A DNA stretch of 64,000 nt from Asanoa iriomotensis. GTDB taxonomy: Bacteria > Actinomycetota > Actinomycetes > Mycobacteriales > Micromonosporaceae. The stretch is from assembly GCF_016862515.1 (NCBI RefSeq), contig NZ_BONC01000012.1:62001-126000 (forward strand), written 5' to 3'. The notes beneath the pieces were generated by a model. The model had not been told where the DNA came from and ran no database searches. It saw nothing but the letters and a program-made list of their open reading frames with translations. The position numbers and the translations under genes are program-made. This document shows positions 1 through 64,000 of this stretch, piece after piece; position 1 is the stretch's first letter; the number at the start of each line of letters is the position of its first letter.

Positions 1-139
1 CGACAGACTAGCTTTCGCTCTCGGGCGTACTCAAGGAAAAGCTCGCTTGTTTTCGAAACTCTATTGACTAGTCGAACACTTGGGCGTGATGCTGAGGCGG
101 GCCGGGCGGCCGGCCCTTTGGCGCAGCAAGGAGCGGCAC
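1..139. other. Left-edge intergenic region, promoter of the FAH gene
   Basis: No gene is visible before the start at 140. The stretch holds a promoter-like TTGACT at 64-69 and the 26-bp operator described separately at 52-77. The window begins inside this region, so the upstream neighbour is unknown. Confidence 0.6.
52..77 (+). promoter_or_regulatory. Promoter/operator copy 1 (TTCGA..TTGAC..TCGAAC)
   Basis: A 26-bp element with TTCGAAA at 52-58, TATTGAC at 62-68 and TCGAAC at 72-77. The outer arms form an inverted repeat and the centre supplies a -35 hexamer. The reverse complement of 12483-12508 is nearly the same: TTCGAAA, TATTGAC and TCGAAC recur at identical spacing. That copy lies before the minus-strand operon. 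The likely binder is the GntR protein encoded at 12747, which is inference. Confidence 0.6.
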
Positions 140-997
140 ATGCGGATTGCCAACGTCGCCGGCCGGTTGACCGTCGTCACGCCCGCCGGCGGCATCGACG
201 TCGAGCGCGCGAGCGGTGGCCGCTTCCCGGCGGACCCCGCCGCCGTCTACGACCGCTGGGCCGAGTTCACCGCGTGGGCGGCCGGCCTCGACGGTGCGGC
301 CGAAGCCACGGCGGTCGACGAGGCCGATCTGGGCGCGCCGTCGCCCCGGCCCGCGCAGGTGTTCGCGATCGGCCTCAACTACGGCGCGCACGCGCTGGAG
401 GCCGGCTACGACATCCCGGAAGTGCCGATCACGTTCACGAAGTTCCCGACCTGCATCACGGGCCCGCACGGCGAACTGCCGATCGTGGGTGACACCGTCG
501 ACTGGGAGGTCGAGCTGGTCGCGGTCGTCGGCCGGCGGGCCGACCACGTCACCACGGACGAGGCCTGGTCCTACATCGCGGGCCTCACGGTCGGGCAGGA
601 CTACTCGGAGCGCCGGGTGCAGACGCTCGGTCAGACGCCGCAGTTCAGCCTCGGCAAGTCGTTCCCCGGCTTCGGACCGACCGGCCCGTGGCTGGTCACC
701 CTCGACGAGTTCGACGATCTCGACGACCTGCTGCTGGAGTGCACGGTCAACGGCGCGCTGATGCAGTCGGGCCGCACCCGCGACATGATCGTGTCGGTGC
801 CGGGCCTGATCTCCCGCCTGTCGGCGGTGTGCCCGTTGCTGCCCGGCGACCTCATCTTCACGGGCACGCCCGAGGGCGTCGGCTCCGGCCGCACGCCGCC
901 GGTCTACCTGCGCCCGGGCGACGAGGTGGTCAGCACCATCGAGCGCATCGGCGCGATCCGCCAGCGGTGCGTGGCCGCGGCTCACGCGTTCGTCTGA
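140..997 (+). CDS. Fumarylacetoacetate hydrolase family protein
   Basis: Predicted 285-aa metal-dependent FAH-fold enzyme. Family members hydrolyse or decarboxylate 2-oxo acids in catabolic pathways. ATG at 140 is chosen because AAGGAG lies 7 nt before it; the longer TTG start at 80 has no such site. Visible family features are the F-A-I-G-L-N-Y entry strand (~75), the metal-ligand pair in D-W-E-V-E (~121-125), Q-D-Y-S-E-R near 160 and the late F-T-G-T-P-E-G-V-G loop. It is convergent with, and overlaps by 16 bp, the end of the S9 peptidase gene. The shared operator at 52-77 and 12483-12508 suggests it acts in the same pathway as the opposite-strand operon. Substrate unknown. Confidence 0.85.
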   Translation: MRIANVAGRLTVVTPAGGIDVERASGGRFPADPAAVYDRWAEFTAWAAGLDGAAEATAVDEADLGAPSPRPAQVFAIGLNYGAHALEAGYDIPEVPITFTKFPTCITGPHGELPIVGDTVDWEVELVAVVGRRADHVTTDEAWSYIAGLTVGQDYSERRVQTLGQTPQFSLGKSFPGFGPTGPWLVTLDEFDDLDDLLLECTVNGALMQSGRTRDMIVSVPGLISRLSAVCPLLPGDLIFTGTPEGVGSGRTPPVYLRPGDEVVSTIERIGAIRQRCVAAAHAFV

Positions 998-2778
998 GTC
1001 GACGGGCGCAGGTGGCGGTCGAGGAAATCGTCGATCGCCGCCGCGCGGCGGGCCCGGCTCGACGGGCGGCCATGCAGGTTCATCAGGTGGCCCTCGCCGG
1101 GGATCCGGACCAGTGCGACGTCGCGGCCGAGCAGCCGCAGCGCGGCGTGCATCTGTTCGCTCTGCGCCACCGGGCAGACGTGGTCGTGCTCGGCGTGGAC
1201 GAGCAGCAGGGGTGTGCGGATCCGGTCGGCGTGCACGAGCGGCGACCGGTCCACGAACCGCGGTGAGCTCCACGGCGGGCCGCCCATCGGGAGGTCGCAG
1301 AACGGTGACGCCCACGCGGCCAGGAAGTCGCTGATGCCGTTCTCGCTGACCGCGCAGGCGAACCGGTCCGTGTGGGCGATCGCCCACTGGGTCATGAAAC
1401 CGCCGTAGCTGACGCCCCAGATCGCCATCCGCCGCGGGTCGATGCCGGGCAGCGCGGCCGCGGCGTCGACCGCCGCCGTGACGTCCTGCCAGTCGGCGCC
1501 GCCCCAGTCGCCGCGGATCGCGGTCGCGAACTCCTCGCCGTAGCCCTGGCTGCCGCGCGGGTTGAGGGTCAGCACCGCGTAGCCGCGCGCCGCCAGCCGC
1601 TGCACCTCGGCCGTGTGCCGCCAACCGACCGCGCCGTGGGGGCCGCCGTGCACGTTGACCAACAACGGCTGCCGGCCGCCGCCGTGTGCGGTCAGCCAGG
1701 CGTCGACCCCTTCGACGGGCACCGGTGTCATCGGCGCGGCGTCGCGTACCGCCGACGGATTGGCCTCCGTCACCGCGCGGGAGCGGCCGGTCGGCTCGTC
1801 GGCCACGTGGACGTCGCCGGGGTTGAGGGCGTCGCTGCGGACGAACGCGATCCGGCCGCCGCCGACCGACGGCGACAGGCAGGTGTGCGCGCCGTCGAAG
1901 ACCCGGCCGCTGCGGCCGGACGCGGGTGCGAACCAGGCGAGGGGCCCGCGCCCGCCGACGGCCACCTCGGTGTAGATGCGGTCGCTGGCCGCGGACCAGA
2001 CCACGGGCGCGTCGCCGGTGCCGCGCGGGTCGTCGCCGCGGACCGGGTTGCCGAGGCCGTGCGTCCAGTCGGTCGTCAGCTCCGCGGCGGGGGACGTCAG
2101 GAACAGCCGCAGGTTCACGTCGCCGGCGTCACCGTGCTTGTGCCCGAGGTAGGCCAGCCGGGCGCCGTCGGGGCACCACGCGAAGCCGCGCACCGGACCG
2201 GCGCCGTCGGTGACGCGCTCGATCTGGTCCGGGCCGGTCGCGACGCACAGGTCGCCCCATCCGCTGAACCGATCGGTGAGGAAGGCGAGCCGCGCGCCTT
2301 GCGGTGACCACTGTGGAGCACGAGCGTCACCGGGCAGCGTCCACTGCGGACGGCCATCCAGATCGACGACCTGGATCCGCCGATGGCGGCGGTAGAACCC
2401 GGGCAACCCGTCTACTCGTATACCATTGGCCGATTCGACAATCGCCGCGCGGGCAACAGCCAACAGGTGACCATCGGCCGACCAGACCGCCTCGGTGACC
2501 TCTCCCCCGCCCTGCCGGGCGATCTGCCGTTCCGCGCCGGTGGCCACGTCCACGACCCAGAGCGTCTCCCCGCGCGAGACCGCGAGCAGCCGGCCGTCGG
2601 GCGACCAGCGCGGCGCCGCGCCCGTGCCGAACCAGACCGTCGGCCCGCCACCGACCGGCACCACACCGACCCGGGAGGCCACCAGGTCCGCGTCGTGGTC
2701 GAGCGAGCGCGAGACGTACGCGACCCGCGTGCCGTCGGGTGACAGCCGCGGGTCGGCGAGCCAGCGTAGGTCAGTCAC
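982..2778 (-). CDS. S9 family peptidase (prolyl oligopeptidase/acylaminoacyl-peptidase type)
   Basis: 598-aa serine hydrolase with an N-terminal beta-propeller (WD40-like PD repeats such as S-P-D-G-T-R near 12 and W-S-P-D-G near 58) and a C-terminal alpha/beta-hydrolase domain. The nucleophile elbow G-V-S-Y-G-G is at ~454-459, the likely Asp in H-A-E-H-D-H at ~531 and the His in G-E-G-H at ~562. It probably cleaves oligopeptides or acyl-peptides in the cytoplasm, since no signal peptide is seen. GTG at 2778 overlaps the stop of the upstream dehydrogenase gene by 8 nt, so translation is probably coupled. It is the last gene of the minus-strand operon, which contains a dipeptide-type importer, so hydrolysis of an imported peptide-like compound is a plausible role. 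Confidence 0.88.
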   Translation of the reverse strand: MTDLRWLADPRLSPDGTRVAYVSRSLDHDADLVASRVGVVPVGGGPTVWFGTGAAPRWSPDGRLLAVSRGETLWVVDVATGAERQIARQGGGEVTEAVWSADGHLLAVARAAIVESANGIRVDGLPGFYRRHRRIQVVDLDGRPQWTLPGDARAPQWSPQGARLAFLTDRFSGWGDLCVATGPDQIERVTDGAGPVRGFAWCPDGARLAYLGHKHGDAGDVNLRLFLTSPAAELTTDWTHGLGNPVRGDDPRGTGDAPVVWSAASDRIYTEVAVGGRGPLAWFAPASGRSGRVFDGAHTCLSPSVGGGRIAFVRSDALNPGDVHVADEPTGRSRAVTEANPSAVRDAAPMTPVPVEGVDAWLTAHGGGRQPLLVNVHGGPHGAVGWRHTAEVQRLAARGYAVLTLNPRGSQGYGEEFATAIRGDWGGADWQDVTAAVDAAAALPGIDPRRMAIWGVSYGGFMTQWAIAHTDRFACAVSENGISDFLAAWASPFCDLPMGGPPWSSPRFVDRSPLVHADRIRTPLLLVHAEHDHVCPVAQSEQMHAALRLLGRDVALVRIPGEGHLMNLHGRPSSRARRAAAIDDFLDRHLRPSTQTNA

Positions 2779-3883
2779 CGAAGTCGAGCACCGCGGTCAG
2801 CGGCGAGTCCTCGGCGAACAGCGCCTCGTAGGCCGTGGGCGCGTCCGCGAACGGCACCCGGACCGCCTTCATCACGTCGAGGTCGACGCGCCCCTCGGCG
2901 AGCAGGCGGACGAAGTGGCCCATGTTCCGGTTCTCGGTCCACCGCACGACGCTGATCGGCAGGTCGACGTTGTTCTCCTCGTAGACCGGGTCGTAGCGGC
3001 CGGGCCCGTACGCGATCGACGGCACGAACGTCGCCTGCGCGCCGAAGAACCGCGCCCGGTCGAGGTCCATCCCGAAGTCGCCGAGCGCGACCACCCGCCC
3101 GCCGGGCCGCAACAGGTCGAACGCGAAGTTCACCAGGGTGCTGCCCGGGTCGGCGGCGGCCACGATCACGGCGTCGACGCCGAACCCGCCGGTCAGGTCG
3201 CGTACCCGGGCAAGCTCCTCGGCACCGGTGTCGGTGAGCGTCGCGACCGCGCCCAACTGGGTCGCGAGCGCGAGCCGCGCGGTGTTGGTGTCGAGCGCGA
3301 CCACGTAGACGCCTGCCGAGGCCGCGAGCTGGGCGATCAGCAGGCCGAGCATGCCGCTGCCGAAGAGGGCCACGGTCTCGCCGAAGCGGCACTCGGTGCG
3401 CCGCAGCGCCTCGATCGAGACCGCGCCCAGCGTGACGTGCGCCGCCGCGGCGAGGTCGACGCCGGCCGGCACCGGCACGGTCAGGTTGCGGGGCACGGCC
3501 ACGAGCTCGCAGTGGTACGCGCACTGGCTGCCGCTGCAGGCGACCAGGTCACCGGGCCGCAGGTCGAGCACGTCCGCGCCGACCGCCACGACGGTGCCGG
3601 CGAGGCTGTAGCCGAGGGACGCCGCGTCGGTGGGCGGCATCTCCGGCATCCGGGTCTGGCCGCGCACCGCCCCGGACCGGACCGTGCGCCAGGTGTAGGC
3701 GGCGTTCGGGTACTCGTGCGCGTCCGCGACGCTGGTCCGGGTGGCGCGCACGATCGAGCGTTCGGTGCCCGGGCTGATCACCGAGTAGCGCGGGCGGACC
3801 AGCACGTCGCCGGGCCCGACCACGGGGTCCGGCACCTCGCGCAGGATGATCCCGCCGCCCTGGGCGAGAACCCGGCGGGGCAT
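2771..3883 (-). CDS. Zinc-type alcohol dehydrogenase-like (MDR) oxidoreductase
   Basis: 370-aa medium-chain dehydrogenase/reductase. The GroES-like half has S-P-G-T-E near 38-42 in place of the usual C-G-T-D zinc motif, as in the BchC/threonine-dehydrogenase-like subgroup, so the catalytic zinc may be altered. The Rossmann half has G-S-G-M-L-G-L at ~174-180 followed by V-V-A-L-D-T. ATG at 3883 shares one base (TGATG) with the stop of the hydroxyacid dehydrogenase upstream, fixing the start and indicating coupling. It probably oxidises an alcohol or hydroxy acid intermediate in the operon's pathway with NAD(P). Substrate cannot be read from the sequence. Confidence 0.82.
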   Translation of the reverse strand: MPRRVLAQGGGIILREVPDPVVGPGDVLVRPRYSVISPGTERSIVRATRTSVADAHEYPNAAYTWRTVRSGAVRGQTRMPEMPPTDAASLGYSLAGTVVAVGADVLDLRPGDLVACSGSQCAYHCELVAVPRNLTVPVPAGVDLAAAAHVTLGAVSIEALRRTECRFGETVALFGSGMLGLLIAQLAASAGVYVVALDTNTARLALATQLGAVATLTDTGAEELARVRDLTGGFGVDAVIVAAADPGSTLVNFAFDLLRPGGRVVALGDFGMDLDRARFFGAQATFVPSIAYGPGRYDPVYEENNVDLPISVVRWTENRNMGHFVRLLAEGRVDLDVMKAVRVPFADAPTAYEALFAEDSPLTAVLDFGD

Positions 3884-4857
3884 CAGCGGCCCGCCCGGGC
3901 GTGCGGCCGGACCTGCGGGTTGACGATCGCGTCGGTCCAGCCGGTGCGCAGCCATTCGACGGTGGCGCCGTACACCGCGCGGCGCAGGTCGCGTCCGGAC
4001 TGCGGCGAGTTCGCCCCCTCGTGCGGGGTCAGGATCACGTTGTCGCGGCCGCGCAGCGGGTTGTCGGCCGGCAGCGGCTCCTGCTCGAAGACGTCCAGGG
4101 CCGCCGCACCGAGCCGGCCGGCGTCGAGCGCCTCCACCAGGGCGGCCTGGCTGACCACCCCGCCGCGGCTGGTGTTGACCAGGGTGGCGTCCGGCCGCAT
4201 CAGGGCGAAGGCGTCGGCGTCGAACAGGTGGTGGGTCTCGGCGGTGAGCGGCACGTGGACGCTGACGAAGTCGGCGGAGGCCAGCAGTTCCTCGAAACCC
4301 ACCTGACGCACCGACGGCGACGTGACGACCGGGTCGTAGCCGAGCACGGTGGCGCCGAACGCGGCCGCGACCTTGGCGACGTGGCTGCCGATGCGGCCGA
4401 GGCCGACCACGCCGACGGTGCTGCCGGCCAGCCGCTTCTGCTTCGCCGGCCCGTGCCGCCACAGGCCCTGCTGGCCCTGGCGGTCGCGGAAGACGACCTG
4501 CCGGGAGACGGCCAGGAGCATGGCGAGGGCGTGCTCGGCGACGTCCTCGGTGCAGTAGGCGGGCGCGTTGGCCACGGCGATGCCGAGCTCGGTGGCGGCG
4601 GCGACGTCGATCTGCTCGTAGCCGACGCCCCAGCGGATGGCGAGGCCGAGCTTGGGCAGTCGCTCCAGCACGTCGCGGGTGAGGTGCGGCGTCCACTCGA
4701 CCCAGATCACGTCGGCGTCGCCGGCCGCTTCGACGAGGGCGTCGCCGTCGGCGGCCCGCACGACGGTCAGCGACGCGCCGGCCTCGGCCAGCGCGGCCTC
4801 CTCCTCGTCGTACGGTGCGAGGTCGCCGACGTACTCGAGCTGCACGACCGTGCTCAT
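3883..4857 (-). CDS. D-isomer-specific 2-hydroxyacid dehydrogenase
   Basis: 324-aa NAD-dependent dehydrogenase of the D-2-hydroxyacid family. The nucleotide-binding motif G-L-G-R-I-G lies at ~151-156, the substrate-binding Arg in N-T-S-R-G-G at ~226, and the catalytic His in L-T-P-H-E at ~276. Near 80 the W-G-V-G-Y-E-Q-I-D segment matches the family substrate loop. ATG at 4857 overlaps the previous stop as ATGA and has a GGGAG site 6 nt upstream. It would interconvert a 2-oxo acid and a D-2-hydroxy acid, which fits an aminotransferase encoded immediately before it. Confidence 0.87.
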   Translation of the reverse strand: MSTVVQLEYVGDLAPYDEEEAALAEAGASLTVVRAADGDALVEAAGDADVIWVEWTPHLTRDVLERLPKLGLAIRWGVGYEQIDVAAATELGIAVANAPAYCTEDVAEHALAMLLAVSRQVVFRDRQGQQGLWRHGPAKQKRLAGSTVGVVGLGRIGSHVAKVAAAFGATVLGYDPVVTSPSVRQVGFEELLASADFVSVHVPLTAETHHLFDADAFALMRPDATLVNTSRGGVVSQAALVEALDAGRLGAAALDVFEQEPLPADNPLRGRDNVILTPHEGANSPQSGRDLRRAVYGATVEWLRTGWTDAIVNPQVRPHARAGR

Positions 4858-5945
4858 CGGGTGCTCCCTCTTTCCAGGTGCGGCGCCAGCACGTCGGCGA
4901 CGAGCCGGGCCTGGGACAGGTCGTTGTAGAGGTGGAAGGACAGCCGGATCAGGGCGGCGGCGCCGGTGGGCGGCACCGAGGTCACGATGTTCGCCGCGCG
5001 CAGGGCCGCCGCGGCGCCGCCGGTGACCGGCACGGCCAGCACCGACGAGCCGGTGGGCGGCAGGCCGAGCAGCTTGGCGGCCTCGTCGGCGAGGCCGACG
5101 CACCAGTCACGCCGCTCGGTGGCCGGGACGCCGGCGAGGAACTCCAGGGCGGGCACGGCTCCGACCCACGCGTGCCAGGCGAGCGAGACGTCGTAGCGGG
5201 CGGCCGTCGGCGCGAGGTCGGCGAGCGAGGGCCCGTAGTAGTGGGCGTACGCGTCGCCGGCGGACCGCCAGGACGCGACCGCGGCCGGCACCTGGTCCCA
5301 GCGCTCCCGCGCGACCCGCATCAGCGCGACGCCGCGCGGGCAGAGCAGGTGCTTGTAGGCGGCGACGAGCACGTAGTCGAGGCCGAGCGCGACCGCGTCG
5401 ACGGGCAGCACGCCGGCGGCGTGGGTGGCGTCGACGAGCACTGCCGCTTCCACGGCCCGGGCGGCGGCGGCGACCGCCGCGAGATCCTGCACGCGGCCGT
5501 CGTTCGAGCGCACGTGGCTGGTCGCCACCAGCGTGGTGTCGGGGCCGACCTCGTCGGCGAGGGCGTCGAACGGCACCTGCCGCACCCGGATCCCGCGGGC
5601 CTGTGCGACGACGAGGGCGGGCAACAGCACCGAGGCGAACTCGCCCTGTGGCACCACGATCTCGCCGCCGGCAGCCAGCGAGCCGAGCACGACGCCCGCG
5701 CCGACGGACACGGCGGGCAGCAGGGCGATCTCGTCGACCGGTGCGCCCAGCAGCGGCGCGGCGGCGGCGCGGGCGCGTTCGGCAGGTGCGTCCCAGTCGC
5801 GTACCCAGTCGGCCGATCCTTCCTGCCACGCCCCGAGCGCATCCGAAAGGGCGGTCACGGTGCCTGCGGTGGGCAGGCCGTACCCGGCGGTGTTGAGGTA
5901 GGTGCGGTCGAGGGGCGCGAACTCGGCCCGCGCGGCGGGATGCAC
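4854..5945 (-). CDS. Class V aminotransferase family PLP enzyme
   Basis: 363-aa fold-type I PLP enzyme resembling isopenicillin-N-epimerase/cysteine-desulfurase-like proteins. The Schiff-base lysine is in A-A-Y-K-H-L-L at ~197; the PLP pyridine Asp is in V-D-A-T-H-A-A-G about 30 residues before. T-S-H-V-R-S-N-D-G is the usual strand before it. GTG at 5945 is chosen because it lies 3 nt after the ABC ATPase stop and starts the family N-terminus (L-N-T-A-G-Y-G). The stop overlaps the dehydrogenase start as ATGA. It may transaminate, racemise or cleave an amino compound brought in by the adjacent importer. Confidence 0.85.
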   Translation of the reverse strand: MHPAARAEFAPLDRTYLNTAGYGLPTAGTVTALSDALGAWQEGSADWVRDWDAPAERARAAAAPLLGAPVDEIALLPAVSVGAGVVLGSLAAGGEIVVPQGEFASVLLPALVVAQARGIRVRQVPFDALADEVGPDTTLVATSHVRSNDGRVQDLAAVAAAARAVEAAVLVDATHAAGVLPVDAVALGLDYVLVAAYKHLLCPRGVALMRVARERWDQVPAAVASWRSAGDAYAHYYGPSLADLAPTAARYDVSLAWHAWVGAVPALEFLAGVPATERRDWCVGLADEAAKLLGLPPTGSSVLAVPVTGGAAAALRAANIVTSVPPTGAAALIRLSFHLYNDLSQARLVADVLAPHLERGSTR

Positions 5946-5947
5946 GG

Positions 5948-7804
5948 TCAGGACCCTCCACTCAGGAACTCCGCGGCCCGGTCCGGGTCGGGCACGGCGG
6001 CGATGAGCTCCTTCGTGTACGGGTGGGTCGGCTCCCGCAGCAGCCGGGTGGTCGGCCCGGCCTCGCGGATCGCGCCGTTCTGCAGGATGATCGCTTCGTC
6101 GGCGACCGCCCGCAGCACGCCCAGGTCGTGGGTCACGAACACCACGGTCAGCTCCCGTTCGGCCTGCAGGCCCACCAGCAGCTCCAGGATGGACGCCTGG
6201 ACCGACACGTCGAGCGCCGACGTGACCTCGTCGCAGAGCAGCACCTCGGGCTCGGCGAGCAGGGCCCGGCCGATCGCGACGCGCTGGCGCTGCCCTCCCG
6301 ACAGGTTGCGCGGGTAGCGGTCGAGCAGGTCGGGTGCGAGCCGCACCTGGCGCATCATCGCCGCCACCGCGTCGCGCCGGTCGCGTTTGGCGATGTCGGG
6401 CCGGAACAGCTTGAGCGGCCGTTCCAGGGACTGGTAGACGGTGTGCCGCGGGTTGAGGGTGGCGTCCGGGTTCTGGAACACGATCTGGATGGCCCGGCGC
6501 AGCGCGACAGGCCGTTCGCCGGCCGTGCTGGCCAGGGCGGCACCGCGGTAGCTGATCGTGCCGGACGACGGGCGCACCAGGCCGGCGATCGCGCGCAGCA
6601 GCGTGGACTTGCCGCTGCCGCTCTCCCCCGCGATGCCCAGCGCGCGGCCGGCCGGCACGCGCACGGAGACGTCGTCGACGGCCACGAACGGCTCGCCGGA
6701 GCCGGGCCGGGCGAACACGACGCCGACGTTGTCGACGGTGAGGATCGCGTCGAGGTCCTTGGCCGCCGTCGCGCGGTCGACCACGACGGCCGTGGTGTGC
6801 TCGGCTGACGGATCGAAGGTCGGCAGCTCGTCGAGGCGGATGCACCGGGCGGCGCGGTCGTCGGCCAGGGCGACCAGCGGGATGTCGGTCTCGCAGGCGT
6901 CCGTGCGGAAGGTGCACCGTTGCGCGAACCCGCAGGTGTGCACCGGCACCGACGGGCGTGGGATGCCGGGGATGCCGTGCAGCGGCCGGTCGGAGGCGAT
7001 CGTGGGCACGGCACCGATCAGGGCCGCCGTGTACGGGTGCCGCGGCGCGGCGTACACCTGGGCGGCTATGCCCTGTTCGACGATCTGCCCGGCGTACATG
7101 ATGGCCAGCTCGTCGCAGACGGTGGCCAGCAGCGCCAGGTTGTGGCTGACGTAGAGCGCGGCGATGCCGGCGTCGCGGGCCAGGGTCACGATCAGCCGGT
7201 TGACGTGTGCCTGGGTGACCACGTCGAGCCCGGTCGTCGGCTCGTCGAGGATGAGCACCTCGGGCTCGACCGAGAGCGCCAGCGCGAGCGCGATGCGCTG
7301 CTGCTGGCCGCCGCTGAACTGGTGCGGATATTTGTGCAGCGCGGTCTCCGGCTCGGGGATCTCGACCCGGGCCAGCCATTCGGCGCTGCGCGCGACCGCG
7401 GCGGCGGTGTCGAGGCCGCGATGGCGGCGCAACCCTTCGACGAAGTGGCGGCGGATCGTCAGCGCCGGGTTGAGCGAGGTCGCCGTGTCCTGCGGCAGGT
7501 AGGCGAGCCGGGCTCCCCAGACCTTGCGCAGCTCCTTGATGGACGCCCCGTCGAGGTCGCGTCCGTCGAACGCCACGCGGCCGGCGAGCGTCTCCTGGCC
7601 GGATACGCGGTAGCCCAGCAGCGACAGGGCGAGGGTGCTCTTGCCGGAGCCGGACTCGCCGGCCAGCCCGAGGATCTGTCCGGAGTGGAGTGTGACGGTC
7701 ACGTCGGCCAGCACCTGGGTCAGGCCGCCCCGGGCGCGGTAGCCGACGGAGAGGCCCTCGGCGGCCAGGTCGCCGTCGGTGCGCGCGGTCTGTGTCGTCG
7801 TCAT
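5948..7804 (-). CDS. Dipeptide-type ABC transporter, fused tandem ATPase subunits
   Basis: 618-aa fusion of two ABC ATPases, equivalent to DppD and DppF in one chain. Half one: Walker A G-E-S-G-S-G-K-S-T at ~51, signature S-G-G-Q-Q-Q-R at ~161, then the oligopeptide-transporter C-terminal segment with clustered cysteines (~295-310). Half two: Walker A at ~389, signature S-G-G-Q-R-Q-R at ~500. ATG at 7804 overlaps the permease stop as ATGA. It powers uptake of a peptide-like or other solute with the two permeases and the binding protein upstream. The fused arrangement is common in actinobacterial peptide transporters. Confidence 0.92.
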   Translation of the reverse strand: MTTTQTARTDGDLAAEGLSVGYRARGGLTQVLADVTVTLHSGQILGLAGESGSGKSTLALSLLGYRVSGQETLAGRVAFDGRDLDGASIKELRKVWGARLAYLPQDTATSLNPALTIRRHFVEGLRRHRGLDTAAAVARSAEWLARVEIPEPETALHKYPHQFSGGQQQRIALALALSVEPEVLILDEPTTGLDVVTQAHVNRLIVTLARDAGIAALYVSHNLALLATVCDELAIMYAGQIVEQGIAAQVYAAPRHPYTAALIGAVPTIASDRPLHGIPGIPRPSVPVHTCGFAQRCTFRTDACETDIPLVALADDRAARCIRLDELPTFDPSAEHTTAVVVDRATAAKDLDAILTVDNVGVVFARPGSGEPFVAVDDVSVRVPAGRALGIAGESGSGKSTLLRAIAGLVRPSSGTISYRGAALASTAGERPVALRRAIQIVFQNPDATLNPRHTVYQSLERPLKLFRPDIAKRDRRDAVAAMMRQVRLAPDLLDRYPRNLSGGQRQRVAIGRALLAEPEVLLCDEVTSALDVSVQASILELLVGLQAERELTVVFVTHDLGVLRAVADEAIILQNGAIREAGPTTRLLREPTHPYTKELIAAVPDPDRAAEFLSGGS

Positions 7805-8691
7805 ACCATCAGCCGTTCGTGGATGCGGTCGCCGAAGAACTGGGTCAGCGCGTCGGCGATGAGATTGACGGCGATGGCCAGCACGCCGATCAGCAGCGCG
7901 GGCACGAGCACGCCGACCGGGGAGACCAGCAGCAGCGCCCGGTTCTGGGCGACCATCACGCCCCAGTTGGCGCTGGGCGGTTGGACGCCGAGGCCGAGGA
8001 AGCTCAACGAGGCGATGAACATGATGGCGTACGTGAACCGCAGGGCGATCTCGACGAGCAGGGTCGGCCCGATGTTCGGTGTGATCTCGCGGAACAGGAT
8101 CCACCCGAGGGACTCCCCTCGGGCGCGGGCGGCGAGCACGAACTCGCGGGGTGCGATCGCCTGCGTCGCGGACCTGATGACCCGGGTGATGTAGGGCGCG
8201 TAGACGACCGCGACCGCGGTGACCACCACCGCTCCCCCGCCGCCGAAGGCCGCGACGACGACCAGCACGGCGAGGTACGACGGTATCGCCAGGGCGATGT
8301 TGATGACCCAGGTGACGACCGCGTCGACCTTGCCGCCGAGGTAGCCGGCGACGAGGCCGACGAGGGTGGCGACCACCATGGCGGCGGAGACGGCGAGCAG
8401 CGGCAGCAGGATCACGGACGCGCCGCCGTGCAGGACACGGCTGAGGATGTCGCGGCCGTAGGAGTCGGTGCCGAGCCAGTGCTGCGCCGATGGGCCGAGG
8501 ATCGGCTGGTCGCTGATCTCGTTGGGCGAGTCGGGCGCGATGAACGGCCCGACCACCACGAGAGCCAGGAGCAGCAGGAGCAGGCCGACACCGAAGCCGC
8601 CCTGCGGTATGGCCAGGAAGCTGCGCAGGCTGCGCTGCCGCGGCAGCGGCACGTCCGCCGCCGTCACGTTCTTCAGGACGTCCGCGCTCAT
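7801..8691 (-). CDS. Dipeptide-type ABC transporter permease (DppC-like)
   Basis: 296-aa inner-membrane permease. A cytoplasmic N-terminus with a first membrane helix (~28-48) is followed by G-T-D-S-Y-G-R-D-I-L-S-R near 80, a DppC hallmark, then five more helices. The EAA loop (E-F-V-L-A-A-R-A-R-G-E-S near 190) contacts the ATPase. ATG at 8691 overlaps the DppB stop as ATGA. Operon order SBP-DppB-DppC-ATPase is standard for the peptide/nickel/opine uptake family. Confidence 0.92.
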   Translation of the reverse strand: MSADVLKNVTAADVPLPRQRSLRSFLAIPQGGFGVGLLLLLLALVVVGPFIAPDSPNEISDQPILGPSAQHWLGTDSYGRDILSRVLHGGASVILLPLLAVSAAMVVATLVGLVAGYLGGKVDAVVTWVINIALAIPSYLAVLVVVAAFGGGGAVVVTAVAVVYAPYITRVIRSATQAIAPREFVLAARARGESLGWILFREITPNIGPTLLVEIALRFTYAIMFIASLSFLGLGVQPPSANWGVMVAQNRALLLVSPVGVLVPALLIGVLAIAVNLIADALTQFFGDRIHERLMV

Positions 8692-9689
8692 CGGACCGCG
8701 TCCCGCAGCTTGGGCGTCACGTACACGACGATGGCGTCGGCGGCGAGGTTGGCGACGACGAACAGCGCGCCGATCATCAGTGCCAGGGCTTCGACCACGG
8801 GGGCGTCCCGGGAGGCGGCCGACTGGGCCAGCAGTTGGCCCATGCCGGGGAAGCCGAACAGGGTTTCCGCGACCACCACGCCTCCGATCAGACCGGCGAA
8901 CTGGAGGCCCAGCGCGGTGACCACCGGCGGGGCCGCGTTGGGCAGGATGTGCCGCAGCGACAGCGACGGCTCGGTGACGCCGCGCAGCACCGCGGCCCGC
9001 ACGTAGGTCTCCGACGCCACCTCGCGCGCGTTGGCCCGCATGAGCCGGATGATGTACGGGATGGTGCCGAGCGCGATCGTGATGGCCGGCAGCACGTAGG
9101 CGGACGGGCTGTCGAACAGGCCGCCGTAGCTGACCGCGGTGGAGTCGACCGGCAGCCAGGCGAGCCAGACGCCGAGCAGGATCGCCAGCATCAGGCCGAG
9201 GACGAACTCCGGGAACGCGGCGACGATCAGCGTCACGAACGTCAGGGAGGCGTCGCGCCGGCCGCGCAGGCGCACACCCGACCAGAGGCCGATCGGCACC
9301 GAGACGACCACGGTGAGCACCCAGGAGAGCAGCACGAGGACGATCGACGGGCCGAGCCGCGGCGAGATGACGTCCCAGACCGGGCCGTTCGACTGGTACG
9401 AGGTGCCGAGGTCGCCGCGGAACACGCCGCCGAGCCATTCGAGGTAGCGCACCACCACGGGCTGGTCGAGGTGGTGCAGTTGCTGGAACGCGGCCACCTG
9501 CTCGTCGGTGGCGTACTGGCCGAGGATGTCGCGCGCGGGGTCGCCGGCGATCGCGGTCAGCCCGAAGATGACGATGGTGATCGCGAAGAGGGTCACCAGC
9601 AGCGTGATGAGCTGCCGGACGAGGTAGGGCAGGCGGCGGGGCGCCCTCGTCGCGCGAGGACGCCCGGCCTGCTGTGCGGTCTGCGTCAT
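8688..9689 (-). CDS. Dipeptide-type ABC transporter permease (DppB-like)
   Basis: 333-aa permease with an N-terminal helix (~25-50), the periplasmic loop G-Q-Y-A-T-D-E-Q-V typical of DppB, and C-terminal helices with an EAA loop (E-T-Y-V-R-A-A-V-L-R-G near 230). It pairs with the DppC-like protein to form the channel. The gene begins 3 nt after the binding-protein stop and ends in an ATGA overlap with dppC. Confidence 0.92.
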   Translation of the reverse strand: MTQTAQQAGRPRATRAPRRLPYLVRQLITLLVTLFAITIVIFGLTAIAGDPARDILGQYATDEQVAAFQQLHHLDQPVVVRYLEWLGGVFRGDLGTSYQSNGPVWDVISPRLGPSIVLVLLSWVLTVVVSVPIGLWSGVRLRGRRDASLTFVTLIVAAFPEFVLGLMLAILLGVWLAWLPVDSTAVSYGGLFDSPSAYVLPAITIALGTIPYIIRLMRANAREVASETYVRAAVLRGVTEPSLSLRHILPNAAPPVVTALGLQFAGLIGGVVVAETLFGFPGMGQLLAQSAASRDAPVVEALALMIGALFVVANLAADAIVVYVTPKLRDAVR

Positions 9690-9692
9690 GGG

Positions 9693-11252
9693 CTAGCTGA
9701 GGAACGCGCCGGCCAGGTACATGTGCGCGCCGTTGGACGCGTCGAGACCCTGTACGCGCTTGTTCTTCCCGTACACCTGCCCCTCCCAACCGGGGATCAC
9801 GTTGGCCGCACCATCGTTGACGATCGTGAGGGCGTCCGTGAAGAGCTGCTTCTGCTTCGCCTCGTCCGCGGTCGCGGTGGCCTGTGCCACGAGCTCGTCG
9901 AACTGCGGGTTGCTGAAGTGGGTGATGTTGAGGTCGCCGCCCTTGCTGTAGAGCCGGGGCAGGGCCTGCGAGACGTGCAGGCGGGCCACGCTGATGCCGA
10001 TGGCCGGCTTCTTCTTGAAGATGTCGGTGAAGAAGGTGGCGTGCGGCCAGGTGATGACGTTGGCGTTGATGCCGGCCGCCTCGGCGGTGCTCTTGAAGCT
10101 CACGGCGGTGTCGAGCTTGTCGCCCTCGTACGCGTAGACGTCGAAGGTGAAGGTGCCGCTGACGCCCGCCTCCTTGAGCAGCGCCTTGGCCCTGTCGGGG
10201 TCGTAGGGGCGCGGCTGCAGGCCGGAGGGGAAGAACGGGTCCTCCGGCGGGATCGGGATGTCGGGCGAGATGATGTCGATGCCGGGTGCGACGACCGACA
10301 TGATCTTCTTGCGGTCGGCGGCGTACTGCATCGCCTCGATGATCTTGTGGTTGTCGAAGGGTGCCGTGTCACCGAACATGGTCAGCCCGACCCAGCCGCC
10401 GTTCTTCAGCATGTACGGCTCGACGCTGCCCTTGAGCAGCAGCGTGTTGGCGCCGGTGATGTTGTCGACGACGTCCTGGCTGCCGGAGGTGACGGCCTGG
10501 AGCCGGGTGGCGTCCTCGGCGATGACGACGATCTGGATGGCGTCGAGGTAGGGCTTGCCGTCCTGCCAGTAGCCGTCGAACCGGGTCAGCGACGTGCGGG
10601 CGGCGGCGTCGAAGCCGGCGAGCGTGAACGGGCCGGTGCCGTTGCCCTTGCTGAAGTCGGTGGTGCCGTCCTTGACGATGCTGAAGCCGGCGTGCGACAC
10701 CATCACCGGGATGAACGCGTTGGGCTTGGTCAGCGTCAGCTTGACCGTGCCCTGGTCGGCGGCGGTGATGCCGGACGCCTGGAGGTACGGCCCGATCTGC
10801 GCGAGACCGACCGCCGCCAGGGCCGGGTCGAGGATCCGCTTGAACGAGTAGACGACGTCCTGTGCGGTCAGCGGGCTGCCGTCGTGGAACTTCACGCCGG
10901 GCCGGAGCTTGAACGTCCACGTCAGAGAGTCCGGTGTGGACGACCACTCGGTGGCCAGCGCCGGCGTCAGCTGGTAGTTCTGGTCGGCGCGGACCAGGGT
11001 GTCGTAGCAGTTGGTGGCGATCAGCAGCGGCATGGTGCCGCCGGCCTTGGCGGGGTCGGCGACCTGGGTCGCGTTGCCGGCGGCCACCGCCCAGCGCAGC
11101 GTGCCGCCCTTCTTGGGCGCGCCCGCAGCGGCGGATCCGGCCGGTGCCGGGGAGCCGTCGTCGCCGCAGGCGGCAAGCCCGAAGAGCCCGACGCCGAGGG
11201 CAGCGCCGGCACCCGTCTTCAGCATCGTCCGTCGATTGATCACATTCGTCAT
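9693..11252 (-). CDS. ABC transporter substrate-binding lipoprotein (SBP family 5)
   Basis: 519-aa extracellular solute-binding protein. The N-terminus has twin arginines (N-R-R-T-M-L-K), a hydrophobic core and the lipobox L-A-A-C near 29, so it is probably a Tat-exported lipoprotein. The mature protein has the family-5 pattern: G-G-T-L-R-W, then L-R-P-G-V-K-F-H-D-G-S-P-L-T-A-Q-D-V near 120. It delivers ligand to the permeases encoded downstream. Family 5 binds di/oligopeptides, nickel, opines or sugars; the ligand here is unknown, but the surrounding aminotransferase, peptidase and enolase-superfamily genes suggest an amino-acid- or acid-sugar-like compound. Confidence 0.92.
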   Translation of the reverse strand: MTNVINRRTMLKTGAGAALGVGLFGLAACGDDGSPAPAGSAAAGAPKKGGTLRWAVAAGNATQVADPAKAGGTMPLLIATNCYDTLVRADQNYQLTPALATEWSSTPDSLTWTFKLRPGVKFHDGSPLTAQDVVYSFKRILDPALAAVGLAQIGPYLQASGITAADQGTVKLTLTKPNAFIPVMVSHAGFSIVKDGTTDFSKGNGTGPFTLAGFDAAARTSLTRFDGYWQDGKPYLDAIQIVVIAEDATRLQAVTSGSQDVVDNITGANTLLLKGSVEPYMLKNGGWVGLTMFGDTAPFDNHKIIEAMQYAADRKKIMSVVAPGIDIISPDIPIPPEDPFFPSGLQPRPYDPDRAKALLKEAGVSGTFTFDVYAYEGDKLDTAVSFKSTAEAAGINANVITWPHATFFTDIFKKKPAIGISVARLHVSQALPRLYSKGGDLNITHFSNPQFDELVAQATATADEAKQKQLFTDALTIVNDGAANVIPGWEGQVYGKNKRVQGLDASNGAHMYLAGAFLS

Positions 11253-11291
11253 GAGGGGGTCTCCGATCGCGATCAGTTCGTGCGTGGTGGG

Positions 11292-12407
11292 TCAGCCGGC
11301 GGCGTGCCGAACGAAGTCCTCGTCGACGGTGATGCCGAGGCCGGGACCGTCCGGGATGGGCATCCGCCCGGCGGTGAGGGTGAGGGGCTCGTGGGCGAGC
11401 CGGGTGCGCATCGGGTTCTCGAACCGGTCCACCTCGAGCACGGGGGACTCCGGTCCGTCCAGTTCGGAGGGTTCGGGCAACAGGCTGACGGCCTGGAGCG
11501 TGGCGGCCAGCAGGACCGCGCCGCCCCAGGCGTGCGGGACGCACTGCCGGCCGCGCAGGGCGGCCAGCTCGGCGACGAAGAGCAGCTCGCCGATGCCGCC
11601 GCAGATCGCCACGTCCGGCTGGACGATGTCGACCGGCGTGCGGGTCAGGTAGGAGTCGAAGGCGCCCCGGGACTCCAGGCCCTCGTAGGCCGCGATCGCG
11701 ATGCCGAGGCCGCCGAGGTGCTCGTAGCCGGGGTAGGCCAGGCCGCCGCGGAACCGGATCAGCGGCTCCTCCAGCCAGCGGAAGCTCAGGTCGGCCAGGC
11801 CCCGGGCGACCTCGCGGGCGCGCGGCACCGTGTAGGCGCCGTTGGCGTCGACCATCAGCTCCACGTCGGGGCCGACCTGGCCGCGGACCTTCGCGAGGAT
11901 CGGCAGCTCGCGGGTGGGCGCGAAACGGCCGATCCGGATCTTGCAAGCCGTGAACCCGTCGCCGACCGCGGCGGCGACCTCGTCGGGCCAGCTCTGTTCG
12001 GGGTCGACGCCGTCGACGTAGCCGCCGCTGGAGGCGTAGCCGCGCACGCTGTCGCGCCGGCGGCCGCCGTAGAGCGTGGCGACCGGCACGCCGAGGCGGC
12101 GGGCGCGCAGGTCGTCGAGGGCGATGGCGAGGGCGCTGATGGCGAGGCCGTCGGTGGTCGCGACGCGCAGCGTGTCGAGCAGCGGGCGGGCGTCGGCGGC
12201 GTCGCGGCCGAGCAGCAGGGCGCCGACCTCTTCGATCACGGCGGCGACGCCGGCGCGGGCGTAGGTCTCGCCCCAGCCGTCGAGGCCGTCGCCGTCGCGG
12301 AGCCGGACGAGGACGCTGCGGCGCTCGCGGTAGGTGGCGCCGGACGGGCCGGTGGGTGCGGAGATCGGCTGGCTGAGCTGGAAAACCTCGACCCGCTGGA
12401 TCGCCAT
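11292..12407 (-). CDS. Enolase-superfamily enzyme (mandelate racemase/muconate lactonizing type)
   Basis: 371-aa enzyme with an N-terminal capping domain and a TIM barrel. Candidate catalytic residues are the base in C-K-I-R-I-G (~157), metal ligand Asp in L-M-V-D-A-N-G (~182), metal Glu in W-L-E-E-P (~209), a third acidic ligand near 235 and a His in V-P-H-A-W-G (~295) resembling the mandelate-racemase His. Such enzymes abstract the alpha proton of a carboxylate for racemisation, dehydration or cycloisomerisation. ATG at 12407 is preferred because GAGGAG lies 10 nt upstream; GTG at 12416 is too close to that site. First gene of the operon. Confidence 0.85.
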   Translation of the reverse strand: MAIQRVEVFQLSQPISAPTGPSGATYRERRSVLVRLRDGDGLDGWGETYARAGVAAVIEEVGALLLGRDAADARPLLDTLRVATTDGLAISALAIALDDLRARRLGVPVATLYGGRRRDSVRGYASSGGYVDGVDPEQSWPDEVAAAVGDGFTACKIRIGRFAPTRELPILAKVRGQVGPDVELMVDANGAYTVPRAREVARGLADLSFRWLEEPLIRFRGGLAYPGYEHLGGLGIAIAAYEGLESRGAFDSYLTRTPVDIVQPDVAICGGIGELLFVAELAALRGRQCVPHAWGGAVLLAATLQAVSLLPEPSELDGPESPVLEVDRFENPMRTRLAHEPLTLTAGRMPIPDGPGLGITVDEDFVRHAAG

Positions 12408-12746
12408 CGCGCCCACGCTCCTCGTCGGTCAAAGCTGCCCTGTCACGCGGGCCCCTTTGATCGCCGAGTATGTTCAGCCGACGTTCGAGGTGTCAATACA
12501 TTTTCGAATCCTAGAGGGGATCTGTTACTTCATCCGTCACATTCACTGGACGGCGGGTATCCGTTTTGCCGGTCTTGTGATCACGAATGGGTCGGATTCG
12601 CGGCGCCCGCCGTGACCCGGAAGGCGCTTTCTGTCAGGGTTCGACACACTGAACCGGCCTCGACACGGCGTTGGCGCGGGGGTTCGATATCCGGCCGTGG
12701 TTTCGAGATTGTGCCGATGTCTCAAAGTTCTCCTACACTGTCAACC
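12408..12746. other. Divergent intergenic region, operon and GntR promoters
   Basis: 339 bp between the divergent enolase-superfamily and GntR genes. It holds the second copy of the 26-bp operator at 12483-12508. On the minus strand TTGACA there is followed after 18 nt by CATACT, a plausible promoter for the operon. The GntR side contains a weak GAGA/TCTC dyad around 12703-12722. No gene is seen. Confidence 0.6.
12483..12508 (-). promoter_or_regulatory. Promoter/operator copy 2 for the minus-strand operon
   Basis: The reverse complement matches the element at 52-77: TTCGAAA, TATTGAC and TCGAAC at identical spacing. TTGACA here is the likely -35, with CATACT as -10 after 18 nt. Conservation of the spacer as well as the arms suggests a shared regulator rather than chance. 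Confidence 0.65.
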
Positions 12747-13439
12747 ATGCCTCGTGGTGAGACCCGCGCGGAGCGCATCTACGCCAACCTCCGCGGCGAC
12801 ATCCTGACCGGGCGACTGCTCCCCGGTCAGCGGCTGCCGTTCGCCGACCTCGGCGTCCGCTACAGCACGAGCGTCGGCGTGCTGCGCGAAGCGCTGTCCC
12901 GACTCGTCGAGCAGGGCCTCGTCCTCTCCGAACCGCAGCTCGGCTTCCGGGTCACCCCGGTCTCCGAGGAGGACCTGCGCGACCTGACCAGCACGCGCAT
13001 CGACATCGAGACGCTGTGCCTGCGCCACGCGATCAACCACGGCGACATCGCCTGGGAGTCCCGCGTCGTCGCCGCGTTCCACACGCTCGACCGCACGCCG
13101 GAGCTGGCGACGACCCAGCCGCGCGCGGTCAACGAGGACTGGGCGACCGCGCACGCCGCATTCCACGCCGCGGTCCTGGAGGGCTGCCCGAGCCGCCGGC
13201 TGCGCGACATCGCGGCTTCGCTGCGCGACGCGTCGGAGCTCTACCGGCGCTGGTCGCGGCACCTCGGCAGCGAGGACACCCGGGACATCCCCGGCGAGCA
13301 CCGCGCACTGCGCGACGCGGTCCTGGCCCGCGACGAGGAACAGGCCGTGGCGGCGCTGACCAAGCACATCTCCTACACGACCCGGGCCCTGCTCGACTCG
13401 GCCCCCGCCGAGCTGATGGCCACGTCCGTCGAGGCCTGA
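12747..13439 (+). CDS. GntR family transcriptional regulator (FCD/FadR subfamily)
   Basis: 230-aa regulator. The winged helix-turn-helix is at ~5-70 (R-I-Y-A-N-L-R-G-D-I-L-T-G near 10; V-L-R-E-A-L-S-R-L-V near 48). The C-terminal FCD ligand domain carries candidate metal/ligand residues in R-I-D-I-E (~85), H-A-A-F-H (~137) and G-E-H-R-A-L (~190). It is divergent from the importer/catabolic operon and probably controls it and the FAH gene at 140 through the twin 26-bp sites; inducer unknown. ATG at 12747 is the first start before the HTH, with only a weak ribosome binding site. Confidence 0.88.
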   Translation: MPRGETRAERIYANLRGDILTGRLLPGQRLPFADLGVRYSTSVGVLREALSRLVEQGLVLSEPQLGFRVTPVSEEDLRDLTSTRIDIETLCLRHAINHGDIAWESRVVAAFHTLDRTPELATTQPRAVNEDWATAHAAFHAAVLEGCPSRRLRDIAASLRDASELYRRWSRHLGSEDTRDIPGEHRALRDAVLARDEEQAVAALTKHISYTTRALLDSAPAELMATSVEA

Positions 13440-13510
13440 CCGGCTCGCAACGGGGTAGCGGGAAACGCGCCCGTGTAGCACCGTGTCCGTCGGACGGCGT
13501 TCGAACGGGG

Positions 13511-14494
13511 ATGGTGCGCGTGACGGAACCGGTGATCGAGGTCGACGGGCTTGCCCGGACGTTCCGCAGCAGGAAAGGGCTGATCCGCCGGTCGAGCAAG
13601 GAGATCGAGGCCGTCCGGGGCGTCAGCTTCGCGGTCGAGCGAGGTGAGCTGTTCGGCCTGCTCGGGCCCAACGGCGCCGGCAAGACGACGACCATCAAGA
13701 TGCTGATCACGTTGCTGCTGCCGACCGGCGGCCGTGCGCGCGTGCTGGGTCACGACGTCGTCGCGCAGGCCCACGCCGTGCGCCGGAAGGTCGGTTATGT
13801 CTTCGGTGGTGACCGTGGCCTCTACGAGCGCCTGTCCGGTCTGGACAATCTCCGCTACTTCGCCGAGTTGTACGGCGTGCCGGCGCGGGAGTCCAAGCAG
13901 CGGGTGGGCGAGCTGCTGGAGCTGGTCGGCCTGGCGGGACGCGAGAAGGAGCGGGTCGAGGGCTACTCGCGTGGCATGCGGCAGCGGCTGCACATCGCCC
14001 GCGGGCTGCTGCACCGGCCGGAGGTGCTGTTCCTCGACGAGCCGAGCATCGGCATCGACCCGGTCGGCGCCCGCGAGCTGCGCGCGACGGTCAGGAACCT
14101 CGTCGAAACCGGCACGACGGTCCTGCTCACCACCCACTACATGTTCGAGGCCGACGAGCTGTGCGACCGGATCGCGGTGATCGCCCGCGGGCGGATCGTC
14201 GCGCTGGACACGCCCTCGGAGCTCAAACAGAAGGTGACCACCGGGACCGTCCTCGAGATCGACGTGTTCGGCGTGCCGGACGGGGTGGTGGAGAAGGTGC
14301 GGGCCGAGCCGGACGTGCTGTCGGTCAGCGTCGACGTCCAGGGCCAGGCCGAGGTGCTGACCGTGCACGCCCGGCCCGGCACCGACGTGACCCAGGCGGT
14401 GATGGGCCACCTCGACGGCAGCCGGTTCGGCCGGGTGATCACGCGGCAGCCGACGCTCGAGGACGCGTACATCGAGCTGGTGAACGCCGCGTGA
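13511..14494 (+). CDS. ABC-2 type exporter ATP-binding protein
   Basis: 327-aa ATPase of the DrrA/NatA type. Walker A G-P-N-G-A-G-K-T-T is at ~52, signature Y-S-R-G-M-R-Q-R near 155, Walker B V-L-F-L-D-E-P-S near 172, and a C-terminal extension beyond 240 as in DrrA-like proteins. ATG at 13511 is used; GTG at 13520 has better spacing from the GGGG run and could be the true start. The stop overlaps the permease start as GTGA. It energises export by the two following permeases; cargo unknown. Confidence 0.9.
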   Translation: MVRVTEPVIEVDGLARTFRSRKGLIRRSSKEIEAVRGVSFAVERGELFGLLGPNGAGKTTTIKMLITLLLPTGGRARVLGHDVVAQAHAVRRKVGYVFGGDRGLYERLSGLDNLRYFAELYGVPARESKQRVGELLELVGLAGREKERVEGYSRGMRQRLHIARGLLHRPEVLFLDEPSIGIDPVGARELRATVRNLVETGTTVLLTTHYMFEADELCDRIAVIARGRIVALDTPSELKQKVTTGTVLEIDVFGVPDGVVEKVRAEPDVLSVSVDVQGQAEVLTVHARPGTDVTQAVMGHLDGSRFGRVITRQPTLEDAYIELVNAA

Positions 14495-15264
14495 GGACCC
14501 TCCGCCTGGTCGGTGTCGCCTGGTGGCTCCAGCTCAAGATGCGCAGCCGGTCGGCGTTCGACGGGCTGCTCTCGCTGCTCTACCCGGGTTTCTTCGCCAC
14601 GACGATCTTCATGATGTTCAAGCAGGGCGACGCCGCCGGGCCCGCGCTGCTGTCGGCCGCCGTCGGGTCCAGCGCGATGGGCATCTGGTCGGCGGTGAGC
14701 ACGACCGCGGCGTTCGCGCTCCAGATGGAACGGCGCCAGGGGACGCTGGAGCTGCTGGTGCTCGCGCCGCAGCCGTTCGCGCTGCTGCTCGTGCCGCTGA
14801 CGCTGTCGATGGCGACGATCGGCGCGTACAGCATGATCGCGACTTTGCTCTGGGGTCGGTTGGCGTTCGGCATCCACCTCACGATCGCGGACCCTCTCGG
14901 CTTCCTCGTCGCCGTGGTCGTCACCGTTTTCGCCATCGGGATGCTGGGCATGCTCATCGCCATCTCGTCGATCCGGTACCGGTTCGCGTGGGCGCTGGGC
15001 TCCGCGATCGAGATGCCGGTCTGGCTGATCTGCGGGTTCCTCGTGGCGGTCAGCGACCTGCCGGCGTGGGTCCGCCCGCTGTCGGCGGTGCTGAGCCCGA
15101 CCTGGGGTGTGGCGGCGATGCGCGCGGCGGCCAACGGCCAGAGCCCGTGGGCCGACCTGGGCTGGTGCGTGCTGACGGCGGCGAGCTACGGGTTGGTCGC
15201 GATGTTCGTCTCCCGCTGGATGGTGCACTCGGCCCGCGCACACGCGACCCTGGCGCTGAGCTGA
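14491..15264 (+). CDS. ABC-2 type transporter permease (first)
   Basis: 257-aa integral membrane protein with about six predicted helices and the ABC-2 family pattern M-E-R-R-Q-G-T-L-E-L-L near 78. GTG at 14491 overlaps the ATPase stop (GTGA); the stop overlaps the next start (TGATG). It probably forms a heterodimeric exporter channel with the next protein. Confidence 0.87.
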   Translation: MRTLRLVGVAWWLQLKMRSRSAFDGLLSLLYPGFFATTIFMMFKQGDAAGPALLSAAVGSSAMGIWSAVSTTAAFALQMERRQGTLELLVLAPQPFALLLVPLTLSMATIGAYSMIATLLWGRLAFGIHLTIADPLGFLVAVVVTVFAIGMLGMLIAISSIRYRFAWALGSAIEMPVWLICGFLVAVSDLPAWVRPLSAVLSPTWGVAAMRAAANGQSPWADLGWCVLTAASYGLVAMFVSRWMVHSARAHATLALS

Positions 15265-16049
15265 TGAACAGTCTGCGCATCTTCTTCATCGGCGGGCTGA
15301 CCAGCTACCGCGCGCTGTTCCACTGGCTGTCGCCGTGGATCCTGGTGCCCACCTTCCTGCTCACGCCGCTGTTCCAGATCTTCCTGTTCGTCTACATCGG
15401 ACGCACGGCGGGCATCAGCGACGACCGGTTCTTCCTGATCGGCAACGCGGTGGTCAACGCCGCGGTCCCGTGCCTCTTCGCGATGGGCAACACGATCGGC
15501 GGCGAACGCAACACGGGTACGCTGCCGCTGCTGATCGCGTCGCCGGCCAAACGGGTGCCGCTGTTCCTCGGGCGGGCGCTGCCGGTCATCGTCAACGGGT
15601 TCCTGGTCGCGGTGTTCGCGCTGATCACCGGCAGCCTGCTGCTGCGGGTGGACATCCCACCGGCGACGTGGGGCGGCATCGCGGTCGCGATCGCCGCCTG
15701 CTCGATCTCGTGTACGGGCCTGGGGTTGCTCGGCGCAGCGGTGGCGCTGCGGGTCCGCGAGACGGCGGTGATGTCGAACATCGTGCTCGGCATCCTGATC
15801 GTCTTCGCGGGCGTCAACGTCCCGGTGGGCGCGATGCCGGGCTGGATGCAGGTGGTGGCGGGCTGGCTGCCGATGACGCACGGCATCCGCGCCACCCACG
15901 ACCTGGCCGCCGGCGCCGCACTGACCGACGTGGCCGGAACGCTGCTCGCGGAGTTGGGGTTGGGCGCGCTCTACGCGGGCCTCGGGCTGGCGCTGCTGCG
16001 GTGGTTCGAGTACGAGAGCCGCGCGAGGGCGACCCTCGACACCGCTTGA
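15264..16049 (+). CDS. ABC-2 type transporter permease (second)
   Basis: 261-aa membrane protein with six predicted helices and the ABC-2 motif G-E-R-N-T-G-T-L-P-L-L near 78, in the same position as in its partner. ATG at 15264 shares one base with the preceding stop. The three-gene unit resembles daunorubicin-type or polyketide/peptide efflux systems; no biosynthetic genes flank it directly. Confidence 0.87.
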   Translation: MNSLRIFFIGGLTSYRALFHWLSPWILVPTFLLTPLFQIFLFVYIGRTAGISDDRFFLIGNAVVNAAVPCLFAMGNTIGGERNTGTLPLLIASPAKRVPLFLGRALPVIVNGFLVAVFALITGSLLLRVDIPPATWGGIAVAIAACSISCTGLGLLGAAVALRVRETAVMSNIVLGILIVFAGVNVPVGAMPGWMQVVAGWLPMTHGIRATHDLAAGAALTDVAGTLLAELGLGALYAGLGLALLRWFEYESRARATLDTA

Positions 16050-16114
16050 ACGCTCAACCGCATGGGCGTACGTTGACGGCGATCTATCCCCTCGCTATTG
16101 AAGGAATGGACGCC

Positions 16115-16534
16115 ATGGATGTGCTCGTGTTGATCGGCCGACTCCTGTTCGTCCCGCTGTTCCTGGGCTCGGCGGTCGGCCACCTCACCCAGACCGAAGG
16201 GATGGCGGCGTACGCCAAGTCCCGCGGCGTGCCGTCCGCCCGCATCGCCGTCCTCGGGACGGGCGTCATGCTCGCAGTCGGCGGCGTTCTGGTGCTCCTC
16301 GGGCTGTGGGCCGACCTCGGAGCGCTGATCCTGTTCGTCTTCCTGGTCTCGACCGCAGTGCTGATGCACAGCTTCTGGAAGGAGACCGACCCGGAGGCGC
16401 GGCAGAACGAGATGGTCCAGTTCCTGAAGGACCTGGCCCTCGGCGGCGCGGCGCTGATGCTGTTCGCGTTCTTCGCCTACGTCGGCGACGACCTGGGCCT
16501 GACCATCACCGGGCCGCTGTTCGACCTGCGCTGA
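16115..16534 (+). CDS. DoxX family membrane protein
   Basis: 139-aa protein with four hydrophobic segments and the DoxX pattern R-L-L-F-V-P-L-F-L-G-S-A near 8 and H-S-F-W near 89. DoxX proteins are small quinone-linked or redox-stress membrane proteins; exact role unknown. ATG at 16115 is favoured because AAGGA at 16101-16105 is correctly spaced for it but abuts the alternative ATG at 16106. A strong hairpin follows the stop. Confidence 0.85.
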   Translation: MDVLVLIGRLLFVPLFLGSAVGHLTQTEGMAAYAKSRGVPSARIAVLGTGVMLAVGGVLVLLGLWADLGALILFVFLVSTAVLMHSFWKETDPEARQNEMVQFLKDLALGGAALMLFAFFAYVGDDLGLTITGPLFDLR

Positions 16535-16539
16535 GGTAA

Positions 16540-16570
16540 CAGGTGCCCGGCGGGCCGCGCCGGGCACCTG
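16540..16570. terminator. Strong hairpin, bidirectional terminator candidate
   Basis: A perfect 12-bp stem (CAGGTGCCCGGC and its complement) with a 7-nt loop lies 6 nt after the DoxX stop. No U-tract is present. The stem is almost the same as the hairpin at 20798-20825 that follows the 61-aa peptide gene. Confidence 0.75.
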
Positions 16571-16640
16571 CTCGGCCACGTGGTCTCCGCGAGCGCGGCG
16601 AGGTCGCATTCGTCGAGGGTCCGGGACGCCTGCCGGGCGG
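16546..16640 (-). pseudogene. Decayed copy of the 3' end of the YcaO-linked peptide gene
   Basis: Read on the minus strand, this segment would encode D-E-C-D-L-A-A-L-A-E, matching the D-E-R-D-L-A-G-L-A-E C-terminus of the 61-aa peptide encoded at 20832-21017. It is followed by nearly the same hairpin. By eye about 59 of 73 aligned positions match across the coding end and hairpin. There is no start codon in frame, a stop lies upstream and the stop codon position is mutated, so it looks like a relic. Confidence 0.45.
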
Positions 16641-16767
16641 CCGGCTGCGAACCGCGTGCGTCACTCGCCTCCGACGACTACCGGGCCGTTCAGGCTTTAG
16701 TCGCCGCCGGCCGCCCGAGCCAGGACCGGGATTCTCCAGGATGTCACGGGCCGGCTCAGAAGCCGCG

Positions 16768-17694
16768 TCAGGACTCCACCCAGGGCACCACCTCCTGCAT
16801 GAACCGCTCCAGCTGAACTTCGGCGTCGGCCACCGGCCAGATGAACATCCGGTCGATGCCGGCCTCGGTGTACCGCCGGACCAGGTCGGCGCAGTGCTCG
16901 GCCGAGCCCACCAGCACCATGCCCGACAGCCGCTCCACCGGCCTCTTCACCATCGCCGCCAGTTCTGCCAGCCGCGCGTCACGGACCCGGGTGTCGTCAG
17001 TGACGTATGTCCACATCGTGGCCAGCGCACACGGAAAACCGTCCAGGCTCCTACCGGCCTGTGCGAGCGCGGCGGCCAGCTTCACGCGTGCGTCGAGGAT
17101 CCGCGCCGGCGTCGTGTTGTAAGCCGAGGCGACCCAGCCGTCGCCGAGGCGTGCGACCCGCGTCAGACCGGCGTCCGAGCCCCAACTGGCGATCCAGATC
17201 GGTGGCCCGCCCACCTGCGACGGACGCGGCCGCAAAGCCGGCACGCTCGCGTAGAAGACGCCGCCGAACGGCGGCGCACCGTCCGTCAGGCAGGCCCGCA
17301 CGACCCGGATCGACTCCTCGAAGCGCGGCCACCGCTCGTCGAATGGCACACCGGCGGCCTCGTAGTCCCCCGCCGACGAACCCGGCCCCAGCCCGAGGAC
17401 GAGCCGGCCGCCCGAGATGACGTCCAACGCGGCGGCAGCCTTGGCCAACGCCACCGGCCCGCGCACGACCGGAAGCGACACCGTCGTAGCCAACTCCAGG
17501 TCGCCGCTGGCCTCCACCACCGCGGCGAGCGCGACGATGCCGTCCAGCCACGGTCGCTGGAAGACCAGGTGGTCGTTCGCGGTGACGGCCGCGTACCCCA
17601 ATTGCCTCGCCGTCGCCGCGTACGAGGCCAAGACCCGCTGCCCCCGGCCCGGGCCCGCAAAGTCGATCAACGGTAGATGCGCGCCGTATCGCAT
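16768..17694 (-). CDS. LLM class (F420-dependent type) oxidoreductase
   Basis: 308-aa luciferase-like TIM-barrel protein. Typical motifs are T-A-N-D-H-L-V-F near 45, G-R-L-V-L-G-L-G-P-G near 102 and P-P-I-W-I-A-S-W-G near 172. Actinobacterial members usually transfer hydride with F420, though FMN is possible. ATG at 17694 starts the barrel strand M-R-Y-G-A-H-L-P. The gene stands alone, 174 bp from the MBL gene, with two dyads between. Substrate unknown. Confidence 0.87.
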   Translation of the reverse strand: MRYGAHLPLIDFAGPGRGQRVLASYAATARQLGYAAVTANDHLVFQRPWLDGIVALAAVVEASGDLELATTVSLPVVRGPVALAKAAAALDVISGGRLVLGLGPGSSAGDYEAAGVPFDERWPRFEESIRVVRACLTDGAPPFGGVFYASVPALRPRPSQVGGPPIWIASWGSDAGLTRVARLGDGWVASAYNTTPARILDARVKLAAALAQAGRSLDGFPCALATMWTYVTDDTRVRDARLAELAAMVKRPVERLSGMVLVGSAEHCADLVRRYTEAGIDRMFIWPVADAEVQLERFMQEVVPWVES

Positions 17695-17762
17695 GGTCGA
17701 GACCTTACTCACGCAAACAGTACGCACCGTGACGTATCGAGGTGCTGCCCGCCAAACCATCG

Positions 17763-17797
17763 ATGGCACTTACCCAAGCGCATCGGATAAGTGCCAT
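17763..17797. promoter_or_regulatory. 10-bp inverted repeat upstream of the LLM gene
   Basis: ATGGCACTTA and its exact complement TAAGTGCCAT are separated by 15 nt. The AT-richer arms stand out in this GC-rich DNA. It lies 69 bp upstream of the LLM start and 72 bp after the MBL stop, so it may be an operator or a transcript end structure. Confidence 0.45.
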
Positions 17798-17802
17798 TGC
17801 GG

Positions 17803-17838
17803 CGAGTGCCCGGTGGCCGCGCCGGGCGTACTCGCCCG
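17803..17838. terminator. Imperfect GC-rich hairpin after the MBL gene
   Basis: GCGAGT..CCCGG pairs with CCGGG..ACTCGC across an 8-nt loop with a small bulge. It lies about 30 bp beyond the minus-strand MBL stop at 17869 and could end that transcript. Confidence 0.4.
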
Positions 17839-17868
17839 CGCTGGGCCGACCCTCGGATCCGACGCGAC

Positions 17869-18615
17869 TCAAGCTTTCTCGCGCAGGTAGGCCTCGGCCA
17901 ACTGGCGAAGGCGTGCCCGGTCGAAGCTGTGCCCGTGGCCGGGATGGACGACGGACACGTCGAGGTCCGCGAGGAACTCCATGCTCCGTCGGTAGGCAGC
18001 CACATTGGAGTTCGGCAGATCGTCGATCAGGCCACCGTCGTAGATGATGTCGCCGGAATACAGAGTCCCGGTGCGCTCCTCCAGCAGGGCGATGCTCCCC
18101 GGTGTGTGGCCGGGAAGGTGCAACACAGTCAGCACTCGCCCGCCCAGGTCGATTCGGTCTCCGTCGTCGAGCATCCGGTTCAGGGTCATGGGTTCGACGC
18201 GGTAGGTTGCCGGGTCGTAGCCGGGGCTGGGCAGCACGTCGATCATGAGCTCCGGGACAGGTTCTCCCGCCGCGTCGATCCCCAGTTTGTCGTAGAGCTC
18301 CGCGCCGTACAGGCTCGCCGGCACACCCGCCGCCAAGACCCCCGCCTCGGCGGAGTGGGCGGCCCGGTCACCGAACTCAGCCGCCCCACCGACATGATCC
18401 AGGTGCGCGTGGGTGAGCAGGACCATCGGATCGCGCTCGAACATGCCCGCAATCGCCTCCCGCAAGGCGACCACACCGAGCCCGGCGTCGACCACGACAT
18501 CACGATCGCTACCGCGCAACCACCAGAAGTTCGCCGACAACAGTTCGTTGACGTGCGGTTCCGAGACCCGGATGACGTCGCTGCTCACTTCGGCCTGCGA
18601 ATACCAGTCGACCAT
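17869..18615 (-). CDS. MBL fold metallo-hydrolase
   Basis: 248-aa metallo-beta-lactamase-fold protein. Zinc ligands are visible in H-A-H-L-D-H at ~66-71, in L-P-G-H-T-P-G-S near 160, in S-G-D-I-I-Y-D near 183 and in H-P-G-H-G-H near 222. It resembles glyoxalase II/lactonase-type hydrolases that open thioesters, lactones or phosphodiesters; substrate not assignable. ATG at 18615 is the only start close to the conserved N-terminus, with a weak GGCGG site. The tRNA array lies just upstream on the same strand. Confidence 0.85.
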   Translation of the reverse strand: MVDWYSQAEVSSDVIRVSEPHVNELLSANFWWLRGSDRDVVVDAGLGVVALREAIAGMFERDPMVLLTHAHLDHVGGAAEFGDRAAHSAEAGVLAAGVPASLYGAELYDKLGIDAAGEPVPELMIDVLPSPGYDPATYRVEPMTLNRMLDDGDRIDLGGRVLTVLHLPGHTPGSIALLEERTGTLYSGDIIYDGGLIDDLPNSNVAAYRRSMEFLADLDVSVVHPGHGHSFDRARLRQLAEAYLREKA

Positions 18616-18681
18616 GTCCGCCAGTGTGCCAGCGCGCCCCGGACCTGAATCCGCCGCGGCGGTTGAGCCGAGGGCATGTCG

Positions 18682-18753
18682 TCGCAGGCCCCGGTGTCGA
18701 ACCGGGCGGGTCGCCGTTATGAGCAGCGGCTGGACAGCCAACGTCCTCCTGCG
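18682..18753 (-). tRNA. tRNA with CAU anticodon (Met/Ile2 type), degenerate
   Basis: Anticodon loop CTCATAA closed by CGCTG/CGGCG, T-arm CCCGG-TTCGACA-CCGGG. The acceptor stem can pair in two registers and position 8 is not U. No 3' CCA is encoded. First of 18 tRNA-like genes by coordinate, last in transcription. Confidence 0.65.
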
Positions 18754-18780
18754 ATGTGGTTCCACGAGTGGATGGCGTTG

Positions 18781-18853
18781 AGGCGAAGTCGGGACTCGAA
18801 CCCGCATCTCGCGCTTTGCAGGTGCGGCGCTCACCCAGAACGATCACTTCGCC
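18781..18853 (-). tRNA. tRNA-Cys(GCA)
   Basis: Acceptor GGCGAAG/CTTCGCC is perfect; loop CTGCAAA gives GCA; discriminator U73 is the Cys identity base. One anticodon-stem and one T-stem pair are mismatched. No encoded CCA. Confidence 0.8.
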
Positions 18854-18859
18854 ATGACG

Positions 18860-18931
18860 TGCCCCCGGCTGGATTCGAACCAGCGGCCTCGGCCTTCGGA
18901 CGACCGCGCTCTTCCGCTGAGCTACGAAGGC
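18860..18931 (-). tRNA. tRNA-Arg(CCG)
   Basis: Loop GTCCGAA gives CCG. T-arm GCTGG/CCAGC is perfect, and acceptor GCCTTCG/CGGGGGC uses two G-U pairs. Discriminator A. No encoded CCA. Confidence 0.82.
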
Positions 18932-18941
18932 ATGATTCGCG

Positions 18942-19023
18942 TGCGCGTCCCTGGGCTCGAACCACGCATGCACAAGTGCAACGGTTCTACAGACCGCCGG
19001 GCGACCAGCCGCCCACGACGCGC
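18942..19023 (-). tRNA. tRNA-Tyr(GTA)
   Basis: 82-nt class II tRNA. Loop CTGTAGA gives GTA; the long variable arm is TGCA-CTTG-TGCA. Acceptor GCGCGTC/GACGCGC is perfect. One T-stem mismatch, and position 8 is G. No encoded CCA. Confidence 0.8.
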
Positions 19024-19027
19024 TTGG

Positions 19028-19102
19028 GGTGGATGACGGGACTCGAACCCGCGACCTCCGGAGCCACAATCTGGAGCTCTACCTGCTGAGCTACATCCAC
19101 CG
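19028..19102 (-). tRNA. tRNA-His(GTG)
   Basis: Loop TTGTGGC gives GTG. The His-specific extra G-1 pairs with C73, and CCA is encoded at 19025-19027. U8 present. One of the more canonical members. Confidence 0.88.
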
Positions 19103-19103
19103 T

Positions 19104-19174
19104 GCCCGCACCAGGGTTCGAACCTGGGGCCTCTGCTGTGTGAAAGCAGGGCTGAGCCACAGCCCGTTGCGTAC
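19104..19174 (-). tRNA. tRNA-Val(CAC)
   Basis: Loop TTCACAC gives CAC with a perfect CTGCT/AGCAG stem. T-arm CCAGG/CCTGG is perfect. The acceptor has one mismatch and position 8 is A. Its 5' end overlaps the 3' end of the neighbouring Arg gene by about 3 nt. Confidence 0.75.
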
Positions 19175-19245
19175 CCTCGGCAGGACTCGAACCTGCCACC
19201 TCCGACTTCGTAGGCCGGCGCTCTCTCCAGATGAGCTACGAGGGC
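19172..19245 (-). tRNA. tRNA-Arg(ACG)
   Basis: Loop CTACGAA gives ACG (inosine-modified in bacteria). Acceptor GCCCTCG/CGAGGGT closes with G-U. U8 present. The 3' end runs into the next gene's 5' end. Confidence 0.82.
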
Positions 19246-19282
19246 GTGAGTGTCGTCAATGTGGCTACGACGACAAGGTTGG

Positions 19283-19366
19283 CGGAGAGCGCCGGAGTCG
19301 AACCGGCCCACGAGTCTCCCCGTGGCGGGTTAGCAACCCGCTTGCCTCACCGATGGCGGGCTCTCC
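19283..19366 (-). tRNA. tRNA-Ser(GCT)
   Basis: 84-nt class II tRNA. Loop TTGCTAA gives GCT; long variable arm CACG..CGTG. Acceptor GGAGAGC/GCTCTCC is perfect, discriminator G, and CCA is encoded at 19280-19282. Position 8 is C. Confidence 0.85.
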
Positions 19367-19371
19367 ATTTG

Positions 19372-19445
19372 CGGCGCCGACGGGACTCGAACCCGCGACC
19401 TCTGCCGTGACAGGGCAACGCTCTAGCCGACTGAGCTACGACACC
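19372..19445 (-). tRNA. tRNA-Asp(GTC)
   Basis: Loop CTGTCAC gives GTC; acceptor GGTGTCG/CGGCGCC with two G-U pairs; discriminator G fits Asp. No encoded CCA. Confidence 0.86.
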
Positions 19446-19458
19446 ATGTGTTGCTGCG

Positions 19459-19532
19459 TACCCGCCGAGGGATTCGAACCCCCAACCTCCCGGCCCTGAA
19501 CCGGGCGCCTCTGCCAATTGGGCTACGCGGGC
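19459..19532 (-). tRNA. Atypical tRNA with Leu anticodon CAG, class-I body
   Basis: Loop TTCAGGG on a perfect CCCGG/CCGGG stem gives CAG (Leu), but the variable loop is only about 5 nt. Bacterial tRNA-Leu normally has a long variable arm, so charging identity is doubtful. One acceptor-base mismatch. No encoded CCA. Confidence 0.7.
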
Positions 19533-19540
19533 AGGTGTGG

Positions 19541-19614
19541 AGCCACCGCTCGGGTTCGAACCGAGGACCTCCGCATTACGAGTGCGGCGCTGCTACCAGC
19601 TGAGCTACGGCGGC
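19541..19614 (-). tRNA. tRNA-Thr(CGT)
   Basis: Loop CTCGTAA gives CGT on a perfect CCGCA/TGCGG stem. Acceptor GCCGCCG/CGGTGGC. CCA encoded at 19538-19540. U8 present; canonical overall. Confidence 0.88.
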
Positions 19615-19620
19615 GTGGTG

Positions 19621-19693
19621 TACCTCGGGCGGGGTTCGAACCCGCAGATCCCGGGTTTGAGCCGGGCACCTCTGCCGATTGGGTCACCGAGGC
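19621..19693 (-). tRNA. Atypical tRNA with Leu anticodon CAA, class-I body
   Basis: Loop CTCAAAC on a perfect CCCGG/CCGGG stem gives CAA (Leu). The variable loop is short, and the D-arm resembles that of the CAG gene at 19459, so the two are probably related by duplication. No encoded CCA. Confidence 0.7.
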
Positions 19694-19708
19694 AGGTTGA
19701 TCCCTTGG

Positions 19709-19780
19709 CTCCGGGTGCAGGACTCGAACCTGCGTCCTCCCGATCCAAGTCGGGGCGCCCAACCATCAGAGCAACCCGGA
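19709..19780 (-). tRNA. Atypical tRNA, 6-nt anticodon loop CTTGGA (Pro TGG or Gln TTG)
   Basis: CCCGA/TCGGG closes a loop of only six bases. Counting from U33 gives TGG (Pro), but U1-A72 and G73 resemble tRNA-Gln. T-arm and acceptor are perfect and CCA is encoded at 19706-19708. Confidence 0.6.
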
Positions 19781-19789
19781 TTGTCAGCG

Positions 19790-19862
19790 AGCGGTCGGCG
19801 GGCATCGAACCCGCTTCTTCGGTTTGGAAGACCGACATGTCCGCCGAGTTCACCACGACCGC
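19790..19862 (-). tRNA. tRNA-Gly(TCC)
   Basis: Loop CTTCCAA gives TCC; acceptor GCGGTCG/CGACCGC perfect; discriminator U fits Gly. No encoded CCA. Confidence 0.86.
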
Positions 19863-19886
19863 AGGGCGTTACTGTGTATCCCGACG

Positions 19887-19958
19887 TGCCCACCACTGGG
19901 ATCGAACCAGTGACCTCGCCCTTTCAGGGGCGCGCTCGACCAACCGAGCTCGGTGGGC
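19887..19958 (-). tRNA. tRNA-Phe(GAA) with 6-nt anticodon loop
   Basis: CGCCC/GGGCG closes the six-base loop CTGAAA; the usual Phe loop has seven. Acceptor GCCCACC/GGTGGGC and T-arm are perfect. Position 8 is G. No encoded CCA. Confidence 0.7.
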
Positions 19959-19967
19959 TTGCTTCGG

Positions 19968-20039
19968 TGGACCGCAAGGGGATCGAACCCTTCACGGTGT
20001 GCCTGCCAGGCACACCCGCACACCAGTGGCGCGCGGCCC
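19968..20039 (-). tRNA. tRNA-Ala(GGC)
   Basis: Loop CTGGCAG gives GGC on a perfect TGTGC/GCACA stem. Acceptor GGGCCGC/GCGGTCC. Position 8 is G. The G3-U70 pair, the Ala identity element, is present. Confidence 0.82.
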
Positions 20040-20045
20040 ATCGCG

Positions 20046-20118
20046 TCGGGCACCGGGGAGTCGAACCCCGCGCTTCCTGCTCCCAACGCAGGTCCGGTCA
20101 CCGAGCCGGTCGTACCCG
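20046..20118 (-). tRNA. tRNA-Pro(TGG)
   Basis: Loop GTTGGGA gives TGG on a perfect CCTGC/GCAGG stem. C1-G72 and A73 fit Pro. Position 8 is G. No encoded CCA. Confidence 0.82.
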
Positions 20119-20298
20119 ATGTGCCGCACGCGGCGCCGCCCTTGGTGCGGCGGCGCTCGCGCGGGCACTTATGCGATTTCTCGGTGCCGAGCCGGCCACC
20201 GCGAAGGGTGGCCCGGGTCCGGCCCGAGATTCAGTTGCCATCCACTGTGGAGTTCTCAAATCACAATCCCGATCGATCCGATCGGATCGATAGGAGAG
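20119..20298. other. Spacer inside the tRNA array
   Basis: 180 bp between the Pro and Trp genes, far longer than the 5-37 nt spacers elsewhere in the array. It holds a GC-rich dyad around 20134-20157 and the 20-bp palindrome at 20272-20291. No tRNA T-arm or ORF is seen. It may separate the Trp gene from the rest of the array. Confidence 0.55.
20272..20291. promoter_or_regulatory. Perfect 20-bp palindrome
   Basis: ATCGATCCGATCGGATCGAT reads the same on both strands and has no spacer. It lies 7 nt beyond the tRNA-Trp 3' end. Possible protein-binding, processing or recombination site; nothing in the sequence decides between these. Confidence 0.55.
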
Positions 20299-20371
20299 CA
20301 GGGGCGACAGGACTCGAACCTGCAACCACCGACTTTGGAGATCGGTGCGCTACCAGTTGCGCCACACCCCT
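20299..20371 (-). tRNA. tRNA-Trp(CCA)
   Basis: Loop CTCCAAA gives CCA on CCGAT/GTCGG. Acceptor AGGGGTG/CGCCCCT, discriminator G and U8 are canonical Trp features. First gene of the array in the transcribed direction. No encoded 3' CCA. Confidence 0.9.
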
Positions 20372-20393
20372 ATGGGAGCTAGATGCCTTGTGG

Positions 20394-20437
20394 GGAAACA
20401 GAAACGCCGCCCGGTCCCGGTTCGGGAGGGGCGGCGT
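20394..20437 (-). terminator. Intrinsic terminator of the 43-aa ORF
   Basis: On the minus strand a 9-bp stem (ACGCCGCCC/GGGCGGCGT, 20404-20437) is followed directly by TTTCTGTTTC. It lies 17 bp beyond the small ORF stop and before the tRNA array. Confidence 0.7.
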
Positions 20438-20453
20438 GAGCGCTTCTGCTGCG

Positions 20454-20585
20454 CTAGCTCAGCCGCCGTCCCGTGTGGTTCGGCTTATCGCTGGCGGTCG
20501 TGTCAACGGATCGCCCGGCATAGGGCATGCCCACGAAACCGCACAGCGTTGACCGCTGCGGTTCGGCGATGGCTTGCCACAACAT
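20454..20585 (-). CDS. Small hypothetical protein, 43 aa
   Basis: Not recognised. The 43-aa product begins M-L-W-Q-A-I-A-E-P-Q and contains L-C-G-F-V-G-M-P-Y-A-G; no membrane segment or repeat is seen. Support for a real gene: ATG at 20585 has GAGGAG 10 nt upstream, a promoter with 17-nt spacing lies before it, and an intrinsic terminator follows. It sits between the peptide/YcaO unit and the tRNA array, all on one strand. The single Cys and the position next to YcaO make a second modified peptide conceivable, but that is speculation. Confidence 0.5.
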   Translation of the reverse strand: MLWQAIAEPQRSTLCGFVGMPYAGRSVDTTASDKPNHTGRRLS

Positions 20586-20627
20586 GTCCGGGTCGCTCCT
20601 CGATCGTGTGTGCGTTGTCTGAGATCC

Positions 20628-20656
20628 AAGGTAGATCGCGCTGCCGAGGAGGGCAA
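20628..20656 (-). promoter_or_regulatory. Promoter of the 43-aa ORF
   Basis: On the minus strand TTGCCC (20651-20656) and TACCTT (20628-20633) are separated by 17 nt, about 40 nt upstream of the start codon. A fair sigma-70-type match. Confidence 0.5.
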
Positions 20657-20797
20657 CACCTTTTGTGAGCTGCCTTCACGGCTGGCGATCCGATCGCGGG
20701 CGGGCCGGCGGTTGCGTCGACGACGAGAGGACGTGTCCCGGCAGAGATGTGGGCCGCGCTTGGGTGTGTCCGAGTCGTTTCTCCTCGCGGAGGTGGC

Positions 20798-20825
20798 GGG
20801 TGCCCGGCGGTCGCGCCGGGCACCC
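20798..20825. terminator. Hairpin after the peptide gene
   Basis: An 11-bp perfect stem (GGGTGCCCGGC and complement) with a 6-nt loop, 7 nt beyond the peptide stop on the minus strand. No U-tract. Confidence 0.7.
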
Positions 20826-20831
20826 GGTCGG

Positions 20832-21017
20832 TTACGCCCGTTCCGCGAGCCCGGCGAGGTCGCGCTCGTCGGCCGCGGTCAGGGTGAGGTGGAGGTCGAC
20901 CGCGAGGTCGTCGGCCGCGTGGTGACAGAGGTTGACGCCGGCGGTGTAGGCCTCGCCGGCGTCGTCGCCCGGGTGGAAGCACGGCGAGACGGAGCCCGGT
21001 CCTGGTAGCAGGTTCAT
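20832..21017 (-). CDS. 61-aa peptide coupled to YcaO, candidate RiPP precursor
   Basis: 61 residues. The N-terminal part (M-N-L-L-P-G-P-G-S-V-S-P-C-F-H) is rich in Gly/Pro/Ser with Cys13 and Cys31; the C-terminal part (~45-61) looks like an acidic amphipathic helix (T-A-A-D-E-R-D-L-A-G-L-A-E-R-A). ATG overlaps the YcaO stop as ATGA, with AAGGAGAGG 3-11 nt upstream. Tight coupling to a YcaO gene suggests a substrate whose Cys/Ser/Thr could become azolines, thioamides or amidines. Against this, the modifiable residues are not at the C-terminus as in most precursors. A partner protein is the alternative. A relic of a second copy lies at 16546-16640. Confidence 0.65.
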   Translation of the reverse strand: MNLLPGPGSVSPCFHPGDDAGEAYTAGVNLCHHAADDLAVDLHLTLTAADERDLAGLAERA

Positions 21018-22180
21018 GATCCTCTCCTTGTCAGTGTTGACGGCCAGAGGCGCTCGCCCCGGCCGGTGGGCACGACGGGGACACCATGCCGCACCAGGCT
21101 GAAGCGCTCCAGTCCCGGCGCGATCGTGGTGGCCACGGCGATCAGGGAGTCGACCGGCGCGACCTCGCAGACGTGGTGGTCGACGCCGTGCCGGAGCAGT
21201 GCCTGCCGGACGCGTGCCCGTCCCCATTCCGGGGAGCCGTCCCCGGTGGGGTCGGTGCGCAGCGGCACCGCTCGGAACGCCAGCTCGTCGAGCGGCATCG
21301 CGGCGCATCGCCGCAATGCCGGCCAGGCCGCCAGTTGGTGGTGCCGTGCGGGTGGTGGCAGCGCACAGGTCTGGAGCAGCTCGGCGAGGGCGCGCGACGC
21401 GGCGTCGGTCGCCCAGCACGAGGCGCCGGCACCCAGGCGGCCTGCTGACGTGACCGCGAGGTAGACCGGGATGTCCAGGTCGGTCGTGACGTCGAGCAGG
21501 TGGACCGGTGCGCCGGCCGCCTGGGCTGCCTGGTCGTGCAGCACGCGGAGCGCGCCGGGCAGGTCTTCGGCCGGCACGACGTCGACGTCCGGGACGCCCG
21601 CGACGTACCAGCGCAGCAGTGCCTGGCTGAGGGCGTCGTGCTCGACCAACTCGCAGAGTCCGTGGTAGACGGCCTCGGCGAGGTCGACGCCCGCGGCGGT
21701 GCCGAGGCTGGACGAGTAGCGGAGCAGGCCGCGGTACGGGCGGACGTCATCGCCCGGTGCGGGGCGGCGGTGGTAGCGCGGGTCGGCGAGGAACGTGGGA
21801 TAGCGGACGCCGCTGTACGAGGCGCAGGCGGCCACCGAGTCGGGGTACTCCGCCGCCCAGCGCTGGATGACGAGGTCGTGCTCCAGTGCGGGTTGCTCGG
21901 CCACGTCGGCGGCGGACGACAGCCTGGTGGCGTCCGGCGTTCGCCGCCGGTTGTCGGGTGCCGACATGAGGTAGCGCTCGAGCGCCTCGAAGTGCGCGCT
22001 GGCCGCGCCCTGGGCGCCCGCGCCCTTGCCGGCCCCGGTCGCGACCGGCTGCCCGTCGCGGACCAGCGTGACGCACCTGGTCTGCCCGAGAACTGTCGCG
22101 TGCGCGGCGAGACCGAGCCGGTCGATCTCCGCAAGGGCGGTGTCGAGGGCCTGCTGTGCGGAGACGGATCGAAACGGCAC
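21014..22180 (-). CDS. YcaO domain protein (ATP-dependent backbone cyclodehydratase/thioamidase family)
   Basis: 388-aa YcaO-fold protein. Family motifs: S-A-H-F-E-A-L-E-R-Y at ~56-65; S-L-G-T-A-A-G followed by H-G-L-C-E-L-V-E-H-D-A at ~171-181 (ATP/Mg-binding acidic residues); A-S-R-A-L-A-E-L-L-Q-T near 245. YcaO enzymes phosphorylate a peptide amide oxygen to form azolines, amidines or thioamides. GTG at 22180 is chosen because GGGAGGGGAG lies just upstream. No E1-like/ThiF partner, dehydrogenase or TfuA gene is adjacent, so this is a minimal YcaO locus. Its stop overlaps the start of the 61-aa peptide; a UvrA-like gene is divergent 93 bp away. Confidence 0.85.
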   Translation of the reverse strand: MPFRSVSAQQALDTALAEIDRLGLAAHATVLGQTRCVTLVRDGQPVATGAGKGAGAQGAASAHFEALERYLMSAPDNRRRTPDATRLSSAADVAEQPALEHDLVIQRWAAEYPDSVAACASYSGVRYPTFLADPRYHRRPAPGDDVRPYRGLLRYSSSLGTAAGVDLAEAVYHGLCELVEHDALSQALLRWYVAGVPDVDVVPAEDLPGALRVLHDQAAQAAGAPVHLLDVTTDLDIPVYLAVTSAGRLGAGASCWATDAASRALAELLQTCALPPPARHHQLAAWPALRRCAAMPLDELAFRAVPLRTDPTGDGSPEWGRARVRQALLRHGVDHHVCEVAPVDSLIAVATTIAPGLERFSLVRHGVPVVPTGRGERLWPSTLTRRGS

Positions 22181-22273
22181 GAACTCCCCTCCCGGCGCAG
22201 AGGTGGACTCTGTGACGGAGGCTACAGGCCGTTTCGGCGTTACGCGGGGGCGATCGGGGCTAGACCGGAAGCT

Positions 22274-24733
22274 ATGGCGCCTTCGAAGATCGCCCCTCCG
22301 CCGGACACCCTGCCGCGGGCCATTCAAGCGCGCGGCGTGCGGCACAACACCTTGCGGGACCTCGATGTCGACGTGCCGCTGTGGCGGACCGTCGTGATCG
22401 CCGGCGTGTCCGGGTCCGGCAAGACCTCGCTCGCCATGGGCACCCTCTACGCCGAGGGTATGCACCGGTTTCTGGAAGGGCTGAGCACCTACAGCCGGCG
22501 GCGGCTGACGCAGGCCGAGCGGCCCGATGTCGACCGCATCGATCATCTGCCGGCCGCGCTCGCCCTGCGGCAGCGGCCGCCGACACCCGGGCCGCGCAGC
22601 ACCGTCGGGACCATGAGCGAGGTGCTCAACGTCCTGCGGCTCATCATGTCGCGGCTCGGCACGCACCGGTGTCCGAACGGGCACGACGTCCCGCCGTCCA
22701 TCGCCACGCAGGCCATGGAGATCCAGTGCCCGGTTGACGGTGTGCGGTTCGAGGCGCCGAGCGCCGAGTCGTTCGCGTTCAACTCGATCGGGGCCTGTCC
22801 CGGCTGCAACGGCATCGGCACCCGGTTCGACGTCGACGAGGACACGCTCGTCGCCGACCCGGACAAGACGATCGACGAAGGGGCCGTGCTCCCGTGGAAC
22901 GTGGGCGGGCGCCGGCTGAGCATGTACGCCGCCGGTGAGTTGGGTGTGCGGCTCAACGTCCCGTACAAGCGACTGTCCCGCAAGGAGAAGAATCTCGTCC
23001 TGCACGGCAGGCCCGTCAAGCAGCCCGTCGTCCTCTCCGGGCGCAACGGGCGGCGGGTGCGGCTCAACGTCACCTACGACAACGCGGTCACCGCGGCGCA
23101 GAAGTCGGAGAAGAGCCGGTACCTCGTCTCGCACACCTGTCCCGTCTGTCACGGCACCCGGCTGCGGCCCGAGGCGTTGACCTCGCACCTCAACGGACGC
23201 AACCTCGCCGAGATCAGCGCCCTCGACCTCGACGAGTTGGTCGTGTTCGTCAACGACCTGCCGCCGTTGATGCCGCCGGAGCTCAGCCGCATGACGACCG
23301 GGCTGATCGGCGAGCTGACCGGGGCCGTCGGGCCGCTGCTCGACCTCGGGCTGGGCTATCTGGGCCTCGATCGGGCCGGCGCCACCCTGTCGACCGGTGA
23401 GCGGCAGCGGATCGAGCTGACCTCGACGGTCCGGGCCAACACGACCGGCATGTTGTACGTCCTGGACGAGCCGTCAGTCGGCCTGCATCCGAGCAATGTG
23501 GAGGGACTGCGCAAGACCGTCGCCGCGCTCGCCGGCAACGGCAACACCGTCGTGATCGTCGAGCACGACCTCGACCTGATCCGTTCGGCCGACTGGATCA
23601 TCGAGCTGGGTCCGGGCGCGGGCCGGCTGGGCGGTGGAATCGTCGCCGAGGGTACGCCCGACCAGATCCTGAAGAGCCGAAAGTCGATCATCGGACCGTT
23701 CCTGGACGGCCGGCGCGCGGTCGACCGCCCGCCCCGGCCGCTGCCGCGTGAGCGGGCCATCGTCGGCGTGCGGCGCCTCTACAACCTGCGCAACGTGACC
23801 GCGGCGTTCCCGGTCAACCGGATGACCGCGCTGGCCGGCCCGTCGGGCGCGGGCAAGACCGCACTGGTGTTGGACAGCCTGATCCCCGCGGCCCGCGCGC
23901 AACTCGCCGGCGACGCGCTCCCGGCACACGTGAAGTCCGTCGACCTCGGCCCGATCCGCCAGGTGGTGGAGATCGACGCGACCCCGATCGGTCTGAACGC
24001 GCGGTCGACGCCGAGCACGTACTCGGGTGCCTTCGACGCCATCCGCGCCTACTACGCCGCCGAGTCGGGGCGCTCCGCCGGCGCTTTCTCGTTCAACACC
24101 AAGGAAGGGCAGTGCCCGACCTGCCGCGGGATCGGCTCGATCGACCTGGACGTGCAGTACCTGCCCGACATCAACGTCGAATGCCCGACCTGCCACGGCA
24201 AGCGGTTCAACGACGAGACATTGGCGGTACGAGTAGCCGGTCTGACCATTTCCGACGTGCTCGGACTGACCGTACGCGAGGCGGTCGACCACTTCAGCGG
24301 ACAGCCGGCGATCGTGCGCCCCCTGCGGCCGATGGTCGACGTCGGTCTGGGCTACCTGCGCCTGGGCGAGCCGACGCCGTCACTGTCCGGTGGGGAGTCG
24401 CAGCGCCTGCGGATCGCCGCCCGGCTGCGGACCAGCCAGCGCGACGTGCTCTACGTGCTCGACGAGCCGTCGACGGGGTTGCACCCGGTGGACATCCGTA
24501 CCCTCGTCGGCGTCTTCGACCGGCTCCTCGCGGACGGCGCCACGATCATCGTGATCGACCACGACCTGGACCTGCTGGCAGCGGCCGACCACGTGATCGA
24601 CATGGGACCGAGCGGCGGCCCGGACGGCGGCCGCATCGTCGCGCGCGGCACGCCGTCCGAGGTCGCCGCCGATCCGCACAGCGTGACCGGCCCATGGCTG
24701 GCGGCCCACCTAGGGTCTGTCTCGAAGTCCTGA
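22274..24733 (+). CDS. UvrA-like ABC-class ATPase (DrrC type)
   Basis: 819-aa UvrA paralogue with two nucleotide-binding halves: Walker A G-V-S-G-S-G-K-T at ~44 and G-P-S-G-A-G-K-T at ~522. Signatures are L-S-T-G-E-R-Q-R near 371 and L-S-G-G-E-S-Q-R near 703. Zinc CXXC pairs occur near 178, 280 and 615-640. It is shorter than bacterial UvrA (about 950 aa), as expected for class III/DrrC-like proteins linked to self-resistance against DNA-binding drugs rather than general repair. It is divergent from the YcaO/peptide unit and convergent with rox, 2 bp apart. ATG at 22274 has GGAAG upstream. Role in resistance is inference. Confidence 0.87.
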   Translation: MAPSKIAPPPDTLPRAIQARGVRHNTLRDLDVDVPLWRTVVIAGVSGSGKTSLAMGTLYAEGMHRFLEGLSTYSRRRLTQAERPDVDRIDHLPAALALRQRPPTPGPRSTVGTMSEVLNVLRLIMSRLGTHRCPNGHDVPPSIATQAMEIQCPVDGVRFEAPSAESFAFNSIGACPGCNGIGTRFDVDEDTLVADPDKTIDEGAVLPWNVGGRRLSMYAAGELGVRLNVPYKRLSRKEKNLVLHGRPVKQPVVLSGRNGRRVRLNVTYDNAVTAAQKSEKSRYLVSHTCPVCHGTRLRPEALTSHLNGRNLAEISALDLDELVVFVNDLPPLMPPELSRMTTGLIGELTGAVGPLLDLGLGYLGLDRAGATLSTGERQRIELTSTVRANTTGMLYVLDEPSVGLHPSNVEGLRKTVAALAGNGNTVVIVEHDLDLIRSADWIIELGPGAGRLGGGIVAEGTPDQILKSRKSIIGPFLDGRRAVDRPPRPLPRERAIVGVRRLYNLRNVTAAFPVNRMTALAGPSGAGKTALVLDSLIPAARAQLAGDALPAHVKSVDLGPIRQVVEIDATPIGLNARSTPSTYSGAFDAIRAYYAAESGRSAGAFSFNTKEGQCPTCRGIGSIDLDVQYLPDINVECPTCHGKRFNDETLAVRVAGLTISDVLGLTVREAVDHFSGQPAIVRPLRPMVDVGLGYLRLGEPTPSLSGGESQRLRIAARLRTSQRDVLYVLDEPSTGLHPVDIRTLVGVFDRLLADGATIIVIDHDLDLLAAADHVIDMGPSGGPDGGRIVARGTPSEVAADPHSVTGPWLAAHLGSVSKS

Positions 24734-24735
24734 CC

Positions 24736-26870
<2,135 letters not shown>

Positions 26871-26938
26871 GCGGAAAACGCTAGGTGCGGGCCCGCCACC
26901 TGCGCTTCTCGAATCCTGACCAGATGGCCGGGCCGGGA

Positions 26939-27706
26939 TCAGCGGCGGGCGAGCCACACGGTGCGGGTGGTGCGCACGCTGATGTCTCCCCGCGGCGCCG
27001 CGAGCCTCGCCAGGTCTGCCGTGGACAGCAGGCCGTCGAGCCGGTCGCGCATCCGGTGCAGGACGACCTCGGCGTAGCGCGGAGCCGGCGCGGGCAGCGG
27101 CGGGCGCAGGTCGATGTCGAAGCGCCGCCGGGTGACCGTGTGGAAGCCCGCGTGCCGGGCCCGGTCGCCCCAGTCCTCGTGCATGTGCATGCCGGCCTCG
27201 TGGCGGAGCCGGTCCAGTGCGGCGTGCCCGCGCTCCTCCACGTCCTCGTCCGGTGTGCCGGACAGGAAGCGGGGAAACGAGTCCAGTTCGGCGATGACCA
27301 GCAACCCGCCCGTCCCCAGGGCCTTGAACGCCTCGGCGAGCGCGCCCTCCGGGTCGGCCATGTGGTGCATGGCGGAGGCCGCCCAGATCACGTCGGTCGG
27401 GCCGAAGTCGGGCCAGGGCTGGTCGAGGTCGGCGGTCCGGGTGTGGATCCGGTCGGCCAACCCGGCGGCGTCGACCTTGGCGCGCAGGTGGGCCAGCATC
27501 TCGGGGTCGACGTCGACGGCCGTGACCTGCGCACCGGCCAGCTCCCGGGCCAGGGCGAGGGAGCCGGTGCCGCTGCCGGCGCCGAGGTCGACGACGCGGG
27601 GGTGGTCGGGGGCCTCGCGGCCGACCCAGGCGACCAGCTCGCGGTGGTAGTCGTGGAGGACCTCGGTGTCCAGGTCGAGCATCTCGATCAGGTGGTCGTG
27701 TGGCAT
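26939..27706 (-). CDS. Class I SAM-dependent methyltransferase
   Basis: 255-aa methyltransferase with motif I V-V-D-L-G-A-G-S-G-T-G at ~37-47, the SAM-ribose acidic residue in V-D-V-D-P-E near 66, and V-I-W-A-A-S-A-M-H-H-M near 108 (motif III/post I). Substrate unknown. ATG at 27706 is 48 bp from the divergent XRE-cupin regulator, which probably controls it. Confidence 0.85.
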   Translation of the reverse strand: MPHDHLIEMLDLDTEVLHDYHRELVAWVGREAPDHPRVVDLGAGSGTGSLALARELAGAQVTAVDVDPEMLAHLRAKVDAAGLADRIHTRTADLDQPWPDFGPTDVIWAASAMHHMADPEGALAEAFKALGTGGLLVIAELDSFPRFLSGTPDEDVEERGHAALDRLRHEAGMHMHEDWGDRARHAGFHTVTRRRFDIDLRPPLPAPAPRYAEVVLHRMRDRLDGLLSTADLARLAAPRGDISVRTTRTVWLARR

Positions 27707-27747
27707 GCGGTAGACGGTAGCCGTCCCTTGCCATTGCGGCATAGCAT

Positions 27748-27764
27748 CTTGCGTATGAAGCAAG
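27748..27764. promoter_or_regulatory. Inverted repeat over the regulator start codon
   Basis: CTTGC-GTATGAA-GCAAG spans the ATG at 27755; another CTTGC lies at 27727. TAGCAT at 27742-27747 is positioned as a -10 for a leaderless transcript. Candidate autoregulatory operator for the divergent gene pair. Confidence 0.45.
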
Positions 27765-28330
27765 ACGGAGATCTGGAGGCTCTGGTCCGGCAGCGGATCC
27801 GCGGGCTGCGGACGGCGCGCGGCTGGTCGCTCGACGAGCTGGCCGCCGCCAGCCTGCTCAGCCCGTCGACGCTGAGCCGGATCGAGACCGGGCATCGGCG
27901 GGTCGCGCTCGACCAGCTGACCGCGATCGCCCGGGCGCTCGGCACGACGCTCGACCAGCTCGTCGAGTCGGACGCCGACGACGACGTGGTGATCCGCCCG
28001 CACCGCGACGACGCCCGCGGCATCACGACCTGGCTGCTGTCCCGCGACAGCGGGCAGACGGTCTCCAAGCTGCGGGTGACCCGCAAGGTGCCGAGCGAGC
28101 TGCGGGTCCACCCGGGCCGCGACTGGTTCACGGTGCTGTCCGGCACGATCGAGCTGCGGCTGGGCGAGCGGACGATCCTGGTCGGCCCCAACGAGGCGGC
28201 CGAGTTCTCGACGATGGTCCCGCACGCGTTCGGCGCGCACGGCGGCCCGGCGGAGGTCCTGTGCATCCTCGACCACGAGGGCGAGCGCACCCACCTGGGC
28301 CCGCACGGCGACGCGGGCCATCGCCACTAG
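27755..28330 (+). CDS. XRE family regulator with C-terminal cupin domain
   Basis: 191-aa regulator. The helix-turn-helix lies at ~10-65 (L-R-T-A-R-G-W-S-L-D-E-L-A, then L-S-P-S-T-L-S-R-I-E-T-G). The cupin domain lies at ~105-180, with H-P-G-R-D-W-F-T-V-L-S-G-T-I-E as its core. This architecture senses a small ligand through the cupin. ATG at 27755 immediately follows a plausible -10, suggesting a leaderless mRNA. Divergent from the methyltransferase. Confidence 0.88.
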   Translation: MKQDGDLEALVRQRIRGLRTARGWSLDELAAASLLSPSTLSRIETGHRRVALDQLTAIARALGTTLDQLVESDADDDVVIRPHRDDARGITTWLLSRDSGQTVSKLRVTRKVPSELRVHPGRDWFTVLSGTIELRLGERTILVGPNEAAEFSTMVPHAFGAHGGPAEVLCILDHEGERTHLGPHGDAGHRH

Positions 28331-29537
28331 CGCCGGCGACGCCTGGCGATCGTCACGGTGACCAGGACGAGGGCGAGGAGGACCACGACGGCGGTGTACG
28401 CGACGACGAACGGCGTGCGGTCAGGCTCGGTCGCGGCCACGCGCGCCTGGGCGGCCGGGCCTTCCGCAGTGCGGGTGCGGCGGTCGGCGTCGGGGCGAGC
28501 TCACCCGGTTCGACCAGGCGACCCACTTGCGCGCCCTTGGGTTGGGCGAAGCCCCAGTCGAGCAGCGCCGCGCCCTGCTGCCAGCCGCGCAGGGGCCGGG
28601 GTTCCGCGCCGAGCAGCGTGACGACCAGGCGCCGACCGCCCCGTTCGGCGGCGCCGACGTAGGTGTGCCGGGCCAGCGAGGTGAAGCCGGTCTTGCCGCC
28701 GAGCGCACCGTCGTACTCGCGGATCAGGTCGTTCTCGTTCTGGATCTGGAAGCCGCGCGGGTCCGGCGGTGTCGCGCGCGGCTGCTTGGGCACCTGCACC
28801 CGCTCGACGAGCGTGTAGCGCCGGAAGGCGGGCAGCGAGAAGCATTGACGGGCGATCAGGGCGAGGTCGTACGCGCTGGTGAACTGCCCAGGTCCGTCGA
28901 GCCCCGACGGCGTCACCGCTCTCGTCTGGTGGGCGCCCAGGCGGCGCGCTTCCTCGTTCATGGCCTTGACGCCGCCGGCCGCGCCCTCGGACCCGCCGCC
29001 GAGCCGGGCGAGGACGTTGGCCGCGTCGTTGCCGGACTGCAGGAGCAGGCCGAGCCAGAGCAACTCGACGGAGTACGTGCCGTTCAGCAGCAGGCCGACC
29101 GCCGAGCTGCCGGCCTCGAAGTTGAGGTCGGCCCGGGTGACGCGCACCTGCTGCCTGGGGTCGAGGCGCGGGATCAGCGTCGCGGAGAGCAGGAGCTTCT
29201 GGACGCTGGCCGGGGTGCCGTACTCATGTGCGCCGCACGCGCCGAGCACCTCGCCCGTGTCGAGGTCGGCGACCAGCCAGGACGACGCGGTGACGGCCGG
29301 CGGGCGGGTGGCACCGGCGGGCAGGACGAGACCCTTTGACGCCAGCTCTGCGCCGCCGATGGCCTTGTCGGCCGGGTTGTCGGGCGGCGGGGTCGGCTTC
29401 GGTGGGCGGCTCGGTTTCGGGGTGACCCGCACTGTCGGGCACGGCACGGGAGCGGCGGCCGCGGCCGCGGGCGGCGGCAGGATCAGCGCCGCGAGGGTGG
29501 CTGCGGTCAGCGCACAGATCACGCGCCGACCGTTCAT
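28327..29537 (-). CDS. D-alanyl-D-alanine carboxypeptidase (S11), apparent frameshift near the 3' end
   Basis: Penicillin-binding-protein-type carboxypeptidase that trims peptidoglycan stem peptides. A signal peptide (residues 1-27) precedes a Pro-rich linker; catalytic motifs are S-V-Q-K at ~108, S-G-N at ~168 and K-T-G at ~281. Without correction the frame reads through to 28353 and ends in a low-complexity Arg/Ser tail. In the adjacent frame, from about 28468 to the TAG at 28327, it encodes a typical C-terminal anchor: A-T-E-P-D-R-T-P-F, a hydrophobic helix (V-V-L-L-A-L-V-L-V) and R-R-R-R-R. One missing base near 28463-28470 would restore it. Could be a true mutation or a sequence error. 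Confidence 0.8.
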
Positions 29538-29672
29538 GGCGGAGAGGCTAGTCGATCACTCAGGTTCGCGCTCGCCGGGCTCTCAGGAACGTCCCAGGCC
29601 GAAATATCACCCTAAAAGGGATTAAGCAGGCATCCTGTGTGCGGCTCCCCGCACCCAACGAGAGAGGCCGCC

Positions 29673-31796
29673 ATGGTGGTGTTCCGCCGCGACGTACCCG
29701 CATCGGTCGTGGTTTTCCTGATCGCGATCCCGCTCTCCCTGGGCATCGCCGCAGCCTCGGGTGCGCCGCTGTTCGCGGGCCTGATCGCCGCGGTGGTCGG
29801 CGGCATCGTGGCCGGCGCCCTGAGCGGCGCGCCGTTGCAGGTCAGCGGGCCGGCCGCCGGCCTGACGGTGATCGTCGCCGGGACGGTCGCGGAGTTCGGC
29901 TGGGCGGGCACGGTGGCGATCGTCGCGATGGCGGGCGCCCTGCAGATCGTCCTGGGTCTGTCGCGCCTGGGCCGGGCGGCGTTGTCGCTGTCGCCGGCGG
30001 TGGTGCACGGGATGCTCGCCGGCATCGGCATCGTGATCGTCATCAGCCAGGTGCACGTCGTCCTCGGCGGTGCCGCGCTGAGCTCGCCGCTGGCGAACCT
30101 GCGCGACCTCCCCCGGCAGCTGATGGGCCATCACGACGCGTCGGTGGCGATCGGCGCGCTCACGATGGTGATCCTCGTGGTCTGGCCCCGCCTGGTGAAA
30201 GCGTCACTGCTGCCGGCGGCGCTGATCGCGGTCTCGGCGGCGACGGCGGTGTCGACGCTCGCCGGCCTGGACGTGCCGAGGGTGTCCCTGCCCGACACGC
30301 CGGAGCTGACGTTTCCGCGGTGGCCGGACGCGCCCTGGTCGTCAGTGGCGCTGGCCGCGGTCACGATCGCCCTGGTGGCCAGCGTGGAGTCACTGCTCTC
30401 GGCGGTGGCGGTCGACAAGCTGCACGACGGCCCGCGCGCCAACCTCGACCGCGAACTGGTCGCGCAGGGCACCGCGAACATGGTCTCGGGCGCGCTCGGC
30501 GGCCTCCCGGTCACCGGCGTCATCGTCCGCAGCTCGGCCAACGTGGCCGCCGGTGCCCGCACCCGGGCCTCGGCGGTGCTGCACGGCCTGTGGCTGGCCG
30601 TGTTCGTGCTGGCCTTCACCGACGTCCTCGAGCTGATCCCGATGTCGGCGCTGGCCGCGGTGCTGGTCGTGGTCGGCATCCGGTTGGTGAGCCTGGCGCA
30701 TCTGCGCACGTACGCGCGGCACCGGGAGCTGCCGGCCTATCTGGTGACCGCGGTCTGCGTGGTGTTCACGGACCTGATGGTCGGCGTCGCCGCCGGCATC
30801 GGCGTCGCCCTGGTGCTGACCCTGTACCGCCTGGCGCGCTGCGACATCCGCCGCACCCAACGCGAGCCGGGCCTGTGGCGGGTCACGATCACGGGCACGC
30901 TGGCGTTCGTGGCCGCGGGCCGGCTGCGCCGCGAGCTCAACGCGGTGCCGGCCGGCCAGACGGTCGAGGTGGACCTCCACCTGGACTACCTCGACCACGG
31001 CGCGTTCGACGCGATCGAGGAATGGCGCGAGGCGTACGCGCGCGGCGGCGGCCAGGTCCGGGTCGAGGAGATCCACCGCGACTGGCTGCACCGCGCGACG
31101 TCGGGCCGGCTGGGCGCGGGCAAGACGCCACCGCACCACCCGCCGCGTTTCCTGGCGTCGTGGTCGCAGTGGCAGGCGGCGCAACACCTGTGCCCGAACG
31201 ACCGCCCGGTGCGTGCGATGGCGGCGGGCATCGACGAGTTCCAGCGCACGGTCGCGCCCCTGGTCCGGCCGCACCTGGCCGACCTGGCGGCGAAGGGCCA
31301 ACAACCGCAACAGCTCTTCATCACCTGCGCCGACTCGCGCCTGGTCCCCAACATGATCACGGCCAGCGGCCCGGGCGACCTGTTCTGCGTGCGCAACGTG
31401 GGCAACATCGTCCCGCCACACGACGCGGGCGACCATTCGGTGGGCGCGGCCGTGGAGTACGCGGTCGACGTGCTCGGCATCGCCACGATCACGGTCTGCG
31501 GGCACTCGGGATGCGGGGCGATCCGCGCCCTGATCGCCGGCTCGGCCACGGAGGACGCCGCGCTGGGGCGTTGGCTGCGGCACGCAGGCGCGCAAGAGAG
31601 CCCGCCGGCGAGCGGCGCGACCGAGGACGAGGTGGAGAAGCAGGCGTGCCTGGCCAACATCCGCCGGCAGCTGGACCACCTGCACACGTACCCGAGCGTC
31701 CGGCGCGCGGAGGCCGCCGGGCGCCTCCGCCTGGTCGGCATGTACTTCGACCTGGCGGAGGCGCGGATGCACGTGCTGGACGCCGTCAGCGGGTGA
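29673..31796 (+). CDS. SulP family anion transporter fused to beta-carbonic anhydrase
   Basis: 707-aa fusion. Residues ~1-400 form a SulP transport domain with about 12-14 helices, beginning R-R-D-V-P-A-S and including Q-V-S-G-P-A-A-G near 52. Residues ~405-475 resemble a STAS domain (V-E-V-D-L-H-L-D-Y-L-D). Residues ~500-707 are a beta-carbonic anhydrase with zinc ligands in C-A-D-S-R (~549) and C-G-H-S-G-C-G (~608). The fusion suggests coupling of bicarbonate transport with CO2 hydration. ATG at 29673 has GAGAGG 5 nt upstream. Convergent with the M24 gene, overlapping by 11 bp. Confidence 0.93.
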   Translation: MVVFRRDVPASVVVFLIAIPLSLGIAAASGAPLFAGLIAAVVGGIVAGALSGAPLQVSGPAAGLTVIVAGTVAEFGWAGTVAIVAMAGALQIVLGLSRLGRAALSLSPAVVHGMLAGIGIVIVISQVHVVLGGAALSSPLANLRDLPRQLMGHHDASVAIGALTMVILVVWPRLVKASLLPAALIAVSAATAVSTLAGLDVPRVSLPDTPELTFPRWPDAPWSSVALAAVTIALVASVESLLSAVAVDKLHDGPRANLDRELVAQGTANMVSGALGGLPVTGVIVRSSANVAAGARTRASAVLHGLWLAVFVLAFTDVLELIPMSALAAVLVVVGIRLVSLAHLRTYARHRELPAYLVTAVCVVFTDLMVGVAAGIGVALVLTLYRLARCDIRRTQREPGLWRVTITGTLAFVAAGRLRRELNAVPAGQTVEVDLHLDYLDHGAFDAIEEWREAYARGGGQVRVEEIHRDWLHRATSGRLGAGKTPPHHPPRFLASWSQWQAAQHLCPNDRPVRAMAAGIDEFQRTVAPLVRPHLADLAAKGQQPQQLFITCADSRLVPNMITASGPGDLFCVRNVGNIVPPHDAGDHSVGAAVEYAVDVLGIATITVCGHSGCGAIRALIAGSATEDAALGRWLRHAGAQESPPASGATEDEVEKQACLANIRRQLDHLHTYPSVRRAEAAGRLRLVGMYFDLAEARMHVLDAVSG

Positions 31797-32997
31797 GCAG
31801 CGACTCCGCGTAGGGGTACTTCGTCAGGACGTCCGGGCCGTGTTCGGTCACCACGACCACGTCCTCCAGGCGGACTCCCCCGCCGCCCGGGACGTCGGGG
31901 ACGATGATGGTCGGCACGACGGCCAGGACCATGCCGGGCTCCAGGACCAGGTCCGGCGTCGACTTGCCCGGTGGGGCGATGAACGGTGGCTCCGCGTAGC
32001 CCACCCCGATGCCGTGGGCGATGATCATCTCCTGCATCTTGCCGAAGAACGGTGAGTCCGCGTAGTGCTTGAGCGCCGCCGCCTGCACGTCGGTCGCGGT
32101 CGCGCCCGGGCGCAGCGACTCGATCGTCGCCAGGTGGATGTCGTAGACCGTGCGGTAGATGGCCCGCTGTGTGTCGTTGTCGGGCGCGCCGCAGGGGATC
32201 GTGCGGGTCGCCTCGCTGAAGATGCCGTTGAAGCACGCGCCGATGTCGATGAAGACCAGGTCGCCGCGGCGGATCAGGCGGTCGCCGGCGAAGCGCTGCA
32301 TCGGCGCGGTGTTCGGGCCCGAGCAGACGATGAGGTTGCACTGCGGCACCTCGGCGTTGTGCGTGTAGAAGACCTTCATCACCTCGGCCAGCACGTCGCA
32401 CTCGCGGACGCCGGGGCGGACCGCCTCCTCCGCCGTCGCCATCGCCAGGTCCACGATGGACGACGCGTCGGCGAGCTGGGCCAGCTCCGTCGGCGACTTC
32501 ACCAAACGGGAGCCGTTGAGCGCCGCGTTCGCGTCGACGACGGTGTAGCCGTCGAGGACGTCCTCCAAGCGGCGCAGCACCGTCACCGTGGCGATGTCGA
32601 CGCCGACCCGGCCGCCGCGGCAGCCGAGCTCCGCGAGGGCGTCGGCCAGCGGCGCGAGCGCCGACGCCGGTGCCGTCTCGCTGACCACGCCGGTCGGGAA
32701 CGCGCGGATGCGCTCCGGCGGGATCCACGTCATCGTGGCGCGCCGGTGCGGTGTGTCGTCCTGGTGGACGAAGACGACGACGTCGTCGCTGCCCCGCACC
32801 GAGACCACGGCCTGGCGCACCATGAAGTTGGGCGCCCACAAGGGACGCAGACCGGCGATGTACCGGCAGTTGGCGTACTCGAACGCGATCACCGCGTCGA
32901 GGTCGGCGCGGGCCATCGCGGCCTGCACCCGCTCGTGCCGGAAGCGGCGAAGGCCCGCGTAGTCGGTGCCTTCCCGCCAGTCCACGTCGTACCGCAT
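31786..32997 (-). CDS. M24 family (pita-bread fold) peptidase-like protein
   Basis: 403-aa two-domain protein like Xaa-Pro dipeptidases or creatinase. The first metal Asp is in F-I-D-I-G at ~246, but the second position is S-E-A-T-R-T (Glu where metallopeptidases have Asp), and the usual L-E-P-G-M-x-x-x-x-E-P has Val instead of the Glu. The His in H-G-I-G (~327) and a final Glu in R-L-E-D remain. The metal site therefore looks incomplete, closer to the metal-free creatinase branch. ATG at 32997 has GAAAGGG upstream. Last gene of the TctCBA operon region, 14 bp after the GntR gene, so probably a C-N or ester hydrolase of that pathway. Confidence 0.8.
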   Translation of the reverse strand: MRYDVDWREGTDYAGLRRFRHERVQAAMARADLDAVIAFEYANCRYIAGLRPLWAPNFMVRQAVVSVRGSDDVVVFVHQDDTPHRRATMTWIPPERIRAFPTGVVSETAPASALAPLADALAELGCRGGRVGVDIATVTVLRRLEDVLDGYTVVDANAALNGSRLVKSPTELAQLADASSIVDLAMATAEEAVRPGVRECDVLAEVMKVFYTHNAEVPQCNLIVCSGPNTAPMQRFAGDRLIRRGDLVFIDIGACFNGIFSEATRTIPCGAPDNDTQRAIYRTVYDIHLATIESLRPGATATDVQAAALKHYADSPFFGKMQEMIIAHGIGVGYAEPPFIAPPGKSTPDLVLEPGMVLAVVPTIIVPDVPGGGGVRLEDVVVVTEHGPDVLTKYPYAESLLTR

Positions 32998-33011
32998 GGG
33001 CGCCCTTTCGG

Positions 33012-33761
33012 TTAGTCCGGTGGCGTTTCCGCCATCGCGAGCCTGATCTTCTTCGCGTTGAGCATGTGTGCGCGGGCCAGGCTCGTGGCGCGGTCGACGT
33101 CGCCGGAGGCGATCGCGTCGAGCAGCCGTTCGTGCTCCTCGGCGGCGCTGCCGAGGCGGCCCGGGTGTTGCAGGGTGGTGCGTTCGAAACGCCGGACCCG
33201 ATCGTGTACGACGCGGATCTGGCTGAGCAGGAACCCGTTGCCGCTGGCCTTGGCGATCCAGTCGTGAAAGTCGAGGCTGAGCGCGGAGACGCCGGCGTAG
33301 TCGCCGGCCTGGCCGCTGGCGATCATCTTCTCGTTGATCCACCGGAGCTGCGCGATGTCGGGCGGCGTCGCCCGCTGTGTGGCCAACTCGGCGGCGACGC
33401 CGTCGAGCGCGACCCGGACGTCGTAGATCTCGAGGATCTCGGCGGGCGAGATGCGGGCGACGGCGACGCGGCGGCCGCTGCTGCGCTCGACGAGCCGCTC
33501 GGTCTCGAGCCGGAGGATGGCCTCGCGGATCGGGGTCCGGCTGACGCCGAAGACGCGGGCGAGGTCTTCCTCGGCGAGCTGCGGCCCCGGGGTCAGGGCC
33601 TTGCTCAGGATCGCCTCTCGCAACGTTCCGTATACGGCGTCGGACGAGCCCTCCCGGGTCCGTCGCTCCTGCCAGAGATCGACGACCGGCTTCATGAGGG
33701 AATCGATATCCTGCTTCGACATCGGTTCAGTCACCGCCCGTCCCATAAATTCCGTCGACAT
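33012..33761 (-). CDS. GntR family transcriptional regulator (FCD type)
   Basis: About 249-aa regulator with a winged HTH near 45-110 (A-V-Y-G-T-L-R-E-A-I-L, then V-S-R-T-P-I-R-E-A-I-L-R-L) and an FCD ligand domain (D-V-R-V-A-L-D near 120, L-D-F-H-D-W near 175, E-H-E-R-L-L-D near 215). The start is uncertain: ATG 33761, 33745 and 33722 are all possible and none has a strong ribosome binding site. It is embedded near the end of the TctCBA operon. It is the natural candidate to bind the TTGTATACAG-type operators at 42481 and 51651, as FCD-type GntR proteins often recognise TNGTATACNA-like sites. Confidence 0.85.
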   Translation of the reverse strand: MSTEFMGRAVTEPMSKQDIDSLMKPVVDLWQERRTREGSSDAVYGTLREAILSKALTPGPQLAEEDLARVFGVSRTPIREAILRLETERLVERSSGRRVAVARISPAEILEIYDVRVALDGVAAELATQRATPPDIAQLRWINEKMIASGQAGDYAGVSALSLDFHDWIAKASGNGFLLSQIRVVHDRVRRFERTTLQHPGRLGSAAEEHERLLDAIASGDVDRATSLARAHMLNAKKIRLAMAETPPD

Positions 33762-33789
33762 TGCACACCGTTTGAGCGTACCCGGACAG

Positions 33790-34764
33790 TTACCCTGCGC
33801 CGTCACCCGCCGACTCGACCACACCGTCCGGTTTGTGACCCAGCAGGAAGTCCGTCACCTGTTCGGCGCAGCGCCGGCGCAGGTTCTCCTGAGCCAGCGC
33901 GCCGCGCCCACCGGTGTGCGCGGTGAGGATCACGTTGGTGAAGCCGTCGGTGATCACGCTGTGCCACCTTTGCTCGTCCGTCGTCACGTCCAGGCCCACG
34001 CCCGCGACGACGCCGGCCCGGGCGGCCTTCTCCAGCGCGTCCTCGTCGACGACCCCGGCGCGGGCGGCGTTGACGACGACGAGGCCGGGTCGGGCGGCGG
34101 CCAGCGCCGCGGCGTCGAGCAGGCCGCGGGTGGCGGGCGTCAGCGGGGTGTGCACCGAGACCGCGTCGGCGACCGCGAGCGCCTCCGCCAGCGGCACGAC
34201 GCGGGCGCCGTCGACGGCCGTCACGAACGGGTCGACGACGAGCACTTCGCGGAACAGGCCGGCCGCCTTGGCGACCAGACGCCGGCCGATGCGGCCGCCG
34301 CCGAGGACGGCGAGGACGGTGCGACCCAGCGGGCGCGAGCGGTCGACGGCCGCGCGGGCCAGGTCGACCCGGTCCCGCAGCGCCGCGTCGTGGGCGGCCG
34401 GAACGCCGCGCAGCAACGCGACCAGCATCGCGAGGGCGTGGTCGGAGACCTCGTCCACGGTCGCGTCGGTCACGTTGGTCACGGTCACGCCGTGCGCGGC
34501 CGCGGCCGCGAGGTCCACATTGTCGACGCCGACCCCGCGCCGCGCGACCATCCGCAGGTCGGGCAGGAACGGGAAGACGGCGGCGTCGAACGGCTCGACC
34601 GCACCGAGGATGACGACCCGGGCGCCGGCGGCGTTGGCGACGATCTCCTCCCGGGAGCCCAGCGGACGCAGTTCGACGCGGCACGGCACGCGGTCCGCGA
34701 TGCCGGTCTCGAAGGGCGTCAGCGGGCCGATCCGGGCGCTGAGCACCACGAGCGGGCTCACCAT
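33790..34764 (-). CDS. 2-hydroxyacid dehydrogenase (D-isomer type)
   Basis: 324-aa NAD-binding enzyme with V-L-G-G-G-R-I-G-R near 153, R-R-G-V-G-V-D-N-V-D near 78, V-N-A-A-R-A-G-V-V near 230 and a catalytic His in L-T-A-H-T-G near 284. ATG at 34764 overlaps the FAH stop by 7 nt; GTG at 34761 would give the GTGA overlap common in this operon. It probably reduces or oxidises a 2-oxo/2-hydroxy acid intermediate. Confidence 0.85.
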   Translation of the reverse strand: MVSPLVVLSARIGPLTPFETGIADRVPCRVELRPLGSREEIVANAAGARVVILGAVEPFDAAVFPFLPDLRMVARRGVGVDNVDLAAAAAHGVTVTNVTDATVDEVSDHALAMLVALLRGVPAAHDAALRDRVDLARAAVDRSRPLGRTVLAVLGGGRIGRRLVAKAAGLFREVLVVDPFVTAVDGARVVPLAEALAVADAVSVHTPLTPATRGLLDAAALAAARPGLVVVNAARAGVVDEDALEKAARAGVVAGVGLDVTTDEQRWHSVITDGFTNVILTAHTGGRGALAQENLRRRCAEQVTDFLLGHKPDGVVESAGDGAG

Positions 34765-35603
34765 GACCGCCTCCGCACCGACATCTCCAGCGTGCCGACA
34801 CCTGAGACAGTCAACGCGAGCTTGTCACCCGGCACGATCGCGCCGACACCGCCCGGGGTGCCGGTCGCGATCACGTCCCCGGGCTCGAGGGGCACGAGTT
34901 GGGACGCCTTCGCGACCAGGTCCGGCACGTCGACGATCAACTCGTCGAGCCCGCCACGTTGCCGCTCCTCACCGTTGAGCGACAGCGACAGGGTCAGCGC
35001 GGCCGGATCCGGCACTTCGTCGGCGGTGAGCACCAGCGGACCGATCGGGGTGAACGTCCGGAACGACTTGCGCATCGACCGGTCCTCCTGGCCTTCCGGG
35101 CCGATCCGCATCGTGATGTCGAGCAGCCCGGTGTAGCCGAGCACGTGCGCCAGCGCTTCGGACCGGCTGACGCCGCGCGCCGGGCGGCCGATCACGACGG
35201 CGATCTCGCCCTCGTAGTGGAACTCGCGGCCGGGCAGGTCGGGCAGCTCGACCGCGCCGTCCGGCCCGGTGACGCTGGCGGGCGCGAGCACGATCAGGCC
35301 CATCTGCCGGGCGTCGAGCGTGCCCTTGTCAGGGCTGCGGTCGCCGAGCTCCCCTCGGTGCGGTGCGTAGTTGACCGGCGCGGCGAGCACGGTCCGCGGG
35401 CACGGGCTCGGTGCCGTCAACGGCAACGACGACAGGGGTACGCCGTCCCCGGCGTCGACCAGCGCCCGCACCGCGTCCACACAGGACGGGTAGGCCGCCA
35501 GCCGCGCTGTCGGCGAGTCGCCGGGCAACGCCGCGGTCACGTCGACGGCCCGCTCGCCGGAGACCGCCACGATCCGGCCGTCGGTCAGCACGCCCAGCCT
35601 CAT
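34758..35603 (-). CDS. Fumarylacetoacetate hydrolase family protein
   Basis: 281-aa FAH-fold enzyme with L-A-A-P-V-N-Y near 72, the metal Glu pair in Y-E-G-E-I-A near 131, R-K-S-F-R-T-F near 178 and A-T-G-T-P-G-G-V-G near 255. The N-terminal 65 residues form the usual lid domain. Related enzymes cleave acylpyruvates or decarboxylate/isomerise oxo-dicarboxylates. ATG at 35603 overlaps the LLM stop as ATGA. Part of the TctCBA operon. Confidence 0.87.
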   Translation of the reverse strand: MRLGVLTDGRIVAVSGERAVDVTAALPGDSPTARLAAYPSCVDAVRALVDAGDGVPLSSLPLTAPSPCPRTVLAAPVNYAPHRGELGDRSPDKGTLDARQMGLIVLAPASVTGPDGAVELPDLPGREFHYEGEIAVVIGRPARGVSRSEALAHVLGYTGLLDITMRIGPEGQEDRSMRKSFRTFTPIGPLVLTADEVPDPAALTLSLSLNGEERQRGGLDELIVDVPDLVAKASQLVPLEPGDVIATGTPGGVGAIVPGDKLALTVSGVGTLEMSVRRRSW

Positions 35604-36607
35604 ACGCCCACTCCGAACTTGGGCATGATCTGCGAGCGGTAGACCTCGATGCCCCGGTGCACGGCGTCGACGTCGTCGAGGGGGACGAAGCCGACGGTCA
35701 CGTACTCGACGCCCGCGTCCACGTACCGCTGGATGCTCTTGACGACGTCCTGCGGGTCCCCCGCCAGGGCGATCCCGGTCTCCTGGAAGCGGTCCAGCGG
35801 CCAGTCGGACCAGTCGTCGCGACGGCGCAGCACCGACAGGCCCTGCTCGACCCGGGCAGGGTCCTCGTCGACGACCGTGTAGAACATCGCACCGCCGTGG
35901 ATGTGCCGCCCGGCCGCCTCCCGCGCCTCCGACAGCGCCGACCGGAAGAACTCCGGGTCCAGCCCGCCGCCTTGCGGCGTGGCCGGCGACCAGCCGTCGG
36001 CGATCTCGGGCAGCAGGCGGCGGATCCACTTCGACGCGCCGCCCAGCCAGATCTCCGGACGCTCCTGCACGGGTTTGGGCCAGAACGGGATCGCGTCGAC
36101 CTGGTAATGCTCGCCGTGGAACGTCACCGGCTCCGGGTCCGTCCACAGTGCCCGGATGAGCTGGACGCCCTCGCGCAGCCGGGCGACCCGCTCGCGCAGG
36201 CCGGGATATGGGAAGCCGAACGACTCGTACTCGATCTGCTGATGCCCGGCGCCGACCTGCAGCAGCAGCCGCCCGTTGGAGATGTGGTCGACGGTCATCC
36301 CCCACTTGGCGACGAACGCCGGGTGGCGCAGCCCGATCGGCGTGACCTGCGGGCCGAGCTTGACCCGCGAGGTGACCGCGGCGAGCCCGGCGAGGGCCGT
36401 CCACGCGTCGTAGAAGAACGGTCGTTCCGGGTCCGCGTTGGTGTAGCCGGACAGGCGGCTGCCGGGCAGCAGCAGGTGGTCGATGACGAAGACGCCGTCG
36501 AAGCCGGCGTCCTCGGCGTGCTTCGCGAGGTCGGCGAGGTCGGCGAAGGTGACGCCGTCGCGCTGGCCGTGGATCGACAGCTTGAGACCGAACCGCACCG
36601 TGCTCAT
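35600..36607 (-). CDS. LLM class oxidoreductase (F420 or FMN dependent)
   Basis: 335-aa luciferase-like enzyme: F-G-L-K-L-S near 5, F-V-I-D-H-L-L-L near 42, G-R-L-L-L-Q-V-G-A-G-H near 110, and P-E-I-W-L-G-G-A-S near 182. ATG at 36607 overlaps the flavoprotein stop (ATGA), and its stop overlaps the FAH start (ATGA). It may perform a hydride transfer or oxygenation in the catabolic pathway. Confidence 0.86.
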   Translation of the reverse strand: MSTVRFGLKLSIHGQRDGVTFADLADLAKHAEDAGFDGVFVIDHLLLPGSRLSGYTNADPERPFFYDAWTALAGLAAVTSRVKLGPQVTPIGLRHPAFVAKWGMTVDHISNGRLLLQVGAGHQQIEYESFGFPYPGLRERVARLREGVQLIRALWTDPEPVTFHGEHYQVDAIPFWPKPVQERPEIWLGGASKWIRRLLPEIADGWSPATPQGGGLDPEFFRSALSEAREAAGRHIHGGAMFYTVVDEDPARVEQGLSVLRRRDDWSDWPLDRFQETGIALAGDPQDVVKSIQRYVDAGVEYVTVGFVPLDDVDAVHRGIEVYRSQIMPKFGVGV

Positions 36608-38088
36608 CGCGCCCCCTTGGCGAACCGCCCGGCGCCGGTGCCCGCCGCGCGGCCGAACACGGCCCCGCTGGTGAGCCCGGAACCACCGGGGTAGTTGAAG
36701 TAGAAGAGGCCGCCGACCAGTTCGCCGGCCGCGTACAGGCCCGGGATGCGGTCGCCGCCGTCGTCGAGCACGTGCGCGTCCGGGTCGACCCGCAGGCCGC
36801 CGAAGGTGAACGTGATCCCGCAGGTGACCGCGTACGCCTCGAACGGCGGCGTGTCCAGCGCCTGCGCCCAGTTGGTCTTGTCGACGGCCAGGCCGGTGGT
36901 GGCGCGGCCGTCGAGGATGTTCGGGTTGAAAGTCGGGTCGGCGGGCACGGCGGCGTTGAACTCCGCCACGGTGCGGGCGAACGCGTCGGCGTGGATTCCG
37001 TCCATGCGCTTGGCCAGTTCCTCGATCGTGTCGGCCCGCACGCGGGTGACCTCGCGGATCCGGTACTCGTCGCGCAGCATCGGGACGACCTTCGCGTCGA
37101 ACACCTGCCACGCGTGCTGCCCGGGCTGGCGCAGGATCTCCCGGCCGTACTTGGCGTAGGTGTAGTTGCGGAAGTCGGCGCCCTCGTCGACGAACCGCTC
37201 GCCGTCACGGTTGACCACGATGCCGAGCGGATAGCTGTGCTTCTGGTACGCGTCGCCGATGCGCCGGTCGCCGAACTCGGGCGCGTTGAGCTCCCAGGCG
37301 ACGGCGTGGCAGCCCGACCAGTTGCCGGCGGCGCTGGCGCCGACGTCGAGCGCCATCCGGATGCCGTCGCCGGTGTCGTAGCGGGTGCCGCGCACCTTGG
37401 CCAGATCCCAGCCTGCGCCGAGGAACTGGGTGCGCCAGGCCGCGTTGGCCTGGAAACCGCCCGACGCGAGCACGACCGCGTCGCACGCGACCTCGGTCAG
37501 CGTGCGGTCACGTTCGAACCGGACACCGGTGATCCGGCCGTCGCGGACGACCAGGTCGCGGGCGCGGGAGTCGTAGGCGATGGTCACTCCCGCGCGCAGG
37601 CACGCGGCTTCGAGGAACTCCACGAGGCCCTGCCCGCCGCCGCTGACCTCCACGGCGATCCCGCCCCAGAATGTGAAGCGACCGTCCACGTTGTACGCCT
37701 GCCGCCCGTAGCTGGGCACGAACCGCACGCCGTTGGCGCGCTGCCAGGCGATCGCGGCGGCGCCCCGGGTGACCAGGGCGGTCACGAGGTCCGGATCGGC
37801 CCGGTGCTCGGTGACCCGGGCCATGTCGTCGAAGAAGTCGGCCTCGGTGTAGGAGCCGAACTCGGTGGTGGCCCGCTGCGCCTCGGACAGGTCCGGCACG
37901 AGCGCGGCGACGTCCGCGGCGGTGTAGGGGAAGCGGACGATGCCGCCGGTGTAGGCGGTGTTGCCGCCGCGCTCGCGGTGCGGTGCCCGTTCGAGCAGCA
38001 GGACCTCGGCGCCCTGCTCCCGGGCGGCCAGCGCGGCACTCATCGCGGCGTTGCCGCCGCCCACCACCACCACGTCAGGTCGACCCAT
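36604..38088 (-). CDS. FAD-dependent tricarballylate dehydrogenase-like protein (TcuA/CobZ family)
   Basis: 494-aa flavoprotein of the fumarate reductase/succinate dehydrogenase family. FAD-binding V-V-V-G-G-G-N-A-A-M-S-A-A-L-A near 6, E-R-A-P-H-R-E-R-G-G-N-T near 34, D-A-V-V-L-A-S-G-G-F near 203, and C-terminal G-L-Y-A-A-G-E-L-V-G-G near 450. The closest family I recognise is TcuA, which oxidises tricarballylate to cis-aconitate with transport by a citrate-type permease; here the neighbour is a tripartite tricarboxylate transporter. ATG at 38088 overlaps the tctA stop by 14 nt. Exact acid unknown. Confidence 0.85.
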   Translation of the reverse strand: MGRPDVVVVGGGNAAMSAALAAREQGAEVLLLERAPHRERGGNTAYTGGIVRFPYTAADVAALVPDLSEAQRATTEFGSYTEADFFDDMARVTEHRADPDLVTALVTRGAAAIAWQRANGVRFVPSYGRQAYNVDGRFTFWGGIAVEVSGGGQGLVEFLEAACLRAGVTIAYDSRARDLVVRDGRITGVRFERDRTLTEVACDAVVLASGGFQANAAWRTQFLGAGWDLAKVRGTRYDTGDGIRMALDVGASAAGNWSGCHAVAWELNAPEFGDRRIGDAYQKHSYPLGIVVNRDGERFVDEGADFRNYTYAKYGREILRQPGQHAWQVFDAKVVPMLRDEYRIREVTRVRADTIEELAKRMDGIHADAFARTVAEFNAAVPADPTFNPNILDGRATTGLAVDKTNWAQALDTPPFEAYAVTCGITFTFGGLRVDPDAHVLDDGGDRIPGLYAAGELVGGLFYFNYPGGSGLTSGAVFGRAAGTGAGRFAKGAR

Positions 38089-39748
38089 GTGTGCCCCGAT
38101 CCTTGTGGTCCTCGTCGGAAGTGCCGGTGTCGTGCTCGGTGATGACGCGGCCACCGAGGTCGGCCACGGTGGTTTGCCGCTCGCCGGGCTCTTCGGGGCC
38201 GGGTTGCGGCCCGGCCATCACCGGCACCGCGGCGTCGTCAAGGCCCGCTGCCGCTGCCCGGGCCCGGCGGCCTTCCTTGACCGTGCCGTGGATGCCGAAG
38301 ATCAGCAGGGCGATCGACATCGCGACGAGGATCGCGGTGACGGGCCGGGTGATGAACTGGCCGAAGCTGCTGTCGGTGAGCAGGATGCCGTGCCGCAGGT
38401 AGCCCTCGAAGTCGTGGCCGAGCGTGACCGCGAGCGCGAAAGCGGCGACGGAGTAGCCGTAGCGGAGCATGAAGTACCCGACGAGGCCGAAGAAGATCAT
38501 GACGCCGACGTCGAAGACGGCGTTGCGTAGCGCGTAGACGCCGACCATCGAGAGCAGCAGCGCCATCACCAGCACGACCGAGCGGTCGAGGCGCACGAGT
38601 CGCAGCATCATCTTGGCCAGCGGCCAGCCGACCAGCGCGAGCACGATGGTGCCGCCGATCAGCCCGGCGGTGCTCGCGTAGAGCATCTCCGGGGTCTCCT
38701 TGACCAGCAGCGGCCCGGGCACGAGGCCGTGCACGGTCAGGGCGGCCAGCAGGAGCACCATCGAGCCGCTGCCGGGGATGCCGAACCCGAAGGTGGGCAC
38801 CATCTCGCCGGACTGCGAGGCGTTCTGCGCGGACTCGTTGGCGGCCAGGCCTTCGACGCTGCCCTCGCCGTACTCCTCCGGGTGTTTGGAGGTGAGCTTG
38901 GCCTGTTGGTAGGCGACAAAGGCCGACGAGACGCCGCCACCGCCGGGGATGGCGCCCATGATGGTGCCCCAGACGGTGCCGATGCCGATCGGCCGCAGGG
39001 TGCGGCGCACCAGGTTCCAGCGCGGGAACTTGGCGTCCACAGTGGCCTTGGTCTGCCGCCAGTCGAAGACCTGCCGGCACGAGCGGATCAGCTCGCTGAC
39101 CGCCAACGCGCCGATCACGACCGGCACGATCTCCAGACCGCCGCGCAGGTCGACGGAGCCGAAGGTGAACCGGCCGGTCAGCGCGACCGGGTCGGGCCCG
39201 ATCATCGTGACCGCGAGCCCGAGCGCGCCCGCGATCAGACCCTTGAACACGTTCTTGCCGGTGAGGCTGATGATGGCGACGATGCCGAGCAGTTGGAGAG
39301 CCCATAACTCAGGCGAAAGGAACACATAGAGCAACTGCGCTAATGGTACGACCATCGCCACGAAGAAGATGGCGGAGATGAGCTGGCCGAGCAGCGCGGC
39401 GATGTACTGGGTGCCCAGCGCGACGCCGCTCTGGCCCTTCTGGTGGAGCTTGTAGCCGTCGAGCGCGGTGAGCACCGCCGACGGTGTGCCGGGCACACCG
39501 ACGAGGATCGCCGGGATGCTGTTGCCGTAGTTGGTGCCGACGGTGATCGCGACGAGGAACGCGACCGCGGTGATCGGGCGCAGGCCGAACGTGAACGGCA
39601 GGGCGATGCCGACGGCGAGCGTCGTGGTCATGCCGGGGATCGCGCCCGCGACACTGCCCAGGATCGCGCCGAGCGCGATCGCCAGCAGCACCGCCGGGTC
39701 GCCGAGCATCGTCGTGGCGTTGCCGAACGTGTTGAGGAACAGGTCCAT
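38075..39748 (-). CDS. tctA: Tripartite tricarboxylate transporter, large membrane subunit TctA
   Basis: 557-aa permease with about 12 helices. Family motifs: G-A-I-P-G-M-T near 35, G-T-N-Y-G-N-S-I-P-A-I-L near 71, P-G-T-P-S-A near 87, and the second repeat G-A-I-P-G-G-G-G near 268 with G-E-M-V-P-T-F-G-F-G-I-P-G near 315. It imports a carboxylate delivered by TctC using an ion gradient. It has an unusually long acidic cytoplasmic tail (~500-557). Order tctC - amidohydrolase - tctB - tctA. Confidence 0.93.
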   Translation of the reverse strand: MDLFLNTFGNATTMLGDPAVLLAIALGAILGSVAGAIPGMTTTLAVGIALPFTFGLRPITAVAFLVAITVGTNYGNSIPAILVGVPGTPSAVLTALDGYKLHQKGQSGVALGTQYIAALLGQLISAIFFVAMVVPLAQLLYVFLSPELWALQLLGIVAIISLTGKNVFKGLIAGALGLAVTMIGPDPVALTGRFTFGSVDLRGGLEIVPVVIGALAVSELIRSCRQVFDWRQTKATVDAKFPRWNLVRRTLRPIGIGTVWGTIMGAIPGGGGVSSAFVAYQQAKLTSKHPEEYGEGSVEGLAANESAQNASQSGEMVPTFGFGIPGSGSMVLLLAALTVHGLVPGPLLVKETPEMLYASTAGLIGGTIVLALVGWPLAKMMLRLVRLDRSVVLVMALLLSMVGVYALRNAVFDVGVMIFFGLVGYFMLRYGYSVAAFALAVTLGHDFEGYLRHGILLTDSSFGQFITRPVTAILVAMSIALLIFGIHGTVKEGRRARAAAAGLDDAAVPVMAGPQPGPEEPGERQTTVADLGGRVITEHDTGTSDEDHKDRGTHGST

Positions 39749-39760
39749 GGTCGCCGTCTC

Positions 39761-40264
39761 TCAGCCGATGTAGCCGATGTAGGGGTCCAGCGGACCGAGC
39801 GGGAGCCGCACGCCGAGCAGGATGTCGAACACGCCGAAGATGACGACGACGGCGCCGACGGTGAGCAGGCCGAGCCGGACGGGCCGGCGTACTCCCATGA
39901 TCCAGAGCAGGATCGCGACCAGGAACGGCGTGAGGATGAGGAAGCCGACCGCCTCGAGCAGCGCCACGTAGGCGAAGCAGAGCGCCCAGACGACCAGCGA
40001 GCGGGTGGTCGACGCCGGCACGTCGGGCTCGTCGCTGGTGCCTTCGGCGGGCACGACCGCCGGGTCGACCTTCCAGCGGATGAGCCGGCGGCCGGCCAGG
40101 AACAGGCCACCTGCGAGGATCAGGGCGCCGGTGATGATCGGCAGGGCGCGGGAGCCGATCGGGTCCCGGATGCGACCCAGGTTGATCTGGGTGCCCAGGA
40201 CCACGATCGTCAGGCCCAGCAGCGCGATGGCCAGAGCCACCGTGAGGTCTTTGCGCTTGTCCAT
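39761..40264 (-). CDS. tctB: Tripartite tricarboxylate transporter, small membrane subunit TctB
   Basis: 167-aa protein with four predicted helices and the TctB-like pattern R-I-R-D-P-I-G-S-R-A-L-P near 31. Lies 12 bp before tctA. It completes the TctABC uptake system. Confidence 0.88.
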   Translation of the reverse strand: MDKRKDLTVALAIALLGLTIVVLGTQINLGRIRDPIGSRALPIITGALILAGGLFLAGRRLIRWKVDPAVVPAEGTSDEPDVPASTTRSLVVWALCFAYVALLEAVGFLILTPFLVAILLWIMGVRRPVRLGLLTVGAVVVIFGVFDILLGVRLPLGPLDPYIGYIG

Positions 40265-40297
40265 CGCGCGTCGCCTCTCTTGCGGGTACGGGGGATG

Positions 40298-41314
40298 TCA
40301 GGCGGCCGGTGCGGGGGTGAGTTTGAGCGCGGTGGCGAGGTTGCCGCCGAGGATCGCGGCCTTCTCGTCGTCGGTGAACGCGTCCGAGGCACGGATCTCG
40401 AGCGCCGCGTTGGTCATGCCCATGTCGGCGGGGAAGTCGGTGCCGAGCACGACCCGGTCGACACCGACGAAGTCGACGAGGTGCCGCAGGGTCCGTTCGT
40501 CGTGGGTGAGGCTGTCGTAGAAGAACCGGCGGTAGAGCAGGGCCGGCGAACGGTCCGGTGTGGACTCGACCTCGTTGCGCACCTGCCAGGTGTGCGCGAA
40601 GCGGCCGAGTGCGGCGGCGGTGTAGCCACCGCCGTGTGCCAGGCAGATGTGCAGCCGCGGCACCTGGGCGAGGCGGCCGCTCATCATCAGCGACGCGGCG
40701 GCCACGGTGGTCTCGAACGGGTTGCCGATCGCGTTGCGCAGGTAGTAGCTGCCCAGCGCCTCCCGGCCGCGCTGGTCCATGGGGTGGATGAAGACGAACG
40801 CGTCGAGGTCCTGTGCCGCGGTGAAGAACGGTGCCAGCTCGTCCGCGTCGAGGTTGACGCCGTTCACGTTGGTGCCGATGGCGACGCCGGCCATGCCGGG
40901 CAGGGCCATCAGCCGTTCGAGCTCGGTGACGGACGCGTCGACGTCCTGCAGGGGAAGGGTTCCCAGGCCGAGGAACCGGCCCGGGAACCGCTTCGTCAGT
41001 GCGGAGAGCTCGTCGTTCACGTCCCGCGCGGCCGCGGCGTTGTCGGCAGCCGGCACCTCGTAACGGAACAGGGGTGGCAGCATCGAGAGCATCTCGATGT
41101 CGACGCCGCGCGCGTCCATGCGGGCGACGCGCTGCTCCATCGGCTCGAAGTGCAGCGGGGAGCCGAACTTCATGCGGCGCGGACCGGTCTCCGAGACGAG
41201 GATCCCGTTCTCGTCCCGGCTGAACACGGTGCCGTGCCAGTCCTCGCCCCGCTCGTGGGCCCGCCGCCCGGACTCGGGCAGGAAGTGGCAGTGAACGTCG
41301 ATTCTCACCGGCAC
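40298..41314 (-). CDS. Amidohydrolase family protein (ACMSD/decarboxylase-like)
   Basis: 338-aa TIM-barrel metal enzyme. Metal ligands are expected in D-V-H-C-H-F (His8/His10), F-I-H-P (~174), L-A-H-G-G-G (~226) and G-T-D-F-P (~289). The H-x-H start without a bridging Lys and the H-P-M/H-G-G-G pattern fit the aminocarboxymuconate-semialdehyde/gamma-resorcylate decarboxylase branch (amidohydrolase_2). GTG at 41314 directly follows the tctC stop; GTG at 41308 is an alternative. It may decarboxylate or hydrolyse the imported acid. Confidence 0.85.
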   Translation of the reverse strand: MPVRIDVHCHFLPESGRRAHERGEDWHGTVFSRDENGILVSETGPRRMKFGSPLHFEPMEQRVARMDARGVDIEMLSMLPPLFRYEVPAADNAAAARDVNDELSALTKRFPGRFLGLGTLPLQDVDASVTELERLMALPGMAGVAIGTNVNGVNLDADELAPFFTAAQDLDAFVFIHPMDQRGREALGSYYLRNAIGNPFETTVAAASLMMSGRLAQVPRLHICLAHGGGYTAAALGRFAHTWQVRNEVESTPDRSPALLYRRFFYDSLTHDERTLRHLVDFVGVDRVVLGTDFPADMGMTNAALEIRASDAFTDDEKAAILGGNLATALKLTPAPAA

Positions 41315-42400
41315 CTACTTCTGGTCGTAGCCGAGACCGAGGTCGCGGATGATGGGTTCGGCGAACGTGCGGGCGTCGGCGACGATCTTCTTGGTCTGCT
41401 CGCCGTCGAGGATGATGCTGGCGGCGCCGGGCAGGTTGGCGATGCGGTCCTTGGGTGCGGCGCCCTCGCCGCCCTTCTTGAACAGCTCGAACAGCCAGTC
41501 CTTGTGGGCCTGCGGCACCTCGGGCGCGACGACGAAGCCGCGGTAGGAGACCCAGGGCTCGTCGGGCAGGCCGATGCCGGTGGTGGTGACGGCCTTGGAC
41601 CAGTCACCGGGTGCGTTGGCCTCCTTGGAGACGACCAGCAGGACCTTGACCTTGCCGGCCTGCTCGTGGCTGCGGGCGACCGAGGGAGTGAGCATGGTGA
41701 AGTCGCCTTCGCCGGCGGCGACCGCGGTGGCGGCCTCCACGCTGGCGTCGGCGGGGATCTTCTTGGCTGTCCAGTTGCCGGCCGACATCAGCCGGGTGGT
41801 GGCGATGTCGAGCAGGCTGCCGGTGGCGGCGACGTACTTCAGGGTGTTGGGGCTGGCCTTCGCCGCGTCGACCATCTCCTGGTAGGTGTTCCAGGGCGCG
41901 TCGGAGCGGGTGACCATGACGAACGGGGTCTGCTCGGTGACGACGACCGGGTTGAAGTCGTCGAGCGTCATCCCGAACTCCTTCTCGATCGGCTCGGTGA
42001 GCAGGTCGAGGGAGGCGCCGACCATGGCGGCGACCTCGGCGTAGTAGCCGTCCTTGCCGCCGTTCTGGTCCTGCATGTACTGGATGCCGGCCCAGGTGCC
42101 GAAGGTCGGGTAGTTCTGGTCGCGGACCTCGATCGGGACGGGGGAAACGTCCTTGAGGGCGGTCTGCATGGCGCGTGCGTAGAGGCCGTCGTCGTGGCTG
42201 GGCGCGTCGGCGTTGAGCAGCACGATGGGCTTCGACGGGAAGCCGTCCGGGAGCGGCTGCAGGACGCCGTCCTTGTATTGCGGGGTCCAGCCTTCGTTGC
42301 TGGTTCCGGAGCCACCGGATCCGTCGCGCGAGCCGCTGTTGCAGCCGGCGACGAGCAGTACGACGAGTGCAGCCGAAAGGGCATTCCTGATCTTGATCAC
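41315..42400 (-). CDS. tctC: Tripartite tricarboxylate transporter substrate-binding lipoprotein TctC
   Basis: 361-aa binding protein. The lipobox L-L-V-A-G-C gives a lipidated Cys near 20, followed by a Gly/Ser-rich linker. The mature protein has the Bug/TctC pattern with P-S-K-P-I-V-L near 55, G-S-L-L-D-I-A-T-T-R-L near 195 and G-L-P-D-E-P-W near 275. It captures a carboxylate for TctAB. First gene of the operon, about 80 bp downstream of the promoter. Confidence 0.9.
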   Translation of the reverse strand: MIKIRNALSAALVVLLVAGCNSGSRDGSGGSGTSNEGWTPQYKDGVLQPLPDGFPSKPIVLLNADAPSHDDGLYARAMQTALKDVSPVPIEVRDQNYPTFGTWAGIQYMQDQNGGKDGYYAEVAAMVGASLDLLTEPIEKEFGMTLDDFNPVVVTEQTPFVMVTRSDAPWNTYQEMVDAAKASPNTLKYVAATGSLLDIATTRLMSAGNWTAKKIPADASVEAATAVAAGEGDFTMLTPSVARSHEQAGKVKVLLVVSKEANAPGDWSKAVTTTGIGLPDEPWVSYRGFVVAPEVPQAHKDWLFELFKKGGEGAAPKDRIANLPGAASIILDGEQTKKIVADARTFAEPIIRDLGLGYDQK

Positions 42401-42480
42401 GATTGCCTCCAGTGTTGTGCCCGGTCCTTAGGCGCGAGCGGAAGGGCCGGCTGCTGAGCAGGTAAAATACACTGCGTGCT

Positions 42481-42510
42481 TTGTATACAGCGGAGTTCGA
42501 ACGCTGTCAA
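42481..42510 (-). promoter_or_regulatory. tctC operon promoter with GntR-type operator over the -10
   Basis: On the minus strand TTGACA (42505-42510) and TATACA (42482-42487) are separated by exactly 17 nt, near consensus. The -10 lies inside TTGTATACAG (42481-42490, + strand), whose core TGTATACA is palindromic. Binding there would block transcription. The rest of 42401-42547 shows nothing else. Confidence 0.75.
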
Positions 42511-42547
42511 CGAATCCTCACCAAGCTGAAACCCGCAAGAAACGCGG

Positions 42548-44062
42548 TCATGGTGTGCGGCCGGCGAACTTGTCCGCGACGACGGCGCGCGTGACCCGGG
42601 CGTCCACGAGCGACGGCCCGTCGGTCGCGCGGAGATAGGCCAGTCGGTCGAGGTCCGCGGACGTGCGCAGACTGATCCCGGGGATGCCCAGCGCCGCCGC
42701 GACGGCGGCGAAGTCGGTCTCCGGGAACAGCGCCAGATCCTCGGGCAGGCCGTGCCGGCGCAGGTGGTGGATCTCGGCGCCGTAGGCGCGGTCGTTGAGG
42801 ACCAGCACCGTCAGCCGGGGGCGCAGCCGGGCCAGTGTCTCCAGCTCGCCCAGCGCCATCAGCGCCCCGCCGTCGCCGACCACGACCAGGGTCGGTGCGT
42901 CCCTTCCGCGCGCGGCACCGATCCCGGTGGCGAGCGCGAGTCCGACGGAGCCGAAGCCGAGCGCCGGCAGAAACCGTCCGGGATGGACGGTCAGTTGCTG
43001 GGTGGGAAACGTTGTGAAATGGCCGACGTCGACGACCACCTGCCGATCCGGTGGCAGCGCCACGTCGACCGCGCGCAGCACCGTGCGAGGGTCGAGGCCG
43101 TCGTCGTCGCTCTCGTCGGCGAAGTCGCGCGCCGCCGCCACTCGTGCGGCGATCTCAGGGGTACGGCGGCCGCGGCGTCGCGCCGCGACAGGAGAGACAG
43201 CGTCGCAGCGGATGACGGTGGCACCGGCCAGCAACTCGCCCTTGTCGGTCGTGTAGCCGTTGAGGCTGGCCCCGGCGGCGAGGACCACGTCGGACTCCCG
43301 GATCAGCTCGCGGGCCGTCGCGGTGGCGTAGCCGCCGCACACACCGAGGTCGTACGGGTCACCGTGGAAGAGCCCTTTGGCGGGCAGTGTGGTGGCCAGC
43401 AGCGCGCCCGTGCGGCGGCCCAGGTCCCGCAGTGCCGGGCCCGCGCCCGTCCAGAGGGCGCCCCGCCCGGCGAGGATCAACGGCCGTTCGGCGTCGGCGA
43501 GGGCACGACATGCCTCGTCGGCGGGCGGCGGGCGGTCTTCCTCCGGCAGCCTCGCCGGCTCCTGCGCCCCGGCAGGATCCGCGAGCAGGTCCGAGCGGAT
43601 GTTGACGACCATCGGCCGGCGTTCGCGGACCGCCCGCCCGAGCCCCTCGGCGACCGCCGCCGCCAGCCGGCCGGGCCGGTCGACGTCGATCAGGCCGGCG
43701 CCCGTCCACGCCACCATGGCCGCGTGGTCCGCCCGCTGGGCCATCCACGCGGGCTCGCCGCGGATGTCGCCGACCAACAGCACCACCGGTGCCCGGTCCC
43801 GCACCGCCGAGGTGAGCCCGGTCAGCGCGTTGCTCAACCCGGGCCCGTGCGTGACCGTGCACGCGGCCGGCCGGCCTGACGACCACGCGTACCCGGCCGC
43901 CAGGCTGATCGCACCGGTCTCGTGCCGCGCGCCGACGAAGCGCACCCCGTGCCCGCGCAGCACTCCCGCCAGCGCGAGGTTCGTGTTGCCCAGCAGGCCG
44001 AACAGTGTGTCGACACCGTGTGCCCGCAGCGCGTCGGCGACCACCTCGTGTCCGGCGGTCAC
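42548..44062 (-). CDS. Thiamine pyrophosphate-dependent enzyme (acetolactate synthase/benzoylformate decarboxylase type)
   Basis: 504-aa TPP enzyme. The catalytic Glu is in G-A-R-H-E-T-G near 47; the central domain spans ~185-315; the TPP/Mg motif V-V-G-D-G-G near 391 is followed by L-V-L-N-D-R about 27 residues later. GTG at 44062 overlaps the enoyl-CoA hydratase stop (GTGA). It probably decarboxylates a 2-oxo acid or ligates acyl groups; it is too diverged for a named substrate. Last gene of the second operon. Confidence 0.87.
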   Translation of the reverse strand: MTAGHEVVADALRAHGVDTLFGLLGNTNLALAGVLRGHGVRFVGARHETGAISLAAGYAWSSGRPAACTVTHGPGLSNALTGLTSAVRDRAPVVLLVGDIRGEPAWMAQRADHAAMVAWTGAGLIDVDRPGRLAAAVAEGLGRAVRERRPMVVNIRSDLLADPAGAQEPARLPEEDRPPPADEACRALADAERPLILAGRGALWTGAGPALRDLGRRTGALLATTLPAKGLFHGDPYDLGVCGGYATATARELIRESDVVLAAGASLNGYTTDKGELLAGATVIRCDAVSPVAARRRGRRTPEIAARVAAARDFADESDDDGLDPRTVLRAVDVALPPDRQVVVDVGHFTTFPTQQLTVHPGRFLPALGFGSVGLALATGIGAARGRDAPTLVVVGDGGALMALGELETLARLRPRLTVLVLNDRAYGAEIHHLRRHGLPEDLALFPETDFAAVAAALGIPGISLRTSADLDRLAYLRATDGPSLVDARVTRAVVADKFAGRTP

Positions 44063-44796
44063 GAGCCGGCCGCCAGCCACGCGCGGTGCATCCGGTTGGC
44101 CATGCCGCCGAACCGCCGCACCTCGGCCATCCGCGCTGTGTCCTGGGCCATCCGCAGCGCCAGCTTCGCGTACCGGGCCATGTCGGGTGGCTTCCTGGCG
44201 ATGTCGCGGGCGATGTCGAGCGCCACCGCGGTCCCCTCCCCCGCCGGGGCCAGGCGGGCGGCGAGCCCGATGGCGGCGGCCTCCTCGCCGTAGACCCGCC
44301 GTCCGGTGAGGATGATGTCGGCCGCGCGTTGCAGGCCGGCCATCCGCGGCACCCACCAGGCCATCGCGGTCGGTGCGAGGCCGAGCGCGAGGTGTGCCTC
44401 GGCGAAGTAGCCGCCGGGCTCGACGACGCAGACGTCGCAGCCGAGCGCGAGACCCATGCCGAGGCCGACGGCGGGCCCGTCGACGACCGCGACCGTCGCG
44501 ATCTCGCACGCGTCCAGCAGTTCGGCCTCGCGGCCCATCACCTCCGGCCAGCGCCAGCGGGCATCGGTGCTCCGCCTTGCCTCGACCACGCTGATGTCGG
44601 CGCCGGCACAGAACGCGCCGCCGGCGCCGCGGACTATCAGGGCCGCCGCGTCGGGGCGGGCGTTGACCGTCTCCACGACGGTGGCCAGCCCGCGCATCAT
44701 CTCCTCGGTGAGCGCGTTGCGGCGCTCGGCGCGGTCGATCAGCAGGTCGAAGATGCCGGGTTCGGGTTCGGTCAGCACAAGGCCGGGCACGGTCAT
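44059..44796 (-). CDS. Enoyl-CoA hydratase/isomerase family protein (first of three)
   Basis: 245-aa crotonase-fold protein with the oxyanion-hole segments G-A-F-C-A-G-A-D near 62 and G-P-A-V-G-L-G-M near 106. The usual catalytic Glu positions near 115-140 hold C-D-V-C-V-V-E and F-A-E-A-H. ATG at 44796 overlaps the MFS stop (ATGA). Acts on a CoA thioester in the pathway; hydration, isomerisation or C-C cleavage are all possible. Confidence 0.86.
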   Translation of the reverse strand: MTVPGLVLTEPEPGIFDLLIDRAERRNALTEEMMRGLATVVETVNARPDAAALIVRGAGGAFCAGADISVVEARRSTDARWRWPEVMGREAELLDACEIATVAVVDGPAVGLGMGLALGCDVCVVEPGGYFAEAHLALGLAPTAMAWWVPRMAGLQRAADIILTGRRVYGEEAAAIGLAARLAPAGEGTAVALDIARDIARKPPDMARYAKLALRMAQDTARMAEVRRFGGMANRMHRAWLAAGS

Positions 44797-45974
44797 GGTG
44801 TCTCCAGCGGTCGACGCAGGGTCAGGAGGACGGCGCCGGCGGCGCAGACCGCGAGCACGCCGAGCAGCAGCCAGAGCGGCCGGTAGCCGGCCAGGCCGAT
44901 CAGCAGGCCCGCCACCACCGGGCCGGTGGCGGAGCCGATGGCCAGGCCGGTGCGCATCACGCCGGTGGCGTAGCCGGGCGCCTCGGGGACCAGCCGCACC
45001 GCACCCAGGTGGATCAGGCCCTGCCAGGCCCAGCCGAGCCCGTACGCGAGCACCGCACCGACGGGCAATAGCCAGGAGGCGCCGCTGAGCAGCACGAAGT
45101 AGCCGACCGAACCGCCGAGCAGCAGCAGCCCGCCCTGGGCGAACGGCTCGACGGTGCGGTGGTCGGCGACCCAGCCCATCCAGACGCGCATGGTCACGTT
45201 GACCACGCTCGCCACCGCGACCGTGAGGCCGGCGGCGGGCGGTGACATGCCGCGGTCGACGGCGTAGAGGACGAAGAAGGCGCCGAGCGAGCTGGTCGTG
45301 AAGGTGGCGACGGCGAACGCCGCGGCCAGCGTGCGCAACCGGCGGGCCCGGGCCGGTGACACGGGCTCGTCGCCGCGGGTCGCCGGCAAGTCGCTGGCGG
45401 CGGCGCCGCCGTAGTGCCGCCACCGGGTGAGTGCCACGGCGATCAGCGGGAACGTGGCGGCGAACAGGAACGCCCAGCGCCAGCCGGCGTGTTCGGCGAT
45501 CAGCGGTGCGGACAGGCCGGCGAGCAGCGTCGCGGTCGGGACGGCGGCCTGCTTGACCCCGAATGCGACGCCCTGCCGGTGTGGGGTGACCGAGTCGACG
45601 ATCGCGAGGTTGGTGGTGCCGACGCCGAGCGACTGCACGACCGCGAGGGCGACCATCGCGAGCACGAGCACGGCGGTGTTGCGCAGCAGCCCGGCCAGCA
45701 CGGCGATCGGCACCAGGGTGCCGAACGCGGCGATGAACAGCCCGCGTTGCCAGCTCTGGCGGTCGGCGACCCGGCCGAGCCAGACGGCGGTCGCGCCGGA
45801 GACGGCGTAGAACGTGCCGATCGCGATGCCCAGGCCGCGCTCGGACAGGCCGATGTCGCGTTCGAGGTAGGGCGCGAGCGTGGCGACCAGGAACGCCGGC
45901 AGGGTGACCGCGATCTGCAGCGCGACCACGGCGCCGACGGCCGAGGCGGAGCCGCCGCGGGCGACGGTGGCCAC
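44793..45974 (-). CDS. MFS transporter
   Basis: 393-aa permease with 12 predicted helices and the MFS loop 2-3 signature G-R-V-A-D-R-Q-S-W near 67-75. GTG at 45974 lies 6 nt after the acyl-CoA dehydrogenase stop. Its place in the operon suggests import of the substrate or a pathway analogue, complementing the TctABC system. Confidence 0.88.
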   Translation of the reverse strand: MATVARGGSASAVGAVVALQIAVTLPAFLVATLAPYLERDIGLSERGLGIAIGTFYAVSGATAVWLGRVADRQSWQRGLFIAAFGTLVPIAVLAGLLRNTAVLVLAMVALAVVQSLGVGTTNLAIVDSVTPHRQGVAFGVKQAAVPTATLLAGLSAPLIAEHAGWRWAFLFAATFPLIAVALTRWRHYGGAAASDLPATRGDEPVSPARARRLRTLAAAFAVATFTTSSLGAFFVLYAVDRGMSPPAAGLTVAVASVVNVTMRVWMGWVADHRTVEPFAQGGLLLLGGSVGYFVLLSGASWLLPVGAVLAYGLGWAWQGLIHLGAVRLVPEAPGYATGVMRTGLAIGSATGPVVAGLLIGLAGYRPLWLLLGVLAVCAAGAVLLTLRRPLETP

Positions 45975-45980
45975 GGTGTC

Positions 45981-47156
45981 TCAGCCGCGCCGCGGCAGCA
46001 GGCCGCGGGCGATGATCAGCTTCTGCACCTCCGTGGCGCCCTCGACGACCCGGTTGACGCGCAGCGCGCGCAGCCAGTGTTCGAGCGGCATCTCCTGGCA
46101 CAGGCCGATCCCGCCGTGGATCTGCATGGCCCGGTCGACGACGGTGTACGCGGTCTCGGTGGCGACCATCTTCGCGGTGGAGGTCTTCACGGCCGCACCG
46201 GCGCCGCCGGCCTCCACGGTGGCCGCGGCGTCACGGACGATCAGCCGGGCGGCGTAGAGCTCGACGGCGCAGTCGGCCAGCATCCACTGGATGCCCTGCC
46301 GGTCGGCCAACGGTTTGCCGAACGTCGACCGCTGCCCGGCGTAGGCCAGCGACATCTCCAGCGCGAGCTGGGCGACGCCGATCGATCGGGCGGCCAGCGA
46401 CAACCTGCCGCGGGCCAGCCACCGCTTGGCCAGCTCGAAGCCTCGGCCGGGTTCGCCGAGCAGGTTCGCGTCGGGCACCTCGACGCCGTCGAGGGCCACC
46501 TCGTAGGTGTGGTGGTCCCGGATGACGGCGACCTTGCGGTAGGTCAGCCCGGCCGAGTTGCGCGGGACGATGAACGCGCTGATGCCGCCGCCCTTGTCGG
46601 CGGTGGTGCCGGTGCGGGCCAGCACGACGCCGTGTTCGGCCTCGCCGACCCGGCTGATGAACTGCTTGCGGCCGGTGATCCGCCAGCCGTTCGGGGTTTT
46701 CTCGGCCCGGGTCTGGATCGCCCGGGCCGGGTCGGAGCCGCCGGAGGGTTCGGTGATGCCGACGAACCACTGCCGGCCCTCCTCGACGGTCGGCACGAGG
46801 TACGTGGCGCGTTGCTCGTCGTCGGCCTCGAGCAGGAAGACGGGCGGGTCGTAGCCGAAGGCGCCGTCGCCGGGGTCGGGCAGCGAGTAGGTGTGCCGGA
46901 CGGCCTGTTCGAGCACGGCGACCATCTGGGTCGGTGTCAGGCCGGCGCCGCCGTACTGCGCCGGGGTGGCGAAGCACCACAGGCCGTTCGCCTTGGCCTT
47001 CTTCTGGAGGTCGGCGCGGATGTCGGCCGGGATGCCGGTCGCTCCCCCGGCGCGCAGCGCGTCCTCGACGGGTGCGATCTCCCGTTCGACGAACGCCCGG
47101 GTGGTCTCCTCGAACGGGCGCAGGTCCTCGCCGCCCGCGATCTCGAACGGGTTCAC
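45981..47156 (-). CDS. Acyl-CoA dehydrogenase
   Basis: 391-aa FAD flavoprotein. F-V-G-I-T-E-P-S-G-G-S-D near 135 (flavin/substrate loop), R-S-T-F-G-K-P-L near 278, and the C-terminal M-Q-I-H-G-G-I-G and V-V-E-G-A-T-E-V, where the catalytic Glu is expected. GTG at 47156 overlaps the previous stop (GTGA). It introduces a double bond into an acyl-CoA, feeding the enoyl-CoA hydratases of the same operon. Confidence 0.9.
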   Translation of the reverse strand: MNPFEIAGGEDLRPFEETTRAFVEREIAPVEDALRAGGATGIPADIRADLQKKAKANGLWCFATPAQYGGAGLTPTQMVAVLEQAVRHTYSLPDPGDGAFGYDPPVFLLEADDEQRATYLVPTVEEGRQWFVGITEPSGGSDPARAIQTRAEKTPNGWRITGRKQFISRVGEAEHGVVLARTGTTADKGGGISAFIVPRNSAGLTYRKVAVIRDHHTYEVALDGVEVPDANLLGEPGRGFELAKRWLARGRLSLAARSIGVAQLALEMSLAYAGQRSTFGKPLADRQGIQWMLADCAVELYAARLIVRDAAATVEAGGAGAAVKTSTAKMVATETAYTVVDRAMQIHGGIGLCQEMPLEHWLRALRVNRVVEGATEVQKLIIARGLLPRRG

Positions 47157-47920
47157 GAGCGCCCCTTTCTCCGCGCGCGCAGCGCCTGCGTCGCCGCGAG
47201 GTGTTCGGGTGTCTCCTGCAGCAGCCCGAAGGACGCCCAGGCGAGGTCGAGGCTGTCCATGACGTCCATCGCGTACGCGCGTTGCACGAGGCGTTTCGTG
47301 GCGCGCACGGCCGGGGACGACTTGCCGGCCAGCAGTGCCGCGAACGCGGCCGCTTCGTCGTCGAAGGCGGGGGTGACCGTTCTGAACAGGCCCAGGTCCG
47401 CTGCGCGCTGCGCGGTGACTTTCTCGCCGGTGAGCAGGATCTCCAGCGCCAGGGACGGGCCGAGCAGGTGGGTGAGCAGCCAGGCGCCGCCGAAACCGGG
47501 TGTCAGGCCGAGGTCGACGAAGCCCAGCCGCAGGTAGGCGCTCGGGTGTGCGATCCGGAAGTCGCACCACAGGGCCAGGTCGACGCCGGCGCCGACCGCC
47601 GGGCCGTTGAGCGCGGCGATGACGGGCTTGTCGAGGGCCGCGAACCGGCGGGCGAGCCGGCCGACGCCGCCGGCCAGGTAGTCGCGCTTCTCCCACGGGC
47701 CCGGCCGGTCCTCGCCCATCCGGTTGGTGTCGCCGCCCGCGCAGAACACGTCGCCGACCGCCGTGAGCACGACGACCCGGACGGCCGGGTCGGTCGCCGC
47801 GGTCTCGAGGGCGTCGGCGAGGCCGGCGAGGATCTCGGCCGACAGCGCGTTCTTCTTGGCGGGATGGTCGATCCGGATCAAACGTACGCCAGGCGAAAGG
47901 GATACTGATTCGACGTTCAC
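47153..47920 (-). CDS. Enoyl-CoA hydratase/isomerase family protein (second of three)
   Basis: 255-aa crotonase-fold protein: K-K-N-A-L-S near 22, D-V-F-C-A-G-G-D near 58, G-P-A-V-G-A-G-V-D near 105 and G-F-V-D-L-G-L-T-P near 132. GTG at 47920 overlaps the synthetase stop (GTGA), as does its own stop with the next gene. It acts on the unsaturated acyl-CoA. Confidence 0.88.
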   Translation of the reverse strand: MNVESVSLSPGVRLIRIDHPAKKNALSAEILAGLADALETAATDPAVRVVVLTAVGDVFCAGGDTNRMGEDRPGPWEKRDYLAGGVGRLARRFAALDKPVIAALNGPAVGAGVDLALWCDFRIAHPSAYLRLGFVDLGLTPGFGGAWLLTHLLGPSLALEILLTGEKVTAQRAADLGLFRTVTPAFDDEAAAFAALLAGKSSPAVRATKRLVQRAYAMDVMDSLDLAWASFGLLQETPEHLAATQALRARRKGRS

Positions 47921-49953
47921 ATGATTTCCCTCTCGATCAGTGCGTCGGCGACGACCGCGCGGCCGTCGGCCGTGAGGAAGACCGGGTTGGTCTCGGCGGT
48001 CGGTGCGTCCAGCGCGGTCATGGTTTCCACGAGGCGCGCGACGGCGGTGGCGTGTTCTTCGGTGGCCGGGCGCGGCAGCGCCGCGTGGATGTCTGCTGTG
48101 GACACCGGCGCCCAGTGCCAGCGGACCGCGCCGGCGTGCTCGACGTCGCCGCCTCCGGGGCCGATGCCGACCAGCGTGCCGAGCGTTGGATGGCGGACCA
48201 CGCCGACGAAGACCTCGATGCCGGTGAGCTGTCGCTCGACGAGGACCACGTGCCCGCCGGGCGCTACGGCGTGGCCGAGGGCGTCGAGGTCGGCGTAGGC
48301 GGCGCGGACCGCGTCGGCGGTCCAGACGTTGAGCCGCACACCGCCGTGTGCGGCCTTGTGCGGCAGGCTCGGGCTGACGAGCTTGACGACGACGGGGTAG
48401 CCGAGTCGTTCGGCGCTGCCGACCGCGGCGTCCGCGTCGGTGGGGACGTCGCCAGGTGCGATGGTGGCGCCGCCGGCTTGCAGCAGCCGCTTGCCGGCGA
48501 CCTCGTCGAGCAGGGTCACCTCGCCCGGCGTCGTCCCGGCACGGCGCCCGGCGGGTGTGCGGGTGGCGAAGGCGGCGCGGCGGACCGCGGAGTCCGCGGC
48601 GGCGCGCAGGGCCGCGGTCAGCTCGACCGGCTCGGTGAAGACGCTCACGCCCGTCGCGCGCAGGGCGGCGGCGGCATCGGGGGTCAGCACACCCAGACCG
48701 GCGAGGGCCTTCCCGGGCCGCTGCGCGGCGGTGTCGGCCAGCGTGGTCAGCGTGCGGTCCCCGGCGCCGGCGAGGCCGTGCGCGATGAACACGGCGAGCA
48801 CGTCGAGCTCACCGGAGTCGACGCAGTCGGTGAGGATCCGCGGCAGCGCGTCGGGGTCGTTGATGACCTGCGCCGTGGTGTCGACGGGGTTGGCGGGGTG
48901 GGCGAAGGGGGCGTACGCGCGGATGCGCTCCTGAACTTCGGTCGAAAGCCTGGGCATGGCGATGCCGTGGCGCTCGGCGGCGTCGGCCATCAGCACGCCG
49001 ATGCCGCCGGAGGTCGACACGAGCCCGAGCCGGGGCGCGGGCGGCAGTGTCGGGTGGTCGAGGGCGACCTGCAGGACGTTGACGAGACCGGCGATCGAGG
49101 TGGCTGCGTACGCTCCGGCGCTCTCGACGAGGTCGCCGAGCAGGTCGGCCTCGGCGCCGATGAGTGCCGCGGTGTGTGCCTGGCTGGCGATCCGGCCGAT
49201 TTCCGAGGTGCCGGCCTGGAGCACGGCGGTGGCTATGCCGGCGCGGGCCAGGGTCAGCAGCGTGTCGTGCAGGTCGTCGAGGTCGCGCAGCGACTCGAAG
49301 CTGAGCGCGAGCGCGCGCACGCCGCCGCGCTCGGCGAGGGCGCGGGCGATCTCGAGGACGGTCAGGTCGGCCTCGTTGCCGGTGTGCAGCCAGTGCCGCA
49401 CGCCGACGCCGAGCTGGCGGCACCAGTTGATCAGGTAGGTGCCGATGGCGGCGCTCTGCGTGACGATCGCGAGGTCGCCGGGCACGGGTCGGGCCGAGTC
49501 GATGACCGGGGTGAAGGCGAAGTAGGCGCCGGAGGCGACGTTCATGAACCCGTTGCTGTTGGGTCCGAGCAGCCGCATCCCGTGCGCGGCGGCGATGTCG
49601 GCGAGGCGGCGCTGCAGGGCGTGGCCCGCTTCGCCGGTCTCGGCGAAGCCGGCGGCGACGACGGAGACGTTGCGGGCGCCGAGCCGGCCGGCCTGCTCGA
49701 CGGCGTCCGCGACCCGGTCACGGGGCAGGGCGACGACCACCCAGTCCGGTGTCTCGTCGAGGTCGGCGAGGCTCTTGCGGACAGGCAGGCCGAACAGCTC
49801 GTCGCGGTGCGGGTTGACCGGGATCACCCGGCCGGCGAAGCCGGACTCGACCGAGTAGCGGATCAGCCGGCCGCCGATGCGGCGCGGGTCGGCACTGGCG
49901 CCGACGACGGCGACGACGCGGGGGTCGAAGAGGCTGTCCCAGTCGGTCGTCAT
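47917..49953 (-). CDS. Acyl-CoA synthetase (NDP-forming), fused alpha-beta
   Basis: 678-aa ADP-forming CoA ligase. CoA-binding domain ~1-130 (V-A-V-V-G-A-S-A-D-P near 14), succinyl-CoA-ligase-like domains ~150-440 with the phosphorylated His in S-Q-A-H-T-A-A-L near 257, and an ATP-grasp domain ~470-678 (V-V-K-L-V-S-P near 525, P-H-K-A-A-H-G-G near 535, A-E-T-N-P-V near 650). It activates the organic acid to a CoA thioester. ATG at 49953 overlaps the previous stop (ATGA). Confidence 0.92.
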   Translation of the reverse strand: MTTDWDSLFDPRVVAVVGASADPRRIGGRLIRYSVESGFAGRVIPVNPHRDELFGLPVRKSLADLDETPDWVVVALPRDRVADAVEQAGRLGARNVSVVAAGFAETGEAGHALQRRLADIAAAHGMRLLGPNSNGFMNVASGAYFAFTPVIDSARPVPGDLAIVTQSAAIGTYLINWCRQLGVGVRHWLHTGNEADLTVLEIARALAERGGVRALALSFESLRDLDDLHDTLLTLARAGIATAVLQAGTSEIGRIASQAHTAALIGAEADLLGDLVESAGAYAATSIAGLVNVLQVALDHPTLPPAPRLGLVSTSGGIGVLMADAAERHGIAMPRLSTEVQERIRAYAPFAHPANPVDTTAQVINDPDALPRILTDCVDSGELDVLAVFIAHGLAGAGDRTLTTLADTAAQRPGKALAGLGVLTPDAAAALRATGVSVFTEPVELTAALRAAADSAVRRAAFATRTPAGRRAGTTPGEVTLLDEVAGKRLLQAGGATIAPGDVPTDADAAVGSAERLGYPVVVKLVSPSLPHKAAHGGVRLNVWTADAVRAAYADLDALGHAVAPGGHVVLVERQLTGIEVFVGVVRHPTLGTLVGIGPGGGDVEHAGAVRWHWAPVSTADIHAALPRPATEEHATAVARLVETMTALDAPTAETNPVFLTADGRAVVADALIEREIM

Positions 49954-50687
49954 GCGGGGGCACCGAGCCGTTCGACGGCGCGGATCAGGCCGACCCGGGT
50001 CATGGTCGCGTCGTACGAGTCGGTCTGCGCGGCCCGCAGCAGGGCTTTGGTGTGGCGCAGCAGCCGGGCGTCGGCGGCCAGGAACGGGGCGATCGCTCTC
50101 TCGTGCGCGGCTTCGAGGTCGGCCACGGGGACCAGGTCGTCGACGAGGCCGAGCGCGGTCAGCTCGCCCGGCTCGACCGGGCGCGGCTCGGCGCAGAACC
50201 GCAGTGCCCGGCCGAGGGTGGTCAGCCGGGGCAGGTACCAGGCGGCGACGCTGGGCGCCATCCCGTTGCGCAGGTGGCCGTCGTAGAGCTTGACGCGGTC
50301 GGTGGCGATGCGCAGGTCGCACTGGAGGGCGAAGCCGAGCCCACCGCCGACGACGGCGCCGTCGAGCAGGGCGACGGTGGGCATCTCCAGGTCGCGGAAC
50401 ATGCCCGACTCGTGGCCGCCGGCGGCGGGGAGCGGTCGCCCGGAGTCGCGGGCACCGACCTCGGACAACTCGGCCCGGTCGCGGCCGGCGCAGAAGTTGC
50501 CGCCGGCGCCGGTCAGCGTGACGACCTTGACGCCCGGGTCGTCGTTGAGGGCCTGAGCGCAGTCGGCGAGCTCGCGCAGCATCGTGTCGTCGAAGGCGTT
50601 GAGCCGGTCCGGCCGGTCGAGGGTGATCCGGGCGGCGCCGCGCGGGTCGCGGTCGAGGCGGATCGTGGTGTAGGCCATCGGGTTCAC
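49950..50687 (-). CDS. Enoyl-CoA hydratase/isomerase family protein (third of three)
   Basis: 245-aa crotonase-fold protein: R-L-N-A-F-D near 29, G-N-F-C-A-G-R-D near 64, and G-A-V-V-G-G-G-L-G-F near 110. GTG at 50687 is chosen because it makes the GTGA overlap with the upstream FAH stop seen throughout this operon; ATG at 50678 is the alternative. Three crotonase paralogues in one operon suggest sequential CoA-thioester steps. Confidence 0.86.
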   Translation of the reverse strand: MNPMAYTTIRLDRDPRGAARITLDRPDRLNAFDDTMLRELADCAQALNDDPGVKVVTLTGAGGNFCAGRDRAELSEVGARDSGRPLPAAGGHESGMFRDLEMPTVALLDGAVVGGGLGFALQCDLRIATDRVKLYDGHLRNGMAPSVAAWYLPRLTTLGRALRFCAEPRPVEPGELTALGLVDDLVPVADLEAAHERAIAPFLAADARLLRHTKALLRAAQTDSYDATMTRVGLIRAVERLGAPA

Positions 50688-51619
50688 GCCCGGCCGGCGA
50701 CGAACGTGTTGCCGATCCGGCCAACCTCGGCGATCTCGATGTCGACGCGGTCGCCGTCGCGCAGCCAGCGCCGCGGTTTCATGCCGCCGCCGATGCCGGC
50801 GGGTGTGCCGGTGAGGATCACGTCGCCGGGTTCCAGGGTCATGATCGCCGAGAGGTACTCGACGAGGAACGGGACGTCGAAGAGCATCTCGCCGAGGGTG
50901 GCCGACTGCCGCTGCTCCCCGTTGACGTGCGTGGTCAACGACAGGTCGCCGAGGTCGCCGGGTTCGCGTGGCCGGGTGATGACCGGCCCCAGTGGACAGA
51001 ACCGGTCGAACGACTTGCCCTGCAACATCTCCTTGGTGCGGAACTGGTAGTCGCGGGCGGAGACGTCGTTGGCGACCGCGTAGCCGGCGATCGCGGCGCC
51101 GGCCTCCTCGCGGGTCGCGTACCGGGTGCGGCGGCCGACGACGACGGCGAGCTCGCCTTCGTAGTCGATGCGGTGCGAGGCGCGCGGGATCGGAACGTCG
51201 TCGTGCGGCCCGGTCAGGGTGTTGGCGAACTTCGCGAACAGCACGGGGTATTCGGGGACGGCGCGCTCGGCCTCGTCGGCGTGGGAGACGTAGTTGAGGC
51301 CGACGCCGATGATCTTCTCGGGCCGGCGCACCGGGGGCAGGAACGTGACGTCGGCCCGGTCGTGGTGCGGTGCCGCGGCCGCAGCGGCGGCGACGAGGTC
51401 GGGCCAGGCGTCGAGGGCGAGGAACAGCTCGAGCCGCCCGGGCGCGCGCAGCCAGTCGGCGGCGCTGGGGTCGTCGAGCTGGTCGCCGATCGCGGCGACC
51501 AGGTCGATGACGTGGTCGCCGACGACGACGCCGGCCCGGTCGTGGTGGGCGTCGCGCGGGCGGTAGGAGGCGAGTCCGACGCCGCGCGGCAGTGCTGCGC
51601 TTCCACCTTCTGAGGCCAT
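50684..51619 (-). CDS. Fumarylacetoacetate hydrolase family protein
   Basis: 311-aa FAH enzyme with G-V-G-L-N-Y near 105, metal Glu pair in Y-E-G-E-L-A near 154, A-N-D-V-S-A-R-D-Y near 186 and L-T-G-T-P-A-G-I-G near 264. ATG at 51619 has GGGAG 4 nt upstream. First gene of the second operon and more typical of the 5-oxopent-3-ene-tricarboxylate decarboxylase-like branch than the paralogue at 34758. Confidence 0.89.
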   Translation of the reverse strand: MASEGGSAALPRGVGLASYRPRDAHHDRAGVVVGDHVIDLVAAIGDQLDDPSAADWLRAPGRLELFLALDAWPDLVAAAAAAAPHHDRADVTFLPPVRRPEKIIGVGLNYVSHADEAERAVPEYPVLFAKFANTLTGPHDDVPIPRASHRIDYEGELAVVVGRRTRYATREEAGAAIAGYAVANDVSARDYQFRTKEMLQGKSFDRFCPLGPVITRPREPGDLGDLSLTTHVNGEQRQSATLGEMLFDVPFLVEYLSAIMTLEPGDVILTGTPAGIGGGMKPRRWLRDGDRVDIEIAEVGRIGNTFVAGRA

Positions 51620-51642
51620 CGAACTCCCTCCACGTGATCCGC

Positions 51643-51677
51643 TGCATGCATTGTATGCAGAGCATATGCCGCGTCAA
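51643..51677 (-). promoter_or_regulatory. Second operon promoter with operator over the -10
   Basis: On the minus strand TTGACG (51672-51677) and TACAAT (51650-51655) are separated by 16 nt. The + strand reads CTGCAT-GCATTGT-ATGCAG at 51642-51660, a perfect dyad covering the -10. It includes TTGTATGCAG (51651-51660), one base different from TTGTATACAG at the tctC promoter. Confidence 0.72.
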
Positions 51678-51768
51678 GCAGGGATTTCGACGGCGCGCGA
51701 ATTGCCCGTTACTTACCGTTCGCGTCGTTCGTTGCCCACGTCAGGCACCTCCGAACGGGGAAGAACAC

Positions 51769-52269
51769 ATGAGACATCTGCGGCGGGCTCTGCTGGTTCT
51801 GGCGCTCACGGGACTCGCGGGCTTCGGCCCGCCGGCCACCGGCGCCGCGGCCAACGAGGTGGCCAACCCGAACAGCACGCAGACAACCGTGCCCGCGCCG
51901 ATCCTGGGTATCGACTCGGTCACCCCGGAGAGCGGGTCGACGCCGGGCGGCTTCGTCGTCACGGTCACCGGCGTCGGATTCGCGCCGGGCCAGACCACCG
52001 TCCGGCTCTGCGACATCGACATCCCGCCGGCCGGCGTCCAGGTCAACCCGGCCGGGAACGTGCTCACCTTCACCGCGCCGCCGTGTGCGGCCGGTCCGAC
52101 CCAACTGCGCGTCACGACATCCGAGGGATCGGCCTCGGTTTCCTACCGCTACTACGCCCAGGGTTCCCTGCCGGTCACCGGCGGACCGGTCTGGCTGCCG
52201 CTGACCGGGATCGCACTGGGCGTCACGGGCGGGCTCGCGCTGCTGCTGACCCGCCGCCGGCGCGTCTGA
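51769..52269 (+). CDS. Sortase-anchored IPT/TIG domain surface protein
   Basis: 166-aa exported protein. Signal peptide ~1-28 (R-R-A-L-L-V-L-A-L-T), an IPT/TIG immunoglobulin-like domain ~45-130 (I-D-S-V-T-P-E-S-G-S-T-P-G-G near 48), then the sorting signal L-P-V-T-G near 137, a membrane helix and R-R-R-R. It should be covalently attached to the cell wall by a sortase; none is encoded nearby. ATG at 51769 has GGGGAAG upstream. A terminator follows the stop. Confidence 0.85.
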   Translation: MRHLRRALLVLALTGLAGFGPPATGAAANEVANPNSTQTTVPAPILGIDSVTPESGSTPGGFVVTVTGVGFAPGQTTVRLCDIDIPPAGVQVNPAGNVLTFTAPPCAAGPTQLRVTTSEGSASVSYRYYAQGSLPVTGGPVWLPLTGIALGVTGGLALLLTRRRRV

Positions 52270-52294
52270 GGTGCCCCGGCATCCCGGGGCACCT
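52269..52294. terminator. Terminator hairpin between convergent genes
   Basis: An 11-bp perfect stem (AGGTGCCCCGG and complement) with a 4-nt loop starts at the stop codon of the IPT gene. It also lies 12 bp from the end of the convergent metalloprotease gene, so it may serve both. Confidence 0.75.
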
Positions 52295-52305
52295 GCGCGC
52301 CGCGC

Positions 52306-55300
52306 TCAGTGGACGACGAGGTTGCCGCCGGCGAGCCTGATCTCCTGGGTCTTGGCTCCGTTCCAGTCGGACGAGAACAGCAGCGTGCTGCCGCTCCAGA
52401 GGGTGATCGCGACCGAGTCGGCCGTGCCTGGCTGGCCCCGGTCGGTCGCGGTCACCTGCAGGGTCACGCCCGTGGCGACCGCGGTCGGCCGGGCCGGGTT
52501 GGTCACGTCGGTCAGGGTGGCCGTCGCCCGCAGGTCAGCCCGTCCGGTGCTGCCCACGCTGCTCACACCGAGCGACTCGAGCGCCGTGCTGCGGATCTCG
52601 TAGGTCCTGCCACCGCTGCGGAAGCGCACCGTCGCGGACCTGGCGCCGAGTTCCACGTCGGTCTCTGCACCCACGGTTGCCGGGTAGGCGCCCGCGGACC
52701 GCAGCGACCGGATGTTGCCGCTGCCGGTGACGAAACTGCCGTCCGGACGGGCGACCTCGACCAGGGCAGTGCCGCTGCCCGTGTAGTAGTCGCCGACCAC
52801 GGCGGTGATGGTGTGCGAGCCGAGCGACAGCGACGCGCCGCACGACGCGGACCCGGTCGTCGTCGCACCGGCCAGCAGGCCGACCGGCGCGCTGCACAGC
52901 GTCGTGGCACCTTCCTTGAAGGTCACCGTGGCGTTGCGGACGTCGCCAGGTGCGTTGTCGACCACGCCGCCGGTGAGCACCGCGCTGTCCCGGACGGTCG
53001 CCCGCAACAGCACGGTGGTGCCGCTGCCGCCGGGCGCGGTGAACGCGAGCGTGTCACCGGTGTAGGTCGCGTCGGCGTCCTCGGTGGTCACCGTGATGGT
53101 GAACGACGTGGTCCGGGCGACGCCGGTGTCGTCGGTCACCGTGACCGTGACCGGGTAGGCGCCCGGTGCCGCCGTCGTGGCGCCGTTGACGGTCCACGTC
53201 CGGGTGCCCGGCCGGGTGCTGTCACCCGACGTCGACGCGACCGCGAGCGAGAGTCCCGACGGCAGGCCCGTGGCGGTCGCCGTGAGGCCGGTGCCGGCGG
53301 TGTCCGGGTCGCTCGCGCTGACCCGCACCGTCGGCGACAGGCGGTCGCTGTATTGCACGCTCGCCCCGCCTGCCGGTGCGTCGTCGGTGACCACCGGAGC
53401 GGCGTGTATCGCGATGTCGGCGTCGTTGAGGTCGAAGAAGACGTTGCCGACCGCCTCGATCCTGATCCGGCCGTGGGCGGTCCCGACGTTCGGCAGCACG
53501 ACGGACTCGGCGCCGTCGTTGGCGGTGCTTTCGGCCAGGACGTGCGGGAAGGTGGCTCCGCCGTCGACGGACAGCGAGATCCGCACGTCGGTCGCGTTGA
53601 CGGGAGCCACGTCCGTGCCCGCGACGTCCCAGGTGATCGCCTGTGCGCTGCCACCCTCCACGGTGGACGCGGAGGCGTGGGAGGTGACCAGGAACGGCCC
53701 GGCGCCCGGTGCGAGCGTGACGGCGGTCTCCGCGTTGCTGACACCGCCGCCGCCCGAGTGCCCGTCACGGGCGGTGAGCCGGAAGTGCATCGTCCGGTCG
53801 TTGTTGAAGCCGACCCAGTCGGCCGTGGGCAGGAACTCGGAGTAGCAGTCGCGGACGTCGGCCGGCACGTTGGAGCCGCCGCTGGTCGGCGGCGGTGGCG
53901 CCGCCGGGCAGGTGCCGCTCTTCGCGTTGGTGTTGCCCGCCGCGATCTGTGCCAGGTCGGGGAACACCCGCGTCGGGTCCGTCGACACCGCGTTCTCACC
54001 GGGCGAGTAATACTCCAGCGTGTCGGTGGGGCTGACGATCGCCGCGGTGCCGAACTGGCGGAACAGCGGGCCGTTGGTCTTCACGTTGCTGACCAGCGCG
54101 GTCCCGGCGGTGCTGCCGCCGGAGATCCCGCCGCGGTCGTTCTGCTCCCACAGGTAGGTGACGGTGTCGCCGTCGGAGTCGGTGGCGCTGCCCGTGAGGG
54201 CGAACGGCGTGCGCACCGGGATGGTCACGGCGTCCGGGACGGTGACGACCGGTGCGTGGTTGCCGGTCTCCTCGACCTGGTTGCCGCCGTTGTCGATCGC
54301 GCCGCCCTTGGCCGTCTCGCCGACGAAACCGGGGTTGCCGGTGATGGTCAACGCGGCCACGTTGGTGGCGGCCACCGGACCGCCGTTGAACGCGACCTGG
54401 AACCCGTCGTCGGTCAACGTGCCCGTGCCGCCGAACGCGGCCACGGTGACGGTCGCGCCGGCGGGCCACCCGGCGATCGCCTCGATCGCGGCCTTGATCC
54501 CCGCGGTCGAGTAGTTGACGCCGCGGACGATCGGTGCGGACTCGTTGCCCTCGAAGCCGATGGTGAACGACTCGCCGTCGGTGTCGAACTCCCGCAGCGA
54601 GACCGTCTGGACCTCGTTGATCGCCGGACGGATCGACGTGACGTACGTGGTGATCTCGGTGTAGCTCCGCTGCGACCAGTACGGGTCGCTGTGCGGCTGC
54701 AGGTCGTCCTGGCGGCAGATGCCGGCGTACGCCATGATCGACGATCCGCTGCCCGGCTCGACCGAGTTGGCCGCGCTGCGGTTGCCACCAGAGCAGTTGA
54801 GCTGTGTGCCGTTGAAGGTGTGGTTGCCGCCGAACTGGTGACCCATCTCGTGCGCGACGTAGTCGACGGCGTAGAAGTCGCCGATCGGTGTCGGCAGGCC
54901 GGTGCAGCCACGCGCCTTGCCGTCACCGCCGACGACGCCGAGCCCTGCCACGCCGCCGCCGTTGACGCCGAGGCCGAGGTGGCCGATGTCGTAGTTGCTG
55001 GCGCCGACGAGTTGGCCGAGCACGATCCGGTTGCGGTTGAGCGTGCCGCCGGCGCAGCCGGCGAGCTGGGCCGGCGTGAAGCAGGCGGAGGCGCCGCACG
55101 GCCCGTTGGGCTCGGTCGCGAGCGCCGGGGTGTTGAGGTTGGTCTTCTCGGTGTCGTTGACCAGCACCAGACGGATGGCCGTCTCGTCCTCGTAGACCTG
55201 CGTCACCCGGTTCATCAGCGTGACCTTCGCGGCGGTCACGTTGGCCGCGCCGAAGAAGTTCGCGTACGACGGGTCCGTGACCAGCGCGACCCGGTAGGTG

Positions 55301-55992
55301 CGCAGCGACACCGGCGCGCCGGCCAGCGCCTCGACCTCGTCCGCCAAGGCTTCCGCCGCCGACTCGACGTCGTCGCGCTCGACGAGGTCGCCGTGGCTGT
55401 TGGCCAGGTCGCGGCCGTAGTAGCTGACGTAGAGGCTCTGGTCCTGGTTGTAGTAGGGGTCGATGTACCAGGCGCCGTGCGGTGAGCGCACGGAGGCGTG
55501 GAACCCCAGGGGCGTCAGGTCCGCCCGGATCGTCGCCGTCGGGTCGTCGATGCCCTTTCCGGCGTACGTCTTGATCTCGGGATGTCTGGCGGCGAGGCCG
55601 GCCTCCATCACCGGCGAGTCGGCCAGCTCGAAGCGTTGGAAGCCACCGGCCGGCGTCGGCAGCGACACCACCTGCTGTGCCGCGGCGCGGCGCTGCCTGG
55701 CGCGCTCGCTGGGCGCCTTGGCCAGTGCCGAGGTCAGCGCGGCCCGGTCGAGCGTGTGTGCGGCGACGCGCTTGGCCCGGATGTCGGCCCTGTGTGCGCC
55801 CTTGGTCGGCGCCGGCTTGCCGGCGACCTTCGTCCAGGGCCCCTTCGGGTCGGCCGGGGCGGCGGCTGCGGGTGCCGGCGTCAGCGCCGGCAGCAGGGCC
55901 GCCGTGAGTATGGCGACGACGATGGCGGCGAGGCGTCCGCGCCGCCTGCCGTGACCGCCGTGTGGACTGTGGACATTGCGGGTCACGGCCAT
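52306..55992 (-). CDS. Secreted reprolysin-like zinc metalloprotease, multidomain
   Basis: 1228-aa secreted protein. A basic N-terminus and hydrophobic segment (~20-45) form the signal peptide; a propeptide-like region follows. The metalloprotease domain (~190-470) has H-E-M-G-H-Q-F-G-G-N-H at ~381, the metzincin zinc motif, and the Met-turn S-I-M-A-Y-A near 418. Beyond 470 are adhesion-type beta domains, including a cadherin-like D-S-D-G-D-T-V-T-Y near 605 and Ig-like repeats to the C-terminus. It probably degrades extracellular protein. ATG at 55992 is the only start before the signal peptide. Confidence 0.9.
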   Translation of the reverse strand: MAVTRNVHSPHGGHGRRRGRLAAIVVAILTAALLPALTPAPAAAAPADPKGPWTKVAGKPAPTKGAHRADIRAKRVAAHTLDRAALTSALAKAPSERARQRRAAAQQVVSLPTPAGGFQRFELADSPVMEAGLAARHPEIKTYAGKGIDDPTATIRADLTPLGFHASVRSPHGAWYIDPYYNQDQSLYVSYYGRDLANSHGDLVERDDVESAAEALADEVEALAGAPVSLRTYRVALVTDPSYANFFGAANVTAAKVTLMNRVTQVYEDETAIRLVLVNDTEKTNLNTPALATEPNGPCGASACFTPAQLAGCAGGTLNRNRIVLGQLVGASNYDIGHLGLGVNGGGVAGLGVVGGDGKARGCTGLPTPIGDFYAVDYVAHEMGHQFGGNHTFNGTQLNCSGGNRSAANSVEPGSGSSIMAYAGICRQDDLQPHSDPYWSQRSYTEITTYVTSIRPAINEVQTVSLREFDTDGESFTIGFEGNESAPIVRGVNYSTAGIKAAIEAIAGWPAGATVTVAAFGGTGTLTDDGFQVAFNGGPVAATNVAALTITGNPGFVGETAKGGAIDNGGNQVEETGNHAPVVTVPDAVTIPVRTPFALTGSATDSDGDTVTYLWEQNDRGGISGGSTAGTALVSNVKTNGPLFRQFGTAAIVSPTDTLEYYSPGENAVSTDPTRVFPDLAQIAAGNTNAKSGTCPAAPPPPTSGGSNVPADVRDCYSEFLPTADWVGFNNDRTMHFRLTARDGHSGGGGVSNAETAVTLAPGAGPFLVTSHASASTVEGGSAQAITWDVAGTDVAPVNATDVRISLSVDGGATFPHVLAESTANDGAESVVLPNVGTAHGRIRIEAVGNVFFDLNDADIAIHAAPVVTDDAPAGGASVQYSDRLSPTVRVSASDPDTAGTGLTATATGLPSGLSLAVASTSGDSTRPGTRTWTVNGATTAAPGAYPVTVTVTDDTGVARTTSFTITVTTEDADATYTGDTLAFTAPGGSGTTVLLRATVRDSAVLTGGVVDNAPGDVRNATVTFKEGATTLCSAPVGLLAGATTTGSASCGASLSLGSHTITAVVGDYYTGSGTALVEVARPDGSFVTGSGNIRSLRSAGAYPATVGAETDVELGARSATVRFRSGGRTYEIRSTALESLGVSSVGSTGRADLRATATLTDVTNPARPTAVATGVTLQVTATDRGQPGTADSVAITLWSGSTLLFSSDWNGAKTQEIRLAGGNLVVH

Positions 55993-56073
55993 CTGGACTC
56001 ATCTCCTTCGACGGGCAGACGCAACGACACCCTACGGCGAAGAAATCGAGCAATGGAAGACTTCGGATGTAAC

Positions 56074-56107
56074 GGTGCCGCGGGCCTGTCCCAGGGCCCG
56101 CGGCACC
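56074..56107. terminator. Terminator hairpin after the Tat TIM-barrel gene
   Basis: A 13-bp stem (GGTGCCGCGGGCC and complement) with an 8-nt loop, 11 bp beyond the minus-strand stop at 56118. Confidence 0.7.
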
Positions 56108-56117
56108 CCCAACGGCG

Positions 56118-57422
56118 TCAGCCCCTCAGGTTGCTCATGCCGTTGGCACTGATGATGCTGAAGCGCAGTGACTGGCCCGGGTCGGCGGACCCGCCCGGTG
56201 CGTTGTCCTGCTCGTAGTTCGGGTTGTGGAAACCCTTCGCGCCCATGCCGCTCATGAAGCCTTGGTAGTCGATGTCGCTGCGGGGGTCGCCGAACGGCAC
56301 CATGTTGTAACCGTTGCCCACGCCCACCGGGTCGGCGGTGCGGTCACCGTCCTTGGCGTGGAACAGCGCGTACCGCTTCGTCTGCTTGGCGACCGTGGCC
56401 ATCGGGTCGAAGATGTCCTCGACCCGGTTGCCCTCCCAGTCGTAACGCCAGCGGTGCTGGTGCTGCGCGACGTGTGCCCAGAAGACGTCCATCTCCACGA
56501 CGCACAACGCCGGGTCGGTGACGTCGAGGTAGTGCTGCATGAGCCGCTTGCCGGACTCGCCGCGGACGACGGTCGGCGCGATCGGCGCGCCCGTGACGCG
56601 GTCCTGCGTGACGGTCACCATCGGGCCGTCCTGCAGGAAGTGGTACGCCGGAGCGTGGTTGTGCGGGTAGAGCTGGATGCCCCACTGGGTGCTCAGCCGG
56701 TTGAGGGCGTCCCACTTCTCGCCCGCCACCGTCCACGGCTCGATGTTGCGGTTGTTGGCGCTGGTCGGGTCGCTGCCGGTGCCCATGTAGGGCATGCCGA
56801 GGACGGACGCGAACTCGAGCTCGAGCTGGAAACGCTCGTAGTCGTTGATCGTCATCACGCCGCCGGCGCTGCTCGGGCCCGGCCAGGTGTTCGGGATGAA
56901 GCCGTGGTTGCCGATCGCCTCCAGGTCGAACTCGTCGAGGAAGCCGCGCAGCGTGTTGGCGTAAGCGATGTACGCGGCCCGCGACGCCGCGGTGACCACG
57001 CCGCCCGGAGCCGGGTTGGGTGCGGCACCGCCGGGGTTCGCGGCGTTCTGGCCGTACCCGGCGAACTCGATCTGCTTGAAGCCGGCCTTCGCCAGGAACT
57101 CGAGCAGCTCGCGCCACCCGCCCGGCAGCGGGACCAGCGGACCGAGGTCGGTCGGGTCGTTCGGGAAGTCCGGGCCGCCGAGGTAGCCCATGGTCGGCGC
57201 GACACCGAGCGCGGCGCTGGCAGCGATGCCGACGCGGGTCGGCACGTCGCGCTGCGTGTAGGTGATCGTGCCGGTCTTGCCCGGCGGGATGAGCCGGCCG
57301 CCGGCCGCGGACGCGGCGGGGGCGATCACGGAGGCGGGGCCCCACGGCATCACCGCGGCGGCGGCGGTCGCGCCGGCGCCCGCGACGAACGTACGACGGT
57401 TGATTCTCTTGCGTGAAATCAC
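56118..57422 (-). CDS. Tat-exported sugar phosphate isomerase/epimerase-like TIM-barrel protein
   Basis: 434-aa protein with a Tat signal (N-R-R-T-F-V-A-G-A-G-A-T near 8) followed by a xylose-isomerase-like TIM barrel. Likely metal/catalytic residues are in I-E-F-A-G-Y near 110, L-Y-P-H-N-H near 260, V-V-E-M-D-V-F-W near 318 and H-A-K-D-G-D near 357. Similar proteins often accompany ThuA and PQQ-dehydrogenase proteins in sugar or polyol metabolism, as with the neighbour at 57506. Function outside the cytoplasm is inferred from the signal. Confidence 0.86.
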   Translation of the reverse strand: MISRKRINRRTFVAGAGATAAAAVMPWGPASVIAPAASAAGGRLIPPGKTGTITYTQRDVPTRVGIAASAALGVAPTMGYLGGPDFPNDPTDLGPLVPLPGGWRELLEFLAKAGFKQIEFAGYGQNAANPGGAAPNPAPGGVVTAASRAAYIAYANTLRGFLDEFDLEAIGNHGFIPNTWPGPSSAGGVMTINDYERFQLELEFASVLGMPYMGTGSDPTSANNRNIEPWTVAGEKWDALNRLSTQWGIQLYPHNHAPAYHFLQDGPMVTVTQDRVTGAPIAPTVVRGESGKRLMQHYLDVTDPALCVVEMDVFWAHVAQHQHRWRYDWEGNRVEDIFDPMATVAKQTKRYALFHAKDGDRTADPVGVGNGYNMVPFGDPRSDIDYQGFMSGMGAKGFHNPNYEQDNAPGGSADPGQSLRFSIISANGMSNLRG

Positions 57423-57467
57423 GGTCGTGCCTTTCTTTCGGTGTCAAGGGTGTTGCTGGGGGTGGGT

Positions 57468-57500
57468 GGGGCTGCCGCCGTGGGGGACGGCGGCAGCCCC
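57468..57500. terminator. Terminator hairpin after the ThuA/PQQ gene
   Basis: A 14-bp perfect stem (GGGGCTGCCGCCGT and complement) around a 5-G loop lies 5 bp beyond the minus-strand stop at 57506. Confidence 0.78.
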
Positions 57501-57505
57501 GGGCA

Positions 57506-60500
57506 TTACGGCGCGCTCACCCCCTGCCCCCCGAACTCGACGTAGTTGAGGTTGAAGAAGTTGTTCGTCGGTCCACCCGCCACCGGCCGGAACACCAGGT
57601 AGATCCGGTGCGCACCGCCGGGGTTGGTGACAGGGAAGGTCTGGCTCGCGTAGGTCGTCGCGTTCGCCGTGGCCGCGATCGGATAGGTGCCCAGGATCGG
57701 GCCGTCGACCGCGTCGAGGTGCACCTCGACCGCGCCGCTGCCGCCGGAGGTCCGGAACGTCAGCGAGTCGATGTTCTGGAGGTTGTAGGTGCCGTTGAGC
57801 CTGATCCAGTCACCGTTGCCGAGGCTGCCGCGCTGCAGCCCGCCGCCGGTGTCGGCCGTCGCCGCGGTGTTCGTGCCGCTCTGGTCGACGGCGTGCTCGA
57901 CCTCCTGCTTCTTCTGCAGGATCGTCACCTGGTCCACGGTGGTCAGTGCGGGTACGCCGCCCGGACCGCCGAGGTCGGTGTACGAGGCGCTGATGACGCC
58001 GAACACGTTGCCGCCGTGCGACACGTCCTCGGGGTTCGTCGGCAGCGTGCCGTTGCATCCGTTGACCGTGGTGTCCGCGTGGCCGTGCGAGTCGTGACCG
58101 AGCACGAACGTCACCTCGACACGGGAGCAGTCGATCGGGCCGTCCTGCGGGTCGCTCACGTTCACCGAGAACGGAATGGTGTCGCCGAAGGCGAACAGCC
58201 CGCCGTCGGTCGGCACGGTGACCTCGACGGTCGGCGAGGTGTTGCCGACGGTGATCGTCGTGTTCATCGCCGCCGTCTTCCCGCTCGAGTCGGTGACGGT
58301 CAACCGGGCCGTGTAGACGCCGTTGGTGGTGTAGGTGAACGACGGGTTCGGGTCGGTGGAGTCGGTCGTTCCGTTGCCGTCGAAGTCCCACGCGAACTTG
58401 ATGGAGTCGGCCGGGTCCGGGTCCCGTGAGCCGTCGCTGGAGAACGCGACGGTCAGCGGCGCGACGCCGTCGGTCGGCGTAGCGGTCAGCACCGCGATCG
58501 GCGCCCGGGTGCCCTTGACGTAGCTGAACTTCACCAGCTGCGCGTCCGGGTTGGGGTTGAAGAAGCCGTCGCCGTACGTGAGGAGGTAGAAGTTGCCGTC
58601 GTCGCCCCACATCATGTCCATGGGGTTGTCGCAGACGAACGGTCGTGCCGGGGTGGTCGGCGAAGCTCCGCAGTTGAGCAGGTTATTGATCTTGAAGACG
58701 TCGCCGGACGAGTCGAGCCGGATCTCGCGCAGGTAGTCGCGGGTGAACTCGCCGAAGAAGATCGCCTCGTCGTAGTACTCGGGGAACTTCGTCGGGTTGG
58801 GGTTGTCGGCCTTGTAGTCGTACTTGGCCGCGCCGTGCGGGCCGACGCCGCCGGTGCCCAGCTCGGGGAACAGCTGCGGGCAGGTGCCGGCGGGGCTCTG
58901 CATGTAGTACGCCGCGCACGGCGTGCCCAACGGGTTCGCGGCGTTGTTGTCCTGGAACGAGTACCAGAGCTCGGACCGCTCGATCGGGGGTGAGTAGGTC
59001 AGGCCGGTGTTCCACCGGGAGGTGTTCGCCGGGCCCCGGGTGGGGTCGTCACAGGTGTACGCCTGCGGCGGGTTGTCCAGCGGCGTCGAGGTGTTGAAGT
59101 TCCAGCGGTAGTACGGCAGGTCGGGCTGGTAGCACAGTGGCCAGCCGTAGTTCGCCGGCTTGTCGACGACCATCATGCGGCCGGTGCCGGCCGGTCCGCG
59201 GAACACCTGCGGGGTGCTGGAGTCGGGCGAGTAGTCGGTCACGTAGGCGACGTCGTTGTCGTCGACCGTGAGCCGGAACGGGTTGCGGAAGCCCATCGCG
59301 TAGATCTCGGGACGGGTCTTGCCGCCGCCTTCCTCGTTGCCGGTGAACAGGTTGCCGGCGGGCGAGGTGTAGGAGCCGTCCGCGTTGACCGTGATGCGCA
59401 GGATCTTGCCGCGCAGGTCATTGGTGTTCAGCGACGAGCGGCGCGCGTCGACGAACGGCGCGTTGTACAGGCCCTGCGCGTTGATCATGTCGTTGTGCGG
59501 CGAGAAGCCGCCGGAGTTGCCGCCGCCGGCCGGCGTGTCGTCACCGGTGACCATCAACAGGTTGTTGTGCGAGTCGAAGTCGATGTCGCCGGCGATGTGG
59601 CAGCAGGCACCGCGGTTGACCGGCACCTTCATGATCTTCTGCTCGGACGCCACGTCGAGCGTCGGCGTCGCGCCGTCGACGAACTTGAAGCGGCTGAGTT
59701 GGAAGTAGCCGTTCCAGGGGTCCCACACGCTCGGGTCGGCCCCGGTCGTCGGCGCGTTGGCCGTCGGGGTGGTCTCCGGGTACGGAGCTTCCTGCGTCAA
59801 CGGGGAGTAGTAGAGGTACACCCACTTGTTGTTGGCGAAGTCGTTGTCGACCGCCGGGCCGTACATGCCGTCCTCGCTGGCCATGTAGACCGGGATCTGG
59901 GCGAGCACGTGGGTGGTGTTGGCCGCGGGGTCGTGCAGGCGCACGCCGCCGCGCCGGTCGGTCTGGATCACCCGGCCGTCGGGGAACACGTCGAAGCCGA
60001 TGGGCTCGTTGACGTTCGGCGGCGCCGCGACGATGTCCATCTGGTAGTTGGCGAGGACGGTCGCGCCGCAGTCGCCGTCGGTGACCCCGGCCGCCCACTG
60101 GATGGCACCGCCGAGGTGCGCCCGCAGGTCGGCCGTGCCGTAGCTGTCCGCGGTGCCGCCGAGGCCGGTGTAGAACGAGCGGCCGCCGTTGTAGTCCTTG
60201 CACCAGGTGATCGGGTGGTCGACGCCCATCGAACCACCGGTGTACGTCTTCTCGTCGACGGTGGCGAGCACGTGGGAGAGGCCGCGCACGTTGGACGCGA
60301 AGTTGTACCACCGGTCGGTGCGGTTCCACCGCTCCGGCAGTTCCTCGGAGGCGGGGTGGACGCGGTCAGCGACCTTGATCGTGGCTGGCGCGACCGCCGA
60401 GGCGCCGGTGGCGCGGGTGCCGAGCACGTCGGTGAGGAACGACCACTGCGGTTCCGCCTCGATCGCCGAGTGGACGGCCACGAAGCCGCCGCCGTCGCGG

Positions 60501-60895
60501 TAGTAGTCCTCGAAGGCGGTCTGCTGCGCGTCGTTGAGCACGTCACCGACGGTGTTGAGGAACACGACCACCCGGTACTGCTTGAGGTGGGCGTTGTCGA
60601 ACTTGCGGGGATCGTCGGTGACCTGCACGGTGAACCGGCGCTGTTGCCCCAGCGCCTGGATGGCCGCGATGCCGGGCTCGGCTGACGGCGAGGTGGGGTC
60701 GGCGGACTTGGTGAAGATCAGGACCCGGAAGTCGTTGCCGTTGTCAGTGGCAACCGCGATCGGGTTCGCGGCCTGCGCGGGAACCGTTGCCTGCGCCGGG
60801 GCGGAACCGGCGACCACGCTCGTGGTCGTCAGCGTCAGCGCGCCGACGGCGGCCATGATTCGTCTCAGGGGTTTTCGGGGTACGACAGATCGCAT
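57506..60895 (-). CDS. Secreted ThuA / PQQ-type sugar dehydrogenase / PKD / CBM multidomain protein
   Basis: 1129-aa exported protein. Signal peptide ~1-40; ThuA-like glutamine-amidotransferase-fold domain ~55-270 (V-A-V-H-S-A-I-E near 142); six-bladed sorbosone/glucose dehydrogenase-type propeller ~285-780 (I-G-F-D-V-F-P-D-G-R, later D-L-R-G-K-I-L-R-I); PKD domain ~800-885 (W-D-F-D-G-N-G near 840); a beta domain; and a C-terminal CBM6-like module ~1000-1129. It probably binds a polysaccharide and oxidises sugar units. ATG at 60895 is preferred over GTG at 60901 because GAAGGA is then 8 nt upstream. Upstream lie a long dyad and a LacI-type operator. Confidence 0.9.
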   Translation of the reverse strand: MRSVVPRKPLRRIMAAVGALTLTTTSVVAGSAPAQATVPAQAANPIAVATDNGNDFRVLIFTKSADPTSPSAEPGIAAIQALGQQRRFTVQVTDDPRKFDNAHLKQYRVVVFLNTVGDVLNDAQQTAFEDYYRDGGGFVAVHSAIEAEPQWSFLTDVLGTRATGASAVAPATIKVADRVHPASEELPERWNRTDRWYNFASNVRGLSHVLATVDEKTYTGGSMGVDHPITWCKDYNGGRSFYTGLGGTADSYGTADLRAHLGGAIQWAAGVTDGDCGATVLANYQMDIVAAPPNVNEPIGFDVFPDGRVIQTDRRGGVRLHDPAANTTHVLAQIPVYMASEDGMYGPAVDNDFANNKWVYLYYSPLTQEAPYPETTPTANAPTTGADPSVWDPWNGYFQLSRFKFVDGATPTLDVASEQKIMKVPVNRGACCHIAGDIDFDSHNNLLMVTGDDTPAGGGNSGGFSPHNDMINAQGLYNAPFVDARRSSLNTNDLRGKILRITVNADGSYTSPAGNLFTGNEEGGGKTRPEIYAMGFRNPFRLTVDDNDVAYVTDYSPDSSTPQVFRGPAGTGRMMVVDKPANYGWPLCYQPDLPYYRWNFNTSTPLDNPPQAYTCDDPTRGPANTSRWNTGLTYSPPIERSELWYSFQDNNAANPLGTPCAAYYMQSPAGTCPQLFPELGTGGVGPHGAAKYDYKADNPNPTKFPEYYDEAIFFGEFTRDYLREIRLDSSGDVFKINNLLNCGASPTTPARPFVCDNPMDMMWGDDGNFYLLTYGDGFFNPNPDAQLVKFSYVKGTRAPIAVLTATPTDGVAPLTVAFSSDGSRDPDPADSIKFAWDFDGNGTTDSTDPNPSFTYTTNGVYTARLTVTDSSGKTAAMNTTITVGNTSPTVEVTVPTDGGLFAFGDTIPFSVNVSDPQDGPIDCSRVEVTFVLGHDSHGHADTTVNGCNGTLPTNPEDVSHGGNVFGVISASYTDLGGPGGVPALTTVDQVTILQKKQEVEHAVDQSGTNTAATADTGGGLQRGSLGNGDWIRLNGTYNLQNIDSLTFRTSGGSGAVEVHLDAVDGPILGTYPIAATANATTYASQTFPVTNPGGAHRIYLVFRPVAGGPTNNFFNLNYVEFGGQGVSAP

Positions 60896-60933
60896 CGGCA
60901 CTGTCCTTCAGACATGGCGGAGTCATTCTCGGG

Positions 60934-60986
60934 GCGCTTTCGCACGTGGAATGGCCAGTCGCCCATTCCACATTGTGCGAAGCGCG
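60934..60986. repeat. Long imperfect inverted repeat in the leader of the ThuA/PQQ gene
   Basis: GTGGAATGG (60946-60954) pairs perfectly with CCATTCCAC (60963-60971). Outside it GCGCTTTCGCAC pairs with GTGCGAAGCGC apart from one extra base on the left and ATT inserted on the right. It begins 39 bp upstream of the start codon, so the mRNA leader could fold into a hairpin of about 20 bp. Confidence 0.65.
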
Positions 60987-61156
60987 TGAATGTCGGCGCT
61001 ACGACCATCGCCGCCGAGCGAGATGTCGTGGTCCGACCCGATGATGGCGACACCGCCGATGCGCCACCGAATGTGCCGAAGGTGTGCCAAGGCTCCGGTG
61101 TCGAAACCGTACAACGCCTTTCGGTCCAGCGAAAGAGTGCGTCGTGCATTCTTCCA

Positions 61157-61170
61157 AGAGAGCGCTCCCT
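61157..61170. promoter_or_regulatory. CebR-like LacI-family operator candidate
   Basis: AGAGAGCGCTCCCT matches 11 of 14 positions of the CebR-type palindrome TGGGAGCGCTCCCA known from Streptomyces. The core GAGCGCTC is perfect. Position about 260 bp upstream of the ThuA/PQQ gene and 270 bp before the beta-helix gene. Confidence 0.45.
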
Positions 61171-61440
61171 GAGTCCCGCTGCGAAAAAGAACCAATTAAA
61201 GCGTCGTCCGGCTCTGAAACGTCACACTGAAACGCCGGCAGATTCGGATGTCGCACATTGGCCCACGGCGTCCGACACCGCGGCGGCCATCACCGGTGGT
61301 CGCGGGCGACCGCCGGGGAGGCCGCGCCCGACAGGAACGGACAAATCGCCCGGCCGGGTCGTTGTTGCCATATGCTCGATCTGCCTACTGCGGGGGTGCA
61401 TCACGGGCACGACCGCTGAAATATGAAAGACGGTCATCTT

Positions 61441-62487
61441 ATGCGCGTACGACAATTCCTGGTGGCGACGATCGTGTTGGGTGGGGTTCTGTCGGGCCAG
61501 CCCGCGAGTGCCTATCCAGGGAATCTCGTGCGGTGTAATGCGGCCGCTTTGCAAGCGGCGGTGGCCAAGGCCGACAACGCCGGCGGCGGCACGCTGAACC
61601 TCACTCCGCGCTGCACCTACCGACTCACCGCGCCCGCGAGCGACGACAACGGTCTGGCGATTGTCACCACGCCGGTTCGCATCAATGGCAATCGCGCCAC
61701 GATCACCCGTACGTCCGACACGGCCTTCCGGTTCTTCCAGGTCGAGGCGTCGGGCAGCCTGACCCTCAACGGCCTGACGCTGCGCGACGGACGCACCGAG
61801 AACGGCGGTGCGATCTTCGTCAACGGCGGCCGCGTCACCCTGGTCGACAGCACCGTCACCGGCAACACCGCTACCGCCATCGGCGGCGGGATCTACAGCC
61901 TGGGCACGCTGAAGGTGACCGGCAGCACCCTGCGCGACAACACCGCGGTCCAGGGCGGCGGGCTCAACAACCAGGGCGTCGAGGCCACCTTCGCCCGCAG
62001 CACGGTGACCGGAAACCGCGCGGTCACCGGCTTCGCCGAGGGTTTCGGCGGCGGCATTCTCAGCGCCGGCCCACTCACCCTCGACAACACCCGGGTCGCC
62101 GGCAACGAGGCGACCGGTGCGGGCGCGTCCGGCGGAGGTTTGTGGAACTTCGACTCGGCGACCGTGACCCGCGGCTCATTCCTCGGGAATGTCGCGAGCG
62201 GCGCCGAGGCGAGCGGCGGCGGCCTGTGGAACGGTGGCTCCGCGAACGTCACCGGCACCCGGTTCCTCCGCAACGCGGCCACCGGCACCGACGCCCGCGG
62301 CGGCGCCGTCTTCAGCATCACGGGCACCACGACCCTGACGGACGTCAAGGTCGTCGCCAACCGCGCGACGGAAACCGGCGGCGGCATCTTCCGGGAGGCC
62401 GGCACGGTCACACCCACGCGGACCGTGGTGACCCGCAACCGGCCGGACAACTGCGGCAACCCCAGCACGGTGCCAGGTTGCGCCTAG
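61441..62487 (+). CDS. Secreted right-handed beta-helix protein
   Basis: 348-aa exported protein. Signal peptide ~1-24 (R-Q-F-L-V-A-T-I-V-L-G-G, then P-A-S-A-Y), followed by parallel beta-helix coils with recurring G-N-x-A-T-x-x-G-G-G pieces (for example near 140, 200, 225, 255 and 310). This is the pectin-lyase-like/choice-of-anchor pattern of actinobacterial surface proteins; catalytic residues for a lyase are not evident. ATG at 61441 gives a normal signal peptide; ATG at 61423 is possible. Overlaps the convergent M15 gene by 4 nt. Confidence 0.83.
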   Translation: MRVRQFLVATIVLGGVLSGQPASAYPGNLVRCNAAALQAAVAKADNAGGGTLNLTPRCTYRLTAPASDDNGLAIVTTPVRINGNRATITRTSDTAFRFFQVEASGSLTLNGLTLRDGRTENGGAIFVNGGRVTLVDSTVTGNTATAIGGGIYSLGTLKVTGSTLRDNTAVQGGGLNNQGVEATFARSTVTGNRAVTGFAEGFGGGILSAGPLTLDNTRVAGNEATGAGASGGGLWNFDSATVTRGSFLGNVASGAEASGGGLWNGGSANVTGTRFLRNAATGTDARGGAVFSITGTTTLTDVKVVANRATETGGGIFREAGTVTPTRTVVTRNRPDNCGNPSTVPGCA

Positions 62488-63392
62488 CCGCCGTTGGCTG
62501 AGAAATGCATGTAGTCCTTCAGCGATCGGTAGTCGCCGCCCCACGGCCAGCCGATCGAGGCGAACGCCCGTACTGCCGCGTTGTTTGGCTGCGCCATTCC
62601 CGGACGCGCGTCGCCCCGGTCGAGGTAGGCGGTGGCGAGCTCGGGCAGGACCACCTGCCCCTTGTGGTACGGGTTCTGGAACGGGTTGATGTCCACCGCG
62701 AGCCCGTATGCGTGCTGGGACCAGCTCTTCTGCCCCCGCACGGGCCGGCAGGCGAACGCCTCGGTGGTGTTGCCGTCCCCGGTGGGCGGCCCGTTCAGCT
62801 CGGCGGCGCTGGAGATCCGCATGCGCTCGATCGGGAAGTTGGCGCTGAACAGCTGCCGGAACACGCTCACGAGCCCGTCGGCGGCGCGGGCGTTGACCAG
62901 CAGCTCGCCGGTGTGCGCAAGCCCGTCGAAGCCACGGAAGCTGACGGTGAGGTAGCGGAGGTCGGTCGCGGCGACCGGACAGGCCTTGGTCCAACTGGAC
63001 CGCGCGAGCACATCGGCCGGCACGGTCCTGACGGTCGGGTGAAAACGACCGTCGGCCGGCGGCGGCAGCTCGTCGACGGTGACGATGGACCGGTCGCGCA
63101 GCTCCGGCGGGGTGGTCTGGGCCTTCGCGGACCCGTCGGGCCCCACGGGCAGCACCCGGGTTCCCAGCCACGGCGGCGCGGCGGTGGCGTTTCCCACGCT
63201 GGTGGCCGCGGGGCTCGGTGACTCGACGCGCGGCGCCGACGAGGTTGGCTGGGCAGCCGAGGTCGGCGGCGTCGCCGACGGTTGGCGCGATCTCGCGCCG
63301 GCCGAGGCTTCGGAACAGGCCGCGACGGCGAGGCCGAGGCAGGCGACGAGCAGCAGAAGCACGACCGCCCGGACCCGACTGCGCCACACCAT
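62484..63392 (-). CDS. M15 family D-Ala-D-Ala carboxypeptidase/endopeptidase, lipoprotein-like
   Basis: 302-aa exported protein. Hydrophobic N-terminus with a lipobox-like L-A-V-A-A-C near 24, then a Ser/Thr/Pro-rich linker (~30-65). The C-terminal M15 domain (~190-302) has zinc ligands in S-Q-H-A-Y-G-L-A-V-D-I-N near 230 and M-H-F-S near the end. It probably cleaves peptidoglycan peptides at the cell surface. ATG at 63392 lies 9 nt after an AGGAGG site; ATG at 63398 is closer to it and less likely. Confidence 0.85.
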   Translation of the reverse strand: MVWRSRVRAVVLLLLVACLGLAVAACSEASAGARSRQPSATPPTSAAQPTSSAPRVESPSPAATSVGNATAAPPWLGTRVLPVGPDGSAKAQTTPPELRDRSIVTVDELPPPADGRFHPTVRTVPADVLARSSWTKACPVAATDLRYLTVSFRGFDGLAHTGELLVNARAADGLVSVFRQLFSANFPIERMRISSAAELNGPPTGDGNTTEAFACRPVRGQKSWSQHAYGLAVDINPFQNPYHKGQVVLPELATAYLDRGDARPGMAQPNNAAVRAFASIGWPWGGDYRSLKDYMHFSANGG

Positions 63393-63529
63393 CCCCATCC
63401 GCCTCCTCCGCACCCGGCCAGGCCGGTCGGGCCTGGAACACCGGTGGCAAAGCGTACGTGGCCCGCCGGCGCTAGACGGCACGGCTCGAATCGGCCACTA
63501 CCGAACGCGTTCGACGGGTAACCCTCCGC

Positions 63530-64000
63530 TCATTTCTGCGGGCCGGGTGCGACCTGGTCGCCGATCGCCACGCCCAGCGGCGCCTGGGCGAGCAACGCCG
63601 CCATCCGCAGGGCGAGGTCGCGGTGTGGGGGAATCGTGGCCGGTTGGCTCCACGCGGCGCTCAGGGCATCGCTGAACGCCCCGAGCGCGGCGCCGTCGTC
63701 TTCCCTCAGGACGGCGCCCCCGCCCGACCATCGACTGGTGGCCTTTTCGGTGTCCTTGCTGGCCGTGAAGGTTTTGCCGTTCACCGACAGCGTGAACGTG
63801 GTCCGCACCGGGGTTTCCGTCGTTGCCTCGAAGGTGATCGTCGATGCGGCATGGACGAACGTGCCGGCGTCATGGCTGGCCGACGACCCCGTGATGCTGA
63901 GGCCGGGCGGGCTCGACGGCGACACGCCCACCGGACCGCCGGTTGCCTGGCCCGCGCAGGCCGCGTTGGCCGCGCCCAGCAGGAGAACGACCCAGGCAAC
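63530..64000 (-). CDS. Probable lipoprotein, partial (5' end outside window)
   Basis: At least 156 residues, truncated by the window edge. The visible N-terminal part A-W-V-V-L-L-L-G-A-A-N-A-A-C reads as the end of a lipoprotein signal peptide with lipidated Cys. It is followed by a Pro/Ser/Gly linker and a domain not recognised, ending A-I-G-D-Q-V-A-P-G-P. F-T-L-S-V-N-G-K-T-F-T near the middle resembles mycobacterial LpqH-type lipoproteins, a tentative comparison. Confidence 0.6.
   Translation of the reverse strand, partial: VAWVVLLLGAANAACAGQATGGPVGVSPSSPPGLSITGSSASHDAGTFVHAASTITFEATTETPVRTTFTLSVNGKTFTASKDTEKATSRWSGGGAVLREDDGAALGAFSDALSAAWSQPATIPPHRDLALRMAALLAQAPLGVAIGDQVAPGPQK

Follow-up and report, generated by a model that had tools for sequence, protein, structure and literature searches.

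A spare tRNA array of Asanoa iriomotensis lies behind a leader ORF containing all 20 amino acids and a terminator, a probable ribosome-mediated attenuator

What use is a dense cluster of tRNA genes to a genome that holds a complete tRNA set elsewhere? The question is raised by an array in Asanoa iriomotensis, found in a 64,000-nt stretch of contig NZ_BONC01000012.1 (positions 62,001 to 126,000), referred to as the window. The original prediction described 18 tRNA genes arranged head to tail. ARAGORN called 17 of these, all on the minus strand between 18681 and 20371. The 18th, a degenerate tRNA-Tyr at about 18943-19023, had neither an ARAGORN call nor an Rfam match and was read by eye. It lies between Arg-ccg and His, the slot occupied by Tyr in several related arrays. 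The 18-gene array was thereby confirmed as real. From the first to the last gene it comprises the following features, called by ARAGORN except for the spacer and Tyr.

20298..20371, minus strand: tRNA-Trp (cca), first array gene
20236..20297, minus strand: conserved Trp-Pro spacer containing TTTGAGAACTCCACAGTGG, candidate rrn-type Nus antitermination site
20045..20118, minus strand: tRNA-Pro (tgg)
19966..20039, minus strand: tRNA-Ala (ggc)
19886..19958, minus strand: Phe-like tRNA, 6-nt anticodon loop
19789..19862, minus strand: tRNA-Gly (tcc)
19706..19780, minus strand: TTGG-loop gene, 6-nt anticodon loop, in the slot of Gln-ttg in related arrays
19620..19693, minus strand: tRNA-Leu (caa), short variable arm
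19538..19614, minus strand: tRNA-Thr (cgt)
19458..19532, minus strand: tRNA-Leu (cag), short variable arm
19371..19445, minus strand: tRNA-Asp (gtc)
19280..19366, minus strand: tRNA-Ser (gct)
19171..19245, minus strand: tRNA-Arg (acg)
19102..19174, minus strand: tRNA-Val (cac)
19025..19100, minus strand: tRNA-His (gtg)
18943..19023, minus strand: tRNA-Tyr (gta), degenerate, by eye and by position as in related arrays
18859..18931, minus strand: tRNA-Arg (ccg)
18780..18853, minus strand: tRNA-Cys (gca)
18681..18753, minus strand: tRNA-Met (cat), last array gene

In a permissive Rfam scan, 11 of the 18 genes exceeded the tRNA gathering score of 29 bits with 39.5-64.6 bits, and Val reached 28.5 bits. 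For Ser, Cys, Pro and Ala the match was to the tRNA-Sec model, at scores under its cut-off, and neither Met nor Tyr was matched by any model. The two genes with 6-nt anticodon loops were assigned the anticodons 'tg' and 'ga' by ARAGORN. Several array genes had a degenerate look. An encoded CCA was correctly predicted to be limited to His, Ser, Thr and the TTGG-loop gene. A tRNA array unit has been defined by at least 20 tRNA genes and at least two per kb (Tran 2016, as quoted in PMC5966550). The window array reached this density with 17 genes in 1.7 kb and stayed below 20 genes (17 by ARAGORN, 18 with Tyr).

Apart from its two arrays, 50 tRNA genes were found in the genome, together serving all 20 amino acids. 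These stood alone or in twos and threes, so that a cluster of 18 is far from ordinary. Array copies were 56-81% identical to genes with the same anticodon elsewhere in the genome, and the array Met shared 58% identity with the nearest chromosomal cat gene. The predicted supplementary set was thus upheld by a separate complete set and by the divergence of the array copies, and the array as the genome's sole source of those anticodons was ruled out. A complementary split between the window array and the C57 array is suggestive only, with three anticodons shared (Pro-tgg, Leu-cag, Arg-acg). The Leu-cag genes of the genome's two arrays were 99% identical.

The nine flanking ORFs tested gave no Pfam match to phage, integrase or conjugation genes, as anticipated, and a mobile-element origin was not seen in these flanks. 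The proposed link to mobile elements was not borne out for this family: six Asanoa genomes carried one array at the same chromosomal locus, and arrays of similar order were present across the family. The window array is an additional copy at a place other than this shared locus. Its flanking MBL and UvrA-like genes were about 0.5 Mb apart in the relative G002 and on separate contigs in the others, so that an empty insertion site is not demonstrable. Across the family, array sizes ranged from 1 to 37 tRNAs, fully sized arrays occurred in several genera and 27 of 72 related arrays held at least 20 tRNA genes. The window array contained no HNH gene and had also lost genes present in relatives. 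Arrays of Mycobacterium (PMC5966550; PMC12803027) are likewise dense and one-stranded, cover most amino acids and duplicate the host set in diverged form; an embedded HNH gene is a further common feature, seen here in the relatives. They differ in gene order and often lie on a plasmid, prophage or phage, whereas the main Asanoa array is a fixed chromosomal locus. An antidefence role has been proposed for tRNA arrays (PMC12803027).

A leader and terminator region at 20395-20601, just upstream of the array, had not been part of the original prediction. With the promoter-like hexamers before it, the region comprises the following features.

20651..20656, minus strand: predicted -35-like hexamer TTGCCC of the array promoter, read from the sequence
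20628..20633, minus strand: -10-like hexamer TACCTT with a 17-nt spacer, kept in Asanoa leaders
20596..20601, minus strand: Shine-Dalgarno sequence GAGGAG of the leader ORF, from the sequence
20454..20585, minus strand: leader ORF, 43 codons plus stop TAG, MLWQAIAEPQRSTLCGFVGMPYAGRSVDTTASDKPNHTGRRLS, all 20 amino acids
20462..20467, minus strand: predicted core GGCGGC of the antiterminator 5' strand, within the last leader codons, from fold and alignment
20440..20454, minus strand: small hairpin GCGCAGCAGAAGCGC between leader stop and terminator, from the fold
20395..20437, minus strand: Rho-independent terminator ACGCCGCCC...GGGCGGCGT with T-rich tract, from fold and alignment

Array homology yielded 15 arrays with a leader ORF, Shine-Dalgarno sequence and terminator; L065 was cut by a contig end and L066, L068, L088 and L073 were omitted. 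Further regions were obtained with a search model consisting of only the last eight codons and the terminator. It matched 217 of 354 family genomes at E ≤ 1e-3, not all of which can be arrays. Sixty regions were hand-picked among the matches listed, and all 60 were followed by one or more tRNA genes on the same strand. After removal of duplicates (L082, L083 and L086, duplicating L156, L171 and L182), 72 homologous leaders remained. Four weaker matches were kept out, three of which (L246, L247, L249) had a short leader and terminator without an array. L156, L176, L183, L215 and L221 reach contig ends, so that tRNAs may be undercounted there. Several genomes contributed multiple loci (G127 four, the Asanoa genome itself and G001 two each). 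The genus tally gave 17 labels, or 16 if Actinoplanes was counted twice.

Among the 72 leaders, 65 matched the Shine-Dalgarno consensus in at least five of six bases, with start codons picked by the best such site, and 41 were preceded by TTG[CA][CT]-N16..20-TANNNT. Leader length was conserved with a median of 43 residues, as were the ends. Substitutions were distributed over the codon positions as 93/88/88, and leaders of full arrays had 37% mean identity between genera. This lack of position bias indicates that the repertoire is kept and not the peptide sequence, on which there is no purifying selection.

The window leader held 20 of 20 amino acids, with P ~0.003 taken alone. The first 15 leaders contained a mean of 18.1 different amino acids, compared with 14.9 in protein windows of the same length, 13.1-14.9 in the five other frames and 14.8 in shuffled DNA. 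For arrays of at least 28 tRNAs the mean was 19.3, with all 14 leaders at 18-20 and a chance value of ~15. It was 17.7 for 20-27 tRNAs, 17.4 for 10-19 and 15.6 for 1-9 (n = 72). Leader diversity correlated with array size (rho 0.65, p 7e-10, n = 72), also after thinning to <50% identity (rho 0.71, p 5e-5, n = 26) and within genus g4 alone (rho 0.77, n = 30). Nearest disjoint pairs gave 13 versus 1 with 10 ties (p 0.0018). Within Asanoa alone, the correlation was weak and not significant (rho 0.29, p 0.48, n = 8). The leader of the genome's own second array had only 16 amino acids, and the small arrays L161, L214 and L232 had leaders with 18 each. Regulatory codons that match the operon product, as expected of an attenuator, are represented by a repertoire tracking array size and the number of amino acids served. 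Without their last ten codons, leaders of full arrays retained 16.6 amino acids (null 13.5) and not 20. Codons for N and K, and often for D, E or H, lay 7-10 codons before the leader stop; a ribosome stalled there may partly mask the antiterminator.

An attenuator is also expected to have an intrinsic terminator ahead of the first structural gene, and this is located at 20395-20437. A hairpin before the first tRNA was present in 52 of 52 leaders examined. In the alignment of 74 rows, 94.5% of terminator cells were paired, and the covariation was matched in 0 of 500 shuffles. Pairing of the small hairpin was poorly conserved (56.5% of cells). The leader ORF's end and the terminator 5' arm are able to pair at -22.6 kcal/mol, versus -15.2 for shuffled sequences and -11.4 for other ORF windows. 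Non-cognate pairing between genera was nearly equal (-20.9 vs -22.6). The antiterminator core was 96% paired and nearly invariant, so that covariation lends it weak support: eight pairs showed double changes versus 5.9 in shuffles, and 44 of 500 shuffles were as high.

The attenuators of the trp, his and leu operons consist of a Shine-Dalgarno sequence, a short leader ORF, a terminator and a competing antiterminator. There, one amino acid or a small group dominates the leader codons, and the genes controlled are synthesis genes. The window has the same parts, with the competing antiterminator predicted, but nearly every amino acid is represented, by one to a few codons, and what lies downstream are tRNA genes. 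Searches of PMC gave no description of such an all-amino-acid leader before a tRNA array. No such leader was seen in six plasmid or phage arrays, two of which lie too close to the end of the retrieved sequence for a verdict.

Within the array, TTTGAGAACTCCACAGTGG in the Trp-Pro spacer resembled TTTGAGAACTCAACAGGG of this genome's own 16S rRNA leader. The spacer was 84-86% identical to other arrays, and an element of this type was present in 47 of 72. Exact sites were found only twice genome-wide, both within arrays. By this resemblance, the spacer is a candidate rrn-type Nus antitermination site.

The same attenuator was present upstream of the RNA ligase gene rtcB in this and other genomes. 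In the Asanoa genome, the three model matches at E ≤ 1e-3 were both arrays and rtcB. Behind the 72 leaders, tblastn detected RtcB at 12, TROVE at 10 and HNH at 43 loci. Most leaders before rtcB were missed by a weak terminator finder, and the covariance model was used instead. Readable ones were poor, with 11-15 amino acids; the Asanoa rtcB leader, read by eye, had only 17 codons and 11 amino acids. The rtcB branch thus does not sense everything. Arg sensing was considered for leaders of this type, which had 6-9 Arg codons each, but a mixture of CGG, CGC and CGA. Rsr/YrlA/RtcB loci are RNA-repair loci. The arrays resemble them in that a TROVE (Ro60-like) gene follows some arrays and RtcB others. 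They differ in that tblastn found none of the 72 loci with both and that no Y RNA reached the gathering score in a scan of the window; the combination of TROVE, Y RNA and rtcB was not found.

The spare tRNA set is probably controlled by a ribosome-mediated transcription attenuator that senses a shortage of any charged tRNA and releases replacement tRNAs. RNA polymerase would transcribe the leader with its 43-codon ORF containing every amino acid. A ribosome reaching the stop codon would cover the last codons with GGCGGC, the terminator would form and transcription would end before the first tRNA. With any charged tRNA scarce, the ribosome would stall upstream, the last codons would pair with the terminator 5' arm, the terminator would be blocked and the array transcribed. 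The long untranslated transcript would probably be subject to antitermination of the rrn Nus type. The array tRNAs would replace lost tRNAs, most likely lost by cleavage, with anticodon nucleases from defence systems, toxins or competitors as the agents. At rtcB, this attenuator would add RNA repair. Replacement of cut tRNAs, suggested by the original prediction, is a proposal strengthened by the all-20 leader, the coupling to array size and the attenuator at rtcB.

Some regulatory uORFs respond to ribosome-targeting antibiotics or to a slow-down of translation. That the leader senses such conditions and not individual tRNAs appears unlikely. Any stalled ribosome would do, but a general stall needs no particular codons and full arrays keep 18-20 amino acids, a repertoire retained while the peptide sequence drifts freely. 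In favour of this explanation, the trn operon of Anabaena PCC 7120 is induced by translation-targeting antibiotics (PMC10272220). This stress-induced operon and rtcB share one repressor there, which speaks for the attenuator reading with its rtcB branch. It is likewise a large spare tRNA operon induced by translational stress, with rtcB and an HNH gene in the TrcR regulon. According to that paper, control there is by an RHH repressor at the -10 box, in contrast to the leader ORF and terminator here, and its TrcR site TGTAGTAT over the -10 box was absent from the window promoter region as read.

General amino-acid starvation, with tRNA supply being tuned, is an improbable signal. Lack of any amino acid would register in a leader that has all 20 codons, but additional tRNA genes and an RNA ligase give no relief of this lack, and rtcB, TROVE and tRNA genes are a better match to RNA damage. 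Equally improbable is a decaying relic, former mobile-element cargo of no present use. Genes of relatives are lost, Tyr and Met fit no model, two loops are one base short, HNH is missing and array sizes vary from 1 to 37. Against this stand the 20 amino acids, promoter-like hexamers, terminator and rrn-like element retained in the window, the full arrays in several genera and the locus conserved in six Asanoa genomes. A decoy set soaking up nucleases without serving translation, also put forward in the original prediction, gained nothing in its favour and is highly improbable: two altered anticodon loops and low identity to host tRNAs would fit, but most genes have a normal anticodon and a decoy needs no full repertoire. 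That the leader encodes a conserved small protein of independent function, as its conserved length and ends might suggest, was rejected on the unbiased codon positions and the low identity between genera and has almost no probability left.

The attenuator reading extends, with about even chances, to a universal tRNA-integrity sensor in one actinobacterial order. One short leader peptide would spend every kind of aminoacyl-tRNA, and the loss of any single tRNA would release a near-complete replacement set, with an RNA ligase from the sister copy, giving the host a chromosomally encoded immunity or resistance against anticodon nucleases. A classical attenuator reads out a single amino acid or a few; one sampling all twenty, if true, would serve as a general test message that probes the tRNA pool. 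The puzzling spare tRNA arrays would gain a regulatory logic that is testable codon by codon, and the leader repertoire would predict from sequence alone which arrays remain functional. The arrays would also be tied to RNA repair by RtcB and Ro60-like TROVE proteins and would provide a route by which bacteria survive tRNA-cleaving toxins and defence systems.

ARAGORN called 17 tRNA genes on the minus strand of the window, between positions 18681 and 20371. With a degenerate Tyr gene, these make up the 18 genes of the original prediction. The Rfam gathering score was exceeded by 11 array genes and narrowly missed by Val (28.5 bits). Ser, Cys, Pro and Ala gave sub-cut-off matches to the tRNA-Sec model, and Met and Tyr had no Rfam match. 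Two array genes had 6-nt anticodon loops. An MBL-fold gene (17869-18606, same strand) followed directly downstream, and upstream lay a UvrA-like gene (21500-24733) whose predicted start is overlong. In the 8.57 Mb assembly, which includes the window on contig 12, 50 tRNA genes outside arrays covered all 20 amino acids. Identity between array genes and chromosomal genes of the same anticodon was 56-81% (comparable for 15 of 17).

A second array on contig 57 comprised Pro, Gly, Gln, Leu-gag, Leu-cag, Arg, Ser, Lys and Asn. Its locus, common to all six Asanoa genomes, follows an ABC permease gene and lies close to tRNA-Arg(tct). This array (L044) carried its own leader and HNH, PD-(D/E)XK and TROVE genes; its overlap with the window array was limited to Pro-tgg, Leu-cag and Arg-acg. 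Related arrays had a common gene order (Trp first, Arg-ccg, Cys, Met last) with losses, and most carried an HNH gene behind Gly-gcc. In A. ishikariensis (G001; L172, L057), a small second array with a leader consisted of Pro-tgg, Ala, Phe and Gln-ttg, all four being genes that ARAGORN did not call in the main array.

Alignment of upstream regions revealed a leader common to related arrays. In the window, the following features precede the array:

Upstream of the leader ORF: promoter-like TTGCCC-N17-TACCTT, then SD
20454-20585: leader ORF of 43 codons, peptide with all 20 amino acids
Between leader ORF and terminator: small hairpin
20395-20437: terminator, ahead of tRNA-Trp

The terminator hairpin was present in 52/52 regions examined and was supported by covariation. 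The last leader codons were predicted to pair with the terminator 5' arm at a mean of -22.6 kcal/mol, compared with -11.4 for other ORF parts, -15.2 for shuffled sequences and -20.9 for partners from other genera. Over 72 leaders the terminator averaged -24.0, and the predicted antiterminator was the stronger structure at a mean of -30.1; covariation gave the antiterminator weak support because its core hardly varies. TAG was the stop of 57 of the 72 leader ORFs, and a chromosomal tRNA with anticodon CUA in genome G000 (contig 2:175781-175852; L033 182-254) was called Pyl by ARAGORN. Two arrays of the Actinoplanes type were each preceded by two tandem attenuator matches (L090 5852-6171; L182 8518-8838). 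Three Asanoa genomes (L246, L247, L249) had leaders of 22-27 codons with a similar terminator and no array behind, and a tRNA-Met 255-513 nt downstream.

The first 15 leaders encoded a mean of 18.1 different amino acids, compared with 14.9 in same-length windows of 149 predicted proteins, 13.1-14.9 in other frames and 14.8 in shuffled DNA. The model used to find further leaders was confined to the terminator and the final 8 codons, and therefore did not select for repertoire. Among 72 homologous leaders, nine of which encoded all 20 amino acids, repertoire rose with array size: 15.6 for 1-9 tRNAs (21 leaders), 17.4 for 10-19 (24), 17.7 for 20-27 (13) and 19.3 for at least 28 (14, all 18-20). 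Spearman's rho was 0.65 (p 7e-10, uncorrected for descent), and 0.71 (p 5e-5) for the 26 leaders left after thinning to <50% identity. Within Micromonospora (g4) rho was 0.77 (n=30) and within genus g47 0.83 (n=9); within Asanoa (n=8) the correlation was not significant (0.29, p 0.48). A comparison of nearest disjoint pairs gave 13 for, 1 against and 10 ties (p 0.0018). Between genera, leaders of full arrays shared a mean identity of 37%, their rare residues (such as Cys, Trp and Lys) shifted position, and substitutions were spread evenly over codon positions (93, 88, 88; 18 pairs). The peptide sequence thus drifts freely while the repertoire is kept, as a sensor of any tRNA predicts.

The attenuator was also linked to RNA repair genes. 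Three model matches at E<=1e-3 were present in the A. iriomotensis genome, two at the arrays and one on contig 49, 106 bases upstream of rtcB. Behind the 72 leaders, RtcB (PF01139, E 2e-125) occurred in 12 loci, TROVE in at least 10, since PF05731 matches also occur close to the G070 and G089 leaders, and HNH in 43. RtcB and TROVE were found together at none of the 72 loci. Coding-strand matches at E<0.01 preceded 9 of 40 rtcB genes chosen from 136 genomes with RtcB; in one further case, G051, the leader lay outside the fetched piece. Readable rtcB leaders held only 11-15 amino acids, and the all-tRNA claim is therefore limited to arrays. Other genes were seen at these loci: an intein with a LAGLIDADG domain inside a TROVE gene (L057 11838-14564), a small in-array protein with a weak, sub-cut-off DarG macro-domain match (L058 9992-10459, L060 9840-10307; NCBIfam, E 1.4e-7) and a DUF7873 gene (PF25283) within five arrays of two genera (L176-L180). 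Array-type HNH genes without tRNA genes in their 7-kb flanks occurred in Paractinoplanes, Actinoplanes and Micromonospora (L074, L076, L078-L081, L084, L085, L087, L089).

The Trp-Pro spacer contained TTTGAGAACTCCACAGTGG, and the 16S leader of the same genome TTTGAGAACTCAACAGGG. In 47/72 arrays the spacer pattern lay no more than 700 nt from the leader; elsewhere in these loci it occurred once in 1.46 million bases. Both genomic occurrences of TGAGAACTCNANAGTG were within arrays. The element resembles the actinobacterial rrn NusA-binding site; if it is such a site, the array transcript would be protected like rRNA.

Among 397 genomes of the order, attenuator matches extended to a second family in two genomes of one genus (G387, G395), both array-linked. 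Six arrays from plasmids or phages of other actinobacteria, two of them starting close to the edge of the fetched sequence, showed no leader of this kind; Bifidobacterium plasmid pMP7017 carried an RNA ligase family gene near its array (L196 7934-8971). No paper in the open-licence PMC literature combined 'tRNA array' and 'leader peptide'. According to PMC10272220, the Anabaena trn operon, rtcB and an HNH gene share the repressor TrcR; the outputs are the same as here, but the system is separate.

An any-tRNA reading is weakened by the position of N, K, D, E and H codons near the antiterminator, by the weak covariation of the antiterminator, by the lack of a correlation within Asanoa and by the degenerate genes of the window array. 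The best-supported explanation is an attenuator that responds to a lack of any charged tRNA by letting replacement tRNAs be transcribed, with the leader repertoire, its coupling to array size and the gene linkage as the demonstrated parts. When any charged tRNA runs short, the ribosome would stall on the leader, antitermination would follow and replacement tRNAs would be made, presumably to the benefit of the cell; the shortage is probably caused by tRNA cleavage.
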